From Lutraria lutraria (Eukaryota > Mollusca > Bivalvia > Venerida > Mactridae), in the NCBI GenBank assembly GCA_964023205.1, contig OZ026841.1:29340399-29404398 (forward strand): DNA of 64,000 bases, given 5' to 3'. Positions within the stretch are counted from its first letter, which is position 1. Each line of letters starts with the position of its first letter. Positions 1 to 64,000 of the stretch are shown here, piece after piece. The translations under genes and the position numbers were made by a program. The notes under the pieces are model-generated. The model ran no database searches. It saw only the letters and a list, made by a program, of their open reading frames with translations, and was not told where the DNA came from.

Positions 1-489
1 TTGTATTCGATGGATTTTTTTAACATAACATAATCTTTATTAGGCATTGTACACATAATACATAGAGCGTTCAGATACCACATCAGAGATGTATAATATT
101 GTATTATATGTCTCTGGTTTTAATTAAGATATTATAAAAAATCCTGTAGAAGTGACATCAAACGAACCGTCTTGCAGTTTTATAATATCAAAGTGTGCCA
201 TTATGACATTTGTTTCTCAACACCAAAGGCAATAATATGATCTGCATACCTAAATGGCCCTATGTCACAATGCATGTGATAAAGAAAGGTGTCATAATCC
301 AATTAGCGCTAAATAGCAAGTGATAATTGGATTATAACTTTTATGCTACTTGTTGATGCACATGTAAAACAATAAGTTTTGTTTTATGTGTATACTTATT
401 TACAATATCTCCATTTCGACATTTTTCATTATGCCAAAACGTAGCGTCTATGATTTGTCAATAATTCCGTATTAAATTTAATGAGACAT
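1..489. other. AT-rich non-coding stretch
   Basis: I see no convincing coding signal here. On the minus strand there is an AATAAA hexamer at 36-41, which could be a polyadenylation signal for a minus-strand gene, but no exon could be linked to it. Confidence 0.4.
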
Positions 490-1270
490 TCTTTCGTTAC
501 CGTTAGGGTTGAAAATGGAAATTCGTGATGGCGAAATGGAGATTTTAGACTGTAAAATGGAGATTTGTAATGACCAAATGGAGATTTTAGACTGTAAAAT
601 GGAGATTTGTAATGGCCAAATGGAGATTTTAGACTGTGAAATGGAGATTTGTGATGGCGAAATGGAGATTTCAGACGGCAAAATGGAGATTTCAGACGGC
701 AAAATGGAGATTTAGATAAAAAATGGAAATCTCAGTTTTGCCATCTCCATTTCGCCATCACAAATCTCCAAGTTCCAATATATTATGTTTTAATTTAGCA
801 GTCTAAAATCTCCATTTTTTTATCTAAAAACTCCATTTTTTTTATCTAAAATCTCCATTTTTTTTTATCTAAAATCTCTATTTCAGACAGGAAAATGGAT
901 ATTTTAGATAATGTTAATACTACTGTTCAATCAATATTCAATTTCCATTATTCCATTTAGCTACCGAAAATATCCATTTTTTATCTAATATCTCCTTAAT
1001 CTCCATTTCGCCATCACGAATTTCCATTTTGCTATCTATTTAATCTCAATTTTGCCATTGGAAATCTAAAAAAAAATATTGTTTAATATTAATAATTATG
1101 TTTTAATTTAGCAGTCTAAAATCTCCATTTTTTTATCTAAAATATTTATTTTTAATCTAAAATCTCCATTTTGCCGTCTGAAATCTCCATTTCGCCATCA
1201 CAAATCTCCATTTTGCCGTCTGAAATCTCCATTTTGCCATAGCGAATTTCCATTTTACCATTGGAAGTCT
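490..1270. repeat. Two-orientation minisatellite (ATGGAGATTT family)
   Basis: Imperfect short units built on ATGGAGATTT separated by variable 10-20 bp linkers. From about 510 to 715 the units read ATGGAGATTT; from about 735 to 1260 they read the reverse complement AAATCTCCAT. The flip at about 720 makes the array itself roughly palindromic. Open frames across it on both strands give only Met-Glu-Ile or Ser-Ile repeat peptides and are by-products of the repeat. More copies lie at 2280-2385, on the far side of the fold-back element. Confidence 0.85.
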
Positions 1271-1289
1271 CGATATATGTGAATAATAT

Positions 1290-2268
1290 TGTTTAAAAAT
1301 TTGCATTTTGTCAAGGACTTATATACATCACAGGAGCCTGTTATTCAATCCGGGAAAAAAATTATACTCAATAAAAAATTACCTACGTATAGAAAAAAAA
1401 CAACAGGAGTGCAATGCCTCCCACTCCCCACCCACATCGCCGATACAAGAATCTCTATTAAACAGCGGTCAACGCGTGAAATTCTGGTCTACATAGTTAA
1501 AGGCTATAAAAAGGTAACAAATGCAGGTCCTACCCTTGACATTTTCTCAGTTTTGCTTATCCTATTTCAATAAATCTAAGAGTTTCTCCAGCGGAGGGTG
1601 GCCATTGCGTGACGTCATCAGCCAGCCAAAGATACTGCTGCGGAGCGAAAGGTTTAAATATTAATTTTACTCTGCTAAAATGTATTTCAACATGCGTTGC
1701 TTTCAAAATATTTTCTGATATTGGAAAATGAAAGATCCATTTTATTTGTTAATTAATTTCCATAAAAGAATTGTTATTAAAGATTTGGAAAAACCCAAGG
1801 GGAATTAACTCTAAGATTGATTACATCATCCTGTCGATAAAATACAAGCGTTCTGTACGGAACGGTACGGTTGCCCGGAGTTTATACATATAACACTTTA
1901 CTCCAGAGCAGCATCTTTGACCCGCCTTATGACGTCACGCAATGGCCACCCTCCGCTGGAGAAACTCTTAGATTTATTGAAATAGGATAAGCAAAACTGA
2001 GAAAATGTCAAGGGTAGGACCTGCATTTGTTACCTTTTTATAGCCTTTAACTATGTAGACCAGAATTTCACGCGTTGACCGCTGTTTAATAGAGATTCTT
2101 GTATCAGCGATGTGGGTGGGGAGTGGGAGGCATTGCACTCCTGTTGTTTTTTTCTATATACGTAGGTAATTCTTTATTGAGTATCATATATATTTTTTTT
2201 TTGATTGAATAACAGGCTCCTGTGTATACATACAAGTCCTTGATTTTGTATACCAGCATATTTAAAGA
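1290..2268. mobile_element. Fold-back element with about 365-bp inverted arms
   Basis: The left arm (about 1290-1655) and right arm (about 1892-2268) are near-perfect reverse complements. For example TTTCTCCAGCGGAGGGTGG near 1583 returns as CCACCCTCCGCTGGAGAAA near 1945, and CAGGAGCCTG near 1331 returns as CAGGCTCCTG near 2212. A spacer of about 235 bp separates the arms. Homology weakens toward the centre, as expected of an old fold-back or MITE-type transposon. No transposase frame is visible. Copies of the ATGGAGATTT minisatellite abut both ends, as in fold-back elements whose terminal repeats contain tandem units. Confidence 0.85.
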
Positions 2269-2279
2269 TGTAATACTTC

Positions 2280-2385
2280 ATAAAAATCTCCATTTCGCCA
2301 AAGGAAATCTCCATTTTGCCTATGGAAATCTCCATTTTGCCCATTTCGCCCATTTTGCCATAAAATCTCCATTTCGTACTTTAGT
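2280..2385. repeat. Short minisatellite block (AAATCTCCAT family)
   Basis: Four or five copies of AAATCTCCATTT with CGCC/TGCC linkers lie immediately outside the right arm of the fold-back element. They are the same family as the array at 490-1270. Confidence 0.75.
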
Positions 2386-2813
2386 CATACCCGGTCATTG
2401 GCATAATGCTAATAAATTGCTACAGGTGAGGTTTTAGATGAACACGAATGTTGAAGATAAATCATTTATAAATATGAATCAACGGTCAACAATTAACGCA
2501 AATACATTTAAGTATGAACTTGAAGAGAAACCGTGTTCTAATTAATCTAATGAAATCAATGTCAGACAAGCGTTTCAAACAAATCTGACCTTAGTTAACT
2601 TCCGTAGAATTAAGGCGCCTATTCATAGTTAACTAATTGGACGCGTTGATTAGGAAGGGCGCAAAAATACATGTCATACTGATACTAACATATGACTTTA
2701 ACATCTCTTTCCGTGGACAAGTTAAATAAAAAGATTGTTAGTGACCATGCACTGACCAGTGCAGTTCACTGCTCAGATCAAGACGTTCATAAACTTCATT
2801 TAATCGTACTTAC

Positions 2814-2943
2814 TGACTTTATTGCCATAGTATCTAGATGGATCGTATGGCCCGTGCACGCGTGCGTTGTATCCCTTGGGATAAGGATTGTATCCCCCAG
2901 GAAATTTGTTAATTTCAACGTGTACTTTCGGTGCCCCACTCAT
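2814..2943 (-). CDS. First coding exon of ATP synthase subunit f (probable)
   Basis: Reading down from an ATG at 2943, the exon encodes 43 residues that include NPYPKGYNARVHGPYDPSRY. This strongly resembles the conserved N-terminus of invertebrate mitochondrial F1Fo-ATP synthase subunit f (YNPKVHGPYDPARFYG in insects, from memory), an inner-membrane subunit of the proton-driven ATP synthase. The frame runs into a strong splice donor (A|GTAAGT) at 2814/2813, leaving phase 1, and then to a stop in the intron. The first 15 or so residues look like an extension particular to this lineage. The membrane-spanning part (the WRW-type motif expected downstream) was looked for between 1 and 2813 and not found, so it lies beyond the window start or the exon is a stranded duplicate. 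Upstream sequence to about 3000 could be 5' UTR. Confidence 0.6.
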
Positions 2944-3049
2944 TTCGGCGATTATCCGACCTTCACGCAAAGAATACAAACGATTCACAATCGCCTAGTT
3001 TCCGCGCAGAAACACTTAATCGAGCGAATTCTAACCGAATATTAAACTG

Positions 3050-4435
3050 ATGGACGCTGAGGTAACAAAAGTCAAGAACTGTAAAATCATCGTGTAACAA
3101 TACACAATTATTTTTTGACAACTTCACTTAAAGTACACATCTTGTTTTGAGAACTTAAGATTTAGAAATAAATATTAGCGCCTTGGATAATTATTATAAT
3201 CAAGTATAACATGATATAAATTTTCACAAACAGTCATTTATAACGATCGCCGTTTTGGCCAGATTTAACTAAAAGTAGAGGTCAGACTCTGTATGCCAAA
3301 ATTGGCTAAATACATTTAAACACGGTAGTGTAGTCCCTTAGTCCATATAAAGTATTTGATTATATACAGTAAAGAACTGTATGATCAGCATTTATTTCAC
3401 AGCTAACCGGAATAAACATTTATAAAAACATTTCTTCTTTGTGGCAATATATATATATAAATTAATATAAGTACTGCACTCTCTCATTACATTGAGGATT
3501 ATACGTGTGCAGGCACTAGTTAAGTTATTTGTGTTTTAATTTTATACAAGTGATAAATAATAAAACAACAATTTAGAAATCTATACATTTGAATGGTTGG
3601 ATCTAAATTCTGGTGGTTGAGATTAGAACAGGCACAATACGTGACAATTTATCTTTATTAGCAACAAGTTCTAGTCAAAATGTTGTGTATGGAGCTCTAT
3701 TAGATGTTATCATTGTCTTAAATGTCATCTATAAGATTAACAATGTTTTGACATTGCTTGTAGTTGTGTTGATATATGATCTAAGTACATGTATGTATAC
3801 GTTTTTGTGTTATAACTTATATAAGCCTTTGTTGAACTATATACTACATCCTTAAAAAATACACTTTTCATTTTTTCAGATGTTCAAGAAATTTTACTCA
3901 ACATTGAAGATAATTCAAGGTGTTATTTCATTGATCATTACTTCAAATGATTATGTTATATGATATTGACGGCATATGTGTATAAGTATCCTTTCATCCA
4001 CATTTCAGTGTATTTTAATGCCTTGAATATCCTTCGAAATAATGACGTGTATAAAATGGCCATATCTGTACACTTGGATGCATTTTTGTTGATGTATATA
4101 TAAACAATGAAAAGTGTATAGAATAAACCAAACTAATTTGTCCACAGGTAATTAAGTAAAAAATCGACATTCTCTTGAATGCAAGTGCTTCAATAGTTCA
4201 ATAACTGAATGCTTGTAGTTTGAATTATGTCCAATGATTCTTTTAAAAAATGCAACAAACAAAAAACAGTATATTAAACATACCTTTAGAATAAAATATA
4301 AATATTCTTAAGTTGTTTACAAGCATTGGCACAGTGGTATGAAAGGTGTTAAAATTATTTTATTGTTATCATTTCATGATCAGGTGTATAGCGAATCGTT
4401 TGGTAGGGTCGACATACGCCCTTGTTATTTAGTTT
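3050..4435. other. Non-coding, AT-rich
   Basis: No feature I can support. The longest frame (3613-3855, plus) is a hydrophobic 80-residue peptide typical of translated AT-rich DNA, with no recognisable motif. Confidence 0.4.
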
Positions 4436-4570
4436 GTGTTGTGCTATTCTCACGACACCGTTTGTAAATGTGCTATTCTTACGCCATCTTTTGTAAATAA
4501 AACGACTTGTCATTCTTACGACACCGTTGGGCAAATAAAACGACGTGCTATTTTTACGACAATGATATTC
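4436..4570. repeat. Short tandem array, TGCTATTCTTACGAC units
   Basis: Four diverged units of about 30-40 bp, each with TGCTATTCT(T/C)ACG, then ACACCGTTTGTAAAT and often AAAACGAC. The unit length varies because the linker is sometimes missing. Confidence 0.6.
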
Positions 4571-5820
4571 TTATAGCTATTTCCCTTTACATTTGCATGG
4601 AGTAACCTATTTTTCAAAGACTAAATGCAAAGGAACACTCATTTAAATGCAAACAAATGGGAAATGGACGCAATTACACAATATCAATACAAATGTCTGC
4701 ACCCACAATTTTAAGCAATGTATAATTGAAACTAAAATAGTAAATGCAAAGCAACTATATATGATCACCTTTTCAATGGTTTAATTGTAAGTACGTTAAA
4801 GTACCTAATAAACTCTAAGATGCGGAACGTATAATCAAACATTTTAGTATGGTTACTATGAAACACGATATGTCAGTGAAACATATAGGCTTACTACAAT
4901 TTGTCAAGGTTATAATGTGTCATTTGCAAGACAGAATTATTAATATTTTGTATTAAAATACAATTCATTGTAGTATATGTTAACTGTTGTATATTTTATG
5001 TGAATCTTTATATTTATACTTGATGCAATAACATGTACAAATCATCTTGTTGCGATAGCGTGATTTAACTCTGCTTCTCTCAAGATCATTCTAAATGGTA
5101 TACACGTATCAAAGCATTCGGACAGTCTATAGAAGTGTATGCCAAATTGCTTTTATTCGTGGTTTGAGTGGGTTAAATAAGTGCTTAAGTCAATTCCTAA
5201 AATGTTCTTGTAAAGTAACGCTTATTTTCACAACATTGTCAAATGGTTTGGACGAGAAAATAAAGGAATAGTTGGTTGTGGGTCCCGTAACTAAATTGGG
5301 CTTTTTCATTTCGTCGTGTTGACCATTTTGCAATGTAATGCGTACGTATCATCGTCAAAGACCTTCGACTAAGGAATAGAGGGCCTTCAATGACAAAACT
5401 CCGAACCGGAGGTGGCTCTTTATGTAATGGGTTGCAACAATTATGTGGTCTTAACAGAAAACAATATAAATAAAGCACTTACATGGTGTTTACTAGTTCG
5501 AATGACAGAAAACGCGCTTGATAACTTAATTTGTGACGTCACTATAGGTCACGTGGATTCCCCACACTGTTTCTGTCAGTTGTACAAAGTCGTTTCTGCC
5601 GAATATTGTGTAATAATGTTTAGTGTGTTCAGTCACTTATAGGGACACGGGAATGTATATAATCCGGTTAATTGGTACGTACTACAACATCTCATGCTTT
5701 TACATGTACATTATAGCAAATACTCGCCCTTATAATCAAAGCGCTGATAACGCTGGAAGAACAGGATTTGATCCTGAGGTTAGACAATTGTATTATCAGC
5801 CACACAGTAACACACACACA
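4571..5820. other. Non-coding stretch
   Basis: Only short chance frames. No repeats or motifs that I could support. Confidence 0.35.
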
Positions 5821-5821
5821 T

Positions 5822-5897
5822 AGCCACGACCGTGGTCCAGTGGTTAGTGCCTATATTTGTAACCCGGCAATCCGGGTTCAATTCCCGGTCGCTGCAG
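5822..5897 (+). repeat. tRNA-like SINE head or tRNA pseudogene
   Basis: A-box-like TGGTCCAGTGGTTAGTGCC is followed by a perfect T-arm: CCGGG, loop TTCAATT, CCCGG. The outer ends pair at about five of seven acceptor positions. The anticodon arm does not fold properly, so this is a tRNA-derived SINE head or a decayed tRNA rather than a working gene. Confidence 0.6.
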
Positions 5898-7211
5898 GTC
5901 ATACGTACCTTTCAATGAATACATAGTTATCAATTCTTAACTAGTATGTATATATAACATATACATGTACCTTGTTACTACTGTAATTTTCATATGAACC
6001 TTTAAGACAGACCCGATATCTAGATGATGCACCTATGTATTTTTTTCGGTCAGTCCGATGTTGTACAAAACACATGAACCCATGCAGCAGCTGCCACGAA
6101 ATTATGATACCGGCTCCACATAGGTCCGATATCATATTCATCACTGAAAACATTAATTTATTTACATGTATTAGGCAGTTTGTTGATTATTGATATTGTC
6201 TTTATCAATTTTTCATGAAAACTGCATATACAAGTGTAATTATGATTTTGACTTTTATGTTTATGTTTTTTTATTACATTGAAATACATTTTTCTAACAC
6301 ACCTACTTTCTCTTTGATATCTTAGCTAATTATTTGAAAAAAAATGTTCATATAAATAAAAAAATTATGCTTCTACCGATTATATAGAACCTAGGACCTC
6401 TCACTCCGTAGTCGAGCATTAAACCTACTGGACCACCAATCTTCATGGCGTATTGAAGTTCGTTTTTCATATATATATGACAATAGTTCATCTGCGCAGT
6501 AATCTCATCATGTTCGACTTTTGTTTTAACGTATTTCATTTGATTCCATTCTTAAGCGACATATATTCTTTACACCATAGTCTTTTTATATGGACAGTGT
6601 GAACCAGATATGACCGAATACCGTCTTCAACTTGGAACTATTTTTTTGGTTGTGATAGGGGAAGCAATTAAAGCTATTTTTAGATTCTGCTACAGATTTT
6701 GATTCCGTGAGCATCGAAAACTGGTAGTAACCAAGAACAAGGTTGCAAGCAACCCTGTTCAAAAATGGATGGAGCTCAGAGGCGGGTCCAGGATTTCGGG
6801 CTTGGGGAGGGTAATACTAGTAGTTAGGAAAGAAGGCTATTTAATTAAATGATATATCATTTCTATCTATGGTCGGGGACGTTCAGGGAAGTGTCGGTGC
6901 GACCCCTTGAGTCCGCTAGTGGAGCTAAAAATTACGCTTGTTAAAATACTAACCAATTTTGTGACTACCACTGCATACTTGTCCCTGTTTAGTTACCTGG
7001 TTTGGTGAGAATCAATGAACCGTAAAAATATCACATTTTATGCCTTCTGACTTCACCTTTTACTGTCCGAATTAAATGTACATTAATTGTACCCTTCAAT
7101 AGGCGCCGCTCAGCGCACATCGATTTTGATGCGGACCAAAGAACAGGGTGATCATTAATATATGACAACATAAATAACTTTGTCAGTTTTTATGATAAAA
7201 ATGTTTGGACC
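5898..7211. other. Non-coding stretch with one tRNA-like relic
   Basis: Apart from the minus-strand tRNA-like relic at 6373-6442, no gene or repeat boundary could be supported. Confidence 0.35.
6373..6442 (-). repeat. tRNA-like SINE relic
   Basis: On the minus strand the sequence has an A-box-like TGGTCCAGTAGGTTTAATGC, then a stem-forming segment and a degenerate B box (CCTAGGTTCTATA). It resembles a tRNA-derived SINE head with a long variable arm and is too decayed to be functional. Confidence 0.45.
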
Positions 7212-9722
7212 ATTACCACTGGGGACCAACGACGTATCACGAGAGGCGGTTCGCATCGAAAACATGTGTATGTTATGCAACGAAATTTTATGTAAACAGT
7301 CTCTGGTTTTCTAACCTCCACATGCCATTTTGAAATGTTTGACCTGCAGGGGGACGAAATGTTAGTTTTTTGGATTGTATTGTTAGTTGTTTTTATTAAG
7401 TTTGTACTTGCCGTTGTAAAATGCGTTTTCTGTACAATGATTGCGCTGTCATTCATCAAATTATGCCTGATTAGTGCGTTATTCTGTGTAAAAAGCAGTT
7501 TTCCGCAAAATTATTGTGACATGAAACCCATTTGTAAAATATTTAGCACTCATGATACAGGCATCATGTCTGTGAACATAACTTAGCATCTCCCCACCGC
7601 TTATCAGATTCAATATAATGTATACACGTTAATATAACAAGGCCTTTCGCACTAGACAAGTGTGTATGGTGTCAACTGAAGTCTCTTTTTGATGTATATG
7701 TTACTAACAGAGTGTGTGATGTTTCAGTCTGAAGTCAAATGTGTATATCAATTAATATTTTGCAGTTGATAGTTATCTATTTAATTATGTGTGATGGTCT
7801 AAAGAGAACAGTTAAAATTCTCAGATGGTCTTATCATTTAATAACTGCATTATAATAGATTTAGGCACATATTTATATAATTTACGAGTTTGAACAATTT
7901 AAAAATCTGCTGTTATCTAAAACGTTTGATTGCATTTCTTCGATTCGTTAACACCATTGCCCCATTCATTAGTATCTATAGCAATGTTGCACCGTGCTCG
8001 TCAATCCAAGCGTGATTTGCACCGAATTCGCCAATATCCACCATTTGAAAAAAGGTGACCCAGTCTTGAAGACGTCTACGGTCAGTTATAATGCCCCCAT
8101 CACACCAGAGCACGTCCGCACCACGCTCGCAAATTTCCTGTCACGTCCTGAAAATTGTGATGGCCGTGGCAGGGACGGGGTCAAACTCGAAAAGAAATGA
8201 TGCACTCAGGCTCGCACTACGGCCTTACAACGTCTTTGCCAGGTTCTCACTGCGTCTATCACGTTGCCAGTAAGTTCATTACACGTGCAGCTTCCCGTTG
8301 TCACCAGGTCTATTGCGTTAATACTACGCCCAAATTATGTGCTCACTACGTCCATGCAGACTGAACTGCGCTCTCCCTAGGTCCCAATAACGTTCTCATT
8401 GCATTCACTAGCTCCGTATGTATACTGTACCATATGTGTCCATTTATATTAACTGGTCATGATGGCCAAACAGAAGTCCTCTTTCTGCTTATAGTCATGC
8501 ACTAACGCAACATAATCTAAGTTGCTTCATGTTTCTTTTTCTTCCATTTCTTATTTAGAAAACGGCAATTTCAGCATCCAAATGGCTTGTCAGGTGGTAC
8601 AATAACAAAATGCATTCATTTGCTAACGTCCTGTCAGGACGCGGTGGGTGTAGTGCAATCGTTGCCCTAGTGTGATGGGGGTATAATTAGAGTAGATGTG
8701 ATGGATTGAAGACGCTTTTGTAATCGTACTACGGTCTCTTTTATTGTTTCATCGGTAACGTTAGATCTACTTTTTCAAAGTCCTCTGCGTCTGAGCATAG
8801 TATAGTTGTGTCCAATTGTTCCGTCAGTTCAGCACCATCTGGTTGAGAAACTTCTGTACATCCCGGATTCCGCTTGTTTCAGGAACAATTGTCAGTGGAC
8901 AGACTTAGTCGGTGTGTTCACTTCAAGAAATTTCCATATTGGTCTGTCACTTGTTACATTATTTGTAGGTATTAATTTTTCCAGATTCCGTGATCGTTGT
9001 CATGTCGTCGATGTTGTAGATAACGTAATAGTCCTTCATTTTAAGTTGCATTGTGATATTTAGTTGTACCTCTATCATCTGCTTCCCTCATGAACGTAAC
9101 GCTCTATATGCTGGAGTTTGCACAGTGTCATCGCGCTTCTAAAATGCTGGAAAATGGTGACCGGCAGTACATACACACCGCGTGGTCTGTATCCTGAAAT
9201 TGATTTTGACTTCAGTGAGCAACGTACACATGAAGAGTGACCTTCGTTTAGCACCATACACACACTCTGTGAGAAACAAACACAGTCGTAGTATACAAAA
9301 AAACCTTCATATGTGCTTATTACACCTACAGAACAGTTCTAATGAAGACAAAAATATTGAATAAGTAAACCTTACCCAGTAAGTATAAGAAATTATACTC
9401 ACGAAAAATATTTTAATGAAAAAGCTACCAAAACAAGACTGTCTACGAACATCCCTAACTTTTGAGCTTAATTCATGCGTAATTGGTACTCAGTTAACTG
9501 CATACAACTGTTTCATAGTATTAAACGTTTCTACTCACCATGTTTCGTGCTTGGAATATGATATTCCAGCAAAATACAATGTCACTAACTACGAGAAATG
9601 TCGTCCTTAGCTTTTCAACCACGTTATGTGTACATAACATGTGTCGTTTGTCGTTGCATAACATACACATGTTTTCGATGCGAACCGCCTCTCGTGATAC
9701 GTCGTTGGCCCCCAGTGATTAC
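7212..9722. mobile_element. 2.5-kb TIR transposon, copy 1, with 5-bp TSD
   Basis: The element spans 7217-9717 (2501 bp). It starts CACTGGGGACCAACGACG and ends in the inverted form ...GTTGGCCCCCAGTG; the terminal inverted repeat extends about 67 bp to GTATGTTATGCAACG. It is flanked by the direct repeat ATTAC (7212-7216 and 9718-9722), a clean 5-bp target duplication. There is no long reading frame: 7335-7586 and 8806-9063 are short and lack transposase motifs, so this is non-autonomous. A 5-bp TSD with a CAC... end fits Transib-like or hAT5-like families, but I cannot choose between them. The core (about 8000-8420) is locally GC-rich, with many ACGT-type words. Confidence 0.9.
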
Positions 9723-10399
9723 GTTAAGATTTTACCACTGGGGGCCAACGACGTATCACGAGAGGCGGTTCGCATCGAAAACATGGGTATGTTATGCAAC
9801 GACAAACGACACATGTTATGTACACATAATGTGGTTGAAAAGCTAAGGACGACATTTCTCGTAGTTAGTGACATTGTATTTTGCTGGAATATCATATTCC
9901 AAGCACGAAACATGGTGAGTAGAAACGTTTAATACTATGAAACAGTTGTATGCAGTTAATTGAGTACCAATTACGTATGAATTAAGCTCAAAAGTTAGGG
10001 ATGTTCGTAGACAGTCTTGTTTTGGTAGATTTTTCATTAAAATATTTTTCGTGAGTATCATTTCTTATACTTACTGAGTAAGGATTACTTATTCAATCTT
10101 TTTGTCTTCATTAGAAATGTTCTGTAGGTGTAATAAGCACATATGAACGGGATTTTTTGCATACTACGACTGTGTTTGTTTCTCACAGAGTGTGTGTATG
10201 GTGCTAAACGAAGGTCACTCTTCATGTGTACGTTGCTCACTGAAGTCAAAATCAATTTCAGGATACAGTCCACGCGGTGTGTATGTACTGCCGGTCACCA
10301 TTTTCCAGCATTTTAGAAGCGCAATGACACTGTGCAAACTCCAGCATATAGAGCGTTACATTCATGAAGGAAGCAGATGATCATGAGAGGTACAACTAA

Positions 10400-13153
10400 A
10401 TATCGAGGGTTCAAAGGTAAAAGGTGATAACTAACATTTTCAACATTTTGAGAAAATGCAAAAAACGTAAATCTTTATGCAACTTTTATTTCCGAAAATA
10501 ATATTTATCAATTTTGATTGTTTTATATTTGTTGTCCATTTTGGATCGTACTCAGTGAATTTTGCCTTGCTTGATATAATTTGCAAGCAATAATTAATGT
10601 TTTTGGGAAATTAGAAAATGAAATAGAGGCATTTTACAGAGGTAAAAGGTTCTAAGTATACTTAGAACCTGATTAACCACAATTTCGGAAAGGTAAAAGG
10701 TGATAACTACACTTAGCACCTTTTACCCCTGAAGTGGTATGAATGACAGTTCTAGATAATTTATGGTAAAAGGTGATAAGTTAAGCACTTACTGCCTTTT
10801 TCCTATGTTAATTATTAAGATATTGTTATAATTGTTGCGATACAAGTATGACACCGTTTGGTACAATGTTCTTTAGTGTCATTTAGAACACAAAACATAT
10901 ATAATAAGCTAAAACTTGTTCACAACCTAATGTTTCTCATTTATAGAAATATTTCCAAACTCTAAGTACTTTTTGTGTATTACTTTCTAACTATATGGTT
11001 ATTGGGGGCTTTATTCAATGTGTTATGAGGTCTGAGGGAGTTTACACATCGATAAACGACCAGAAATGAAAGTTTAATCCTATTATACACTGGTACAAAT
11101 AAAGTTTTATAACGTTAAATACTTCCTGTTGGAGCCAATGCCAAGCGAAACAAAGTCAGAAATGAACATGTCTCATCTACCACCCACCCCTATCTCTTCT
11201 ATCATAACCATGAATTTGTCAAATTAGTTGTATGTGTTTGGCTGAATGTTCTCGACAATTCTTGCACCAATATTGTGTAATAAAAAAAGTCAAGTACGGT
11301 TCTTAGCGATTTTCCATCTGCCAACATTTTCTGTCGCTTCAACACATTGCTGGCCAGAATTTTGCCAAGACGCTTTGTATGGTAATTAAGCACTTGTTGT
11401 TGCCGAATCAAGTTCTGGCCTCTTTTTATTAACATGGTTTCCTCGACATTTCCAGTCTTTATCTCTGGTTGGTGTACTAGTAACTGGTCTTTTGAGGGAT
11501 GCACATCGGTGCACTAAAGTAGTCATTTTCATTTGTTGGATTTTCATTATCAGGTGTATTTTGTTGTTCTTCAATGTAAATTGTATGATTTATGGTTTTG
11601 TCCGGGCCCTGTTTTGCAAATATTTGTATCCATTATGAGAAGGGTACACCATCAGTATACATGTATCGTCATACTTTTTCTACGTGACTTATGTCATATC
11701 CTTGCTGTTCTGTCAGCATTTCGGTGTTATTTACTATGTTGTAGAGTTTATACGAGCTTTCTCATACATGGTGTCATATTCTATTAACATATCAATACTG
11801 TCATAATAATTATCAAAATGGTCTTGGATGTAAAGCAAGTCTGACCACTCTGTGACTTCCACATGCAGAATAAAATATTTTCAATTTAACAGGGCTCCAG
11901 ATAAATATTTGGGCAAGGGGTATTTTACGCCTTAATCTTTGTTTTGGTGGGGATATTTCAATTTTCTAAGGGTAACGGCAATCATGGAACCACTCTATAG
12001 AGTATTCACTTATAAACACAAACACACACAAAAGCCTTAACTTTTAAATATACTTTGCTGTATTGAGTTCTTCAATATTTAATTAATGAACTTGTTTTGC
12101 ATCCAGTGAAGAATGCACATGTAGCTTGTATACAATACATTTGCCTTATTCAATGTTTAAAATTAAATCACTATAGTCACTGGTACTACATTTAATTTGA
12201 TAGTTACGCATTTTAATCGAATAAAACGAGTATCCGGGATTTTAAGTGCGTATTGGTATGCTCTAGAAATATGTTTATGCGTATTTCGGGAAAACGAATG
12301 CGTATTTACGCAAATACGTACCTTATCTGGAGCCCTGAATTCAGTATATAACCAGAAGTTTGTATAAATATTTATGTACTTCAAGTTGATTGCATGAATA
12401 CGTAAAATTTGCGATTGTTTTTATTGAATTAAGTTCTGAACACAAAAACAACAATAAAACACAATATCTTAGATAACAAAGTCATATAAAATACAAGAAT
12501 TTTCATAACCCAGCACAAAAAGTGGCAATATTTAGAATAGAAGATACAATTCTTGTAATCAACTACAAAGCACGAGACAGTGATAATTTATAATACAGAA
12601 CAAAATACTACTCACCTTGATAAAGAATGATCTATAGCATTGTAATTATTTTCACTGCATAATTTTTTTCTCTAATTTCGCGACTAATTTTGGTCAATAC
12701 ACAATTAAATGACTGCAAATCCAGTGAGAGTCATCTTATCAGTATTATGATTAATTTGCTGCCAGGAATTATTAGACTATATTCTAAGATAAACAAATAA
12801 CCGAGAAATGTCATGGGAAAAAGAGATAGCAGATGGTGCACTATGGATTGAATGAATGTAGTATTTTTCAGAGGTAAAAGGGGATAAAGTCAGTTATCAC
12901 CTTTTTCCACTACAGATTCATCAGCAACTGTCAAATGTAGGGGGACAAGTACACTTAGAACCTTTTACCTCTACAAAATTTATTGAAAGGAAGTTATCAC
13001 AAAATACTTCTTTCGTTTTTGCCCAAATATGGACTGAAATCAACTTCAAAACTTTTGCCAGATATAAAGGACACTAAGTACCTTTGAAAAATCTCAAAAA
13101 GTCGTTTTCGGCAAAAATGTAGTTATCACCTTTTACCTTTGAACCCTCGATAT
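10400..13153. mobile_element. 2.75-kb element nested in copy 2, 4-bp TSD
   Basis: The insert runs 10404-13149, with about 30-bp inverted ends beginning CGAGGGTTCAAAGGTAAAAG and continuing GTGATAACTA. The flanking direct repeat is ATAT (10400-10403 and 13150-13153); copy 1 has the uninterrupted site, which proves the boundaries. The core motif GGTAAAAGGTGATAA recurs near 10417, 10688 and 10763 and, inverted or varied, near 12871, 12893, 12950 and 13123: a subterminal repeat set of the kind transposases bind. A minus-strand frame around 11202-11574 is lysine/glutamine-rich and unrecognised; it may be the remains of a transposase. Superfamily not assigned. Confidence 0.88.
11890..12337. mobile_element. 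448-bp MITE nested inside the 2.75-kb element
   Basis: Inverted ends CAGGGCTCCAGATAA (11890) and TTATCTGGAGCCCTG (ending 12337). The CAGGG terminus suggests hAT affinity, but the eight bases on each side do not match, so no target duplication can be claimed. The right part has repeated CGTATTTACGCAAATACG-type palindromes. This is the third level of nesting at this locus. Confidence 0.7.
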
Positions 13154-15149
13154 CACAATGCAGCTTAAAATGAAGGACCATTACGTTATCTACAACATCG
13201 ACGACATGACAACGATCACGGAAACAAGAAAAGTTAATACCTACAAATAATGTAACAAGTGACAGACCAATATGGAAATTTCTTAAAGTGAACACACCGA
13301 CTAAGTCTGTCCATTGCCAATTGTTCCTGAAACAAACGGAATCCGGGATGTACAGAAGTTTCTCAACCAGAAGGTGCTGAACTGACGGAACAATTGGACA
13401 CATCTATACTATGCTCAGACGCAGAGGACTTTGAAAAAGTAGATCTAACGTTACCGATGAAACAATAAAAGAGACCGTAGTACAATTATAAAAGCTTCTT
13501 GAATCCATCACATCTACTCTAATTATACCCCCATCACACTAGGGCAACGATTGCACTACACCCACCGCGTCCTGACAGGACGTTAGCAAATGAATGCATT
13601 TTGTTATTGTACCACCTGACAAGCCATTTAATTGGATGCTGAAATTGCCGTTTTCTAAATAAGAAATAGAAGAAAAAGAAACATGAAGCAATTTAGATTA
13701 TGTTGCGTTTGTGCATGACTATAAGCAGAAAGAAGACTTCTGTTTGGCCATCATGACCAGTTAATATAAATGGACACATATGGTACAGTATACATACGGA
13801 GCTAGTGAATGCAATGAGGACGTTATTGGGACCTAGGGAGAGAGCACTTCAGTCTGCATGGACGTAGTGAGCACATAATTTGGGCGTAGTATTAACGCAA
13901 TAGACCTGGTGACAACGGGAAGCTGCACGTGTAATGAACTTACTGGCAACGTGATAGACGCAGTGAGAACCTGGCAAAGACGTTGTAAGGGCGTAGTGCG
14001 AGCCTGAGTGCATCATTTCTTTTCGAGTTCGACCCCGTCCCTGCCACGGCTACCAAAATTTTCAGGACGTGATAGGAACTTTGCGAGTGTGGTGCGGACG
14101 TGCTCTGGTGTGATGGGGGCATTATAACTGGCCGTAGACGTCTTCAAGACTGGGTCACCTTCTTTCAAATGGTGGATATTGGCGAATTCGGTGCAAATCA
14201 CGCTTGGATTGACGAGCACGGTGCAACATTGCTATAGATACTAATGAATGGGGCAATGGTGTTAACGAATCGAAGAAATGCAATCAAACTTTTAAGATAA
14301 CAGCAGATTTCTAAATTGTTCAAACTCGTAAATTATATAAGTATGTGCCTAAATCTATTATAATGCAGTTATTAAAAGATATGACCATCTAACAATTTTA
14401 ACTGTTTAAACCATCACAATAATTAAATAGATATCTGTCAACTGCAAAATATTAATTAATGTACACATTTGACTTCAGACTGAAACATCACACACTCTGT
14501 TAGTAACATATACATCAAAAAGAGACTTCAGTTGACACCATACACACTTGTATAGTGCGAAAGGCCTTGTAATATTAACGTGTATACATTTTATTGAATC
14601 TGATAAGCGGTGGGGAGATACTAAGTTATGTTCACAGACATGATGCCTGTATCATGAGTGCTAGATATTTTACAAATGGGTTTCATGTCACAATAAATTT
14701 GCGGAAAACTGTTTTTTACACAGAATAACGCACTAATCTGGCATAATTTGATGAATGACAACGCAATCATTGTACAGAAAACGCATTTTACAACGGCAAA
14801 TACAAACTTAATAAAAACAACTAACAAGACAATCCAAAAACATTTCGTCCCCCTGCAGGTCAAACATTTCAAAATGGCATGTGGAGGTCAGACAACCAGA
14901 GACTGTTTACATAAAATTTCGTTGCATAACATACACATGTTTTCGATGCGAACCGCCTCTCGTGATACGTCGTTGGCCCCCAGTGTTTACTGGATAAGAA
15001 TAATGTCGATGACGTCAACATGACGTCGTCATCGATGATGTCATACATTTTCAGTGATTCCAAGATGGCTGAAAACAAACAGAAATAAATGTGAAATAGG
15101 CAAATCAGAGAAACGTATTGAGCGTACTTTCATCTAAATAGCTGTGTAA

Positions 15150-15765
15150 TCAAACATAATCTACGATACTAGCTGGAGTGTTGAGAAGCCTGAATTCTTC
15201 GACGAACGACCATTGCATAGTGACAAAGTTATGGTTTTTACGGCATCTTGAGTACGCACGGCATAATCGGACCATTTTTCTATGAAGAATGGAATGGAAC
15301 TGTCACAGTTACGAAAGAAAGATACATTGAAATAGTCAATGGAATATTCATTCCAGCACTCGGGAGAAAAACGTTCTATGGATAATGTTTGGTTCCAACA
15401 AGGTGGAGCTACGCCACATACGGCGGAAACATGTGTCACTGAGCAATTCGATATAGAAATTGGGCGATCGGATCATTTCGCTGAAGACCACCATTGCTTG
15501 GCCTCCTCACTCACTGGTCTTAAATTCTTTGGATTAAAATTCTTTTTATGGGGATGCCTGAAGGAAAGCGTTTATGAATACTCCAAAACCAGAAAAAGTA
15601 CTTGATTTGAAGACTTCAATTGATACGGCATGAAATTCATAGTACTATCAGTGGTGTAACATGCATGGACACAATTGGTAATTTTCGACGTCGTTTGTAG
15701 CTGGTTTTGCAGAATAAAGAGGGACAAATCGAACATCTTTTGTGAAAAAAGCATGTGACATTTGA
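15150..15765 (+). pseudogene. Mariner-like transposase relic
   Basis: Conceptual fragments in changing frames match the catalytic domain of IS630/Tc1/mariner transposases of the type with a 'WFQQDGATPHT' box: STHGIIGPFFYEEWNGT near 15251, VTVTKERYIEIVNGIF near 15301, VWFQQGGATPHTAE near 15389, then FFLWGCLKESVY near 15541. The second catalytic aspartate, normally QQDGA, is glycine here (QQGGA), and the segment that should carry the third acidic residue is scrambled. Several frameshifts and stops. No inverted ends were found. It lies just outside copy 2 of the 2.5-kb element and is an old, dead copy. Confidence 0.75.
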
Positions 15766-16751
15766 AAATGATGTATGTGCAGAATAAATCTTACTTGTGT
15801 ACTCTAATCAAATGTATATAACAATATAATTGTATTATCTTAAAATCTGACAAAATCATTGAAGTTATTTATGTTATTATGTATAAATGTATTACGTTTT
15901 TCTACATCCGACATGCCCTTGTTGAACTTGTTATAACAGTTCCAGGTAGTGTAATTTTAGATTCAATTTAGTACTTTCAGTCCTTTGATTTTCTTTTACA
16001 GCTAAGAGTGCTGATGTCAGCTAGACTGCTATAGAAACCATTTACCCTATAGTTGGTAAGTATATGTATTATATTGTTGTAAACATATTTTTGTAATATT
16101 TTAGAGATGTTTGTATATAATGTCATTATTTTGTACATGTAGACGTTTAAAATGTTGCATATATGCAAAATATGTAATACAGTCAAAACTGTGAACAAAG
16201 GCCACCCCATGGAAGGACACAATGTTGGTTTAATTGACAGGGGGGCTTTATTCGGTGGTATTTTTGTTATAAGTAATCAGTAACAGTTTTTAAAAGTATG
16301 ACATTTATTCACAGGGTATCCTATATTTGGAGGTGGCCGCTATAGCACAGGTCTGACTAAAAAGTTTGCTACGACCGTACACAATATATATGATTTTACA
16401 TTTTAGAATGCGTTTTATACAGTAAATAGTGTTTGAAAAATTGATGGAACAATGAGGAACCAAAACTACATGTAGCCGATATATAGTGTTTTTAACTTAT
16501 TATTATAATACGTTATCCAATGTGGACATTTCATGCCCACATCCATAATATACTGTTATCATTGATTATATTCGAAAACCCAGCAAAACAATTATTAATA
16601 TCTGTCATAGACTGTGCATCGGTCACGTGATTATCAAATGTTGCGTAATAGTATCACCACAAGAGAAATCGTAGACTAAATAATCTTTAAAGTTATTAAT
16701 CCACGTCTTTTTCATGTACTGAATCATAACTATTTGAACTCTTCATGAAAA
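15766..16751. other. Non-coding stretch
   Basis: No gene or clear repeat seen. Short frames only. Confidence 0.35.
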
Positions 16752-17003
16752 ACAGACTTGCCTCATTGGTCTAGTGGTTAAGTTCACCGACTTCGAACTA
16801 CTGTAACTTCTCACTGTTAGAGGGTCTTGGGTACGAGCCCAGCTACCGACCATGTCTCTTTATGTGAGAAAGTAGGCAGTTGCTTACAGAGGATGGGAGT
16901 CTAGTACTGGTTCTTCCTAGTAACGATGGTTAGGTGAACTGTCTGCCTCATATGACTCTGACTGTTAGAAAGGGGCGTAAACCCCACAAAACAAGATTTA
17001 AAC
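16752..17003 (+). repeat. tRNA-derived SINE (about 250 bp)
   Basis: The tRNA-like head has an A box (TTGGTCTAGTGGTTAAGTTC), a long variable-arm region as in Ser/Leu tRNAs, and a B box GGGTACGAGCCC. A tRNA-unrelated body of about 150 bp follows, with GATGGTTAGGTGAACTG and a GGGGCGTAAACCCC hairpin, then an ACAAAACAA tail. This layout matches tRNA-type SINEs known from bivalves; I cannot name the family without comparison. Confidence 0.75.
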
Positions 17004-19277
17004 TAGATGCCCAAGGGCAACATGTCGGGTCCGCTGTCAAGAACGATTGCTACCTTGACCTTTCAAGTATGAGTCTGGGTGATGTTCATGATAGCACATC
17101 TCAATGAAGTAAACAAAGTTGTTTCAATATCCTTGAAGGCAAACAGAAGGTACACATCAGACAAGGACCGAAAGTATGATCTTGTGTTATTACTACATCG
17201 TATATACATCTTTTGACTTATTGGCTTATTGACATTTATTACAAACATGAATGTATATATAATCAAATAAGTAAATAAATTAATATGGCATAAGTAAAGT
17301 GGGTGTCAGATCATCCCAAATTAGGCTATGGGCTACTGGGCGAAACCCTCCCCCCCTGGAGGCATTTTTGTAGACACCATTTTTATGAAAGCTCAATGCC
17401 TGCTGATAATTTTCCCAGTGTCTGCAATCTGGGTGTTGGGGCGTTTGTGAACTACAGCATGCTAATTACCGTTACCGAAAAATACGTTTGACAATAATCT
17501 TTTTTTGTTAGAAGTCTTATTCTAGAGATCAGCTTGAACAATTCCTTTGACCATAATAAGTTAGCAAAAGCGTTACTTGTCGATCAAATGCAAAATTTCC
17601 ACCTAATTGCACTATATATGCTCTGTAATTTACGTTACCTTGCGTTACCCTAAAATTACAAGGAAATGACAGTTGTATATGTTAAATAAACACAAAAGCA
17701 GTCGTAAACAATGTTTTTATTCATATTAGGCAAATACTACCACATATTCATGTTTTCCTTTCATTGAATGCTCGTTTATGTCTTCATTGTACGTAAAATA
17801 CGTTACATATAAAAGTATACGTGTTACATGGAAATCATTTATACATGTATTACTGTGATCATATGCTATGATCAAATAGGTATACAGTGATAGGTAATCA
17901 TGATACATTCATTAATACCCATAACTGGAAAACATTTCTAGTTACAAATGTTGTAAAGTTAGACTGGCATAATAGTAGTTTACGTTACATAACGTTACCT
18001 TAATTACGATAAATACTTAACACACTTTACAATGCATAAAACATTGATTTAATGTACAAAATGTATACACTTGATTACTGGCAATACATACATGTAAATT
18101 AACATTCCAACTTTTTTAATTCATCACTGATTGTGTTTTACGTTACATGGTTTTATTTGTGTTACGTTTGAAATGATTCATAAACGAGTAACAACATTTC
18201 TATGAAACTGTTATAAAATCATCATCGAATGTATTCTAAGAATATGTATCTATGAAACAATCAAATTTACAATGATAGCGAAATTGCAAAAAAACATTGT
18301 GCCATTGACACACATAAACATGTGTGTGTCATTTACGTTACAATTTGTTACATGATTATTTATATATATATACTTAAGTGCAATAATGTATGTTATGTCA
18401 GACTTCATTAGCTGTACATAATGTCATCAAGGTATTTTTGTTGTTCTAATGGCAAACGTTCACGAATTTCACAAATCCTCATCACTTTTCTGTTTCATAG
18501 ACAGCATCGACCATACTAATGAGCTCAATGTCATTTTTATAATCAGTGTCTTCTGCATCGCTTGCCTTTGGTACAATATTATCCTCGTATCAGTTGTATT
18601 CCAGCATGTTGTCAGGACCAGGACCGAATTTCAAACCACTTTCATCCACGTTAAGAAGATCAGGATTGCCCTCTAAGCATGGGTCCAAATATACACCTTA
18701 TAATTACCCGTAACACATTGAACATACGAGTCGGGATCTGCAGGGAATGAGTAAGCTCACATACATACCACTTAAAGCGTTTAGAACACAACCATGGCTT
18801 TGATACTTGTCATACCTCAGTTTATTGATGCCATTATATTTCTAATGACCAAACAACACACATACAAATGTCTCAATGGCACTGTAAAGTTCATCCGAAC
18901 AAACTTGCGTAGTAAATTGGCCAATATTGTCATGTAATCTTCATTTATAGGAGCAAAGCTCCTATAGCTATACATTACTTTTTCTAATTACAATTACGTG
19001 ACGTATATCTGCTTTGAAAAAATAGTATAAGTATACATTGCAGACTTTGCAGTTTTGATAAAAGTTGAAGATATATGCAGGATTCTGTTGGTTTCCTCCG
19101 TTTCATCATTAACTGTTTAGGTGACGAAGTTCACTACATATTGAAAATAGTTTCATTCAGTAAAGTAGCACTGGAACACTATATTGTCTCTGAGATTAGT
19201 GAGATTACGTATTGACACATGTAGCTTTGCCTAGGTAATTGTGGTTAATTGGCCAAATAATGTACATCTGTACAGAC
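17004..19277. other. Non-coding, rich in ACGTTAC words
   Basis: No gene supported. Between about 17600 and 18370 the word ACGTTAC recurs without a fixed period. Short frames such as 18449-18676 have no recognisable motif. Confidence 0.35.
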
Positions 19278-19548
19278 TATACACTTGACCAATGTTCTAA
19301 CTACACCGACTTTAAATTTGAATATCTCAGCAACGGCAGTGTTGAATTACACGATTTTTTAAATTCCTGGTTAAAATTATAGTGCATTCATTATTTTGTT
19401 GTTTTTACAACACGGTCGGGTGAATATTGTGCACCAAGGCATGACGGTACAAAATTAATTATTGTGCACGGGCTACATAATGTCTGGCGGGAAATTGATT
19501 ACACGTGGTGAATTACTTCTCAGACGACTGTCCGTTCAAAAAAACACA

Positions 19549-20627
19549 ATGCCTCGTATGTCGATTCAAGATAGGGCCAGAGCTGTGGGTCTAGTTCAGG
19601 GAGGGGCATCGCATTCTCAGGTACGTAAAATAATTGTGCATAATTTGATCCCCTTTTTAATAAAAACGACTGATACTGTGTGCTATACGAACGTTGATGT
19701 TCCTTATTAATCATCCCATCGTTGTTTTCAGGTCGCAAGAATAATGAACGTACAAAAACTATCTATCACCAGCCTGATGGCCAAATTCAGGCGAACCGGA
19801 AGTGTGGACGACCTCCGTAGGCAGCCCCGCCAGAAAGTCACAACTGCGAGACAAGACAGATTTATTGTTCTAAGTCATCTCCGCAACCGGAGACGCACTA
19901 CAGATGAAACAGCACAAGCCATCGTTGGACTTCACGGTCGTCCAATAAGTGCAGAAATCGTCCGTAAACGTTTACGTAGACCATTTCGTGGACTGTCACT
20001 AACCATTCGTCATCGTAGAGCACGTCTACATCTTAGATTTACAAGGGCTAATTGGGCGGTTGTGCTTTTTTTCAGATGAGAAGCGTTTCAAGCTGTATAA
20101 TAATGACGGCCGTACACGTGTCTATAGACGTATTGGAGAAAGGTACACCGATGCATGCGTCATGGAAACAAACTGAATATTTTGGCGGGGGCTCAGTGAT
20201 GATATGGGCAGGAATTTCACTGCATACCAAGACACCTGCTATCATTGTGAATGGTAACTTGACAGCTGTCAGATATCAAAATGAGATTCTACGTCCGGTT
20301 GTGATTCCGCTAATTCAGCAAAACCGTAACATGAAGCTGATGCAAGACGGTGCCACTGCCCATACTGCACGATCTACCATGAACCTCCTTCGGAACAACA
20401 GCATTAACGTACTGGAATGGCCATCAAAGTCTCCAGACCTGAATCCAATTGAGCATGTGTGGGCTGGACGTGTTAGGAAAGTCTATCGAAACCGACCTCA
20501 AAATCTTCAGCAGCTGCGTCTTCAAATTGTCGCAGAATGGAATAGACTTCCTCAAGCGTACTTTAGGAACTTTATTTTGTCGATGAGACAGCAATGTCAG
20601 GCGGTAGCGCGGGCAAATGGAGGATAA
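19549..20627 (+). pseudogene. Tc1-family transposase, intron-bearing, frameshifted
   Basis: DDE transposase that would cut and paste the enclosing element. Start ATG 19549 (MPRMSIQDRARAVGLV). Exon 1 ends ...GASHSQ at 19620; a 111-bp GT...AG intron (19621-19731) follows; exon 2 resumes VARIMNVQK, restoring the N-terminal helix-turn-helix paired-like domain (ITSLMAKFRRTGSVDDLRR). Catalytic domain: the first Asp box (SDEKRF) lies at about 20072 in a shifted frame; then GGGSVMIWAGI, the second Asp in LMQDGATAHT, and Glu in SPDLNPIEHVW (DD34E-type). Two +1 shifts break the frame: one in a run of seven T near 20066-20072, one between about 20155 and 20180. Otherwise nearly full length, about 320 residues, so it was inactivated recently. 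Confidence 0.88.
19621..19731 (+). other. Putative 111-bp intron in Tc1 transposase
   Basis: Starts GTACGT and ends TTGTTTTCAG with a T-rich tract. It contains in-frame stops, and removing it joins ...SHSQ to VARIMN without changing frame, as expected from the family alignment. Confidence 0.75.
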
Positions 20628-20847
20628 ACCCGTTATTGACAATTTTGGCACTTTGGGTTTTAACCCCTACCATGATAAAACATGATTTTTTCATGATGAC
20701 ACGTGATAATTGTCATGTTGATAAAATAAAATAAATGAAATATGATGCATCTTTTTATGTTTAATGGTTAAAGATTGCAAGTGTATTATAATCACAGCAA
20801 TTTACAGTTATACCATCGGTGTAGTTAGAACATTGGTCAAGTGTATA

Positions 20848-21148
20848 TGCTTGACATTCAAATTTTAATTCAAAATGATGATAACATAGGCCTTTAAATG
20901 GTTTAAGGATGGATTTATCTAACACATTTAAACTTCGCACCAGACTGTAATCTCAGTGTTTTGAATCTTGATTAGTGTGACTGTGACACCACCTCTATAA
21001 GACTGCTCAAAGATTAGCTTTATTGACTGTGTCTTATTGTCGTCATTAGATATGAAGCCCATCCGATTTCATGGAGTTATTGTTTTTTTATACCTGAGAG
21101 CAAGAACGTTGAAGCTGCCCAACGTCATCGGCATTCATCTGATTTTAT
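20848..21148. other. Non-coding spacer
   Basis: Nothing recognised between the Tc1 copy and the palindrome. Confidence 0.35.
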
Positions 21149-21293
21149 ATAAATATCTCATCCCACATAGGGTGATAGAACGTAATGTTCACCCGAGACA
21201 AGTAATGTCGACCGAGGCGTTAGCCGAGGTTGACATTACTTTGTCAAGGGTGAACATTACGTTCTATCACCCTATGTGGGATGTGATATTTAT
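21149..21293. repeat. 145-bp cruciform-forming palindrome
   Basis: Arms of about 60 bp (ATAAATATCTCATCCCACAT... and its inverse) pair with few mismatches, around a centre reading ACCGAGGCGTTAGCCGAGGT that is itself a small stem-loop. No coding content. The plan resembles the palindrome at 53390-53531. Confidence 0.9.
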
Positions 21294-21594
21294 TTTATTA
21301 TACCGAAAAAAACAATAATTAAGAAAGACACTAAATGCAACAAACATGTTAACAAATATAACGAAAAATATAATAGAAATTGAAACGAAGCTTCTTTCTG
21401 ACACCATTGTTACTTTTGCTGTCAAAATGTCTACTGCAAAACCTGATGTCAAACGACAATTATATTCTACTAAGTGGCTAAAATGTCTAGACAAGAATAG
21501 TATTCAATCCGACAGAGATTGAATAAAACCCGACATCCGGTAATATCGCTTGAGCGCGTGAGGGCAGTTTCATTATGGCAAGCGGGCCGAAATG

Positions 21595-21645
21595 TAATGT
21601 CAGAGGGTAACATTACGGATTGTCACCCTCTGACGTCACAATAGA
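21595..21645. repeat. Short inverted repeat CAGAGGGT/ACCCTCTG
   Basis: TGTCAGAGGGTAACATTACG is followed by ATTGTCACCCTCTGACGTCA. This is a small hairpin whose words (GTAATGTCA, AACATTACG) echo the palindrome 300 bp upstream, so it may be a relic of a related element. Confidence 0.5.
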
Positions 21646-21799
21646 CTATACAGTAAATAAGTCACGTGAGGTATAATAAAATAGAATGTTTGTTTTATGT
21701 GTCTGATATAAAGTCTGCACGAGACGTTTTAGGCAACTGCTAAGAAATCGTCTCAGCTTCTTGCTCGAATGTGTCCGGAACTGTTATAAGACTCTTCAG

Positions 21800-22255
21800 T
21801 TACACAACTATTAGGCGTTACCATTAACAACATAGGATTTGCCTTCTGTAGAATGGCTAGTTGTTGGTTCTATTGGTGACTCAATATAAGGCACTCGATC
21901 TAGATGAAATGACCAGGTAAGCTTCAGGTCTATGTCATGTTGAACTGACAGGAGCATAAGCTGACCAAATGCGTTACGTTCTGCTCGTATCTGAGTTATT
22001 ATATTATGCTGAAATACTATAAGGATGTGTTTCTTCAAACCTTTGCGTGGGCAATTGATCAATTGCTTCGATAAGGGCTTGTGCTCCCATAGAGCATGGT
22101 TTTATTTTTTCCCAGAACCACTGGCACAATTCCGGAATTTATCATAAGTTCCGCGAGACCACTGTCGTTCATTACTTTACCTAGATGTATCGAAGATGGA
22201 GCTAAAATTTGTGTGAAAGAAATACACCCGTTCTCACAATGGCATTATTGAATTT
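21800..22255 (-). pseudogene. Degenerate repeat-family ORF fragment (low confidence)
   Basis: The minus strand has an 80-residue frame with FGQLMLLSVQHDIDLKLTWS and, upstream in other frames, coding-like fragments. The phrase resembles part of a large unclassified repeated protein family that I associate with coral and mollusc genomes, the one also suspected at 32900-35150. Stops and frameshifts are frequent. No domain assignment is possible. Confidence 0.3.
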
Positions 22256-23086
22256 GTTCCGGAAACTGCCAAATCAATGAGTGCGATTTCATTGCCACTG
22301 CTAGGTCACAGGTTACAATTGCATAATCATTGAAAAAAGAAATATATCTATGAATTACTATGAAATTGATAGACTAAATTAAATATGTATTTGATTAATG
22401 AAATTATTTATTTATTGACAATTGATTGCTTTGATTTGATTGATTGATATGAAAATTTTATAATGAAATGTTTTTTTTAATTTAAGCCTAAATGCCACTT
22501 TAGATTTTATAATGTCTGATGCAAAAAATATCAAGATTTAGTTATACATGCACTTATGTTCACAGTTATATTTTGGTAACGCATGCGGTTAATAATATAC
22601 ACGTATTTTCTGCATTATTGTGACCCTTTTGTCACCTTGTCAACATATAATACAATTGAGTACCATTTACTCATTAGATAGTGTTCTGCTCGATCCAGAA
22701 ACAGTTAGTATATGTTGGTAATCGAATATTTTAGAGTATAAATTATGTGACCTAGTTTCTGTGATATAATATTGGTAACGTAAATTATACCACATTTGAT
22801 GATGTGTTTAACATTTCTACACTCTTGTTTACATTCTCTGTGCTTATAAATATAATTACAAAGCCTTTAACACAAATTATTTTGATCTCTTTGCGGTATT
22901 GTGTTAACTTTAAACTTTCAATTATGGTAACGCCAAAAACTGGCGGTAACGGAATAAAGCCAAGATGGTAGACACTGGGATTTGGAGGTCTTTCCATACA
23001 CTTTCAGAAAAACATACTGTAGAAAAATGCCTCCGGGGGGGTATTGGTGCTCCATAGTCTAAATAGAATTTCAGTTGTTTCGTATG
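22256..23086. other. Non-coding, AT-rich; downstream of GT92 gene 1
   Basis: No gene seen. It contains a CGCCAAAAACTGGCGG mini-hairpin near 22931. The 3' UTR of the minus-strand GT92 gene should start here. Confidence 0.35.
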
Positions 23087-26000
23087 TTAATTATCCGGGT
23101 ACAATGTTCTGTTCTTGAACTTCTCAACAAACTTCAGAATATATCTATCTGTTGTCAATGGCTTGGAACAAGTGTCTTTCATACTTTCGTAACACACACG
23201 ATAATGGTTTAATGATGCCACGGAGGGATCAATTTCCTCACTAAAATACAAAAAAGAAACACGACCTATTTTATTATAATATAATCTATAAATAAATATA
23301 CTTCGACTGGGATAAAACCGGATTCATCGTATAACACAAATGTCATACTTTTGTTGGATCTACACGTACGGTCATCCCTAATATCAACAAAATTAACGGG
23401 AATTATCATATGCTTGATTGCACCAAGTTAGGGCAACAATTTTACTGAATCATTACTATTATTCACTGTTACGGGACGCTTAAAATTTAATTTTAATAGC
23501 GCTGTCGTACTAAAATTACACGTACGGTCTCTCTGTAGAAGCTACATGAAAAATTTGATCGACACGAAGTCTTGTTAATGTAAACAATATAATAATAAGT
23601 ATTGAACGGCTCATATATACAAGTGACCCCCAAAGTCCACATGAGGTCTAAATTCTTAATTGTTTTATTCACCCTTATATCGGTCTAATTAATCCCCTCT
23701 GATCACGATCAGCTTATAAAATATAGTGAATGTATATACATGTATATACTTGACACCCAGTGAAAAGCTAAGGTCACAAAATGTTACTGATTAATAGAGA
23801 TAATTAGTTCATGAATAACTTCCTGTTGTTTTTATAAGTATGTAGTAACTAATTATGTAAACAAAAGCATGTCTAGCAATGACCCTTTCGGTTTTATTAC
23901 CCCCTACTGTGGAATACAGAAGACTGCTGGTCCATAAAGCACATGCCTTGCATTCCTGGTTCAATGTCTTTAAATAAGTCATATATGTTTGAGATTATAA
24001 ATTTTGTTGGTATATTATAAGGTATATGTAAAGACTTATATTTATCCATATTAATTTACAATTTAATATTCATACTTCTGACGTACACATTCGAGCGTAT
24101 TTCGTGTCGCTCTCATATCTCCATTTTTCAATGCAGCATCAAGAGGGTTTATTGGTAATTTCCCTTGCTGTATTTTGATAGAATTTAACATTATGACATA
24201 TAAGTCTTTATAATTTTCTTCGAAATATTATTTTTTTATTTTTATCATTTTCATAAAGTATTATTACTGTTGCATTACATGCATATATTGTCGCGGTCGT
24301 TTATGAATGTATTTACAAAAAGTATACTATGTATGTGTCATGAATACTATTATATTATATAAATAAAATATAATGTTCCTGTACATGTCAAAAAAGTTAA
24401 TTGATCAGTTTTATCAATTTTCTAAATATAATCATAGATTTGTATTATCATGGTCGAAATGAATAAGATTATTACGCCTATATAATAAGTCCACGTTAGA
24501 TAAAAAACGCGCGTTATGGATATTTTTTCTTTAATTTTAATTTCTACTGAAAAATTCACATGATAGATTAACATTTTCCAACTGCATTAAAGTTATCATC
24601 AACATGAATCAGTATCATAATTTTAAGTATCCCAGGGACTTTAATATACAGAATCCCTGAAGTATCTATACCTCGGTTACTGTATATAAAAAACTAGTAT
24701 ATATATATAGTCTGTGTATTTCTTGTCGCTTTCTGAAATTCAAATTTGTATCCATGACAGATACGAAGCGTCAGGAATGTTTATTGATTGTATAATTTGT
24801 AATAATCAACCGAAATAGCCATAAAATATTTTAAAAAATCGGTTATTTTACACCTGCCTGAGGAATTTATACGTAAATCTGTCCGCCATCTTGGATTTAG
24901 CTTGTCGAAGGTTTCGCGTTGCTACACCACCTGATTGAGTGGGCGGAGCATTCCTGTATCTGGCGACTGGTCAATTAAATGTTGTAACTTGATATTTAAA
25001 TGGAAAATTCGAAATTTCCAAATTTTCTAACATTAGAACCAGGTCAACATACGGCAACCAGAATTATAAGTCGTTATTATTGACATTTTCATCTTCCTTT
25101 ATGGTTGATTAGTAATAAATGATGCATTAAAACTTGAATCAGAATGTTATCCCCAATGTTCTCAAATCAAATGCTTTTCATGTAATAAAAAATGTTGTTG
25201 ACTAGTAAGCCATCGAATATGATGTGATATTCACCGGCAGAATGTCAGATTGACAGAGGCGTAGTCAATAACTGCATAATTATTATCTATCAATTACATG
25301 TATTAGCGTCTACCAATTAGAATTGTTGATTAGATGCCCCGCCCTCGGAGGAGGCATCGAAAGGCCGAGCGTTTAAAATAAACGCTCATTTTTTCCAGCA
25401 GAAAGTTAAGAGTGAATGAATGTAAGTATAAGATCAATAAATAATGACATTTTGCGAATCCAAATTCTGATCTCATGCATATTGGATCTCATTTAATAGC
25501 CACTCGTTATTTAAGCAAAACCCCAATTTATCCATTCTATCTAATAATATATTAACTTTATATCATGTTCAGTGTATAAGGTTGGGCCCTCAAAACTAGT
25601 TTACACCCCTGCAGCTGGAATCCAAGCCGTTCCAAGGCGGTACCCTCTAGGAGACTATGTTTTATTTCCATTTTCTTTCGTCTTCTGATTAGATGGTTTT
25701 CAATTGTTGGGTTTCGTATTTTGTGGAAGATGGGGCGATTTGTATACTTTTCTATCTAAGTATGCATTTATTTACATGTATATTTACCGTGAATATCCAT
25801 GGGAAGGAAAGAACATGTGTGTTGTGATTCCTCGGATAGTTATTCTTGACGGCAACATAATATTTTTATTTCGAGAACGCTCGCCTGTAAGAGCATCGGT
25901 ACGTACAAAGTATTTTACTATATCCGAACCATTTATTGGTGCACTTCTATCTGGTCCCATATCTTTGACGAATAAATATGGTATGACCTTAAAACCAGCA

Positions 26001-29000
26001 GCTGTTGGGTTTATCTGCATTAAATATTTCTGAAAACACAAACGTTGGAAAATTAGTTCATTCACACTCGCATGTATACTCGACATAGATACAAAATATG
26101 ACATAGTTTAACGGCCAGTTCATTATTAATACTACGTTGCTGTAATGACCTCTTCTTTGCATGCTGGTTTCCATCTTAACTCTCTAAGTTTAAATTGATA
26201 TTTAAAGCAACCTATAGGAATTATTTATATTCATATACAAATATATTTGACTTCAGTAATTTAATGTGTTAGTTCCGGAAAGAAAATGGCAACCTTTCTT
26301 GTGATAAAGAATTCAGTCATTTGTTTCTGGCATTACCTTACAGTTCGTCGTAAAGAAGTTGCTTAGATCGATTAGTGTGAAGAAGTTGTCATTCTCTTTC
26401 GTACTTTGTGTTTAATTATATAACGGGGCTAAGATCAGCTGCCTGAATTTTATTAAATGGGTCGTGATTTACTGAATGTAAATATTTAGAGTATTCTGGA
26501 CAATTAAAATCTTTCTTGTGATTGAATTGAGTGAACAACCTATTATCACATCTTAAATATTCTCCACTGCTTATAAGTAATCGTAATCATTGTATAGGAT
26601 AGATCACGAGTAACTGCATGTAGTCTATGGGATTTAGAGGCGAGCGCAGACATATCTGACTTAGACCACATGTAATACTCAGTGGTTTTATAACGGCTAA
26701 CTGTGATCTACGTATTTTAGCCAACACATTTTCTGTGCTGTGATTGGTCAATTAGAGTCAACTGTAGTCTAAGTTGATATGTTGTCATATCAGGTTACAT
26801 TACTACATTGTCCCGAATTCTGCGACGGGGAGTCTGTCTATATTCATCTCTGACATATCAACAAACATATTATAATGTACTACAAAGTTCTGATCAAAGG
26901 TTACCATCATTTCCTTCAAGTCGTTGTGTTCTCTAGGCACTATAAATTCATCCATGTCTGCTACAGCCATATATTTGTACACTGAAGAACGTTGCAAGCA
27001 ATCAATCAATAGAACACGTTCGTCCTCCCAGTACGCCATGCGTTTTTCACCAATCATCCCTGTAATCAAGCAGAAATAGGCGAGTGAATGCACAATCTTA
27101 CCACATTTTGTATTTAAATTCAAGAAATCTCTGAAAGTGTCCGAACCTGATGCACCACAGGCAATTATTGCTAATTATTTGAGTAATCTTAATTCTCGGT
27201 ATTTGACCCTTGTGATTTCCACATACTTTTTGCAGCCGTCTAATCCTTTTGGACAATGCCTCATTGCACCCACTTTTATGTATATTGTTAGTGCGTTGGG
27301 AGATACTAGTAATTTTTTACTTCCCATAGGGTTGTATATTTGAGTGCCAAGTTGTTTAAGAACAAAGTTAAGTTAAAAGTCGCATCAGCCATGATCTTGG
27401 CACACATAATTGATAACGAAGGTGAAAGCTTATGGAAAGACAATGCTGAAAATAAAGTGATACTCACGTTTTGACTTCAGAGGGTAGTCATAAGGGTGTC
27501 GTTCCACAAGACCGAGTTGAACATAATAATTTATGATGGAATTTGTTGTGGTCGTTAAATTATAAGTAAACATGAAGATTTTATCCACTTTCATTTCCCG
27601 GTAAAATTCTATCCAATCAATGAACAGTTTGTTATCTACATTTCCATAAACAAGCTTTAAACATACAGCGAACGAATCTTCGTTGATAGTTTTCTTCGGT
27701 AGATATGGTTTTAGGTACATTTTGTCATTAGTTGAACATTTCGGCTTGATTGATTGTATGTCAACACCGACAATGTCCGAAAACCTATTGACAGGGCAAG
27801 CAAATTGAGAAGCAATTAGTCTTGACCTTCTATTGTATAACGAAATGGGATTGTGAAACTCCGATATTGTTTTATTTATCAATAGAAAACAACACTTTAA
27901 TCTTTTGGTCCTATGTTTACTGTCCAACCACCCAATGAGTTTTATGTCTCGTTGATAATTGACATACTGAGTTGTGTATGAACCAATGGCTGACAATATG
28001 TACAGTACAGGTGACTCGGCAGAATTCTCATCCCAATTATGACGGACATCCGCAGGAAATGTTGTTGTGGCCAACAGCTTATCAAGATGTTTGACCAATC
28101 TCCCAGTTTTGACTGCGGAAGTCTGAAAAAAAAATCAAAGGTACAACATAACTAATTTCCAAGTTCACTAAAATGGTTTGACATGAACAATTTTTTATAT
28201 TCCAGTTTTGACTACGGCAATCTGAAACATTTCACAAACACTCAAAAACTATTTCCAAGATAATCATATGTATGGTCAATAAGGATTCCTTACGAAGACC
28301 GCAGTTCTTTAGGCCCTTTGTTGAGTTACCGATGTAATTGTGAGACTCACAAATTTTTGATGATTGTCAAAATTCGGGAAACTTCAAAGTCACGCTCACG
28401 TTGCGACGTCACTACGGAGAACGTTGTTTTTCAAAAATAACAACGACTAAGCAAAATTGCAGAAATCATTCAGTTTTACTTTTGAGAGCCTTTTTACCAA
28501 ATTACCGTTGCGCAAACAATGCAACAAGGGTATCGTAAACATTGTATATTTTCCAAGCTTCAAATACTTAGGCTAGTTAATAGATTTAAATGACAAAATC
28601 AGTTTGTGACTGCAGATACAAAACAAGTGGAAAATGAAAGCATAGACTTAATGTCTATAAAAAAATAGACGCCATATCGTCATTAAAAATACTGTTTTTC
28701 GTGTGAAAAATTAAGATATAGACATGTAATTGTCTGTACGAAAAATGCATGTATCTACTTTAATTGTGTTTTTAAAATAACAAAATTGGCTAATACAATC
28801 AAAGGTTATAAGCTGTTGTAATTGTATCATATAATTATCATAAAACTCACTGTACCTAGTAAACGTTACTTAGTTTGAGGAATGTTTCAAATTGTTTGAA
28901 ATAACTTATTGAATGACAGTTACTGTATATATGTATAATCAAATTACTGAAAGTACTGTCGGAAGGTGCATTTCCCATACGAATAAAAAAAGAAAAATGT

Positions 29001-30483
29001 ACCCATATTATTCGTAATCTTGCAAATATTTTTAACATTTACACTAACGAATTGATATATGTATATATAATGCAGGGCATATATGTGTTTGACTCTGGAG
29101 AACTTTTGGCATACGATGGACGGTAATGCTACATTTATAAATGTTTCACGAGACGGTAATACTATTAGTATTAAACTTGATTCATTAAAACACACGTCAC
29201 GTGTCATCCATAGTTTTTATACAGGTCTACGCAATCACACAATTTGACTAATAAGAATTATATAAAACGGGTTTTTAAAATAAATGCACGTAAGTTGAAA
29301 ACAGATGACTCCCCCTTAAGAGTAATAATAGAAACACGTGCACATGGATGAATTTGTACACACTTATATGTACATGTATTTTGAGTCAATACACATATGA
29401 ATGACAATAAACAATATGCATTATATCAACATATATAACTAGTATCTATATAAACAGGTCTATAAACAGGGTTTTCATCTGATCCATAAAATGATATTTT
29501 CACCCTCGAAATAATCTGACTCGTCGGAATTTCTGTCAATGGGTCAAAATTATTTTAAGAAAAGTAGGAAATGGTTTTGACTCTTTACATCATAATGAGA
29601 AGCCTGTACACTGATTGTTGCACATAACGAACTGTTCCCTCTCAACAACTACTACCTCTCTACAACAACACATCACAGTGCTCGTCGCGGCAAAATGTTG
29701 CTCAACAGAGGGAACACTATAAACTTATATTACATGTGGAGAAACAATGTCAAATTGCTAGAAATATCCATACGCACTCGATTTCGTGATTTTTATACGT
29801 TTACAGACGTTATTTTTCAATTTCATCCTTCAAACAACGCAAATCTTTCGAAAGAATTTTTTTCCCTTTTTGAGTGTTCAAAAAAACACCAAGGTAGTGA
29901 ACTCGCCATTTTTTCGTTTGACGGAAGTGACAAAATGAGCGTTAATCCCGGCTTTCCTTCTAAAAGCTGTCAAAACGTTTAAAGTTGCGACACACTACAA
30001 CGAAACCAAGGTTCCCGGAAAGCACGTGCATACTAAAAGGAAAGCCGCCGGGACTCACGCTTATATTCGTCACTTCCGTCAATCGGAAAGATGGCGACTG
30101 CACTACCTTGGTGTTTTTAAACACTCAATAAAGGAAAAAAATTGAAGATTATTCTTTCGACAGATTTGCGTTGTTTGATGAGAGTGAAATTGAAAAATAG
30201 CGTCTGTAAACGTATAAAAATCACGGAATCGAGTGCCTATGGAAATATCTCATTGAATGATGATATACATGTAGAACTTTATCGTTCTTTGCTTAAATGT
30301 CTAAAATGGCAACATATATTTAATTCAACATTAAACATTGCGTTTATGCTTGATAAGATGATATTCTATCGCACTTACCGTTTGGACATTGTTAAGTAGC
30401 TTTATCCATGATATAATCAGGATACAACAAACTGTTATAAGAATATATAAAACGTGCTTCTTACCACACCCAGTGTGCTCCAT
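23087..30483 (-). CDS. Glycosyltransferase family 92 protein, gene 1 (complete, 5 exons)
   Basis: Type II membrane glycosyltransferase of family 92 (DUF23/Glyco_transf_92), predicted to add a sugar (galactose in characterised relatives) to N-glycan cores in the Golgi. Coding exons on the minus strand: 30483-30379, 28122-27468, 27059-26905, 26029-25788 and 23240-23087, all with GT/AG borders and compatible phases. They sum to 1311 nt, 436 residues plus TAA. Exon 1 encodes a short basic cytoplasmic tail and a membrane anchor (VLYILITVCCILIISWI). Exon 2 has the family signature FAVCLKLVYGNVDNKLFIDW. Exon 3 carries the metal-binding DxD-type motif in YMAVADMDEFIVPR. Exons 4-5 carry the conserved C-terminal parts, including LPSRITIRGITTH and PSVASLNHYRVCY. 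An acceptor just 5' of the ATG (exon edge about 30496) implies an upstream non-coding exon. Intron 1 holds a MITE. Confidence 0.9.
28123..29759. other. GT92 gene 1 intron 1, 3' part: non-coding
   Basis: AT-rich intronic DNA. It has a TACTGAAAGTACTGTCGGA word (28945) that recurs near 47607, probably from a dispersed repeat. No gene seen. Confidence 0.4.
29760..30250. mobile_element. About 490-bp fold-back MITE in GT92 intron
   Basis: Inverted arms of about 210 bp (29760-29970 and 30036-30250) share, for example, GTGATTTTTATACGTTTACA, AACACCAAGGTAGTG and GACGGAAGTGAC in opposite orientation. The central 65 bp contains AAGGTTCCCGGAAAGCACGTG. A truncated copy with the same centre lies at 45955-46235. 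Confidence 0.85.
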
Positions 30484-30539
30484 GGTCTTAAACACACTGT
30501 AATAGAAATGTTTGCAAAAGTCTATCACTAAAAAACATA

Positions 30540-31400
30540 CGTATTATAACTTGATGCAGTCTTATACAGCGGTATAATAAATAAATCCCTCTCTCTCTAT
30601 ATATAGGGAAAATAAACACTTGTAAAAACAGTATTATAGAATGATTGAATAAATAGGGCACTAACTGTGTCGTTCCATGCTTTAAATATACGTTTAAGAA
30701 ATTGTCTGGGCCGGCGCATTTGGCTGATTTAAGCTCCTTTATTCCAAGAGTTATTTCGCGTTTATTGATAACGGAGTCTAGCTCATTAAACATAAATTGA
30801 ATTTCACCGTTTAAGAAGCGTTCATTGAAATAACCAATGTCCTCATCGGGGTTATAAAACGATCGTTTGGATTAGTTATTGTTATAAAATATTCACGGTT
30901 AAAAACTGGACAGCGGTATGTCTGGCTTTTTAACGAGTGATGACTCTCTTAGAATTTACCAGTATATGTTTTTAAGGTTTTAGTTTTTTCATTCAAGTAT
31001 ATTTTACAACTACACCTCAATGCTTTTATACGTTGAACATGCATTTACCAATAAAACTCGATTTTCATCAGACGCGTTCTTTCTGAAATGGTTTATAGAA
31101 TAATAACTTTTTACTTCACAATCATCTTTAAACCAGGCTTTATTTTGCTTTGACCTTGATTGGTAAAATTGGATGTTTAAAATGACTATCATTACTGAAG
31201 AGGCAGATTTTAGATTTGCTTCTATTTCTTTAATTAACCATAACTGTATAGACAATTTGCGAAGAATATGAACAGAACATACATTTATTTCGACTTGTAC
31301 AATTTGCGAAGAATATGACGGAATGAGTTTACAATATTGTGTACAATCAATTTTCAGGATGAATATAAAACATAATAAGTACATGCAGAGCAGTTTAGCA
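30540..31400 (-). pseudogene. LINE (non-LTR) reverse-transcriptase fragment
   Basis: Minus-strand frames show the endonuclease-RT linker (QNKAWFKDDCEVKSYY, near 31140-31080) and then the RT N-terminal block ELDSVINKREITLGIKELKS...GPD (about 30785-30690). This is the usual order for APE-type LINEs. Frame breaks occur between the blocks and the RT core is missing. It lies directly upstream of GT92 gene 1 exon 1, on the same strand. Confidence 0.7.
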
Positions 31401-32899
31401 CTTAATTAGTATATACATGTATACATGAAATAAAACATCTACAATTTTTACATCATTATTTAATTTCATTTTGCAGAAATTTATTCTAAGAGTAAAATAA
31501 AATGTTTTCCTAGACAAAAAAGTTACCTTAGTTCATGTTTTTTTATGTTCAAAACACATTTCAAAATAAAAATGTACGTACTTTATGACGGTTCCAATAC
31601 AATGTATGGTGGAAAACTAGGTTTAAATGTCCCTCTGAAATTTTCAGTCACTTTTAATCAAACCGTATGTTAATATTATATACCGTACAGTTTCAGATAT
31701 ATTTTTCCATTAAATATCATAAATCATACAGCATGGTTAGTATTTAAAATTGCCATCCAAATTCCAATATGCACTTCTGATTAATCGGAAACCGAATTTA
31801 TTTTCACCTTTTAAGCCGATCCGTACTTGTTACATTTTTGTACATCGAAGTACTAAGAATACTTCATATGTTTGTTTACAATGTAAATACTGCGATCGTC
31901 TGTGTATAATCTTGATACCCAGTGAACAAACAATTTAATGGAGCAAGCACACCGAATATTTCAATTGTAAACGCTTTGTTTGTACTTCTTAAAATTACTG
32001 TTTTAATTGTAGCGGGGTAAATAACGAAAAAATAGTGCAAATTGTCATACAAGCACCAAATTTTCCACACATGTTGGGAATGATATGTAGAAACGATTTA
32101 GGGTGTGTGCCAAAGTTCAAGTGCCTCGATTCAAGATGGCCGCCAAATTTTCAAAATGGCCGCCAAATATTTTTCCAGTCAAAGAACTTTTTATCAAAAC
32201 TCTCAATACCAATGAATTATACTACCTTAGCACATTATCATAACATGTTCAGTATGTTTATACATGTATATAAGTAAATTCAAACGATGTTTGTGAAATA
32301 CCCCCCCCCCCCACCTCTAATAGAAGTTGTATATAGAACGTGACTTACTTGCCTTAGTGCAGTTTTAGGCATACATTAGTTAATCGTTAATTGTTTCCGG
32401 ATAGAAGTCATCCGGATTTTTTGGGAGGGGCCCGGGACTGCTTACCTAAATAGACATTACATTCCAAGTCTTTTTGTCCTTTTTATGGAGGGCAGACACG
32501 TGGTGTCACATCCGGTAAATGCGTTGAAAAATGGGAGAACTTAATATAAACTTTTGCCCAATTGTTTCGACAGTTTCATGCACCAGAAACCAACTGAAGT
32601 CTTTTGCTTTAAATACCAGACTCCACCCAAATAGTGTCAGTATTGATTTCTTTGAAAATAGACACTGAAAGAGGTATAATGTCTGTGTCAGAACCCCTCA
32701 CCACATGCTTTTTCAAGCCGTTATCCACAGCGTGTTTCATACGCAAAATATCCTAGTATCGGCTTGTTCATGAGTGCATTGGGTCAATATAGTTATGTAG
32801 TGCTCAGTACTGCTTATCTCACTTTGGTTTTTCGTCTCAAATATAGTATCGGGTGCTTTAATCAGTAACCAAACTCATCCACCTTTTAAAAGGTATATC
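31401..32899. other. Non-coding, with homopolymer C and a short direct repeat
   Basis: Nothing coding recognised. AAGATGGCCGCCAAATTTTC and AAAATGGCCGCCAAATATTT form a close direct repeat (about 32133-32170). A run of 12 C lies at 32301-32312. Confidence 0.4.
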
Positions 32900-35150
32900 A
32901 GTTGCTTGAAAATTTGTTCGAATCCATTACTAACAACTGTCTAATATCTGATCAACGAGCCGTTGTTGTCATTGCTTTAAAATTAGGAAGATATTATAAA
33001 GATCAAACACATTCTATCCGAGGATGTCTTAGAATGCAGCTACTAGGAATAGCACAAAAACAACAGTAATGCAGCCATCAAACGTTTTCGCAGCACCAAA
33101 ATTATTAATACATTTATTTACAAAAGTCAGAGCATCGGCAAGAGGTCCGTCTATTGGGGTTGTCACGTTTTGTTTGAGTACTTGAACGAGTTGCGAGTTA
33201 GTTCGAATAATTCAAAATGCCATTGTTTGAAAGCGAAGGAGGTTTTGCATGGTCTTCGTGCTTCAAAAGAAAATCACCCAAACTGACGTTTCTGGCAAAT
33301 TATAAAACGACGTAAAAAGATCACAGTTTGCTTTCATTGTAACTGAAGATTTCACTCCCCAGACGTCATGCTTTAACTTTCTACTAAATAAATACACCTT
33401 GTGTTTTTATTGAAAGATAAAAGTATTATCAACTATCAAAACCATATCATGTAAATGAATAAGGACCCGAACTAACATAATGTATATGGTCTAATGCAAA
33501 AATAAAGGGAACAAGTACTTTACGGTATAATACAAAATTTGCTTCTCTATATGGCTGGACAAATATATAAGTGTTATTATCTGGAGTGCAAGAACCTGGT
33601 TCCAAAACTAAATCTGAGAATTATCTTTTCTGGTATGTCAGACCAGTCTTCAATCAGGAGACATTGAAATTCAGAACGGTCTCAGATTTATCCCGTATAT
33701 ATATTCACCCAATTTATATAGAGCACACGCTGTGTTCTGTTGGGCAAGTCGTGTTCTAGAAACATTGTATGCCAAAACTGATGATTAAGCAACATCCATG
33801 GTAGCGATATTGGACACTGTAAGTGTCGATATTCACCCACTATCTTTCAAAATAATACCAACAACTTTCAGAGACATCATTTCAACGTGCAAACCACCAA
33901 ACATAAACAACGAAACTTTTCTATTGCCACTGAACAACTTGACATGGATTGAGGAAATTGGTGACTTCTCGGACCTTATAAATGGATTTTTTTATGATGG
34001 CAAAACCTTTTGAAGGCATTGATATTTGAAGTTCATATTTTGTTTGATAATGCTGGTCTCCAAGTCAAGAAAATTATCAGACAATGAAGATGGTTTATTA
34101 ATTTGTGAAAGGTATGCTAGAATTATATTTGCATATTGTTCGGGTATAGATGGTACACCGATTGATGCGGGTTTTTCACCAATGTACAAGTCAACGTGGT
34201 TGTTTTTCACCGGCAACGCTGGTATCGTATGTTGAAATAAAGAAATGTCCGTCCCATGAAATGATGATATTGACGTAGTGGAGTCAGAATTGTGATCAAT
34301 GTTATATTGTAAAGAGTCCACGGTGTAGCACTGGTGAACAAACTACTCAACATCGTTGTACAACATTTCCTCCAACCATTATGGAAATTTCAAGGACACG
34401 TTTATATCATGTACATATATCGCACTGAAATAAGATATCAATTAGATGTCGTTTCCTTGTCTACACAAAATCAAAAGGTCAATGTAAATAGCAAATGGGG
34501 GTTCGTTTGTCTTGGAATGAAGATGGACATTTGCTGCACAGTGAATACCTATATGACAGTTATACTGAAGTAATTGAGTTATTGCAAATGAGACTTAGAG
34601 TTGCACTGTTCCATCTGTGCTTCATTATTTGACCCATATTGTACCTTACTCACTAATTCAAGAGATTGTTTGGGTACTGATATCAACTGACTTCTGGTAC
34701 GAAATTACCATTGAATTTGTTTTCATGGATCATTAGCACATGCAGCAAACAATGCATGGCCTATATATTTCTTCAAAGTCAATAAGGCTTTCTTACGCCG
34801 ATTCTAATTCAGAATCCAACTGTTTCAGTCTCAGGTGCCTGCTCAGACAGTTGAACTATGGCACTCACTATGTCCGACAAAGTTTGTGTTTCGAATAATG
34901 TATTTAACTAGTTCAGCATTTTTTTCCTCGAGTGCCTGCCGAGTATTCGACCGACTTCTCATTATGTTTTGTATTGAACGCCTTTCTCTGTTGCTAAGAG
35001 ATGTATGACTTTTAACACTATTTCATTTTAAGAGCGACATTATAATCGGCACTGAGCTTGGCCAATAAGGAATTGAATGTTTTTGGCGCGTTCATTAATG
35101 TATCGGTATTCGATGACTGGTCACATCAAGTTCGTCAATTTACAGATTTA
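32900..35150 (-). pseudogene. Degenerate ORF of an unclassified repeated family (GGLH motif)
   Basis: Read on the minus strand, several frames give coding-like blocks in order: around 34321-33992 a 109-residue frame (with NHVDLYIGEKPASIGVP), then SLFMFGGLHVEMMSLKVVG and STLTVSNIATMDVA near 33930-33800, then VSRTRLAQQNTACALYKL. I recall a repetitive protein family in corals, molluscs and fish with FGGLHIEM...SGWT...ATSGTADSFLK...VTRTRHAHQ; this would be a dead member (the SGW Trp codon is now TGA). It is probably mobile-element-derived; superfamily unknown to me. Confidence 0.5.
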
Positions 35151-35399
35151 AAAACTAAACCATAAGTATATACTTAAATAAATCCAGTGTATAAAGTCTA
35201 TTGCCAGTGATTTGAAGCAAATAGCATATTTGGTTGGCCTTCTATAAACCAATATCAAACGTTAATATCAACGATACAAACTACTCAGTATTTAGAACTA
35301 TATTACAACAATTAGCCTTAAAATAAATTACTATAAATGAATAATACAGGGAACCGTTTCTCAGATTTTTTATATTGTCCTATGTTCGTTAGATATTCC

Positions 35400-35745
35400 G
35401 TATCCTGAAACCCGCTAATAGACTAAAATGAAATCAAGCATGAAAATTCTGAGGCACGGTTCCTAGATAAACATGTCTGCTACAGAATACTGAAAGCAGC
35501 AAAAGGCATTTTGAAAATGCAGGTATGTACGAACCTAAACTTGCAATACTACTGATTAATTGAACGAAGTGTGTATCCTGAAACCCGCTAATAGACTAAA
35601 ATGAAATCAAGCATGAAAATTCTGAGGCACGGTTCCTAGATAAACATGTCTGCTACAGAATACTGAAAGCAGCAAAAGGCATTTTGAAAATGCAGGTATG
35701 TACGAACCTAAACTTGCAATACTACTGATTAATTGAACGAAGTGT
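35400..35745. repeat. Perfect tandem duplication, 173 bp x 2
   Basis: Unit 35400-35572 is repeated without any difference I can find as 35573-35745, starting GTATCCTGAAACCCGCTAAT. Identity over the whole unit points to a very recent duplication or an assembly effect. Confidence 0.95.
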
Positions 35746-36114
35746 GTTCATCTTATATCAAATGAAAGTAGTGCCACGTACCACCGACGGACGCATTTTG
35801 ACTTCTATGACAGACGGATGTTTATATGCTCGATGAACTGTAAACTTTAAAGCAGACTTTGAACCTAATTTTCTTACAGTAAGCATTGAAGTTGTTTAAA
35901 GATACCATCAAAATTACATACGTCGGGCTAAACATGGTGAACTCAATCTTCCGAATTTAGCCACTCCAATAACCTATATAAATATTCCCTTGGCCTTAAC
36001 AACTGTCAAAAAATATTCCTCGGTTTGGTTATAAACCCGATTCTTTACGATAAGAATGATATTATGAGCATAAACTATGGATTACAATGTGTTTTCACTC
36101 CTGTTATACACGTC

Positions 36115-36195
36115 ATATAGCCTGGAGACAGTGGGTTCGAATCCGAGCGTGACCACAGCGTTCCTGACCAGGTACACGTTGGCACACGGTCTTAA
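36115..36195 (+). repeat. Partial SINE with B box
   Basis: GTGGGTTCGAATCCGAGCG contains a consensus Pol III B box (GGTTCGAATCC), preceded by GCCTGGAGACA and followed by a non-tRNA body. The A box is not recognisable. Confidence 0.5.
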
Positions 36196-36479
36196 ATAAA
36201 CCCCGACACATGTATGCATCATCATACCAAATTTGGTGCTTGTATGAAAATTTGCACTATTTTGCCAAGAAGTACGTTTTATTTATCCCGCTATTTATAC
36301 AGTGGGTTTATTATAGTATATTATTATGGTTTAGTTTTTAAATATATAAATTAGTGAAACTTGATTTGACTAGATACCTTAAACTTACATAAACCCTTCA
36401 AATATATTGATATACCAGGGACGTTCGATATGTAATGTGTATTGTACTATAACACGAAAGCAGTATGAACGAGTTCACT

Positions 36480-38145
36480 AATAGACATTTGCGGTTTAAG
36501 ACGGTGACGGTGGTGGACATCGGATTTGGGATTAAATTCGGGGGTCATCTCAAAATCATTGATACATACTCTTGTATAGGGCAAGTGTTACTAATTATTG
36601 TGTTTGCATGTCAACTCAAAAAAATGTTTAATTTACAATTTTATTCATTTTCATAAGAACTAGAACCAAACCGAGTATACGCATCAATTTCGGTACTGCT
36701 TGTAATGAATCTGTTATACGACTCTTGGTTGTCCCGAATTTATTCTGCCAGAGGGCGTTTCTGCTGTCGCCTGCGTCTACCAGGTACCTGTCGTCAACGT
36801 GGCTCTTTCCCGTCACTGGGATCGGGCGACTTTGCATTTTCAAGTGATTCCTAAATTGGCCCATACTCAAAAGCTCTAAGCTGATTCTATGAGAATGTAA
36901 TCGTAAACAGAAATGCACATTCATGAACAAAACTACTTACCTCTGTATTTGTCATATTGTTAAAATCAAAATTTGTTAATGAACAAAATACGAGTAAATT
37001 AATTCAAAATGATCACGAATCTAGACTATTTATAGTTGTAGTGTAATTTACCCTGACAATTATAGCAACATACCTAAATATACGCATCATATATATTGTA
37101 GGACATCTGAATGATGCTCAGCGGTTTGGTTTAATGCGCCACATTAAAGAAACTGAGCTACCTTTTCCTACTTGGAGACAAAATAGGGAAACTTAACATC
37201 ATACCCATAACTAAACTTCGTCTAGAAAATTGAAGGCTACAAACCGAGATTTGTACCCGTCCGTACACATGGTGCTCTGTATATTCGCTAGTATCTTCAG
37301 CTACAGCTGTGCGATGGTTTATTGATTTGCTACACCAGAAACACTATGACAACAAGTAGATTGTCAAGCTTAGGACTAAATGTTTACACTGAAAAACAGC
37401 TGGACTCTGAACATGTTCTAGATGTAATCAGCCGAAAAAGGAATCGTAAAATTACACTGATATTCGATTAGAACTAAACACATTTCGTCTTGTGTTTTTG
37501 CGTAAATGTAGATCTACTGTTTTGCTGTTCGCATTTAATATCTGTGGAAATAACAGACATGCGACTTCGTATGTAGTTAGATTTATTGGTCTAATGAATA
37601 GTATGTACATGCGAATTATTTGCCAGTGTTAACAAAATATCCTCAGTCGTAAGGTATTGCAGTGTGTGGGGGCAAAAAAGTCATGGAAGATTTTACGAAC
37701 TTGAAACAGGCATAGATTTTCAAGCGAAATATCTAAACCGCACTTGATCCGAGGTATATAATAACCCACACGAGCATTCAAAAATTTTGCGTACACACCA
37801 TTATTGGTCAAGCTACGCCCCTGGAAGGTACCGAAAATAAAACAGATATATTCGACAGTATCGTCTTTATGTTGAGCTCAAGTGTTATAAATCAGTAGGA
37901 ACAATATGAAGACATCGTCGGGAAAGTGTTACCACGTGTAGTAAATATTCGCCGGATCGTGAGCCGGAGAAAAGCAAATCGGTTTAATTCTGTAAATATG
38001 GCTTGATATTAAGATAACATGCATGTACTCCAATGTGATTCATTTTCATTATAAATGTGAGACGGCCCCTTTAATTTAATCCGAAGTTCAACACCGTCAC
38101 CGTCACCGTCACCGTCTTAAATCGCAAATGTCTAATATTGATACG
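36480..38145. mobile_element. Candidate 1.66-kb element with diverged TIRs
   Basis: Left end TAATAGACATTTGCGGTTTA followed by AGACGGTGACGGTGGTGG (36479-36516) is mirrored at 38093-38142 (GACGGTGACGGTGACGG..., TTTAAGA, CGCAAATGTCTAATA inverted). Similarity continues inward through (A/T)TCGGATTxxxATTAAATT. The right copy has a longer GACGGT run. No transposase is visible; the minus frame 36628-36930 is unrecognised. Confidence 0.55.
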
Positions 38146-38384
38146 TCTGGATAGCTCTATTCAATACCTTTACAATGGTATATAAATGAATATCAAATTT
38201 CAACACAAAATAGTCAAAAATCTTTATTTGAAGAGAGCCACTCGTTGACCACTGTTGAAAAAATGGTTGGAGAGCATGTTGAGAATGTTTATGAAATTTC
38301 AGCTTACATAAAACTTCCTAGAAAATTCGGTCATTCATAGAGGCAATTTTTAAACTTATTGGGGTAAGTTTATGGGTCCCTTCA

Positions 38385-39165
38385 GGTATCTTATGTGACA
38401 GTTGGTAGTTGGATAAAGAGTTTGGCTACTTGTACGGAGACAGTTAAAGATTCTGCAAAATCAGGACGACCGGTGACTGCAACAGGATTAACTAATGTCT
38501 CCAAAGCCAGGGAAATAACTGAACGGGATGGCAGATATACGATTCGCGATGTTGCCAAAGCTGTTGGCATTTCACTATCAACGGCAAAACAATTGCTCAA
38601 AAAAATTGCAAACATTAATACTTGTAATGCGACTTGGGTTCATTATATCAAGACAGTTAGGAAAACTGGAAACAATATATGGCTTATCAAACACAGCAAA
38701 CGGCCTGTAGTTGTCAAAAGGGCAATGGGCAAAGAAGGCCATCTATGCCATATTCTTCTCATGCGAAAGAATAGCCAAACAAATCTTTATGCCCAATGGC
38801 AAACGTGGCACAGGTTGGTATTTCCGTGATTTTGTACTTAGAAAGCTCAAAATATATTATCAAACCGACTTGCGGTTGACGACTTTCAATATGTTTGCCT
38901 ACTCCATGATAATGCTCCAGCACATTCATCTGGTATTGTAAACCAGTTTCTGAAGTCGAAGAAGGTAACCGTAAAAAAGTTTTTATCTGGTCGTCGATAT
39001 CACTCCAGACAAGCCATTGGCTCATCTGTCGGTGTTTTTGAGGTATATCTAAATCAGTCATTCGTGACGCATTTCAGAAATGTATTCCCGGGCTGAAGTT
39101 TTGTATTTCTAACCACGGGAAATACTTTGAGAGGATGGAAAGTTATTTTGACCATTAAAGTCGGT
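38385..39165 (+). pseudogene. Mariner-family transposase relic
   Basis: The N-terminal half has the mariner helix-turn-helix segment: VSKAREITERDGRYTIRDVA then KAVGISLSTAKQLLKK (about 38495-38605). Frameshifted fragments follow: FMPNGKRGTGWYF (38783), LHDNAPAHSSGIVNQFL (38904, second catalytic Asp), GRRYHSRQAIGSSVGVF (38990) and CISNHGKYFERMESYF (39103). The stretch between the NAPAH box and SGRRYHSR, which should hold PPYSPDLAPCD and the third catalytic Asp, is deleted. Inactive. Confidence 0.8.
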
Positions 39166-39465
39166 TCTTTTTAAAATATTACACAATACACATTACTTAT
39201 CGCACATCCCTCGTATATGTTACGATGATATAATATGCAGGCCTATTATGATCTGATGTGTACACTTTTTTCAATGTAAACAAAGCGGAGCGATGAATAA
39301 ATAGCACGTGCAGAGGACAAAGTCATTTTTATTAAAGTTCTGCTGTACTACTGATGGGATTCGTATGAAAAAAATTATTGGAATGATCTTTACCAAGGGG
39401 AGTTGCACATATATCACAGGTTTTACTGTAAAGTATTTTTTAACGAAGTTGTGATCCTTTAATTT
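39166..39465. other. Non-coding spacer
   Basis: Nothing recognised. Confidence 0.35.
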
Positions 39466-40130
39466 TTATACGCCCGTCAAAAAAAGGGACGTATTATGTG
39501 AAACCCCATGGCGGGCGAGCGGGTGGGCGGCGGCGGCATCCAGCACATTGTCCGGACTCTTTTTCAAGTAGTGTAAATCAGATCTTCACCAAACTTTGTC
39601 AGAAGTTGCATCTAGTTGATATCTAGGTGAAGTTCGAATGTGGGTCATGCCGGGTCTAAAACTAGGTCATAGGGTCACACATTCAACATGTTGGCCGGAC
39701 TCTAATTCAAATAGTATACATCCCGATCTTCACCAAACTTGGTCAGTAGTTGCATCTAGATGATGTCTAGGTCAACTTCCAATATGGATATGGATTATTT
39801 AGGGTCAAAAACTGGTTCACAGGGTCACTAAGTGCGTTTTAAACATTCAGCATTATGTCCGATATTGGTCAAGTTTGATAACCAGCATAATTGCCCCAGG
39901 CACTTGTCAGTTATGCCCCTTGATACATTGAAAATTGACTAAAAATGAAGTGTGCTGGAAGTGTTTATATTTCTCAGATCACAAGGCTGTCTGGATTTCG
40001 ATGAAAAATGTGAATGTGCTACATGTCATATTGCTTATTCTAAAAAAGATATATACGTAATTTGCCACTCATGGTATCTGAAACCTTTAGACGGGCGTAT
40101 TTTGTGAAATTTTGCACTCTTGTTTATACA
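39466..40130. repeat. Dispersed repeat with ATACGCCCGTC ends
   Basis: ATACGCCCGTC (39468-39478) is inverted at 40090-40100 (GACGGGCGTAT). Just inside and outside there is also a direct pair, GACGTATTATGTGAAA and GGCGTATTTTGTGAAA. The body has two diverged direct subrepeats of about 130-150 bp containing TCCGGACTCT, GATCTTCACCAAACTT and GTTGCATCTAG, plus GGTCA-rich words. The pattern is typical of non-autonomous repeats common in bivalves. Confidence 0.7.
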
Positions 40131-40732
40131 TAAAGTCAACAAACAGTTTTCATCTTTAAAACTGCAGGGGGAAATTTCAGTGAAACTTTACAGGTAAGCT
40201 TGTCACAAAGCTTAGCTGTGCATATCTTTAGGCTTTTCGGCTCGGATTACTTTTGGCGGTGTCATGGGCGCTGTATGGTTATTTTTCAGTAAAGTTTGCC
40301 ATTGTTAATCATTGTTGAGTAAAGTTTGTCCAGACTAGTTCTCGTTTACTACTTTGATGTTATTCATTCGGTAATGCTTTTATGTGCAATAAACATTGAA
40401 GGTCAAAGTAATGTAGCTTTATATTTCATTCAATAAATTTGCCTTCATATACAGAAAGAAACTCGAGGAGAAAATCATAACTGCGGTTTTGCTTCCGTTC
40501 ACGCTCTGTTTCAGTTTTTGCTCTTTGTCGCAGGCATATTCAACTATAACATATGTATGTCAATTTGATTTCAAAGCTACATTTTGGAGGCATATATGTC
40601 AACTGACAATGACAGTTCTTGTTTATTATTTTCTTTAAATCATGGTCATATCCCTTTGATGTTTGTTAACACACTGTAAAAAAATGAAACGGCAGTTTAC
40701 ACCAAAATGGGTGGCAACTCACCTGCCACCAG
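40131..40732. other. Non-coding spacer
   Basis: Nothing recognised. Confidence 0.35.
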
Positions 40733-41895
40733 TTTTGGTGTAACTTTTCCTGCTTATTCAAATGGAAACGTAACACCAAAAGGGAGGTATAGTTTCTCTT
40801 CAAATGGTGTAACTTTTCCTCGTAAAGTTGGAGGAAACCTAACACGAGACGGTAACATTTCCCTCGAAGGATATGTTCTCAGAGACACTTTGGTGTAACC
40901 TTTCCCATGAAGGAAAGGTTTCCAGAGAACCTTTGGTGTAACCTTTCCCATGAAGGAAAGGTTTCCAGAGATACTTTGGTGTAACCTTTCCCATGAAGGA
41001 AAGGTTTCCAGAGAACCTTTGGTGTAACCTTTCCCATGAAGGAAAGGTTTCCAGAGACCTTTTGGTGTAACCTTTCCCATGAAGGAAAGGTTTCCAGAGA
41101 TACTTTGGTGTAACCTTTCCCATGAAGGAAAGGTTTCCAGAGAACCTTTGGTGTAACCTTTCCCATGAAGGAAAGGTTTCCAGAGACCTTTTGGTGTAAC
41201 CTTTCCCATGAAGGAAAGGTTTCCAGAGATACTTTGGTGTAACCTTTCCCATGAAGAAAAGGTTTCCAGAGAACCTTTGGTGTAACCTTTCCCATGAAGG
41301 AAAGGTTTCCAGAGAACCTTTGGTGTAACCTTTCCCATGAAGGAAAGGTTTCCAGAGAACCTTTGGTGTAACCTTTCCCATGAAGGAAAGGTTTCCAGAG
41401 ATATTTTGGTGTAACCTTTCCCATGAAGGAAAGGTTTCCAGAGATATTTTGGTGTAACCTTTCCCATGAAGGAAAGGCCCGGTTTCCAGAGATATTTTGG
41501 TGTAACCCTAGGAAGGAAATCTTTCCAGAAACACTTTGGTGTAACCACGTTAGGAAGGAGATGTTTCCACAGACACCTTGGTGTAACCACGTTAGGAAGG
41601 AGATGTTTCCACAGACACCTTGGTGTAACCACGTTAGGAAGGAGATGTTTCCACAGACACCTTGGTGTAACCACGTTAGGAAGGAGATGTTTCCACAGAC
41701 ACCTTGGTGTAACCACGTTAGGAAGGAGATGTTTCCACAGACACCATGGTGTAACCACGTTAGGAAGGAGATGTTTCCACAGACACCTTGGTGTAACCAC
41801 GTTAGGAAGGAGATGTTTCCACAGACACCTTGGTGTAACCTTCCCCACGATGAAATTGTTCTCAAAATGTAACAACTGGTGTAACTTTCCCAAGT
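40733..41895. repeat. 43-bp / 42-bp composite minisatellite
   Basis: About 14 units of 43 bp (about 40890-41490) have the core TTTCCAGAGA-nnnn-TTTGGTGTAACC then TTTCCCATGAAGGAAA. They are followed by about eight units of 42 bp (about 41520-41850) with TTTCCACAGACACCTTGG then TGTAACCACGTTAGGAAGGAG. Both share TTCCA(G/C)AGA...TTGGTGTAAC, so they derive from one ancestor; decayed units flank them on both sides. Within the 43-bp part a variable tetranucleotide cycles GATAC-GAACC-GACCT, a three-unit higher-order period. Long frames of up to 379 codons on both strands are by-products of stop-free units and are not called as genes. Confidence 0.95.
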
Positions 41896-42640
41896 AAGAT
41901 GATTATGTTGGAAAACCATTAACCAATTTTTATAATATGGATTCTAACATTCTATCCAGTTGCATAATATTTGGTTAAAATACAAACTAGATGAATACAA
42001 ATTTGTAAATATAAACAAGATTAACTACTCTGAAGTGAAACTAGAGTAAAGACAAAACAATACTTTTTCAACAAATCACTTGAATAAGTATTTCGTTACA
42101 TCCCTTTGAAAAAAAATAAAACTAGAACTTAAGAATGACTATGTTACACATATATCAACAACATAATGAGATCTGATTTGTCCATGAAGATCCCTATCAT
42201 AAAAAATGTGAGCTATAAGCAATTACAAATAAGAGCTAGATGTATAAGGGGCTGGAGCCATTGGTGAACACAATGACAAGTTGGCTGATTATGGTAACAT
42301 TTGGCTTCTATTTTGATAAAAAAAATAGGTGAGGAAAATTGTACACATAAACTTATTTTAATTTGATATTTTCACAAGTTTTCATTTCTAAACATTGCAT
42401 ATGTGATTTAGATCAAATGTTCTGAGCATTAATTTAGTGTATTGTTTTTGCAAGGGATACTCGAGCTGTACAGAAGAAACAATGTGTTAAGAAATATTGC
42501 ACTGAAATATCACCGAATGCTTTCTAGTAAAAGAATGATCATTTTTCAGAGGTGTCTGAATATTAATATGAAATTTATAATTATTGCTACTCTTAAATCT
42601 TTTTGTGAAAATTTGCTAGAACAATAACAAATATACAAGC
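41896..42640. other. Non-coding spacer
   Basis: AT-rich, nothing recognised. The 5' edge of the LINE below is not defined. Confidence 0.35.
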
Positions 42641-42649
42641 TGAGATCAC

Positions 42650-44037
42650 AAAATTATTTAATAAACAAACGAGTGATTCATTATTGATCAAAAACATTCA
42701 AACGGACGTCTCCAATATGTTACATAGTTACAGAGTAATGAACGGAACTCTGAATAATATCCTCGCCAGATTGCCGGCCAACACAGCAGAGTCACATCTA
42801 AATAAACTACAGTGTTACGTACAGCATCTTGGGTCTGCTATCGCAACTATCAACCAGAGACTGGTGGACTGTGAGAGCACACCATAATGTACGCAAATCC
42901 TACGCCGAAGTTCTCAAAGCGAACAAAGACAGCCAACTAAACGACAACTTGACAATTTCCCAAACAATAGCAACACTCATGAACAGCAAACAACCAGATC
43001 ATAAAATATTAATGGCCAGGCTATCAATGTTACCATTGATGTTGATCCTCCTACGATACGCTCGCCCCGTACTAGTGGTGTACATAGCCTGACTGAATCA
43101 CAAACCAAGGAGAAGGGTCCTCATCCCCAATTTACCCCCGAACACGAATCTGGGATAGAAGAAAATCACGGTCAATCGTCAACATCAAAAGATAACGACA
43201 TAGAATTTGTGGCTGCAAAACGTTCTAACTGTATTCGAGGTTCGCAACTTATACAATAAACTGTGCTTGACGTTCTCAAAAATACGAGGGCAGGCCGACT
43301 TTATGCATCAAAATCTCTGCGGAAAATGGGAATGGAAAGCTGGGATTTCGCATATTGAGAGAAAATAGATTGGAGTAAATGATGGTATCTTTAAAAAAGT
43401 TCACTTTTGTGTAAAAATGCATTTATGGATATGGATTCATCAGATGACGCGTTTTCTTTAAAAAATAGCAGACATTTCTAGCGATTTCTCGCTGAAAAAT
43501 GCACGGTTTTTCTCACAATTTCGAGGATTTATTCCTTTTTCAATAGCGAATAAATGTACATGATTGGTTTTGTTCGGATCCTTCAAGATAACTATAACTT
43601 AAGCCGATACTTATTTTCCGTTCGAAACTGTAAAATCTATCGGCAACTGTGTTCGCCTGAGCAACTGTGTTTCGGCTCTTCGGGGTATACGGTGTGTAGA
43701 TGCTCATGTGACAGAAAATGACATTTACAATTACTTCAAGACCAATAATGCATATGCATCGTTTATACGCATGTTTCATAGTAGATATGCAAAAATTAAC
43801 ATACCCCTAGATCTGGAGCCGATTGTTAACGGAATAACGTACCGGAAGTGGATGCCCAGAGAGGAGCACCAACGTGAACGGCAATCGCACCGACGTCCAT
43901 ACTACCGTGCTCGCTTCCAGCGAAATAGTGCTAGTGATTTCTACGATGGACAGGGATCAGAACCTGTCGAACAATTCAGGTCCATGAATAACAACGGGAG
44001 CTACGCACCCGGATATACTTACACCCGAAACATATGA
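42650..44037 (+). pseudogene. LINE ORF1 relic
   Basis: Frames 42684-42887, 42829-43092 and 43708-44037 line up as one broken ORF1. They show an N-terminal helical region, RKSYAEVLKANKDSQLND, a linker, VAAKRSNCIRG (43211), and then, after about 450 bp of unrelated sequence (about 43240-43690), VTENDIYNYFKTNNAYASFI, which looks like the RNA-binding domain seen in many LINE ORF1 proteins. The C-terminus is Arg-rich. The interruption may be a later insertion; its ends are not resolved. Confidence 0.6.
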
Positions 44038-44309
44038 CCGAAGCGACACGAATATCGCTATGACAACTCCGTTAACGTCAGCCGTGATCACAACATTTAC
44101 CATAACACGAGAGACACGATTGAACGAACACATGCGCATGACGCCTGGCGAAATAGACGTGATAGTGTTTGCTATTAGCTGACTAAGTATGACGCTATAT
44201 TTGTGATATAATTTTATGTTGTAATACTTTGTACAAAATCATGCTTAGTAATCCAATGTATCATTTATTGTACTATGTTTTTCTACGTGTAATTATGTCG
44301 TTAACACTA

Positions 44310-45955
44310 TTATGTTGTTGTTTTTTGAATTGCAGGGGTATTATGTCGTCCGCATACCCTCTAGCAAATCTGTTAGATAAATATGAAGTGGACATTGCGG
44401 TAATAAGTGAACATAAACTGCTCCCCAGGTCGGCTATGTTTTTTCAAAGCATTCATTCAAATTATGACTGTAAATGTTGACAACAATGTTGATAATTTCG
44501 GGACCATTAAGTGTGGTAAAGCAGGGATAAGAAATCATTATCATTTTGTATTAATGAACTACCATCGGTTGATAATCATCGTATTCTCGGTATTGAATTG
44601 AAATGTATTGATAAAATGCCATTGTATGTATTATGTGTATATATGCCTGCTAACAATGATGTTAGTTATTATAATCTGTATTAAGTGAAGTGCAGTCATT
44701 AGCATCGCATTATAGCCGGATGGGCAATGTAGTGACAGCTGGGGATATGAATGGTCAATTTATAACAGACAAACATAACGCAAATGTGAAATCTCAATTA
44801 CTCACCAACTTTATGATGGAAAACAATTTAGTTTCTGTGCAATATAAAATGGGATGTGACAAAACGTGTACATTCATACCTACTGGAAAGATTATCGACC
44901 ATGTTCTTGTGGAATCAACATTCATCCATATGATCAACAGCTTCGCGATTGAAGACAGATACAATATTTTCACATCGGACCACTTACCGCTTATTATCAA
45001 CATGTGCGCTTCGCCCCTGAAGAGATTGAACCAACCTCTTCGTACTAACATAGCTTGGAACAAATGTACCAGTGAACACCTGACTCTGTATAAGCAAGCT
45101 CTTTATGACGAACTGAATTGTTTACTCGACACCGACAGCAGTAAATGTTGTCCAGACTTTCTCAACAGTGTAATCATCAATGCTATTCATAGAGCAAGTT
45201 CCGTTCTCCCTAAAAGCCGATTTAACAAGAAAGCAAAACCATATTGGTGCTCAGAGGTGCAAGTAGCCCAGACAAAAGCACGGCAACTCCGTCGTATATG
45301 GATTAATGAAGGCCGTCCACGGGGACACAACAATAATAGCTACCATGTATATAAAGAAGCAAAGCGACTCATTCGACTTTTACAGCGTACTAAGCAACGC
45401 GACTACGACGAAAAGGCTATGGACGACATAACCAAAGCAGCCGAGGTCGATTATCGTCTCTTCTGGAAATTACTCCGCAGACATAAAGGAAAATCCTCAA
45501 CAGTGTGCAACGAGCTTATCGTCAATAACATATCATACTGCAAAAGATCGCGTATACCGCTTCTTGTCGCTTCCTGACGCTTCTTGACGCTTCCGGACGC
45601 TTCTTGTCACTTCTTGTCGCTAAATAGGGAGACCGTAATTCGTGGCTTTGAATCTCATTTCTCTAGTGTGTTCAGTGATAATCAGATTATGAGTGACACA
45701 TCAGTTAGAAAAGAACTTGAACTCTTACTATATGGAAATAATAATGATTACATAAACGAATTATCGCAGACTATTTCGAGAGAAGAAATTGAACGTGTTA
45801 TAAAATGCTTACAAGCGAAAAAAAAGTCCTGGTATCGACAACATCTTCAATGAACACGTAAAATATGGCAGCACTACCCTCTCAGACGCGCTGTGTTATT
45901 CAACGGTATTCTATTCAATGAAAAAACGCCAAACCAATGGGGAACTTTCCTTCTA
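44310..45955 (+). pseudogene. LINE ORF2 relic (AP endonuclease, linker, RT start)
   Basis: Endonuclease/reverse-transcriptase polyprotein of an APE-type non-LTR retrotransposon. Order: LNCRGIMSSAYPL...LDKYEVDIAVISEHKL (44325-44440, catalytic Asn/Glu motifs), CGKAGIRNHY (44512), MPANNDVSYYNL (44645), then a long frame 44690-45577 with the endonuclease motifs TAGDMNGQF, GKIIDHVLVE and TSDHLPLIIN. A typical linker (KAKPYWCSEV...RRHKGKSS) and the pre-RT block SREEIERVIKCLQAKK (45777) follow. The RT is cut off after LFNGILFNEK...NQWG (near 45940), where a MITE fragment begins. At least four frameshifts. Confidence 0.8.
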
Positions 45956-46235
45956 ATCTACACGTGCTTTCCGGGAACCTTGCTTCCGTTGTAGTGTTCC
46001 CCAACTTTAAACGTTTTGACAGCTTTTACAAAGAAAGCCGGGACCAACGCTTATTTTCGTCACAGTACCGTCAATCGAAAAGATGGCGAGTTCGCTACAT
46101 TGGAGTATTTTATACACTCATTAAGGGAAAAAATGAAGATTTTACTTTCGACTGGTTTGCGTTGTTTGATGGGTGAAATTGAAAAATAACGTCTGTAAAC
46201 GTATAAAAATCACGAAATCGAGTGCCTATGAGGCC
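45955..46235. mobile_element. Truncated copy of the fold-back MITE
   Basis: This is the reverse complement of the left arm plus centre of the element at 29760-30250: CACGTGCTTTCCGGGAACCT, CGTTTTGACAGCTTTTA, CAATCGAAAAGATGGCGAG and ATAACGTCTGTAAACGTATA are shared. The other arm is missing. It abuts the broken LINE. Confidence 0.8.
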
Positions 46236-49200
46236 AACTACACACTACATTTCTAGGCAGTTGGCCATGCAGTTTCAATTTATAATTTTACATATTTTAT
46301 AATTCAATTTCTCAGTTCATACAAGTATGAAAGCATGGGTAATGTGTACAAATGCCAGTGTATAAGGTTAGTAAGATAATAACATATGCAGTTAGTTGTG
46401 CATCTAAATAATTCACGTTCGTACAATGAGAAACATTTTAAAAACTTTCCATCTGAATCAGTTTGATAAGTTTAACCTTTGAGAAAATTAAGATTCTTCA
46501 TAGTGGACCAGGACAAGTCAAGCAACACTAGCTGTCAGATTTAAAAGTGTGTCAAATTGAGAAGCCACATTCTCAAAAGAATTCTTCGTCAACTGTATCG
46601 GGTTTCATAAGATTGTCATGCTCAATCAAACTGAGAAGAAACTACTGAGCAATCAAAATAATGGCTAGAATTCATTTACCAATGTTTTCACAATTCCATT
46701 ACACAAGAAAATGTCAGGAAGGCAAGTCATTCTGTAGATTTTCTTCGGACAAGAAAAAAGTAACTACAAAAGGGAGATAATTTGGAATATGTCTAGGTAT
46801 AGATTTTGCAGTTCTTTACAACTTGCATTGCACCCCCTCTCGCCAGGCTTTACCTATATATCTATGTTTTATTAAATTCCCTGGATTCTCTGAGAAGAAA
46901 AAAAGTACAGAATGGAAGTTATTTGAAAACTAGTCATGGTAGAGCGGTGGATCTTTTGCAAAATGGAGTGGGAGACATAATTAAGAGTATCTTATGAATC
47001 ATGAAAGCTGATAACGTTTTAAAAAAAATATCCTCTTACCGTAAAGAATTTTTTCTGCACTAAATATTTCCAAACTATAAAGTACTTTTCCATTTTAGGT
47101 TAACACTTCCTTTGGTGGTCTTTCCGCCCCTTCAGTCATAGCCTGGTGTGGTTGGAAGCCCCTCAGACACTTTGTTCTGTAACCAACCTGGTGTTTTCTG
47201 TATACGTGACTGTTGAATGACGACTATCTTCTAAATGTTTTATGACAACCATCGATTGATTACACATGACAAAGTAAAAAAGAATCACTTGGATGAAGTA
47301 CGGATACATGTCTCGTAAACACACGTACACTGACAACTTCTTTATCACAAAACTTACAGATCACTGTAAATGCAACGTAAGCACACATGTCAAGAAAAAA
47401 TACACACTATGTTTTATTTGCCTCACATTTCGGTCGCCGTTCAGGTGCTCAGTATCTTAGATAAGCGTCCCGTGGCTTAGAGTAAATTACCCAGGAGCAC
47501 TTATGTTGCACGGTCAATGTAAACGTTACACCTCTGCGTTACTTTGTACAGTAGTAGCTAAACTGTTGTTGTAGCTGTACAGTATATCCGTAGAAAAATC
47601 AAAGTACTGAAAGTACTGTCGGACTTGATTTTACCATACGAGGCAAAGAGAGACATTACGGACCGATTTTTCATTCATATTGTAATGCAGGTCATATGCA
47701 TGTAGGTAAATGACATACGCTAGGGCTTTACTATAGTCCCTTTGCTAAAATTTTAAAATGAAAAAGCTTAATATTGGAAAGTTTAATGATTAGAAATGAT
47801 TAGTTTAAAAATCAAGTCCAACTATAACGAAACGTTATAGGTAGACGAATTACAAGAAGCATTGGTTTAAGTTTTTTGTATGAAGTTGCTTTTTTCATGA
47901 AGGATACTGACCGTCTACTTTATTCATTCCTCCATGATGGAGAGTATAACATATTTACAAGTTATAGATAATACACATATTTTGACAATCATGAGTATTT
48001 GACAAATGAATACATTCATGTATATAGTTCACATGTACATGGTATTACCATACCATGCATCAATGGAATAAAGTACACCCTAAATACTACCAAATCCACC
48101 ATAGTCTGATATGATACAACCACATTACTTACATTTATTGATGTTTCTGATATTAAGCCACGTTAACATCATAGAACGATGCCTACATTACTTACTTACG
48201 TTTCAACAACAGAGCAGACGAACAGATTCAGTCAAACATGACAGGTAACACGACGAATAGCCAGTCCAATGATTGACCAATCAAAAATGACAGAAATCAC
48301 CATTAGCCAATTAAATTGCCAGGATCAGCCAAAATAGTAATAGACACTACAGTAAGTACTCGCAAACAGCTATAATAAACAAATACTCGTAAGTATAATT
48401 CGTCTAGACTAGTCAAAATGTCCGCATGCGTTCTGTCTTTATTTCTACGGAATATTTTACGAGGTTTTCTATTAAAAAGGATGCATAAATGGACTTATCA
48501 TATTTGCTAATAACCTTGGCGACATTGGTTAGGCATTTCTTTACAAAAAGTGTTACTTTAAGCATTTTTTTTGGTTTGGCGTACGGTTCATGTCTCGGGA
48601 AAATACGTAAGAAAATGTAGATTGCACACCTGTTTTAATGTTATTTAACTCCAAATTCGGTGTAATTCGCCTATTAGTAGTATATTCAAAGGGAAAAATT
48701 ATAAAAATGAGTGTAATTAAACACCAGTTAGTGTTAATTGATAAACACTACAATTATATACTTCCTTTGTCTGATGCAATTTTTAACACAACTTTTAGGG
48801 TATAGTTTCCTTTCGGGGTAAATACACTCAGATTGAGTGCAATCTGATTAAAATCATATCCTCAAACCCGCTACGCTATGAGGATCCGAAGACGACCTAT
48901 AGAAGGTCATCTCAGGTGACCTTTTCCACTAGCCAATCAGCGCCTTACTTTTATAATTCTGAAAGTGATCTGATTCTATTTTTAACCGCAGTAAAAAACA
49001 ATATTTGACTTGTAGTTATCACGAACACCTATTCTTACGCAACTAAATGTTATGATAGCGCCCATGTGACATGCGTGTTTATTAAATTTTCTGTACTACA
49101 ATGGCCGAATCGATCAGGATTACTAAAAAAATCAAAAAGTGGTTGCAGACAAATATGTTATACGTAATTTAATGTTTACTAACGTTTAAATAACATCGTC

Positions 49201-49780
49201 AGGTAGAAAGTTCATTCGGCCAAAGTACCGATGAAACGAGTTATACGATTGGCTGAATTATAAATAGATATAAATAGTGATAATGGAAATTCCGACTTTT
49301 GAAAATAGAAACTGGTATAGGCCGTCATCAGATCTTGCCGTAAGGAAGATCGAATACTTTAGTCAGATTGGATTGAGTGTTTACTATAAGCCTACACCAA
49401 GTTTCGTGTTAATCAACACCATTTTCAGGGTAACAAAACACTCATTTATTATTGTGTAGGATTTGTATGTTACTTCTAATTTTTATATCATGTCCTTGCG
49501 GTTAAAATTGCCCTCGCATAGAAGATACCTTTCGTTTTGCATAGACTTACATAAGAAAACACTTCCTATAAATCTAATTCGGAACTTCACACAGTTCACT
49601 ACTTCCGTTCGGCTTCGATTCCATTTTTGGTCAACGCTATATTTTTGTTGCGAACAGCAGCGACTTCTATACTTGTATTTTTGTTAATTTCACGAAACAA
49701 TTTAAATAAATAAATAAAACAATTATCGATGTATATAAAATGAAATATTAATAATGGAAAAAAAAGTTAAAAATAAAAAG
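46236..49780. other. Non-coding stretch between LINE and GT92 gene 2
   Basis: No gene supported. A TACTGAAAGTACTGTCGGA word near 47607 is shared with 28945. A hairpin-rich segment near 48860-48950 (TCCTCAAACCCGCTACGC; GAGGATCC; GGTCATCTCAGGTGACC) looks like a relic of a palindromic repeat. The frame at 49277-49459 is unrecognised. Confidence 0.35.
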
Positions 49781-49782
49781 AG

Positions 49783-49832
49783 ATGTCAAGATTCTAACCT
49801 CATGATTTACCAACTGCGCCACAGAGGACAGT
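49783..49832 (-). repeat. 5' half of a tRNA-like sequence
   Basis: The minus strand reads CTGTGGCGCAGTTGGTAAAT then CATGAGGTTAGAATCTTGAC, which is an A box and an anticodon-like arm. No T-arm follows, so this is a SINE or tRNA fragment. Confidence 0.45.
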
Positions 49833-50085
49833 GATATTTTGTTTCAGCATATTACAATAGTATTGGTGTTATCTAAACATTTCAAATGTGATCATCCATG
49901 TATACATGTGCAATAGCATTGCTGACCTAAAATTGTATAGCTCGACCTTGTATTTTTTTAGCCGTGACGGAAGTCTACACTAAATCAGCTGTGTACATAT
50001 AGTACTTAAAAGCATGTTACATTTATCTTTAAATAGAATTGTCATTGACGAATAATACAGAGAGTTTGCGTCTATATTCAAAGAT

Positions 50086-50310
50086 CTAATCAATATTCGT
50101 ACTATCATCAGAACTGAGTTTTGGCGTTTCTTTTGGTTGGTTATATCGCCATTCATTACCATTAGTAAACACATCTTCGATTTGTATAAAGTTCAATTGA
50201 CCGGCGCCATCTTGGTTTTTGTCCAAGGTGTGCAATTGGGAGAATTGGTTTTGTGAATAAAAAGTGTCATTGTTATAGTTCATACCTCCATCCGTGGTCT
50301 CGGAAGCCAT
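50086..50310 (-). CDS. Hypothetical 74-residue frame
   Basis: Starts MASETTDGGMNYNNDTFYSQ and is polar and Asn/Gln/Asp-rich, with no membrane segment or motif that I recognise. Composition and codon choice look more coding-like than the surrounding frames. It lies 300 bp downstream of the last exon of GT92 gene 2 on the same strand. It could be the first exon of another gene or a chance frame. Confidence 0.25.
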   Translation of the reverse strand: MASETTDGGMNYNNDTFYSQNQFSQLHTLDKNQDGAGQLNFIQIEDVFTNGNEWRYNQPKETPKLSSDDSTNID

Positions 50311-50612
50311 TTATACAGTAAGGATGTCACAATGTAGTCCAGATAGATTATTTAATCCGTATATTCTCACAATTTTTTGGAGCACATAAAAATTCTCGTG
50401 TTATCACCATGACCGGAAGTACTGTGTTTTAGACTATTTTGTTGTTGTTGTTGCCGATCGGAATGGCTGAAATCTGGTATGTTGTAATATACAGTCTACG
50501 TTCATTTCAAACATAAATGTATAAAACAAATCAGTAAGAAAATATGGCATAAGTATTCAGTGTACGATCATTCTTTATAAAATTTTGGTTGAAGTAGGTG
50601 TAATTTGGTTCG

Positions 50613-53600
50613 TTAATCATCCGGGTACCATGTTCTGTTCTTGAACTTCTCAACAAACTTCAGAATATGTCTATCTGTTGTCAATGGCTCGGAACAAATG
50701 GCTTTCAGATTGTTGTAACACATGCGATAATGGTTCATTGATGCAACCGAGGGATCAATTTTCTGACTAAAATACAAAAAGAAACATGATATATTAGAAT
50801 TATTTATCAACCAACTTATTGCCACATATCTCCATGTAGAAGATATATAAAATTATACATTTTGTGTTGTAATATGTTCCGTATTCATTGTATTGAAATA
50901 CGACATTAGCAATGAACATGCATAAAGCTTCATAGGAAACTTAACTACCTTTAATCCCCTATTTATTACGTATATATTAGTGTTTACCCTAACTGTTCTA
51001 TGGAAATCAGAAATGTCGATGGGAGCGAACACTAATATACTCAGTGGGCGGGTTTATTTGGCCAATTTACTATGCTAGTTAAAGGTCGATCTAAGCGCGC
51101 GATTACACCTTCACCGTTCATTTAATCAGCGAGTATCGCAGTGTGCTCTGTTGAGCGACGCTATTGTTTTGATCCTGTTGGGAATGAGAATGGTTTGCTC
51201 TCAATATTATCATAAGATTTCGACATAATTGAAGTATTTTTTCGCATTAATAATTTAATGCATTTTAACGTATGTTTGTGACTTTTAGCTAACTTAGTAT
51301 TTATTGACTGGATTTTTCTGTCGGTTAAGTACAAAATTCTAGCTACCTTGATTTTGGATAGAGAGAAAAAATTAGGGATGAGTAAGATGGTAAACCCGAT
51401 TTGTCTCCCAATTTAGCTCTTCGGGAATTATTAAATACTGAACACGCGAAAATACATTACTAAGAGTATATGAATTTTCATTATTTACATACAGATCCTT
51501 AAAGCTGAAAATGTCTTCATAATTTTATATAATTATGTGTGATGTTATACAACGTTTACAATGTATAGTTATTGGTACACGTGTGTGTACAGCTTAGATC
51601 CATATAATCTTGTTTTTCAGTATGCTGTAGTGTTTGTATGATTTCGGATTTGCTATGTAAATTACCAGATGTACATGCAATCATCATTCTTTGTAGTAGT
51701 CGTATGTGAATGTCTATCGAAGTGACATGTTCTAAAGAAACAAGAGGGCCATGATGGCCCTATAAATGCTCACCAGGAGAAAAGGTCATTTGGAGATTAA
51801 CATTGTTGAAGTTTTCTATACGAGTCCAAGTAAGATCAAGTGACCCATCTAGGCCGTTTTTTATCCCATGGCCATTATATGAACAGATTTAAAAGAGGTC
51901 CATTAGACAAAGCTAGATACCAAATATCTTAGCTCTAGGCCTTGTGGTTTCGGAGAAGGAAATTTTTTGAAATTTTTATATAAAATAGAATAAACCCCAG
52001 GGCAGGGCTAATTTTGACCCCGGGGCCATAATTTGAAAAAACTTGGTAGAGGTCCACTAGACAATGCCACATACAAAATATCTTAGCTCTAGGCCTTGCA
52101 GTTTCGGAGATTTTTTAATTTTTCCTATATAAGTCTATATAAATCAAGTGACCCCCGGGGCGGGGCCAATTTTGACCCTAGGGCAATAATTTGGACAAAC
52201 GTGGTAGAGGTCTACTAGACAATGCTACATACCAAATATCTTAGCTCTAGGCCTTGTGGTTTCGAAGAAGTATATTTTTTACATTTTCCTATATAAAATA
52301 GAATAAACCCCAGGACAGGGCCAATTTTGACCCTAGGGCCATAATTTGAACAAACTTGGTAGAGGTCCACTAGACAATGCCACATACAAAATATCTAAGC
52401 TCCAGGCCTTGCGGTTTCGGAGAAGAAGATTGTTTTAATTTTCCTATATAAGTCTTTATAAATCAAGTGACCCCTGGGGCGGGGCCAATTTTGACCCTAG
52501 GGCAATAATTTGAACAAACTTGGTAGAGGTCCACTGGACAATGCTATATGCCAAATATCTTAGCTCTAGGCCTTGTGGTTTCGGAGAAGATTTTTCAAAT
52601 TTTCCTATATAAAATAGAATAAACTCCAGGGCAGGGCCAATTTTGACCCCGGGGCCATAATTTGAACAAACTTGGTAGAGGTCTACTAGACAATGCCACA
52701 TACAAAATATTTAAGCTCTAGGCCTTGCGGTTTCGGAGAAGAAGATTTTTAAATGTTTTCTATATTAGTCTATATAAATCAAGTTACCCCCGGGGCGGGG
52801 CCAATTTTGACCCCAGGGGAATAATTTGAACAAACTTTGTAGAGTTTCATTAGACAATGCTACATACCGAATATCTCAGCTCTATACCCTGTGGTTTCGG
52901 ACAAGAAGATTTTTTTCTATTTGTTGCCATAGCAACCAGAGTTTTTAATGAAATTTATTTTTTGAACAACTTTGAAAGGGGACCACCCAAGGATCATTCC
53001 AGCAAAGTTTGGTTGCAATCGGCACAGCGGTGTAGGAGGTGATGTTGTTTTAAGTAAACATGGACGCCACGTAACAACGCACGATGGACGCAGGGCGATC
53101 ACAAAAGCTCACCCTGAGCACATTCGTGCTCTGGTGAGCTAAAAACTCGCACGTATGTACGTGATTTTAACTCAGTTCAACACGAGAAGAGCGCATGTTC
53201 AATTCTATCATAAATTTTCATTACAAGACCATGTTGTAAGCGATGAATACGCATGCGCAAAATTTGTCCCCTCCCAGTTTGAATACATTTATAGAACCGT
53301 CGATACTAAAGACGGATATTGATTAATTGGTTAGTGTTATCATTAAATGGTACATAATGTTTATCTTTTCTCAGTAGAAGTGTATATAGAGAAACTCGGG
53401 TCACTGTCCGGTGAGAACAATGTTATCAGGCGAGGTGATATCGTCCAGGGTGGCGAGCTTTAGCGAGTCACCCTGGACGATATCGCCGAGTCTGATAACA
53501 TTGTTCTTACCGGACAGTGACCCGAGTTTCTATTTATCATGTAACTCAGTTTTCGGAGCATAAGTTAGTGTCATTTCACCTAAAATTTAGCGTTTAATTC

Positions 53601-56600
53601 GCTAGTGTGATGATAACGGTCACCCGGCAAATCACACTTTAAACAGTCAACATCCGCAGATAAATAGTTCACTACAATTGGGCGAAATAATAAAAAAAAA
53701 ACTCCCATGGATCACAAAATTTAATTTCACATTAAAGAAATCATTTGTTAACAATTACAAATTTGGTGAAAAATATTCAAAACAACAATTGAATACACAA
53801 AAACATACGCGCATTAATTTAAATAGTCGAGTGGGCGGAGCCAAAAAGTGTTCTCATGCTACTATAGCATCCTATTGACCTGAGAACACATAATGTTCTC
53901 AGGTCATGTGTTATCAGGCAGTTACCATGGCAGTTGCATGATAAATATTCACCTCGACATACAATACCCGTTGACAAATATTTATAATATACATCAAGTT
54001 TACTAACTGCCGTCTAAACTCCACAATTTAACAAGAAAACATATTTTTTATCTTAAGTTTGCTTTTTGTTCATCTAATAGTGCTAAAGATCCAACCTTGC
54101 GAACGTGACCTTTGATGATTCTGGTTGAACTAGACTGCTGCGTGGCAAGGTTATGGTTAACGCAAGAATTCAAATTTAACAGTCACGTGTTCAAATACAT
54201 GTAATATCACAAATAGTCCATTATATCTATTTTTAATTTTCTTGTTTCCCTTAATGTCAATGTAAGGTAAGGCCCTCAATTCTAGTTTAAACCCTCTGTA
54301 GCTTTGCTACATACATACCGTTCAAAGACGGTATCCTCCGGGAGACTTTGTTTTGCCCTTTTGTATCGTCTTATGTTCGATGGGTTTGGGGTTGTGGGGC
54401 CAGAAGGAAAGTATTTTGGGGAAAGATGTCTTACCAAGAATTCTTTTCTTATCTATATTTACCGTGTATATCCTTCGGACGGGCGGAACCTGTGTGTTGT
54501 ATATCCTTTGATACTGATTCTAGATGGCAGCATTATATTTTTATTTCGAGATCTATGGAATGTAAGCGCACCTGTACGCAAAAAGTATTTTACTATATCT
54601 GAACCATTTCTTGGTGCACTTCTGTCTGGTCCCATATCTTTGAGGAATAAATATGGTATGACCTTGAAACCTGCTGCTGATGGATTTATCTGCATCAAAT
54701 GTTTCTGAAAACACAAATATTAAAAACTGATTCTTATTCGTATGTACGAACACTTTCCAATGCATTTTTGACATATATATCCATTCAGACGTCATTTTGC
54801 AACCATTTCATTGTTGTTACTATACCTTGATCTGATGGCCCTCTTTTGATGCCCGTTTTCAATTTAACTCTAAATATCAACTTGATACTGAAACCACCGA
54901 TACATTAAGACCATATTAAGAATTATCTGTTGACATAATATTCAAATAACGTATCTACATGTTTTAGTTCCGGAATAATCAATTGTCAACGGCAACCTTT
55001 CTTGTCATAAAGAATTCATGCGTTCGATTCTGGAATTACTATACAGTTCGTTAGGAAGATGTTTCAGTTTTGTACTTTACAGTATCTGTCATTCTCTTTC
55101 GTACATAACGGGCATAACACGGGACAAGGATCAGCTTCCGGTATTTTACTGAACGGGTCGTGATTTACGGAATGTAAACATTTGGAACATTCTCGACAGA
55201 TGCATAACTCCTTAACTTATTTTAATTGCATGTATATATCAAATGAATATAAGGTTATGTTATCATAAAATCGTATACATTTGTATTATATAGTTACAAT
55301 ACTCTATTGTTTCAAGCATTGTTCCAAATACCTGGAAGATGTACTAGTACATAAAAATCTTTCCCATTGTGTTATCTTATTTCAGTGTATGCCTATTTAA
55401 ACATCAACACACATTACAATAATGATCCGCAAATTGTGACCAAAGGTTACCATCATTTCCTTCAAGTCGTTGTGTTCTCTAGGCACTATGAATTCATCCA
55501 TGTCTGCTACAGCCATGTATTTGTACACTGAAGAGCGTTGCAAGCAATCATACAATAGAACACGTTCGTCCTCCCAGTAAGACATTCTTTTTTTGCCAAC
55601 CTTTCCTGTGAATATGCAGAAATATTTGAGTGAATGGACAGTTTTACCCCAAAATATTATTTAGAATTGAAGAAGGTAGGCAAGACACTCTGAACGGTTC
55701 CAAACATGTTGCCCGTTGGGTAAGAAGCGGAATGTATCGTAAATATTATTGTAACGTGTATCGAGCCGAGCGGGTTGATGCTATCACATCACAATCAACT
55801 TTATATATAATTTTCCTCCAGCCTACCTTGGCTTTGATTATATTTAAATAAAATGAAATCAGCATGCGTTTGATATATATTTCAAACGAATTAACACCAA
55901 TGATCAATGTTTCAAATGATTAACTTTATCTCAGCTATCAATAATCACAAACGTTGGACAATTAATAAAATCTTATGATGGACTTATGTAGGTCAGCAAT
56001 CACTGTTACAGGACGAAATTTATAGCTAATCAAGTAATTATCATGATGCAATCATACTTTTTACTATTTTTTTAAAACTCTATCTGAGATACAGACCTGC
56101 GACCCGGTTCTGGTCATGTAAGTGTAAATAACTTATCTTTCATATATATCCCAAGATACAGAACTACGACCCAGTTCTGGTCAAGCAATTACAGTATATC
56201 CGACTACATAGACAGCCTAGCAGTCTCATAGAGTACTGAAGGATACACTGATGTTGCAAGATGCGAACGCAAAGTCCCAGACTGATCTCTATATATCCCA
56301 TAAGTTATTTATGTGTCCATAACCGTCTAGGCGGCAGAGCTTCCTCAGACGGTTAGTTTATGATCAATCCCTGATCATCACTTCTTGCATGCCAAGTCAC
56401 ACCTCCCCCGAAAATATCAATGTAGTCTCTTTTTAAACCCTAATAGTTAGCAAACTCATTCTGATTGGTCATAAATGCGTGCAAACGATTGGTCAATAAT
56501 GGTGAAAGATAATTGGTCAAAATGTAATTGTACTAATAAGATCATTGGTTCCAAAATCTAAGCGTTTGATTGGTTCATTATCTATCCGAAAATTGTTCTA

Positions 56601-58871
56601 TATGTAAGCAAGCGTTTAAAGATATCTAAGTTGACTTATTGCATAAATCACATTTGTCATTAACTAAAAATACTATTTAGATTTAAAATACACAAATCAA
56701 TACTGAAAGCAGACATTAAACGAAGTTACATATGTTCAGATACTTATTCATAGTATCAACAAGATATTTCGCCATTAATTTATCAAAGGACTAGAACAAA
56801 GGGAGGTAATTTCGTTACATTATTAACGGACCTGTGATGGTAATATTGTAATGCATTCTACATTTATGAAACACCATAGTTTAACTTAGAATTACCTTAA
56901 CTAAGCAAAATTGTTCACAGAATTTGACTCCATTTAAATGATATACATGCATTTGTTTGACAATTTCGTTTCATGAAGGCGGTGCATTTTATCCAGAACG
57001 AAGAGAGAGTAATATATCAGTTGAGCGGTTTTCAGTTTCGTAAATTTACATATTCAATTATGGTAATTTTGGATTTAAATAATCATAATTATGTCATTTA
57101 AAATTTATTACAATTTTACAATTAGAGATCCGTCACTAATGTCGTTGGAACGCATTAGTAAATATTTTAGTAATCTCAGTTATTTAATTGCATGTATTCA
57201 TAATTTACCCACGAGCCTTTCACACACCTTTTTAGCCGTCTAATCTATTGCTAAGTGCCCCATTGTACCCATTTCTAGGTATATTGTAAGTACGTTGGAG
57301 GACAACTTTCATAAGGTGTTTGACTATTGAATACTATACATGTTGTTTTAGTATTAAGGGTTTTGTCAGAAATCGCATTAGCCAAGATATTGACTGAAAA
57401 GGCTGCGAGCTAAGAAGAAAGTTTATTGAAAGACAAAGACAATGCTGAAGATAAAGTGATACTCACGTGTTGACTTCAGAGGGTAGTCATAAGGATGTCT
57501 CTCCACAAGACCGAGTTGAACATAATGATTTATGATGAAATTTGTTGTAGTTGTTAAATTATAAGTAAACATGAAGATTTTATCCACTTTCATCTCCCGG
57601 TAAAATTCTATCCAATCAATGAACAGTTTGTTATCTACATTTCCATAAACAAGTTTTAAACATACAGCGAACGAATCTTCATTGACAGTTTTCATCGGTA
57701 CATATGGTTTCATGTACATTTTGTCGTTAGTTGAACATTTCGATTCGGCTGATTGTATGTCAACACCGACAATGTCCGAAAACCTATTGACGGGGCACGC
57801 AGTTTGAGACGCAATTAGTTTTGACCTTTTAGTATAAGTCAAAATAGGATCGTAAAACTCCGATATTGTCTTATTAATCAATAGAAAACAGCATTTTAAT
57901 CTTTTGTCCTTATGTTTGCTGTCCAACCACCCAGTGAGTTTTATGTCTAGTTGATAATTGACATACTGAGTTGTGTATGAACCAATGGCTGACAATATAT
58001 ACAGTGCAAGGGACTGGGTAGAATTCTCATCCCACTGATGACGGATATCCGCAGGAAATGTTGTTGTGGCCAACTGCTGATCAAGATGTTTGACCAATCT
58101 CCCAGTTTTGACTGCGGAAGTCTGAAAAAATCAAAGGTACAACAAAATACATCTAATTTCCAAGTTCACTGAACATGGCTTGACATGAACAATTTTTTCA
58201 AATGAAGTTATCACAGATTGTTTAATAAACAAATAAGTTGTTCATAATCCCTCAAAGTTGTCTTCCTTGGACTGAATGGCAGAATTCTATCTCTTTGACA
58301 ATGCTTTGAACTTCGTTGATCCCTTGAACGTCCCCGTTAATAGCACACGCTAGTTTATCCAAACTGTCATAGCGTATTTTCCGTAGTTGCACCTTCAGTG
58401 TTCTGGGACACATGTTCCTCATTAGCCTCTTCGTGACGTTGATGCCGATTTTGTAAAGTTAGTTCGGTTTCACTAATGCAAATAGAACCTAAACGTTCAA
58501 TGTTTCCATTTTATAAATGTTTCTCTAAATGTTTGTCAGTTAGGTTAGTTAAAGAAATACATTTTATTGAATTATGTAAGCCCGAATTAAATGCTAATAA
58601 GCGTTACAATTACTCCTTCTAAAAACTTCAAAATATGTGCAAGAAGATGAACCAATAGCAAGGTCAACATTTTATCAATTTGCTGTACAGCCACTAGGCG
58701 AGGCATTGTAGTATCATTGCGTTTTCGATTTTTAAGATAATAATTAATAACGATTTCTTACCAGGTAGCCCTTTTTTATTTGTCTGGTCATCATAATAGT
58801 CATGATACCACAAACTACAGTAAGAATCAGGAATAAGTGTTTCCTATGTGGTCCTGCGATGTCCTTTGTTA
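50613..58871 (-). CDS. Glycosyltransferase family 92 protein, gene 2 (5' end uncertain)
   Basis: Paralogue of gene 1 with identical exon plan and, for the last four, identical exon lengths: 58871-58762 (membrane-anchor exon, LFLILTVVCGIMTIMM), 58121-57467 (655 nt), 55605-55451 (155), 54704-54463 (242) and 50766-50613 (154). Signature parts are intact: FAVCLKLVYGNVDNKLFIDW, YMAVADMDEFIVPR, LPSRISIKGYTTH, ASMNHYRMCY, ending ...NRTWYPDD. All exons join in frame without stops. In the first exon the codon aligned with gene 1's ATG is ATC (58860-58858), so the start must come from an upstream exon not found here or from an internal ATG, or the gene has lost its start. The last intron contains a bivalve repeat array and a palindrome. 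Confidence 0.85.
51735..53145. mobile_element. Bivalve dispersed repeat carrying about 158-bp tandem array
   Basis: The left edge has AAGAGGGCCATGATGGCCCT then ATAAATGCTCACC; the right edge has CACCCTGAGCACATTCGTGC then TCTGGTGAGCTAAAA. Between them are six or seven units of 150-160 bp, each with CATAATTTGAACAAACTTGG, TAGAGGTCCACTAGACAATG, CTCTAGGCCTTG and GGTTTCGGAG. Two unit types alternate (AATAGAATAAACCCCAGG versus TATAAATCAAGTGACCCC), giving a period of about 315 bp. This resembles the tandem-repeat-bearing non-autonomous elements known from bivalves. It lies in the last intron of GT92 gene 2. Confidence 0.85.
53390..53531. repeat. 142-bp cruciform-forming palindrome
   Basis: Arms of about 63 bp starting AGAAACTCGGGTCACTGTCC pair almost perfectly around GGCGAGCTTTAGCGAG. 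The plan matches the 21149-21293 palindrome (long arms; CGAG...TTAG...CGAG centre), although the arm sequences differ. Confidence 0.9.
53876..53908. repeat. Small inverted repeat
   Basis: GACCTGAGAACA and TGTTCTCAGGTC are separated by five bases. It may be a relic of a palindromic element like its neighbour. Confidence 0.6.
55860..57466. other. GT92 gene 2 intron: non-coding
   Basis: AT-rich intronic DNA between the 155-nt and 655-nt exons. A diverged direct repeat, ACAGACCTGCGACCCGGTTC and ACAGAACTACGACCCAGTTC, lies near 56091 and 56158. No gene seen. Confidence 0.4.
58253..58454 (-). other. Unrecognised open segment in GT92 gene 2 intron 1
   Basis: A minus-strand frame of about 66 codons without ATG near its start (between in-frame stops) contains MRNMCPRTLKVQLRKIRYDS and DKLACAINGDVQGINEVQS, ending in TGA near 58255. 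Composition is coding-like, but no family is recognised and gene 1 has nothing similar in its intron. It could be an exon remnant from an inserted element. Confidence 0.3.
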
Positions 58872-59275
58872 CTGGAATAGAAAAACCGTGATTGTGACAA
58901 ACTGTTAACTCATGAAATATTTCATATATTTGTTAAAGGCGGATTAGATAAGATTGCCAGCGTCTACATCAAATAACATGTTTTGATACATTTCGATCTG
59001 AAGAAGTGCAAAGCAATCTTTTTTCAGCCTATGTTTACTAGTCTTTTAGTAATTATCCATTTAGTCGATTAGCAAAATGCAAATATTCTTATCGGTCTAA
59101 ATTTACTACTCAAAGTTGACTAATCATTACACAATGTAATACGTTTTTTATTCAATAGTACAGTAGCGGGTATATAGGGGTTATTAACTGCAATGTCAGT
59201 AAAATGTATACAGTAGTACATTCAAGTTTGCTTTCAACACAAAACCTCGTAGTTTTAAGGTTAGAATTGTCGAGA
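58872..59275. other. Non-coding spacer upstream of GT92 gene 2
   Basis: No start exon for GT92 gene 2 could be identified here. Confidence 0.35.
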
Positions 59276-59309
59276 GATGGCCTCGTCAGTAGTATAAGGC
59301 GTTACCCTG

Positions 59310-59465
59310 GCACCCTACCTCCTGGCACCATATAGAATATAGAGTAAAAAAAAAAGGTCGGTGCCAGAAGTAAACAAAATTGTGACAAATTGGGACAAAT
59401 TGGAATCCATATTGGGTGCTCAAAATAGTATGAATTGAATTTTCGGAAACTTCTGGCACTGTGTG
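59310..59465. repeat. TGGCACC/GGTGCCA repeat cluster at element edge
   Basis: CTGGCACCCTACCTCCTGGC carries two direct copies of CTGGCACC; then GGTGCCAGAAGT (59366) is inverted as ACTTCTGGCACTG (59449). This could be the terminal or subterminal repeat of the element to the right, or an independent hairpin. Confidence 0.4.
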
Positions 59466-59512
59466 TGTTTTGTTATTTGTACTGTATAGACTAAATATTC
59501 ATTTGAGACAAT

Positions 59513-59533
59513 GAGAGAATTTTCTTTCGAAAA
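59513..59533 (-). promoter_or_regulatory. Histone-downstream-element-like purine tract
   Basis: On the minus strand, about 9-15 nt after the distal hairpin, the sequence TCGAAAGAAAATTC occurs. It resembles the purine-rich U7 snRNA target (core AAAGA/GAAAGA) that follows the stem-loop in replication-dependent histone genes. Confidence 0.55.
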
Positions 59534-59541
59534 GACATGGT

Positions 59542-59579
59542 GGCCCTGAAAAGGGCCGTTGGTGGTCCTGAAAAGGACC
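59542..59579 (-). terminator. Tandem histone-type 3' stem-loops
   Basis: Two 16-nt hairpins on the minus strand: GGTCCTTTTCAGGACC (59579-59564) and GGCCCTTTTCAGGGCC (59557-59542). Each has a six-bp stem and TTTC loop, preceded by CCAAC and followed by ACCA. Both match the metazoan replication-dependent histone mRNA stem-loop consensus (GGYYCTTTTCAGRRCC) at every position. They begin 26 nt after the stop codon of the Pro/Gln/Met-rich gene, a usual histone distance. Confidence 0.85.
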
Positions 59580-59605
59580 GTTGGTTGTGGCTGTTAGTCG
59601 GATCT

Positions 59606-60364
59606 TCATTTCTTTATTTCTTTACCATACTTGCCCCGAGGTTGTTTCTCAAGGTCATGTTTTCGTTTCTTCGTTTCTGTCATCTCCGGTTTCTTTTTGT
59701 CATGCTCCGGTTTCTTTTTCTCATGCTCATGCTTTCGTTTCTTTGAATCATACATAAACTGTACAGGTACAATCATTTCTTGTGGTTTAAACCGTACTTC
59801 TTGATTCTTCATGAGTCTGACCATCTCTTGCATCACTTGATTCATTTGTACCATTTCTTCCCTGATACCTTGTAGAACAGACAATCCTGTTGTAGGCTTT
59901 GTAATTGTATTAGACTGTTTATCCGTCATAAGCTGTGTATTCGCCATAGGCTGTATAGGCTGTTTATCCGTCATAAGCTGTGTATTCGCCATAGGCTGTA
60001 TAGGCTGTGTATTCACCATAGGGGGTTGTGTATTCGTCATAGTGGGTTGTACATCTACCATAGGCTGTGTATTCGCCATAGGGGGTTGTATCGGCTGTAC
60101 ATCTACCATAGGCTGTACATCTACCATGGGTTGTATCGGCTGTACATCTACCATAGGCTGTACATCTACCATGGACTGTTGACTGTATTGGCTGTATAGT
60201 GGTTGACTGTATTGGCTGTACTGTGGCTGCCTATACTGTAGTTGACCGTACTTTGGCTGGTTGTACTTCGGCTGGTTGTAATGCATACCCGCATTCGGGT
60301 CTATCAACTCAGATGATTCTAGTGCTTCTCTCAATATATCGTATGGCATGTTGAAGGACTCCAT
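59606..60364 (-). CDS. Pro/Gln/Met-rich repeat protein with Lys-rich tail
   Basis: Unrecognised protein. An in-frame ATG at 60421 would give 271 residues, but a TATA box (60408-60401) lies inside that extension, so I choose the ATG at 60364 (MESFNMPYDILREALESSEL, 252 residues). The N-terminal 25 residues look folded. A Tyr/Gln region (YNQPKYGQLQYRQPQYSQYS) follows, then about 90 residues of imperfect QPMVDVQPIQP/ANTQP/TDKQP repeats, a short amphipathic helix (IREEMVQMNQVMQEMVRLMK) and a very basic C-terminus (KKRKHEHEKKKPEHDKKK). The layout suggests a structural or DNA-binding accessory protein; function unknown. The gene ends in tandem histone-type stem-loops. Confidence 0.75.
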   Translation of the reverse strand: MESFNMPYDILREALESSELIDPNAGMHYNQPKYNQPKYGQLQYRQPQYSQYSQPLYSQYSQQSMVDVQPMVDVQPIQPMVDVQPMVDVQPIQPPMANTQPMVDVQPTMTNTQPPMVNTQPIQPMANTQLMTDKQPIQPMANTQLMTDKQSNTITKPTTGLSVLQGIREEMVQMNQVMQEMVRLMKNQEVRFKPQEMIVPVQFMYDSKKRKHEHEKKKPEHDKKKPEMTETKKRKHDLEKQPRGKYGKEIKK

Positions 60365-60400
60365 GCTAGATAATGAAAAAATAGTGTCTGCGCCGGGGGT

Positions 60401-60408
60401 ATTTATAC
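60401..60408 (-). promoter_or_regulatory. TATA box of Pro/Gln-rich gene
   Basis: TATAAATA on the minus strand, 37-44 nt upstream of the chosen ATG, predicting a 5' UTR of only about 10-15 nt. Confidence 0.6.
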
Positions 60409-60429
60409 TTTTTGCCTGCACGCGCCAGT

Positions 60430-60565
60430 GTTCTATTAGGTCAAGGTCAATTGTGAGAAGTTTTTTTTGAATACGTGTGACACTTCAAGTTTTTTTTAAA
60501 AATAAGTGTGACACTTCAAGTTTTTTTTTTGAACAAGTGTTTGATACGTCAAGGTCAATTGTGAC
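60430..60565. repeat. GTGACACTTCAAG-T(n) repeats
   Basis: Three or four spaced copies of GTGACACTTCAAG, mostly followed by runs of seven to ten T, with TCAAGGTCAATTGTGA at both ends. It lies directly upstream of the Pro/Gln-rich gene. Confidence 0.7.
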
Positions 60566-60571
60566 ACTTCA

Positions 60572-60885
60572 AGGTTATATTGTACACATCATACAATCAC
60601 AGCACTTTGAATACATTTGTGGGAATACTTTGTACACATCATACAATCACAGCACTTTGAATACATTTGTGGGAATACTTTGTACACATCATACTATCAC
60701 AGCAATTTGAATACTGTACACATTATACTATCACAGCAATTTGAACACTGTACACATTATACTATCACAGCAATTTGAACACTGTACACATTATACTATC
60801 ACAGCAATTTGAATACTGTACACTTAATATATACTATCACGGCAATTTGAATACTGTACACATTATACAATCACAGCACTTTGAA
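60572..60885. repeat. 50-bp and 34-bp tandem repeats
   Basis: Units start TGTACACATCATACAATCAC or TGTACACATTATACTATCAC. Two or three long units of about 50 bp (with AATACATTTGTGGGAATACT) are followed by four or five 34-bp units ending CAGCAATTTGAACAC, then a return to the long form. Confidence 0.85.
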
Positions 60886-61033
60886 TACATTTGTTGAAAA
60901 TGATTGTACACATCATACTATCACTTATATTTGTAGGGAAAAATGTTATAATGTTTATAGAAAACTTACCTCACACCGTATATTTGTATTTGGTGTTATC
61001 AGATAGGACTGTAAATATTGACAATATGAGAGT

Positions 61034-61046
61034 GATTCTTTCTGAA
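61034..61046 (-). promoter_or_regulatory. Histone-downstream-element-like purine tract
   Basis: The minus strand reads TCAGAAAGAATCAC, starting about 10 nt beyond the distal hairpin; AGAAAGA matches the U7-binding core well. Confidence 0.6.
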
Positions 61047-61055
61047 TTGTATGGG

Positions 61056-61093
61056 GGCCCTGAAAAGGGCCGTTGGTGGTCCTGAAAAGGACC
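61056..61093 (-). terminator. Tandem histone-type 3' stem-loops
   Basis: GGTCCTTTTCAGGACC (61093-61078) and GGCCCTTTTCAGGGCC (61071-61056) on the minus strand, with the same order, spacing and flanks (CCAAC...ACCA between them) as at 59542-59579. The first hairpin starts 19 nt after the stop codon of the coiled-coil gene. Confidence 0.85.
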
Positions 61094-61112
61094 GTTGGTG
61101 CTTGTATGGGAA

Positions 61113-61436
61113 TTAATGGCGTTGACCGCATCTCCCCATACAAGCGGGACACCACTTGTCCCATTTCTTGACATCCTTCGGGTCCGGTGTAGGTTGATAG
61201 AGGTTCGACGGAACCTCTACCAGTTCATCTTCCCAGTTCTCTGGGGTTGATTCTTGGGGGGTATCCCCCCAGTCCTCTTCCCCAGAGCAGACCTCAACCT
61301 CCTCTACAAACTGCTTCCCCTCTCTCAGCTCTTTCACCTCCAGCCTTAACTCTTCTAGCTGCATCTCCAGCTGTTCAATATACCGCCCTAAGGCAGCATA
61401 TTTTCTCTTGATAATATTGACTGTTCTCTGTGACAT
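61113..61436 (-). CDS. Small coiled-coil protein with C-terminal CPAC motif
   Basis: 107 residues, ATG 61436, TAA 61113-61115. Residues 1-45 (NIIKRKYAALGRYIEQLEMQ...LEELRLEVKELREG) form a clear leucine-heptad coiled coil. The middle is acidic (about 46-78, GEEDWGDTPQESTPENWEDE). The C-terminus, KKWDKWCPACMGRCGQRH, has a Cys/His cluster that could bind a metal. Function unknown. The gene is divergent from the myristoylation-type gene and shares its CCAAT-array upstream region. It ends in tandem histone-type stem-loops. Confidence 0.75.
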   Translation of the reverse strand: MSQRTVNIIKRKYAALGRYIEQLEMQLEELRLEVKELREGKQFVEEVEVCSGEEDWGDTPQESTPENWEDELVEVPSNLYQPTPDPKDVKKWDKWCPACMGRCGQRH

Positions 61437-61499
61437 CTTGATACAGAATGAAACTAGATCAAGGCAAGGTCACTCACTGACTATGATACAAGGACTCTG

Positions 61500-61632
61500 A
61501 TTGGTCCATTTTAACGGTATTTCATTGGTCCATTTTAACGGTATTTCATTGGTCCATTTTAACGGTATTTCATTGGTCCATTTTAACGACATTTCATTGG
61601 TCCATTTTAACGACATTTCATTGGTCTGTTCT
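61500..61632. promoter_or_regulatory. Six-copy CCAAT array between divergent genes
   Basis: Five 24-bp units ATTGGTCCATTTTAACGGTA+TTTC (two with AACGACA) start at 61500, 61524, 61548, 61572 and 61596, with a partial sixth at 61620. Each carries an inverted CCAAT box (ATTGG) and a Myb-like AACGG. The array lies between the coiled-coil gene (minus) and the MGNCL gene (plus), so it probably works as a shared promoter or enhancer. Confidence 0.75.
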
Positions 61633-61686
61633 AGGTCAGTGTTTTTTTTTCGTGTTCCATAGCTCATTTATGTTTCATGATTCAAC

Positions 61687-61914
61687 ATGGGCAACTGCTT
61701 GAAAAGTTCTTCTGATGAACCTGATGAGTTACAAGAAGATGTTTGGGTGGTCAAGATGGGTAATTTGTACCCAGACTTGTCTGAATTCCAAGATGTTAGT
61801 ATTGTCAAGATGGATATCAAGATGGGTAATTTATACCCTGACCTTGCCATCTTTTATGATGAGGATTTGAGAGCCAACTATTGGCGATACCTATTTCTTG
61901 CAGAAATGCAATGA
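61687..61914 (+). CDS. Small protein with N-myristoylation/palmitoylation signal
   Basis: 75 residues, ATG 61687, TGA 61912-61914. The start MGNCLKSSS fits the N-myristoylation rule (Gly2, Ser6-like position) with an adjacent Cys for palmitoylation, which predicts anchoring to membranes. It is acidic, with an internal duplication (VVKMGNLYPDL and DIKMGNLYPDL). No known family. Such proteins often act at membranes during virion assembly or signalling, but that is inference. A histone-type hairpin follows 10 nt after the stop. Confidence 0.7.
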   Translation: MGNCLKSSSDEPDELQEDVWVVKMGNLYPDLSEFQDVSIVKMDIKMGNLYPDLAIFYDEDLRANYWRYLFLAEMQ

Positions 61915-61924
61915 ATTACCCAAC

Positions 61925-61940
61925 GGCCCTTATTAGGGCC
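61925..61940 (+). terminator. Histone-type stem-loop with variant loop
   Basis: GGCCCTTATTAGGGCC: the same six-bp stem and four-base loop geometry as the other hairpins, with CCAAC before and ACCA after, but loop TATT instead of TTTC. A CAAGCAAAGACAAAAG tract follows about 30 nt later and could serve as a downstream element. Confidence 0.65.
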
Positions 61941-62002
61941 ACCATATGTGTTAGATTCGTTTTGTTTCTCAAGCAAAGACAAAAGCATATTACATTGTCT
62001 AT

Positions 62003-62018
62003 CATTTTATTTTTGAAA
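62003..62018 (-). terminator. Poly(A) signal of the CCHC gene (probable)
   Basis: The minus strand has AAAAATAAAATGATAG (AATAAA), about 120 nt beyond the stop codon of the zinc-knuckle gene, which lacks a histone-type hairpin. Confidence 0.45.
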
Positions 62019-62084
62019 ACATTTATAAAGTACAACAAAGTACAACACAATACAACTCACTTAGTCTCCAATTTAAGTCTATAC

Positions 62085-62135
62085 ACAATTGTCCAACAAA
62101 TTGTCCAACAAATTGTCCAACACATTGTCCAGATT
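62085..62135. repeat. 13-bp tandem repeat ATTGTCCAACAAA
   Basis: Four copies with small changes in the 3' UTR of the CCHC gene. Confidence 0.8.
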
Positions 62136-62484
62136 ACACAAAGTCACTCACAGTTTTTGTTGGATTCTTTTTGTATTTACGTTTTTTCTTACTCTGTTCT
62201 GCGTCCTGTAGATCGACCTGTTCACCTTGTTTCTTAGGACAGTCTGCGATGAAATGTCCTTGTTCATGACAATAAAAGCATTCATTGTTGAAGGGTTCCG
62301 TACAGCTGGTAGAATAATGTCCTTTCTTTCCACAACGATAACACTTGATATGATCCCATGTTACATTTTTCTGTCCACAGAGCTGATCCGCTAAGTTGTT
62401 GAGCTCTTTAATTTTTTTCTTTAATGAATACATCAAAGTTTGATCTCGGTTCTCTTCAACTTGGTTCATTTTAGGATCGCTCAT
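62134..62484 (-). CDS. Double CCHC zinc-knuckle protein
   Basis: 116 residues, ATG 62484. The N-terminal half is a charged helix. Two retroviral-type zinc knuckles follow: CYRCGKKGHYSTSC and CFYCHEQGHFIADC, both with correct C-x2-C-x4-H-x4-C spacing. A lysine-rich tail (KKKRKYKKN) ends the protein. It is expected to bind single-stranded nucleic acid, like nucleocapsid or CNBP-type proteins. TATAAAAG lies at 62525-62518 and the polymerase gene is divergent from it. Zinc knuckles are not standard Polinton genes, so its presence is notable. Confidence 0.85.
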   Translation of the reverse strand: MSDPKMNQVEENRDQTLMYSLKKKIKELNNLADQLCGQKNVTWDHIKCYRCGKKGHYSTSCTEPFNNECFYCHEQGHFIADCPKKQGEQVDLQDAEQSKKKRKYKKNPTKTVSDFV

Positions 62485-62517
62485 GTTGAAATGATAAAAA
62501 ACGGACGGAGCGTACGT

Positions 62518-62525
62518 CTTTTATA
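62518..62525 (-). promoter_or_regulatory. TATA box of CCHC gene
   Basis: TATAAAAG on the minus strand, 34-41 nt upstream of the ATG. Confidence 0.65.
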
Positions 62526-62557
62526 GAGTGTCACGCGTTATGACCTTGAACCCGAAG

Positions 62558-62565
62558 TATAAAAA
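62558..62565 (+). promoter_or_regulatory. TATA box of DNA polymerase gene
   Basis: TATAAAAA, 29-36 nt upstream of the ATG at 62594. Initiation at the usual distance would leave almost no 5' UTR. It forms a 109-bp bidirectional promoter region with the CCHC gene. Confidence 0.6.
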
Positions 62566-62593
62566 ACGGCGGAGAAGTTTTAAGATCATAATC

Positions 62594-64000
62594 ATGTCAG
62601 ATACCGACAGTACTAGTGGTGAGGATGAACCTCCAACTAAACGAAGTAAGTTTGAGCCTGTGCGCGACTATTATAACATACAGTCACGCATGGAAAGAAA
62701 GTCAAGAAAATTCAAGACTCAATCCAAAGTATATGATGTGACATTTCAACCGTATAATCAATCGTTTGAATTTACAAACAGGTTGTTTAATGATATGATG
62801 GACCAACTCTACAAGAGATGTGAAGTAAAGTCGAATGATCGAGTTCGAGTATCTATTCTACATCCTGATTTGGACTTTGGAATACATGTTCCGTTTAATA
62901 GGGCATCTCGTATTAGTGGAGATACATTATTGGATGAAATTGAACGTGTGGCACAAAGTAACCGTCAATTTAAAATTCATGATGGGGCGGCACAGATGGA
63001 AATTACGCATATTGCTATGCCACAGGGATCCGGAAAGAAAACGTTTAAAGCACCAAACTTATTCAGTATGCGAAAGTCAAAGACAAGTGTTGTGTGTATT
63101 GACAATAGTAAGGACTCTATGTGTTTAGCTAGATCGATTGTGGTAGGACGGTGCAAAGTACATGAAAATCAAACCCCGGAATGGAAAAAACGATGGCATC
63201 TTATACGTCAGTCTAAGAAAAATCTTCAAAAATACGAAGCCGAAGCATTATTAAAGCAAGTGGGTATTTCATCGGATCAGTCGTGCGGTATAGAAGAATA
63301 CCAAAAACTACAGGACTATCTCTATCCGAGCTATGTGATTAAAATCCATCCACAACATTATGGAAGTGAATTGTTATTCAAACCACCTGCTCTGACTGAA
63401 AAAAGTCGTGTGATTCATATCTTTCACCATGATAATCATTATGACTGTATCGTATCCATTACCGGATTTCTCGGACGGGTTTATTATTGTGAATGGTGTG
63501 ATGTCGGTTATGATCACCGTGAAGGACACCAGTGTAGCCATATTTGTCAGTGTTATGCTCACACCCTGTGCCCAGCAGGACAATCTATAAGATGTCCGGA
63601 TTGCCGTCGCCTATTCCAGAGTCAGGCATGTTTTGACAATCATAAAACAAAAACGGGAAAACAACGTAAAACCATTTGTGAATCCGTATGGAATTGTAAG
63701 AAATGTGGACAAAAGGTGATTGAAACGAAACGGAATCACGTTTGCCCAGGGACAAAGAAATGCAGGTGTTGTAAAGCCATAGTAGGACCAGATCATGACT
63801 GTTACATTCCAACATATGAACCACCCAATAGAAAACAACCACCAGTACCATTCATCTTTTTTGATTTTGAATGTCGTTTTGATTCTGGAGAACATATCCC
63901 TAATTTTTGTGTGGCTCAACGTGCTTGTGGTGACTGTATGTGTCAGTCAGTGAAAGCTCCTTGTGAGTATTGTGAAGAGGTGAATGAAGCCAGACAAATG
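62594..64000 (+). CDS. Type B DNA polymerase, N-terminal part (runs off window)
   Basis: 469 codons open from ATG 62594 to the window edge. Replicative polymerase of the protein-primed/Polinton class (DNA_pol_B_2-like), which copies the element's own DNA. It starts with an acidic/basic tail containing PPTKRSKFEP (possible nuclear signal). A domain of unknown role follows (about 30-290). A Cys/His-rich zinc region comes next (about 297-412: YCEWCDVGYDHREGHQC, CPDCRRLF, CKKCGQKV, CRCCKAIV). Then the 3'-5' exonuclease motif I, FIFFDFEC (Asp424, Glu426), followed by HIPNFCVAQ as in Polinton relatives. Palm motifs would lie beyond 64000. No stops or frameshifts, so the element looks recent. Confidence 0.88.
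   Translation, partial: MSDTDSTSGEDEPPTKRSKFEPVRDYYNIQSRMERKSRKFKTQSKVYDVTFQPYNQSFEFTNRLFNDMMDQLYKRCEVKSNDRVRVSILHPDLDFGIHVPFNRASRISGDTLLDEIERVAQSNRQFKIHDGAAQMEITHIAMPQGSGKKTFKAPNLFSMRKSKTSVVCIDNSKDSMCLARSIVVGRCKVHENQTPEWKKRWHLIRQSKKNLQKYEAEALLKQVGISSDQSCGIEEYQKLQDYLYPSYVIKIHPQHYGSELLFKPPALTEKSRVIHIFHHDNHYDCIVSITGFLGRVYYCEWCDVGYDHREGHQCSHICQCYAHTLCPAGQSIRCPDCRRLFQSQACFDNHKTKTGKQRKTICESVWNCKKCGQKVIETKRNHVCPGTKKCRCCKAIVGPDHDCYIPTYEPPNRKQPPVPFIFFDFECRFDSGEHIPNFCVAQRACGDCMCQSVKAPCEYCEEVNEARQM

Follow-up and report, generated by a model that had tools for sequence, protein, structure and literature searches.

Histone-type 3' stem-loops at the ends of three non-histone genes beside a Polinton-like polymerase gene in a bivalve genome

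Three short genes lying next to a Polinton-like DNA polymerase gene in the bivalve Lutraria lutraria end in hairpins of the type that closes metazoan replication-dependent histone messages. All were found in a 64,000-nucleotide stretch of DNA, referred to here as the window (Table 1). An original prediction had described two of them, minus-strand genes of 252 and 107 residues (g252 and g107), as each ending in a tandem pair of such hairpins, and this description proved exact. A third gene (g75), absent from its list, ends likewise in such a hairpin, the fifth, which adds weight to the case for histone-type ends. These ends suggest that the element borrows the histone-message machinery of the cell, and we put at about 0.7 the probability that the host SLBP/U7 histone route processes the transcripts of all three genes to give non-polyadenylated, S-phase-biased mRNAs. 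As read from the letters, the finding itself is well-founded: an RNA signal already known turns up in a setting that is new. To our knowledge, animal genes other than those for histones hardly ever carry the histone 3' end.

Table 1. Features of the hairpin-gene block and its surroundings, with positions in the window.
Feature	Position	Strand	Evidence or remark
Candidate histone downstream element (U7 target) of g252, GAAAGA	59523..59528	-	13 nt past second hairpin
Second histone-type hairpin of g252 (GGCCCT TTTC AGGGCC)	59542..59557	-	RF00032 35.8 bits, above 34-bit cut-off
First histone-type hairpin of g252 (GGTCCT TTTC AGGACC)	59564..59579	-	RF00032 16.0 bits, E 2.8, below cut-off
g252, 252-aa ORF: Q/P-rich repeats, then Lys-rich C-terminus	59606..60364	-	ORF list
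TATA box of g252	60402..60407	-	Consensus match only; 43 nt upstream of ATG
Candidate histone downstream element of g107, GAAAGA	61037..61042	-	13 nt past second hairpin
Second histone-type hairpin of g107, 3' flank CCCCA	61056..61071	-	RF00032 31.7 bits, below cut-off
First histone-type hairpin of g107	61078..61093	-	RF00032 16.0 bits, E 2.8, below cut-off
g107, 107-aa ORF: predicted N-terminal helix (residues 3-40), acidic middle, C-terminal WCPACMGRC	61113..61436	-	
Six CCAAT boxes in 24-bp tandem repeat	61498..61627	-	Between divergent g107 (-) and g75 (+)
g75, 75-aa ORF: MGNCLKSS..., two YPDL repeats	61687..61914	+	
Single histone-type hairpin of g75 (GGCCCT TATT AGGGCC)	61925..61940	+	RF00032 31.0 bits, below cut-off
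Possible purine-rich downstream element of g75, CAAGCAAAGA	61970..61979	+	29 nt past hairpin; weak
AATAAA downstream of zk116	62006..62011	-	122 nt past zk116 stop
zk116, two CCHC zinc knuckles, ordinary poly(A) signal; contrast gene	62134..62484	-	PF00098 E 3.9e-08
PolB, N-terminal part with OTU-like domain (residues about 150-290), runs off window	62594..64000	+	Homologues, structure comparison

Every one of the five hairpins has six Watson-Crick pairs and a four-nucleotide loop and lies on the sense strand of its own gene, across three genes and both strands. All have a GG..CC stem base and U at positions 1 and 3 of the loop, the latter being a requirement of the histone stem-loop. The hairpins are found 26 and 48 nt past the stop codon in g252 and 19 and 41 nt past it in g107, in line with the spacing of about 20-45 nt that had been predicted, and the single hairpin of g75 follows its stop at 10 nt. 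CCAAC/ACC flanks are present on four of the five, including the g75 hairpin, which together with its CCAAC...ACCA flanks reads CCAACGGCCCTTATTAGGGCCACCA (61920-61944); the CCAAC/ACCA flanks claimed for the original four hairpins hold for three of them but not for the second hairpin of g107, where the 3' flank is CCCCA. Tandem hairpins are an unusual arrangement for histone genes. The two copies within a pair differ at the third stem pair by a paired change (T-A to C-G), and the TATT loop of g75 differs from the loops of the other four yet keeps both U1 and U3. The g75 site is palindromic; on the minus strand it falls about 190 nt past the zk116 stop with an AATA loop, which is missing the first U. 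As palindromes, some of which may be near the unmapped left end of the element, the hairpins might be thought to act at the level of DNA, in a replication origin or as packaging or integration sites. We consider this scarcely credible, since their orientation tracks the gene on both strands and their position tracks the stop codons, and since the loop and flanks of the sense strand fit the RNA consensus.

An Rfam scan of positions 57000-64000 at E<=5 matched the histone 3' stem-loop model RF00032 to all five hairpins, at 16.0 to 35.8 bits (Table 1). Three of them reach E<1e-5 and one passes the curated 34-bit cut-off, whereas in neither pair would the first hairpin stand out from chance on its own. 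A default Rfam scan of the whole window reports the best hairpin only. In pattern searches across the whole window, GGYCCTTTTCAGGRCC at <=3 mismatches has six matches (two of which are the single g75 site counted once per strand) where shuffles average 0.37, and the strict flanked pattern CCAANGGYYCTTHTHARRRCCACC, which omits the second hairpin of g107 because its 3' flank differs, has four matches against none in each of 100 shuffles. A looser scan of the window (GG start, six pairs with G-U allowed, T at loop positions 1 and 3) returned seven sites, namely the five gene-end hairpins and two others with five (30110-30125, plus strand) and three (60396-60411, plus strand) Watson-Crick pairs. 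RNA folding gave z-scores of -3.0, -4.2 and -1.4 for the three tails, the g75 tail (z -1.37) not being exceptional. The strict pattern was absent from IMG/VR viral contigs and from 257 Gb of prokaryotic contigs, and a second flanked form of the hairpin likewise had no match in IMG/VR viral contigs. A relaxed hairpin pattern was found in six viral contigs, three of which share one identical site. These six sites behave like chance matches: none has full stem pairing (3-4 of 6 pairs, G-U allowed) and each lies inside an open frame of 212-501 codons on one or other strand.

The predicted GAAAGA-like tract, expected 9-15 nt past each pair, was located as an exact GAAAGA 13 nt beyond the second hairpin in both g252 and g107. 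From the minus-strand frequency of GAAAGA in the window, the chance of finding it in a 12-nt interval is about 0.005, although the two occurrences are not independent because the tails are related. Indeed, a comparison of the two tails reveals that the double-hairpin block is identical at 44 of 44 positions and the 13-nt spacer at just 6, with GAAAGA retained beyond it. This pattern, in which the block is identical and the spacer diverged, fits selection on the signals, although recent duplication or local gene conversion could also explain the identity of the 44-nt block. The purine tract of g75 is both distant (29 nt) and imperfect. In the bivalve Lucina pectinata, purine-rich elements are described for some but not all of the histone genes (PMC6210712), so a weak tract in g75 is not out of the ordinary.

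No AATAAA or ATTAAA is present within 250 nt past the stop codons of g252, g107 and g75. More distant AATAAA signals lie about 450 nt past the g252 stop (59152, minus strand) and about 360 nt past that of g75 (62271, plus strand, inside zk116), and could serve genes whose real ends are polyadenylated further on and whose hairpins are unused relics, brought from a histone cluster at the time of gene capture. The one loop that is unlike the rest would also agree with such decay. We nevertheless regard it as quite improbable that the hairpins are relics: the stems are fully paired in all five cases, complete identity of the block stands beside a spacer that has diverged, the TATT loop retains U1 and U3 and is itself found in the published Lucina H4 primer, and none of the three proteins matches a histone family in Pfam.

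The Lucina primers offer a direct comparison with the histone genes of another bivalve. Table 1 of that study contains ten primers, three of which appear, on our reading of the primer letters, to be placed on the 3' palindrome (PMC6210712). When reversed, the primers for H2A and H3 finish with AACGGCCCTTTTT and the one for H4 with AACGGCCCTTATT (PMC6210712). The 5' arm AACGGCCCTT is common to these three primers and to hairpins of the element. By eye, the second hairpins of g252 and g107 share the 12-nt AACGGCCCTTTT with Lucina H2A and H3, and the g75 hairpin shares 13 nt (61922-61934) with the H4 primer, including the TATT loop. In both pairs, the first hairpin carries a GGTCC arm, which none of the primers in that table shows. 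An exact search of the window with the H2A and H3 primer ends, taken in sense orientation, returned just 9 nt at an unrelated place (58768); it failed at the hairpins because the loop has T in Lucina and C in the element. Overall, the gene ends resemble metazoan replication-dependent histone 3' ends in their 6-bp stem, 4-nt loop and closeness to the stop, in the flanks of four of the five hairpins, in the GAAAGA of two of the three genes, in the lack of a nearby poly(A) signal and in a 5' arm like that of the clam histone primers listed. They are unlike those of histone genes in that the proteins have no Pfam histone match, two of the three genes carry tandem pairs and a viral-type polymerase gene adjoins them.

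The proteins themselves are unfamiliar. None of g252, g107 and g75 matches a Pfam family above its cut-off or any histone family at E<=1, as had been expected from the description of the first two as non-histone genes; the sole Pfam match to g75 is PadR, at 19.3 bits against a cut-off of 27. Two of six candidate homologues of g107 were accepted, P0020 (91% identical over 100%) and P0021 (89% over 79%). In the structure model of g107, little is seen beyond the N-terminal helix (mean pLDDT 69). The g75 protein starts with MGNC and contains the unit KMGNLYPDL twice; we take the MGNC start and the YPxL units to resemble a myristoylation signal and late motifs, respectively. When codon usage was compared with that of PolB, the own frame scored highest for each ORF and the scores were negative for the three hairpin genes, which is weak support for coding.

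The polymerase is more readily placed. Adintoviruses and Polintons have been defined by a PolB with an N-terminal OTU-like domain (PMC11071296). The N-terminal fragment in the window carries such a domain, and of 1418 candidates compared with it, 18 are homologues at E<=1e-3. PF03175 is present in 10 of the 19 members of the resulting alignment and absent from the window's own fragment, the core of which lies beyond the window. The nearest viral structure models are those of mavirus, Adintovirus and MELD virus PolB, while the Foldseek comparison of the fragment with the PDB is weak when used alone. On this basis, we conclude that the polymerase is of the Polinton/adintovirus kind, and the Polinton-like character assigned to the element in the original prediction is supported by the OTU-like domain, the homologues and the structure comparison. 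The likeness to adintoviruses and Polintons (Mavericks) extends to this domain, whereas the rve integrase, Hexon (capsid) genes and terminal inverted repeats would lie beyond the window here. In IMG/VR viral contigs there was no confirmed relative of the PolB N-terminus, of P0008 or of alignment A3, and PolB had no match in phage records. The evidence on the element comes from a single copy, in a window that stops at 64000 inside PolB.

We infer from closeness and compact packing that g252, g107 and g75 belong to this element, whose termini are outside the window. The alternative is that they are host or formerly host S-phase genes beside it, their ends being an oddity of bivalve genes. That the element ends out of view would allow this, as would the lack of any g252 homologue at E<=1 among 325 candidates and the position of the g107 homologues on contigs of about 1 kb (982 and 1057 bp) with little context. 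However, the arrangement has a viral style of compactness: the convergent g75 and zk116 are 219 bp apart, and zk116 and polB diverge from a common promoter of 109 bp with a TATA box each way. The block also adjoins polB, and a duplicated segment to its left loses similarity at 58198, before the hairpin-gene block. We therefore think host origin unlikely. The segment in question, of about 1 kb, occurs twice (57218-58198 and 27217-28196) at 84% identity; each copy contains part of a similar ORF, with a match to PF01697 (glycosyltransferase family 92) at 57423-58097, and comparison of the two copies yielded no empty site. An inverted repeat at 59345-59475 (ACTTCTGGCAC / GTGCCAGAAGT), with more GTGCCAG copies nearby, may belong to the element at its left end. 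Elsewhere in the window, a repetitive region at 40754-41919 has long overlapping ORFs on both strands and is probably minisatellite rather than genes, and ORFs at 20052-20627 and 38395-38829 resemble, by eye, remnants of mariner/Tc1-type transposases.

TATA boxes stand about 36-43 nt upstream of the ATG in g252, zk116 and polB. The region between the divergent g107 and g75 holds instead an array of CCAAT boxes, six of them in 250 bp, a length that contains 0.58 on average across the window. Such boxes are common in the promoters of histone and other S-phase genes, so the array is suggestive only. Minisatellite-like arrays with units of 31, 50 and 34 bp occupy 60461-60888, flanked by the tail of g107 and the promoter of g252.

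Hairpins at the ends of viral genes have precedents of another kind. In Mimivirus, a hairpin rule applies in which transcript ends are marked by a hairpin, cut within it and polyadenylated by viral enzymes (PMC4402537). Hairpin-based 3' ends are also described for large DNA viruses and the virophage Sputnik, with A/T-rich stems of 10-15 bp or more (PMC8557863). The present element is like Mimivirus in carrying hairpins at gene ends, and a rule of its own might operate here, an RNase III-like element enzyme cutting before polyadenylation with neither SLBP nor U7. The hairpins are shorter (6 bp), G+C-rich and of histone type in loop and flanks, however, and the visible part of the element contains no RNase III or other such enzymes, while zk116 has an AATAAA instead. 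We hold an element-specific rule of this sort to be very improbable.

A second precedent concerns the histone signal itself. In a study of cryptophyte Polinton-like viruses (PLVs), an Rfam scan of 8,300 PLV and virophage genomes at the curated cut-off listed six histone 3'UTR stem-loops, none from cryptophyte PLVs, and the non-coding RNA section of that report names no host, position, gene or function for any of the six (PMC12220804). The signal is thus not wholly unrecorded in such elements. The word 'stem-loop' does not occur in the available text of two adintovirus papers (PMC11071296 and PMC8363768), and our search of the open-licence literature found no description of a histone signal at the ends of the genes of such an element.

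SLBP, U7 snRNP and CPSF73 act in the 3'-end processing of histone mRNA. By analogy, the pre-mRNAs of g252, g107 and g75 would each fold a hairpin just past the stop codon, to be bound by host SLBP. U7 snRNP would pair with the purine tract, which follows the hairpin after about 13 nt, a step for which the candidate site is clear in g252 and g107 and doubtful in g75, and CPSF73 would then cut between hairpin and purine tract. The products would be short, intronless, non-polyadenylated mRNAs, stable and translated mainly during DNA and histone synthesis. Beside the polymerase, zk116 would end by ordinary polyadenylation, which would leave the element with mRNAs of two classes. We infer the cleavage, the use of these factors, the timing and the benefit, and likewise that the three genes belong to the element.

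A fuller version of this idea, to which we give somewhat less than even odds, is that an animal Polinton or adintovirus runs a two-class programme. The replication class would combine TATA boxes with poly(A) signals, and the second class would have captured histone hairpins, two of its genes using the shared CCAAT-array promoter and one a TATA promoter. Accessory or virion proteins might then be made only in cells that are replicating their DNA, or in SLBP-rich oocytes and cleaving embryos. If these genes do undergo histone-type processing, this would be a novel means by which a mobile element links its expression to cellular DNA synthesis, and would provide a natural test of what is sufficient for SLBP/U7 processing.
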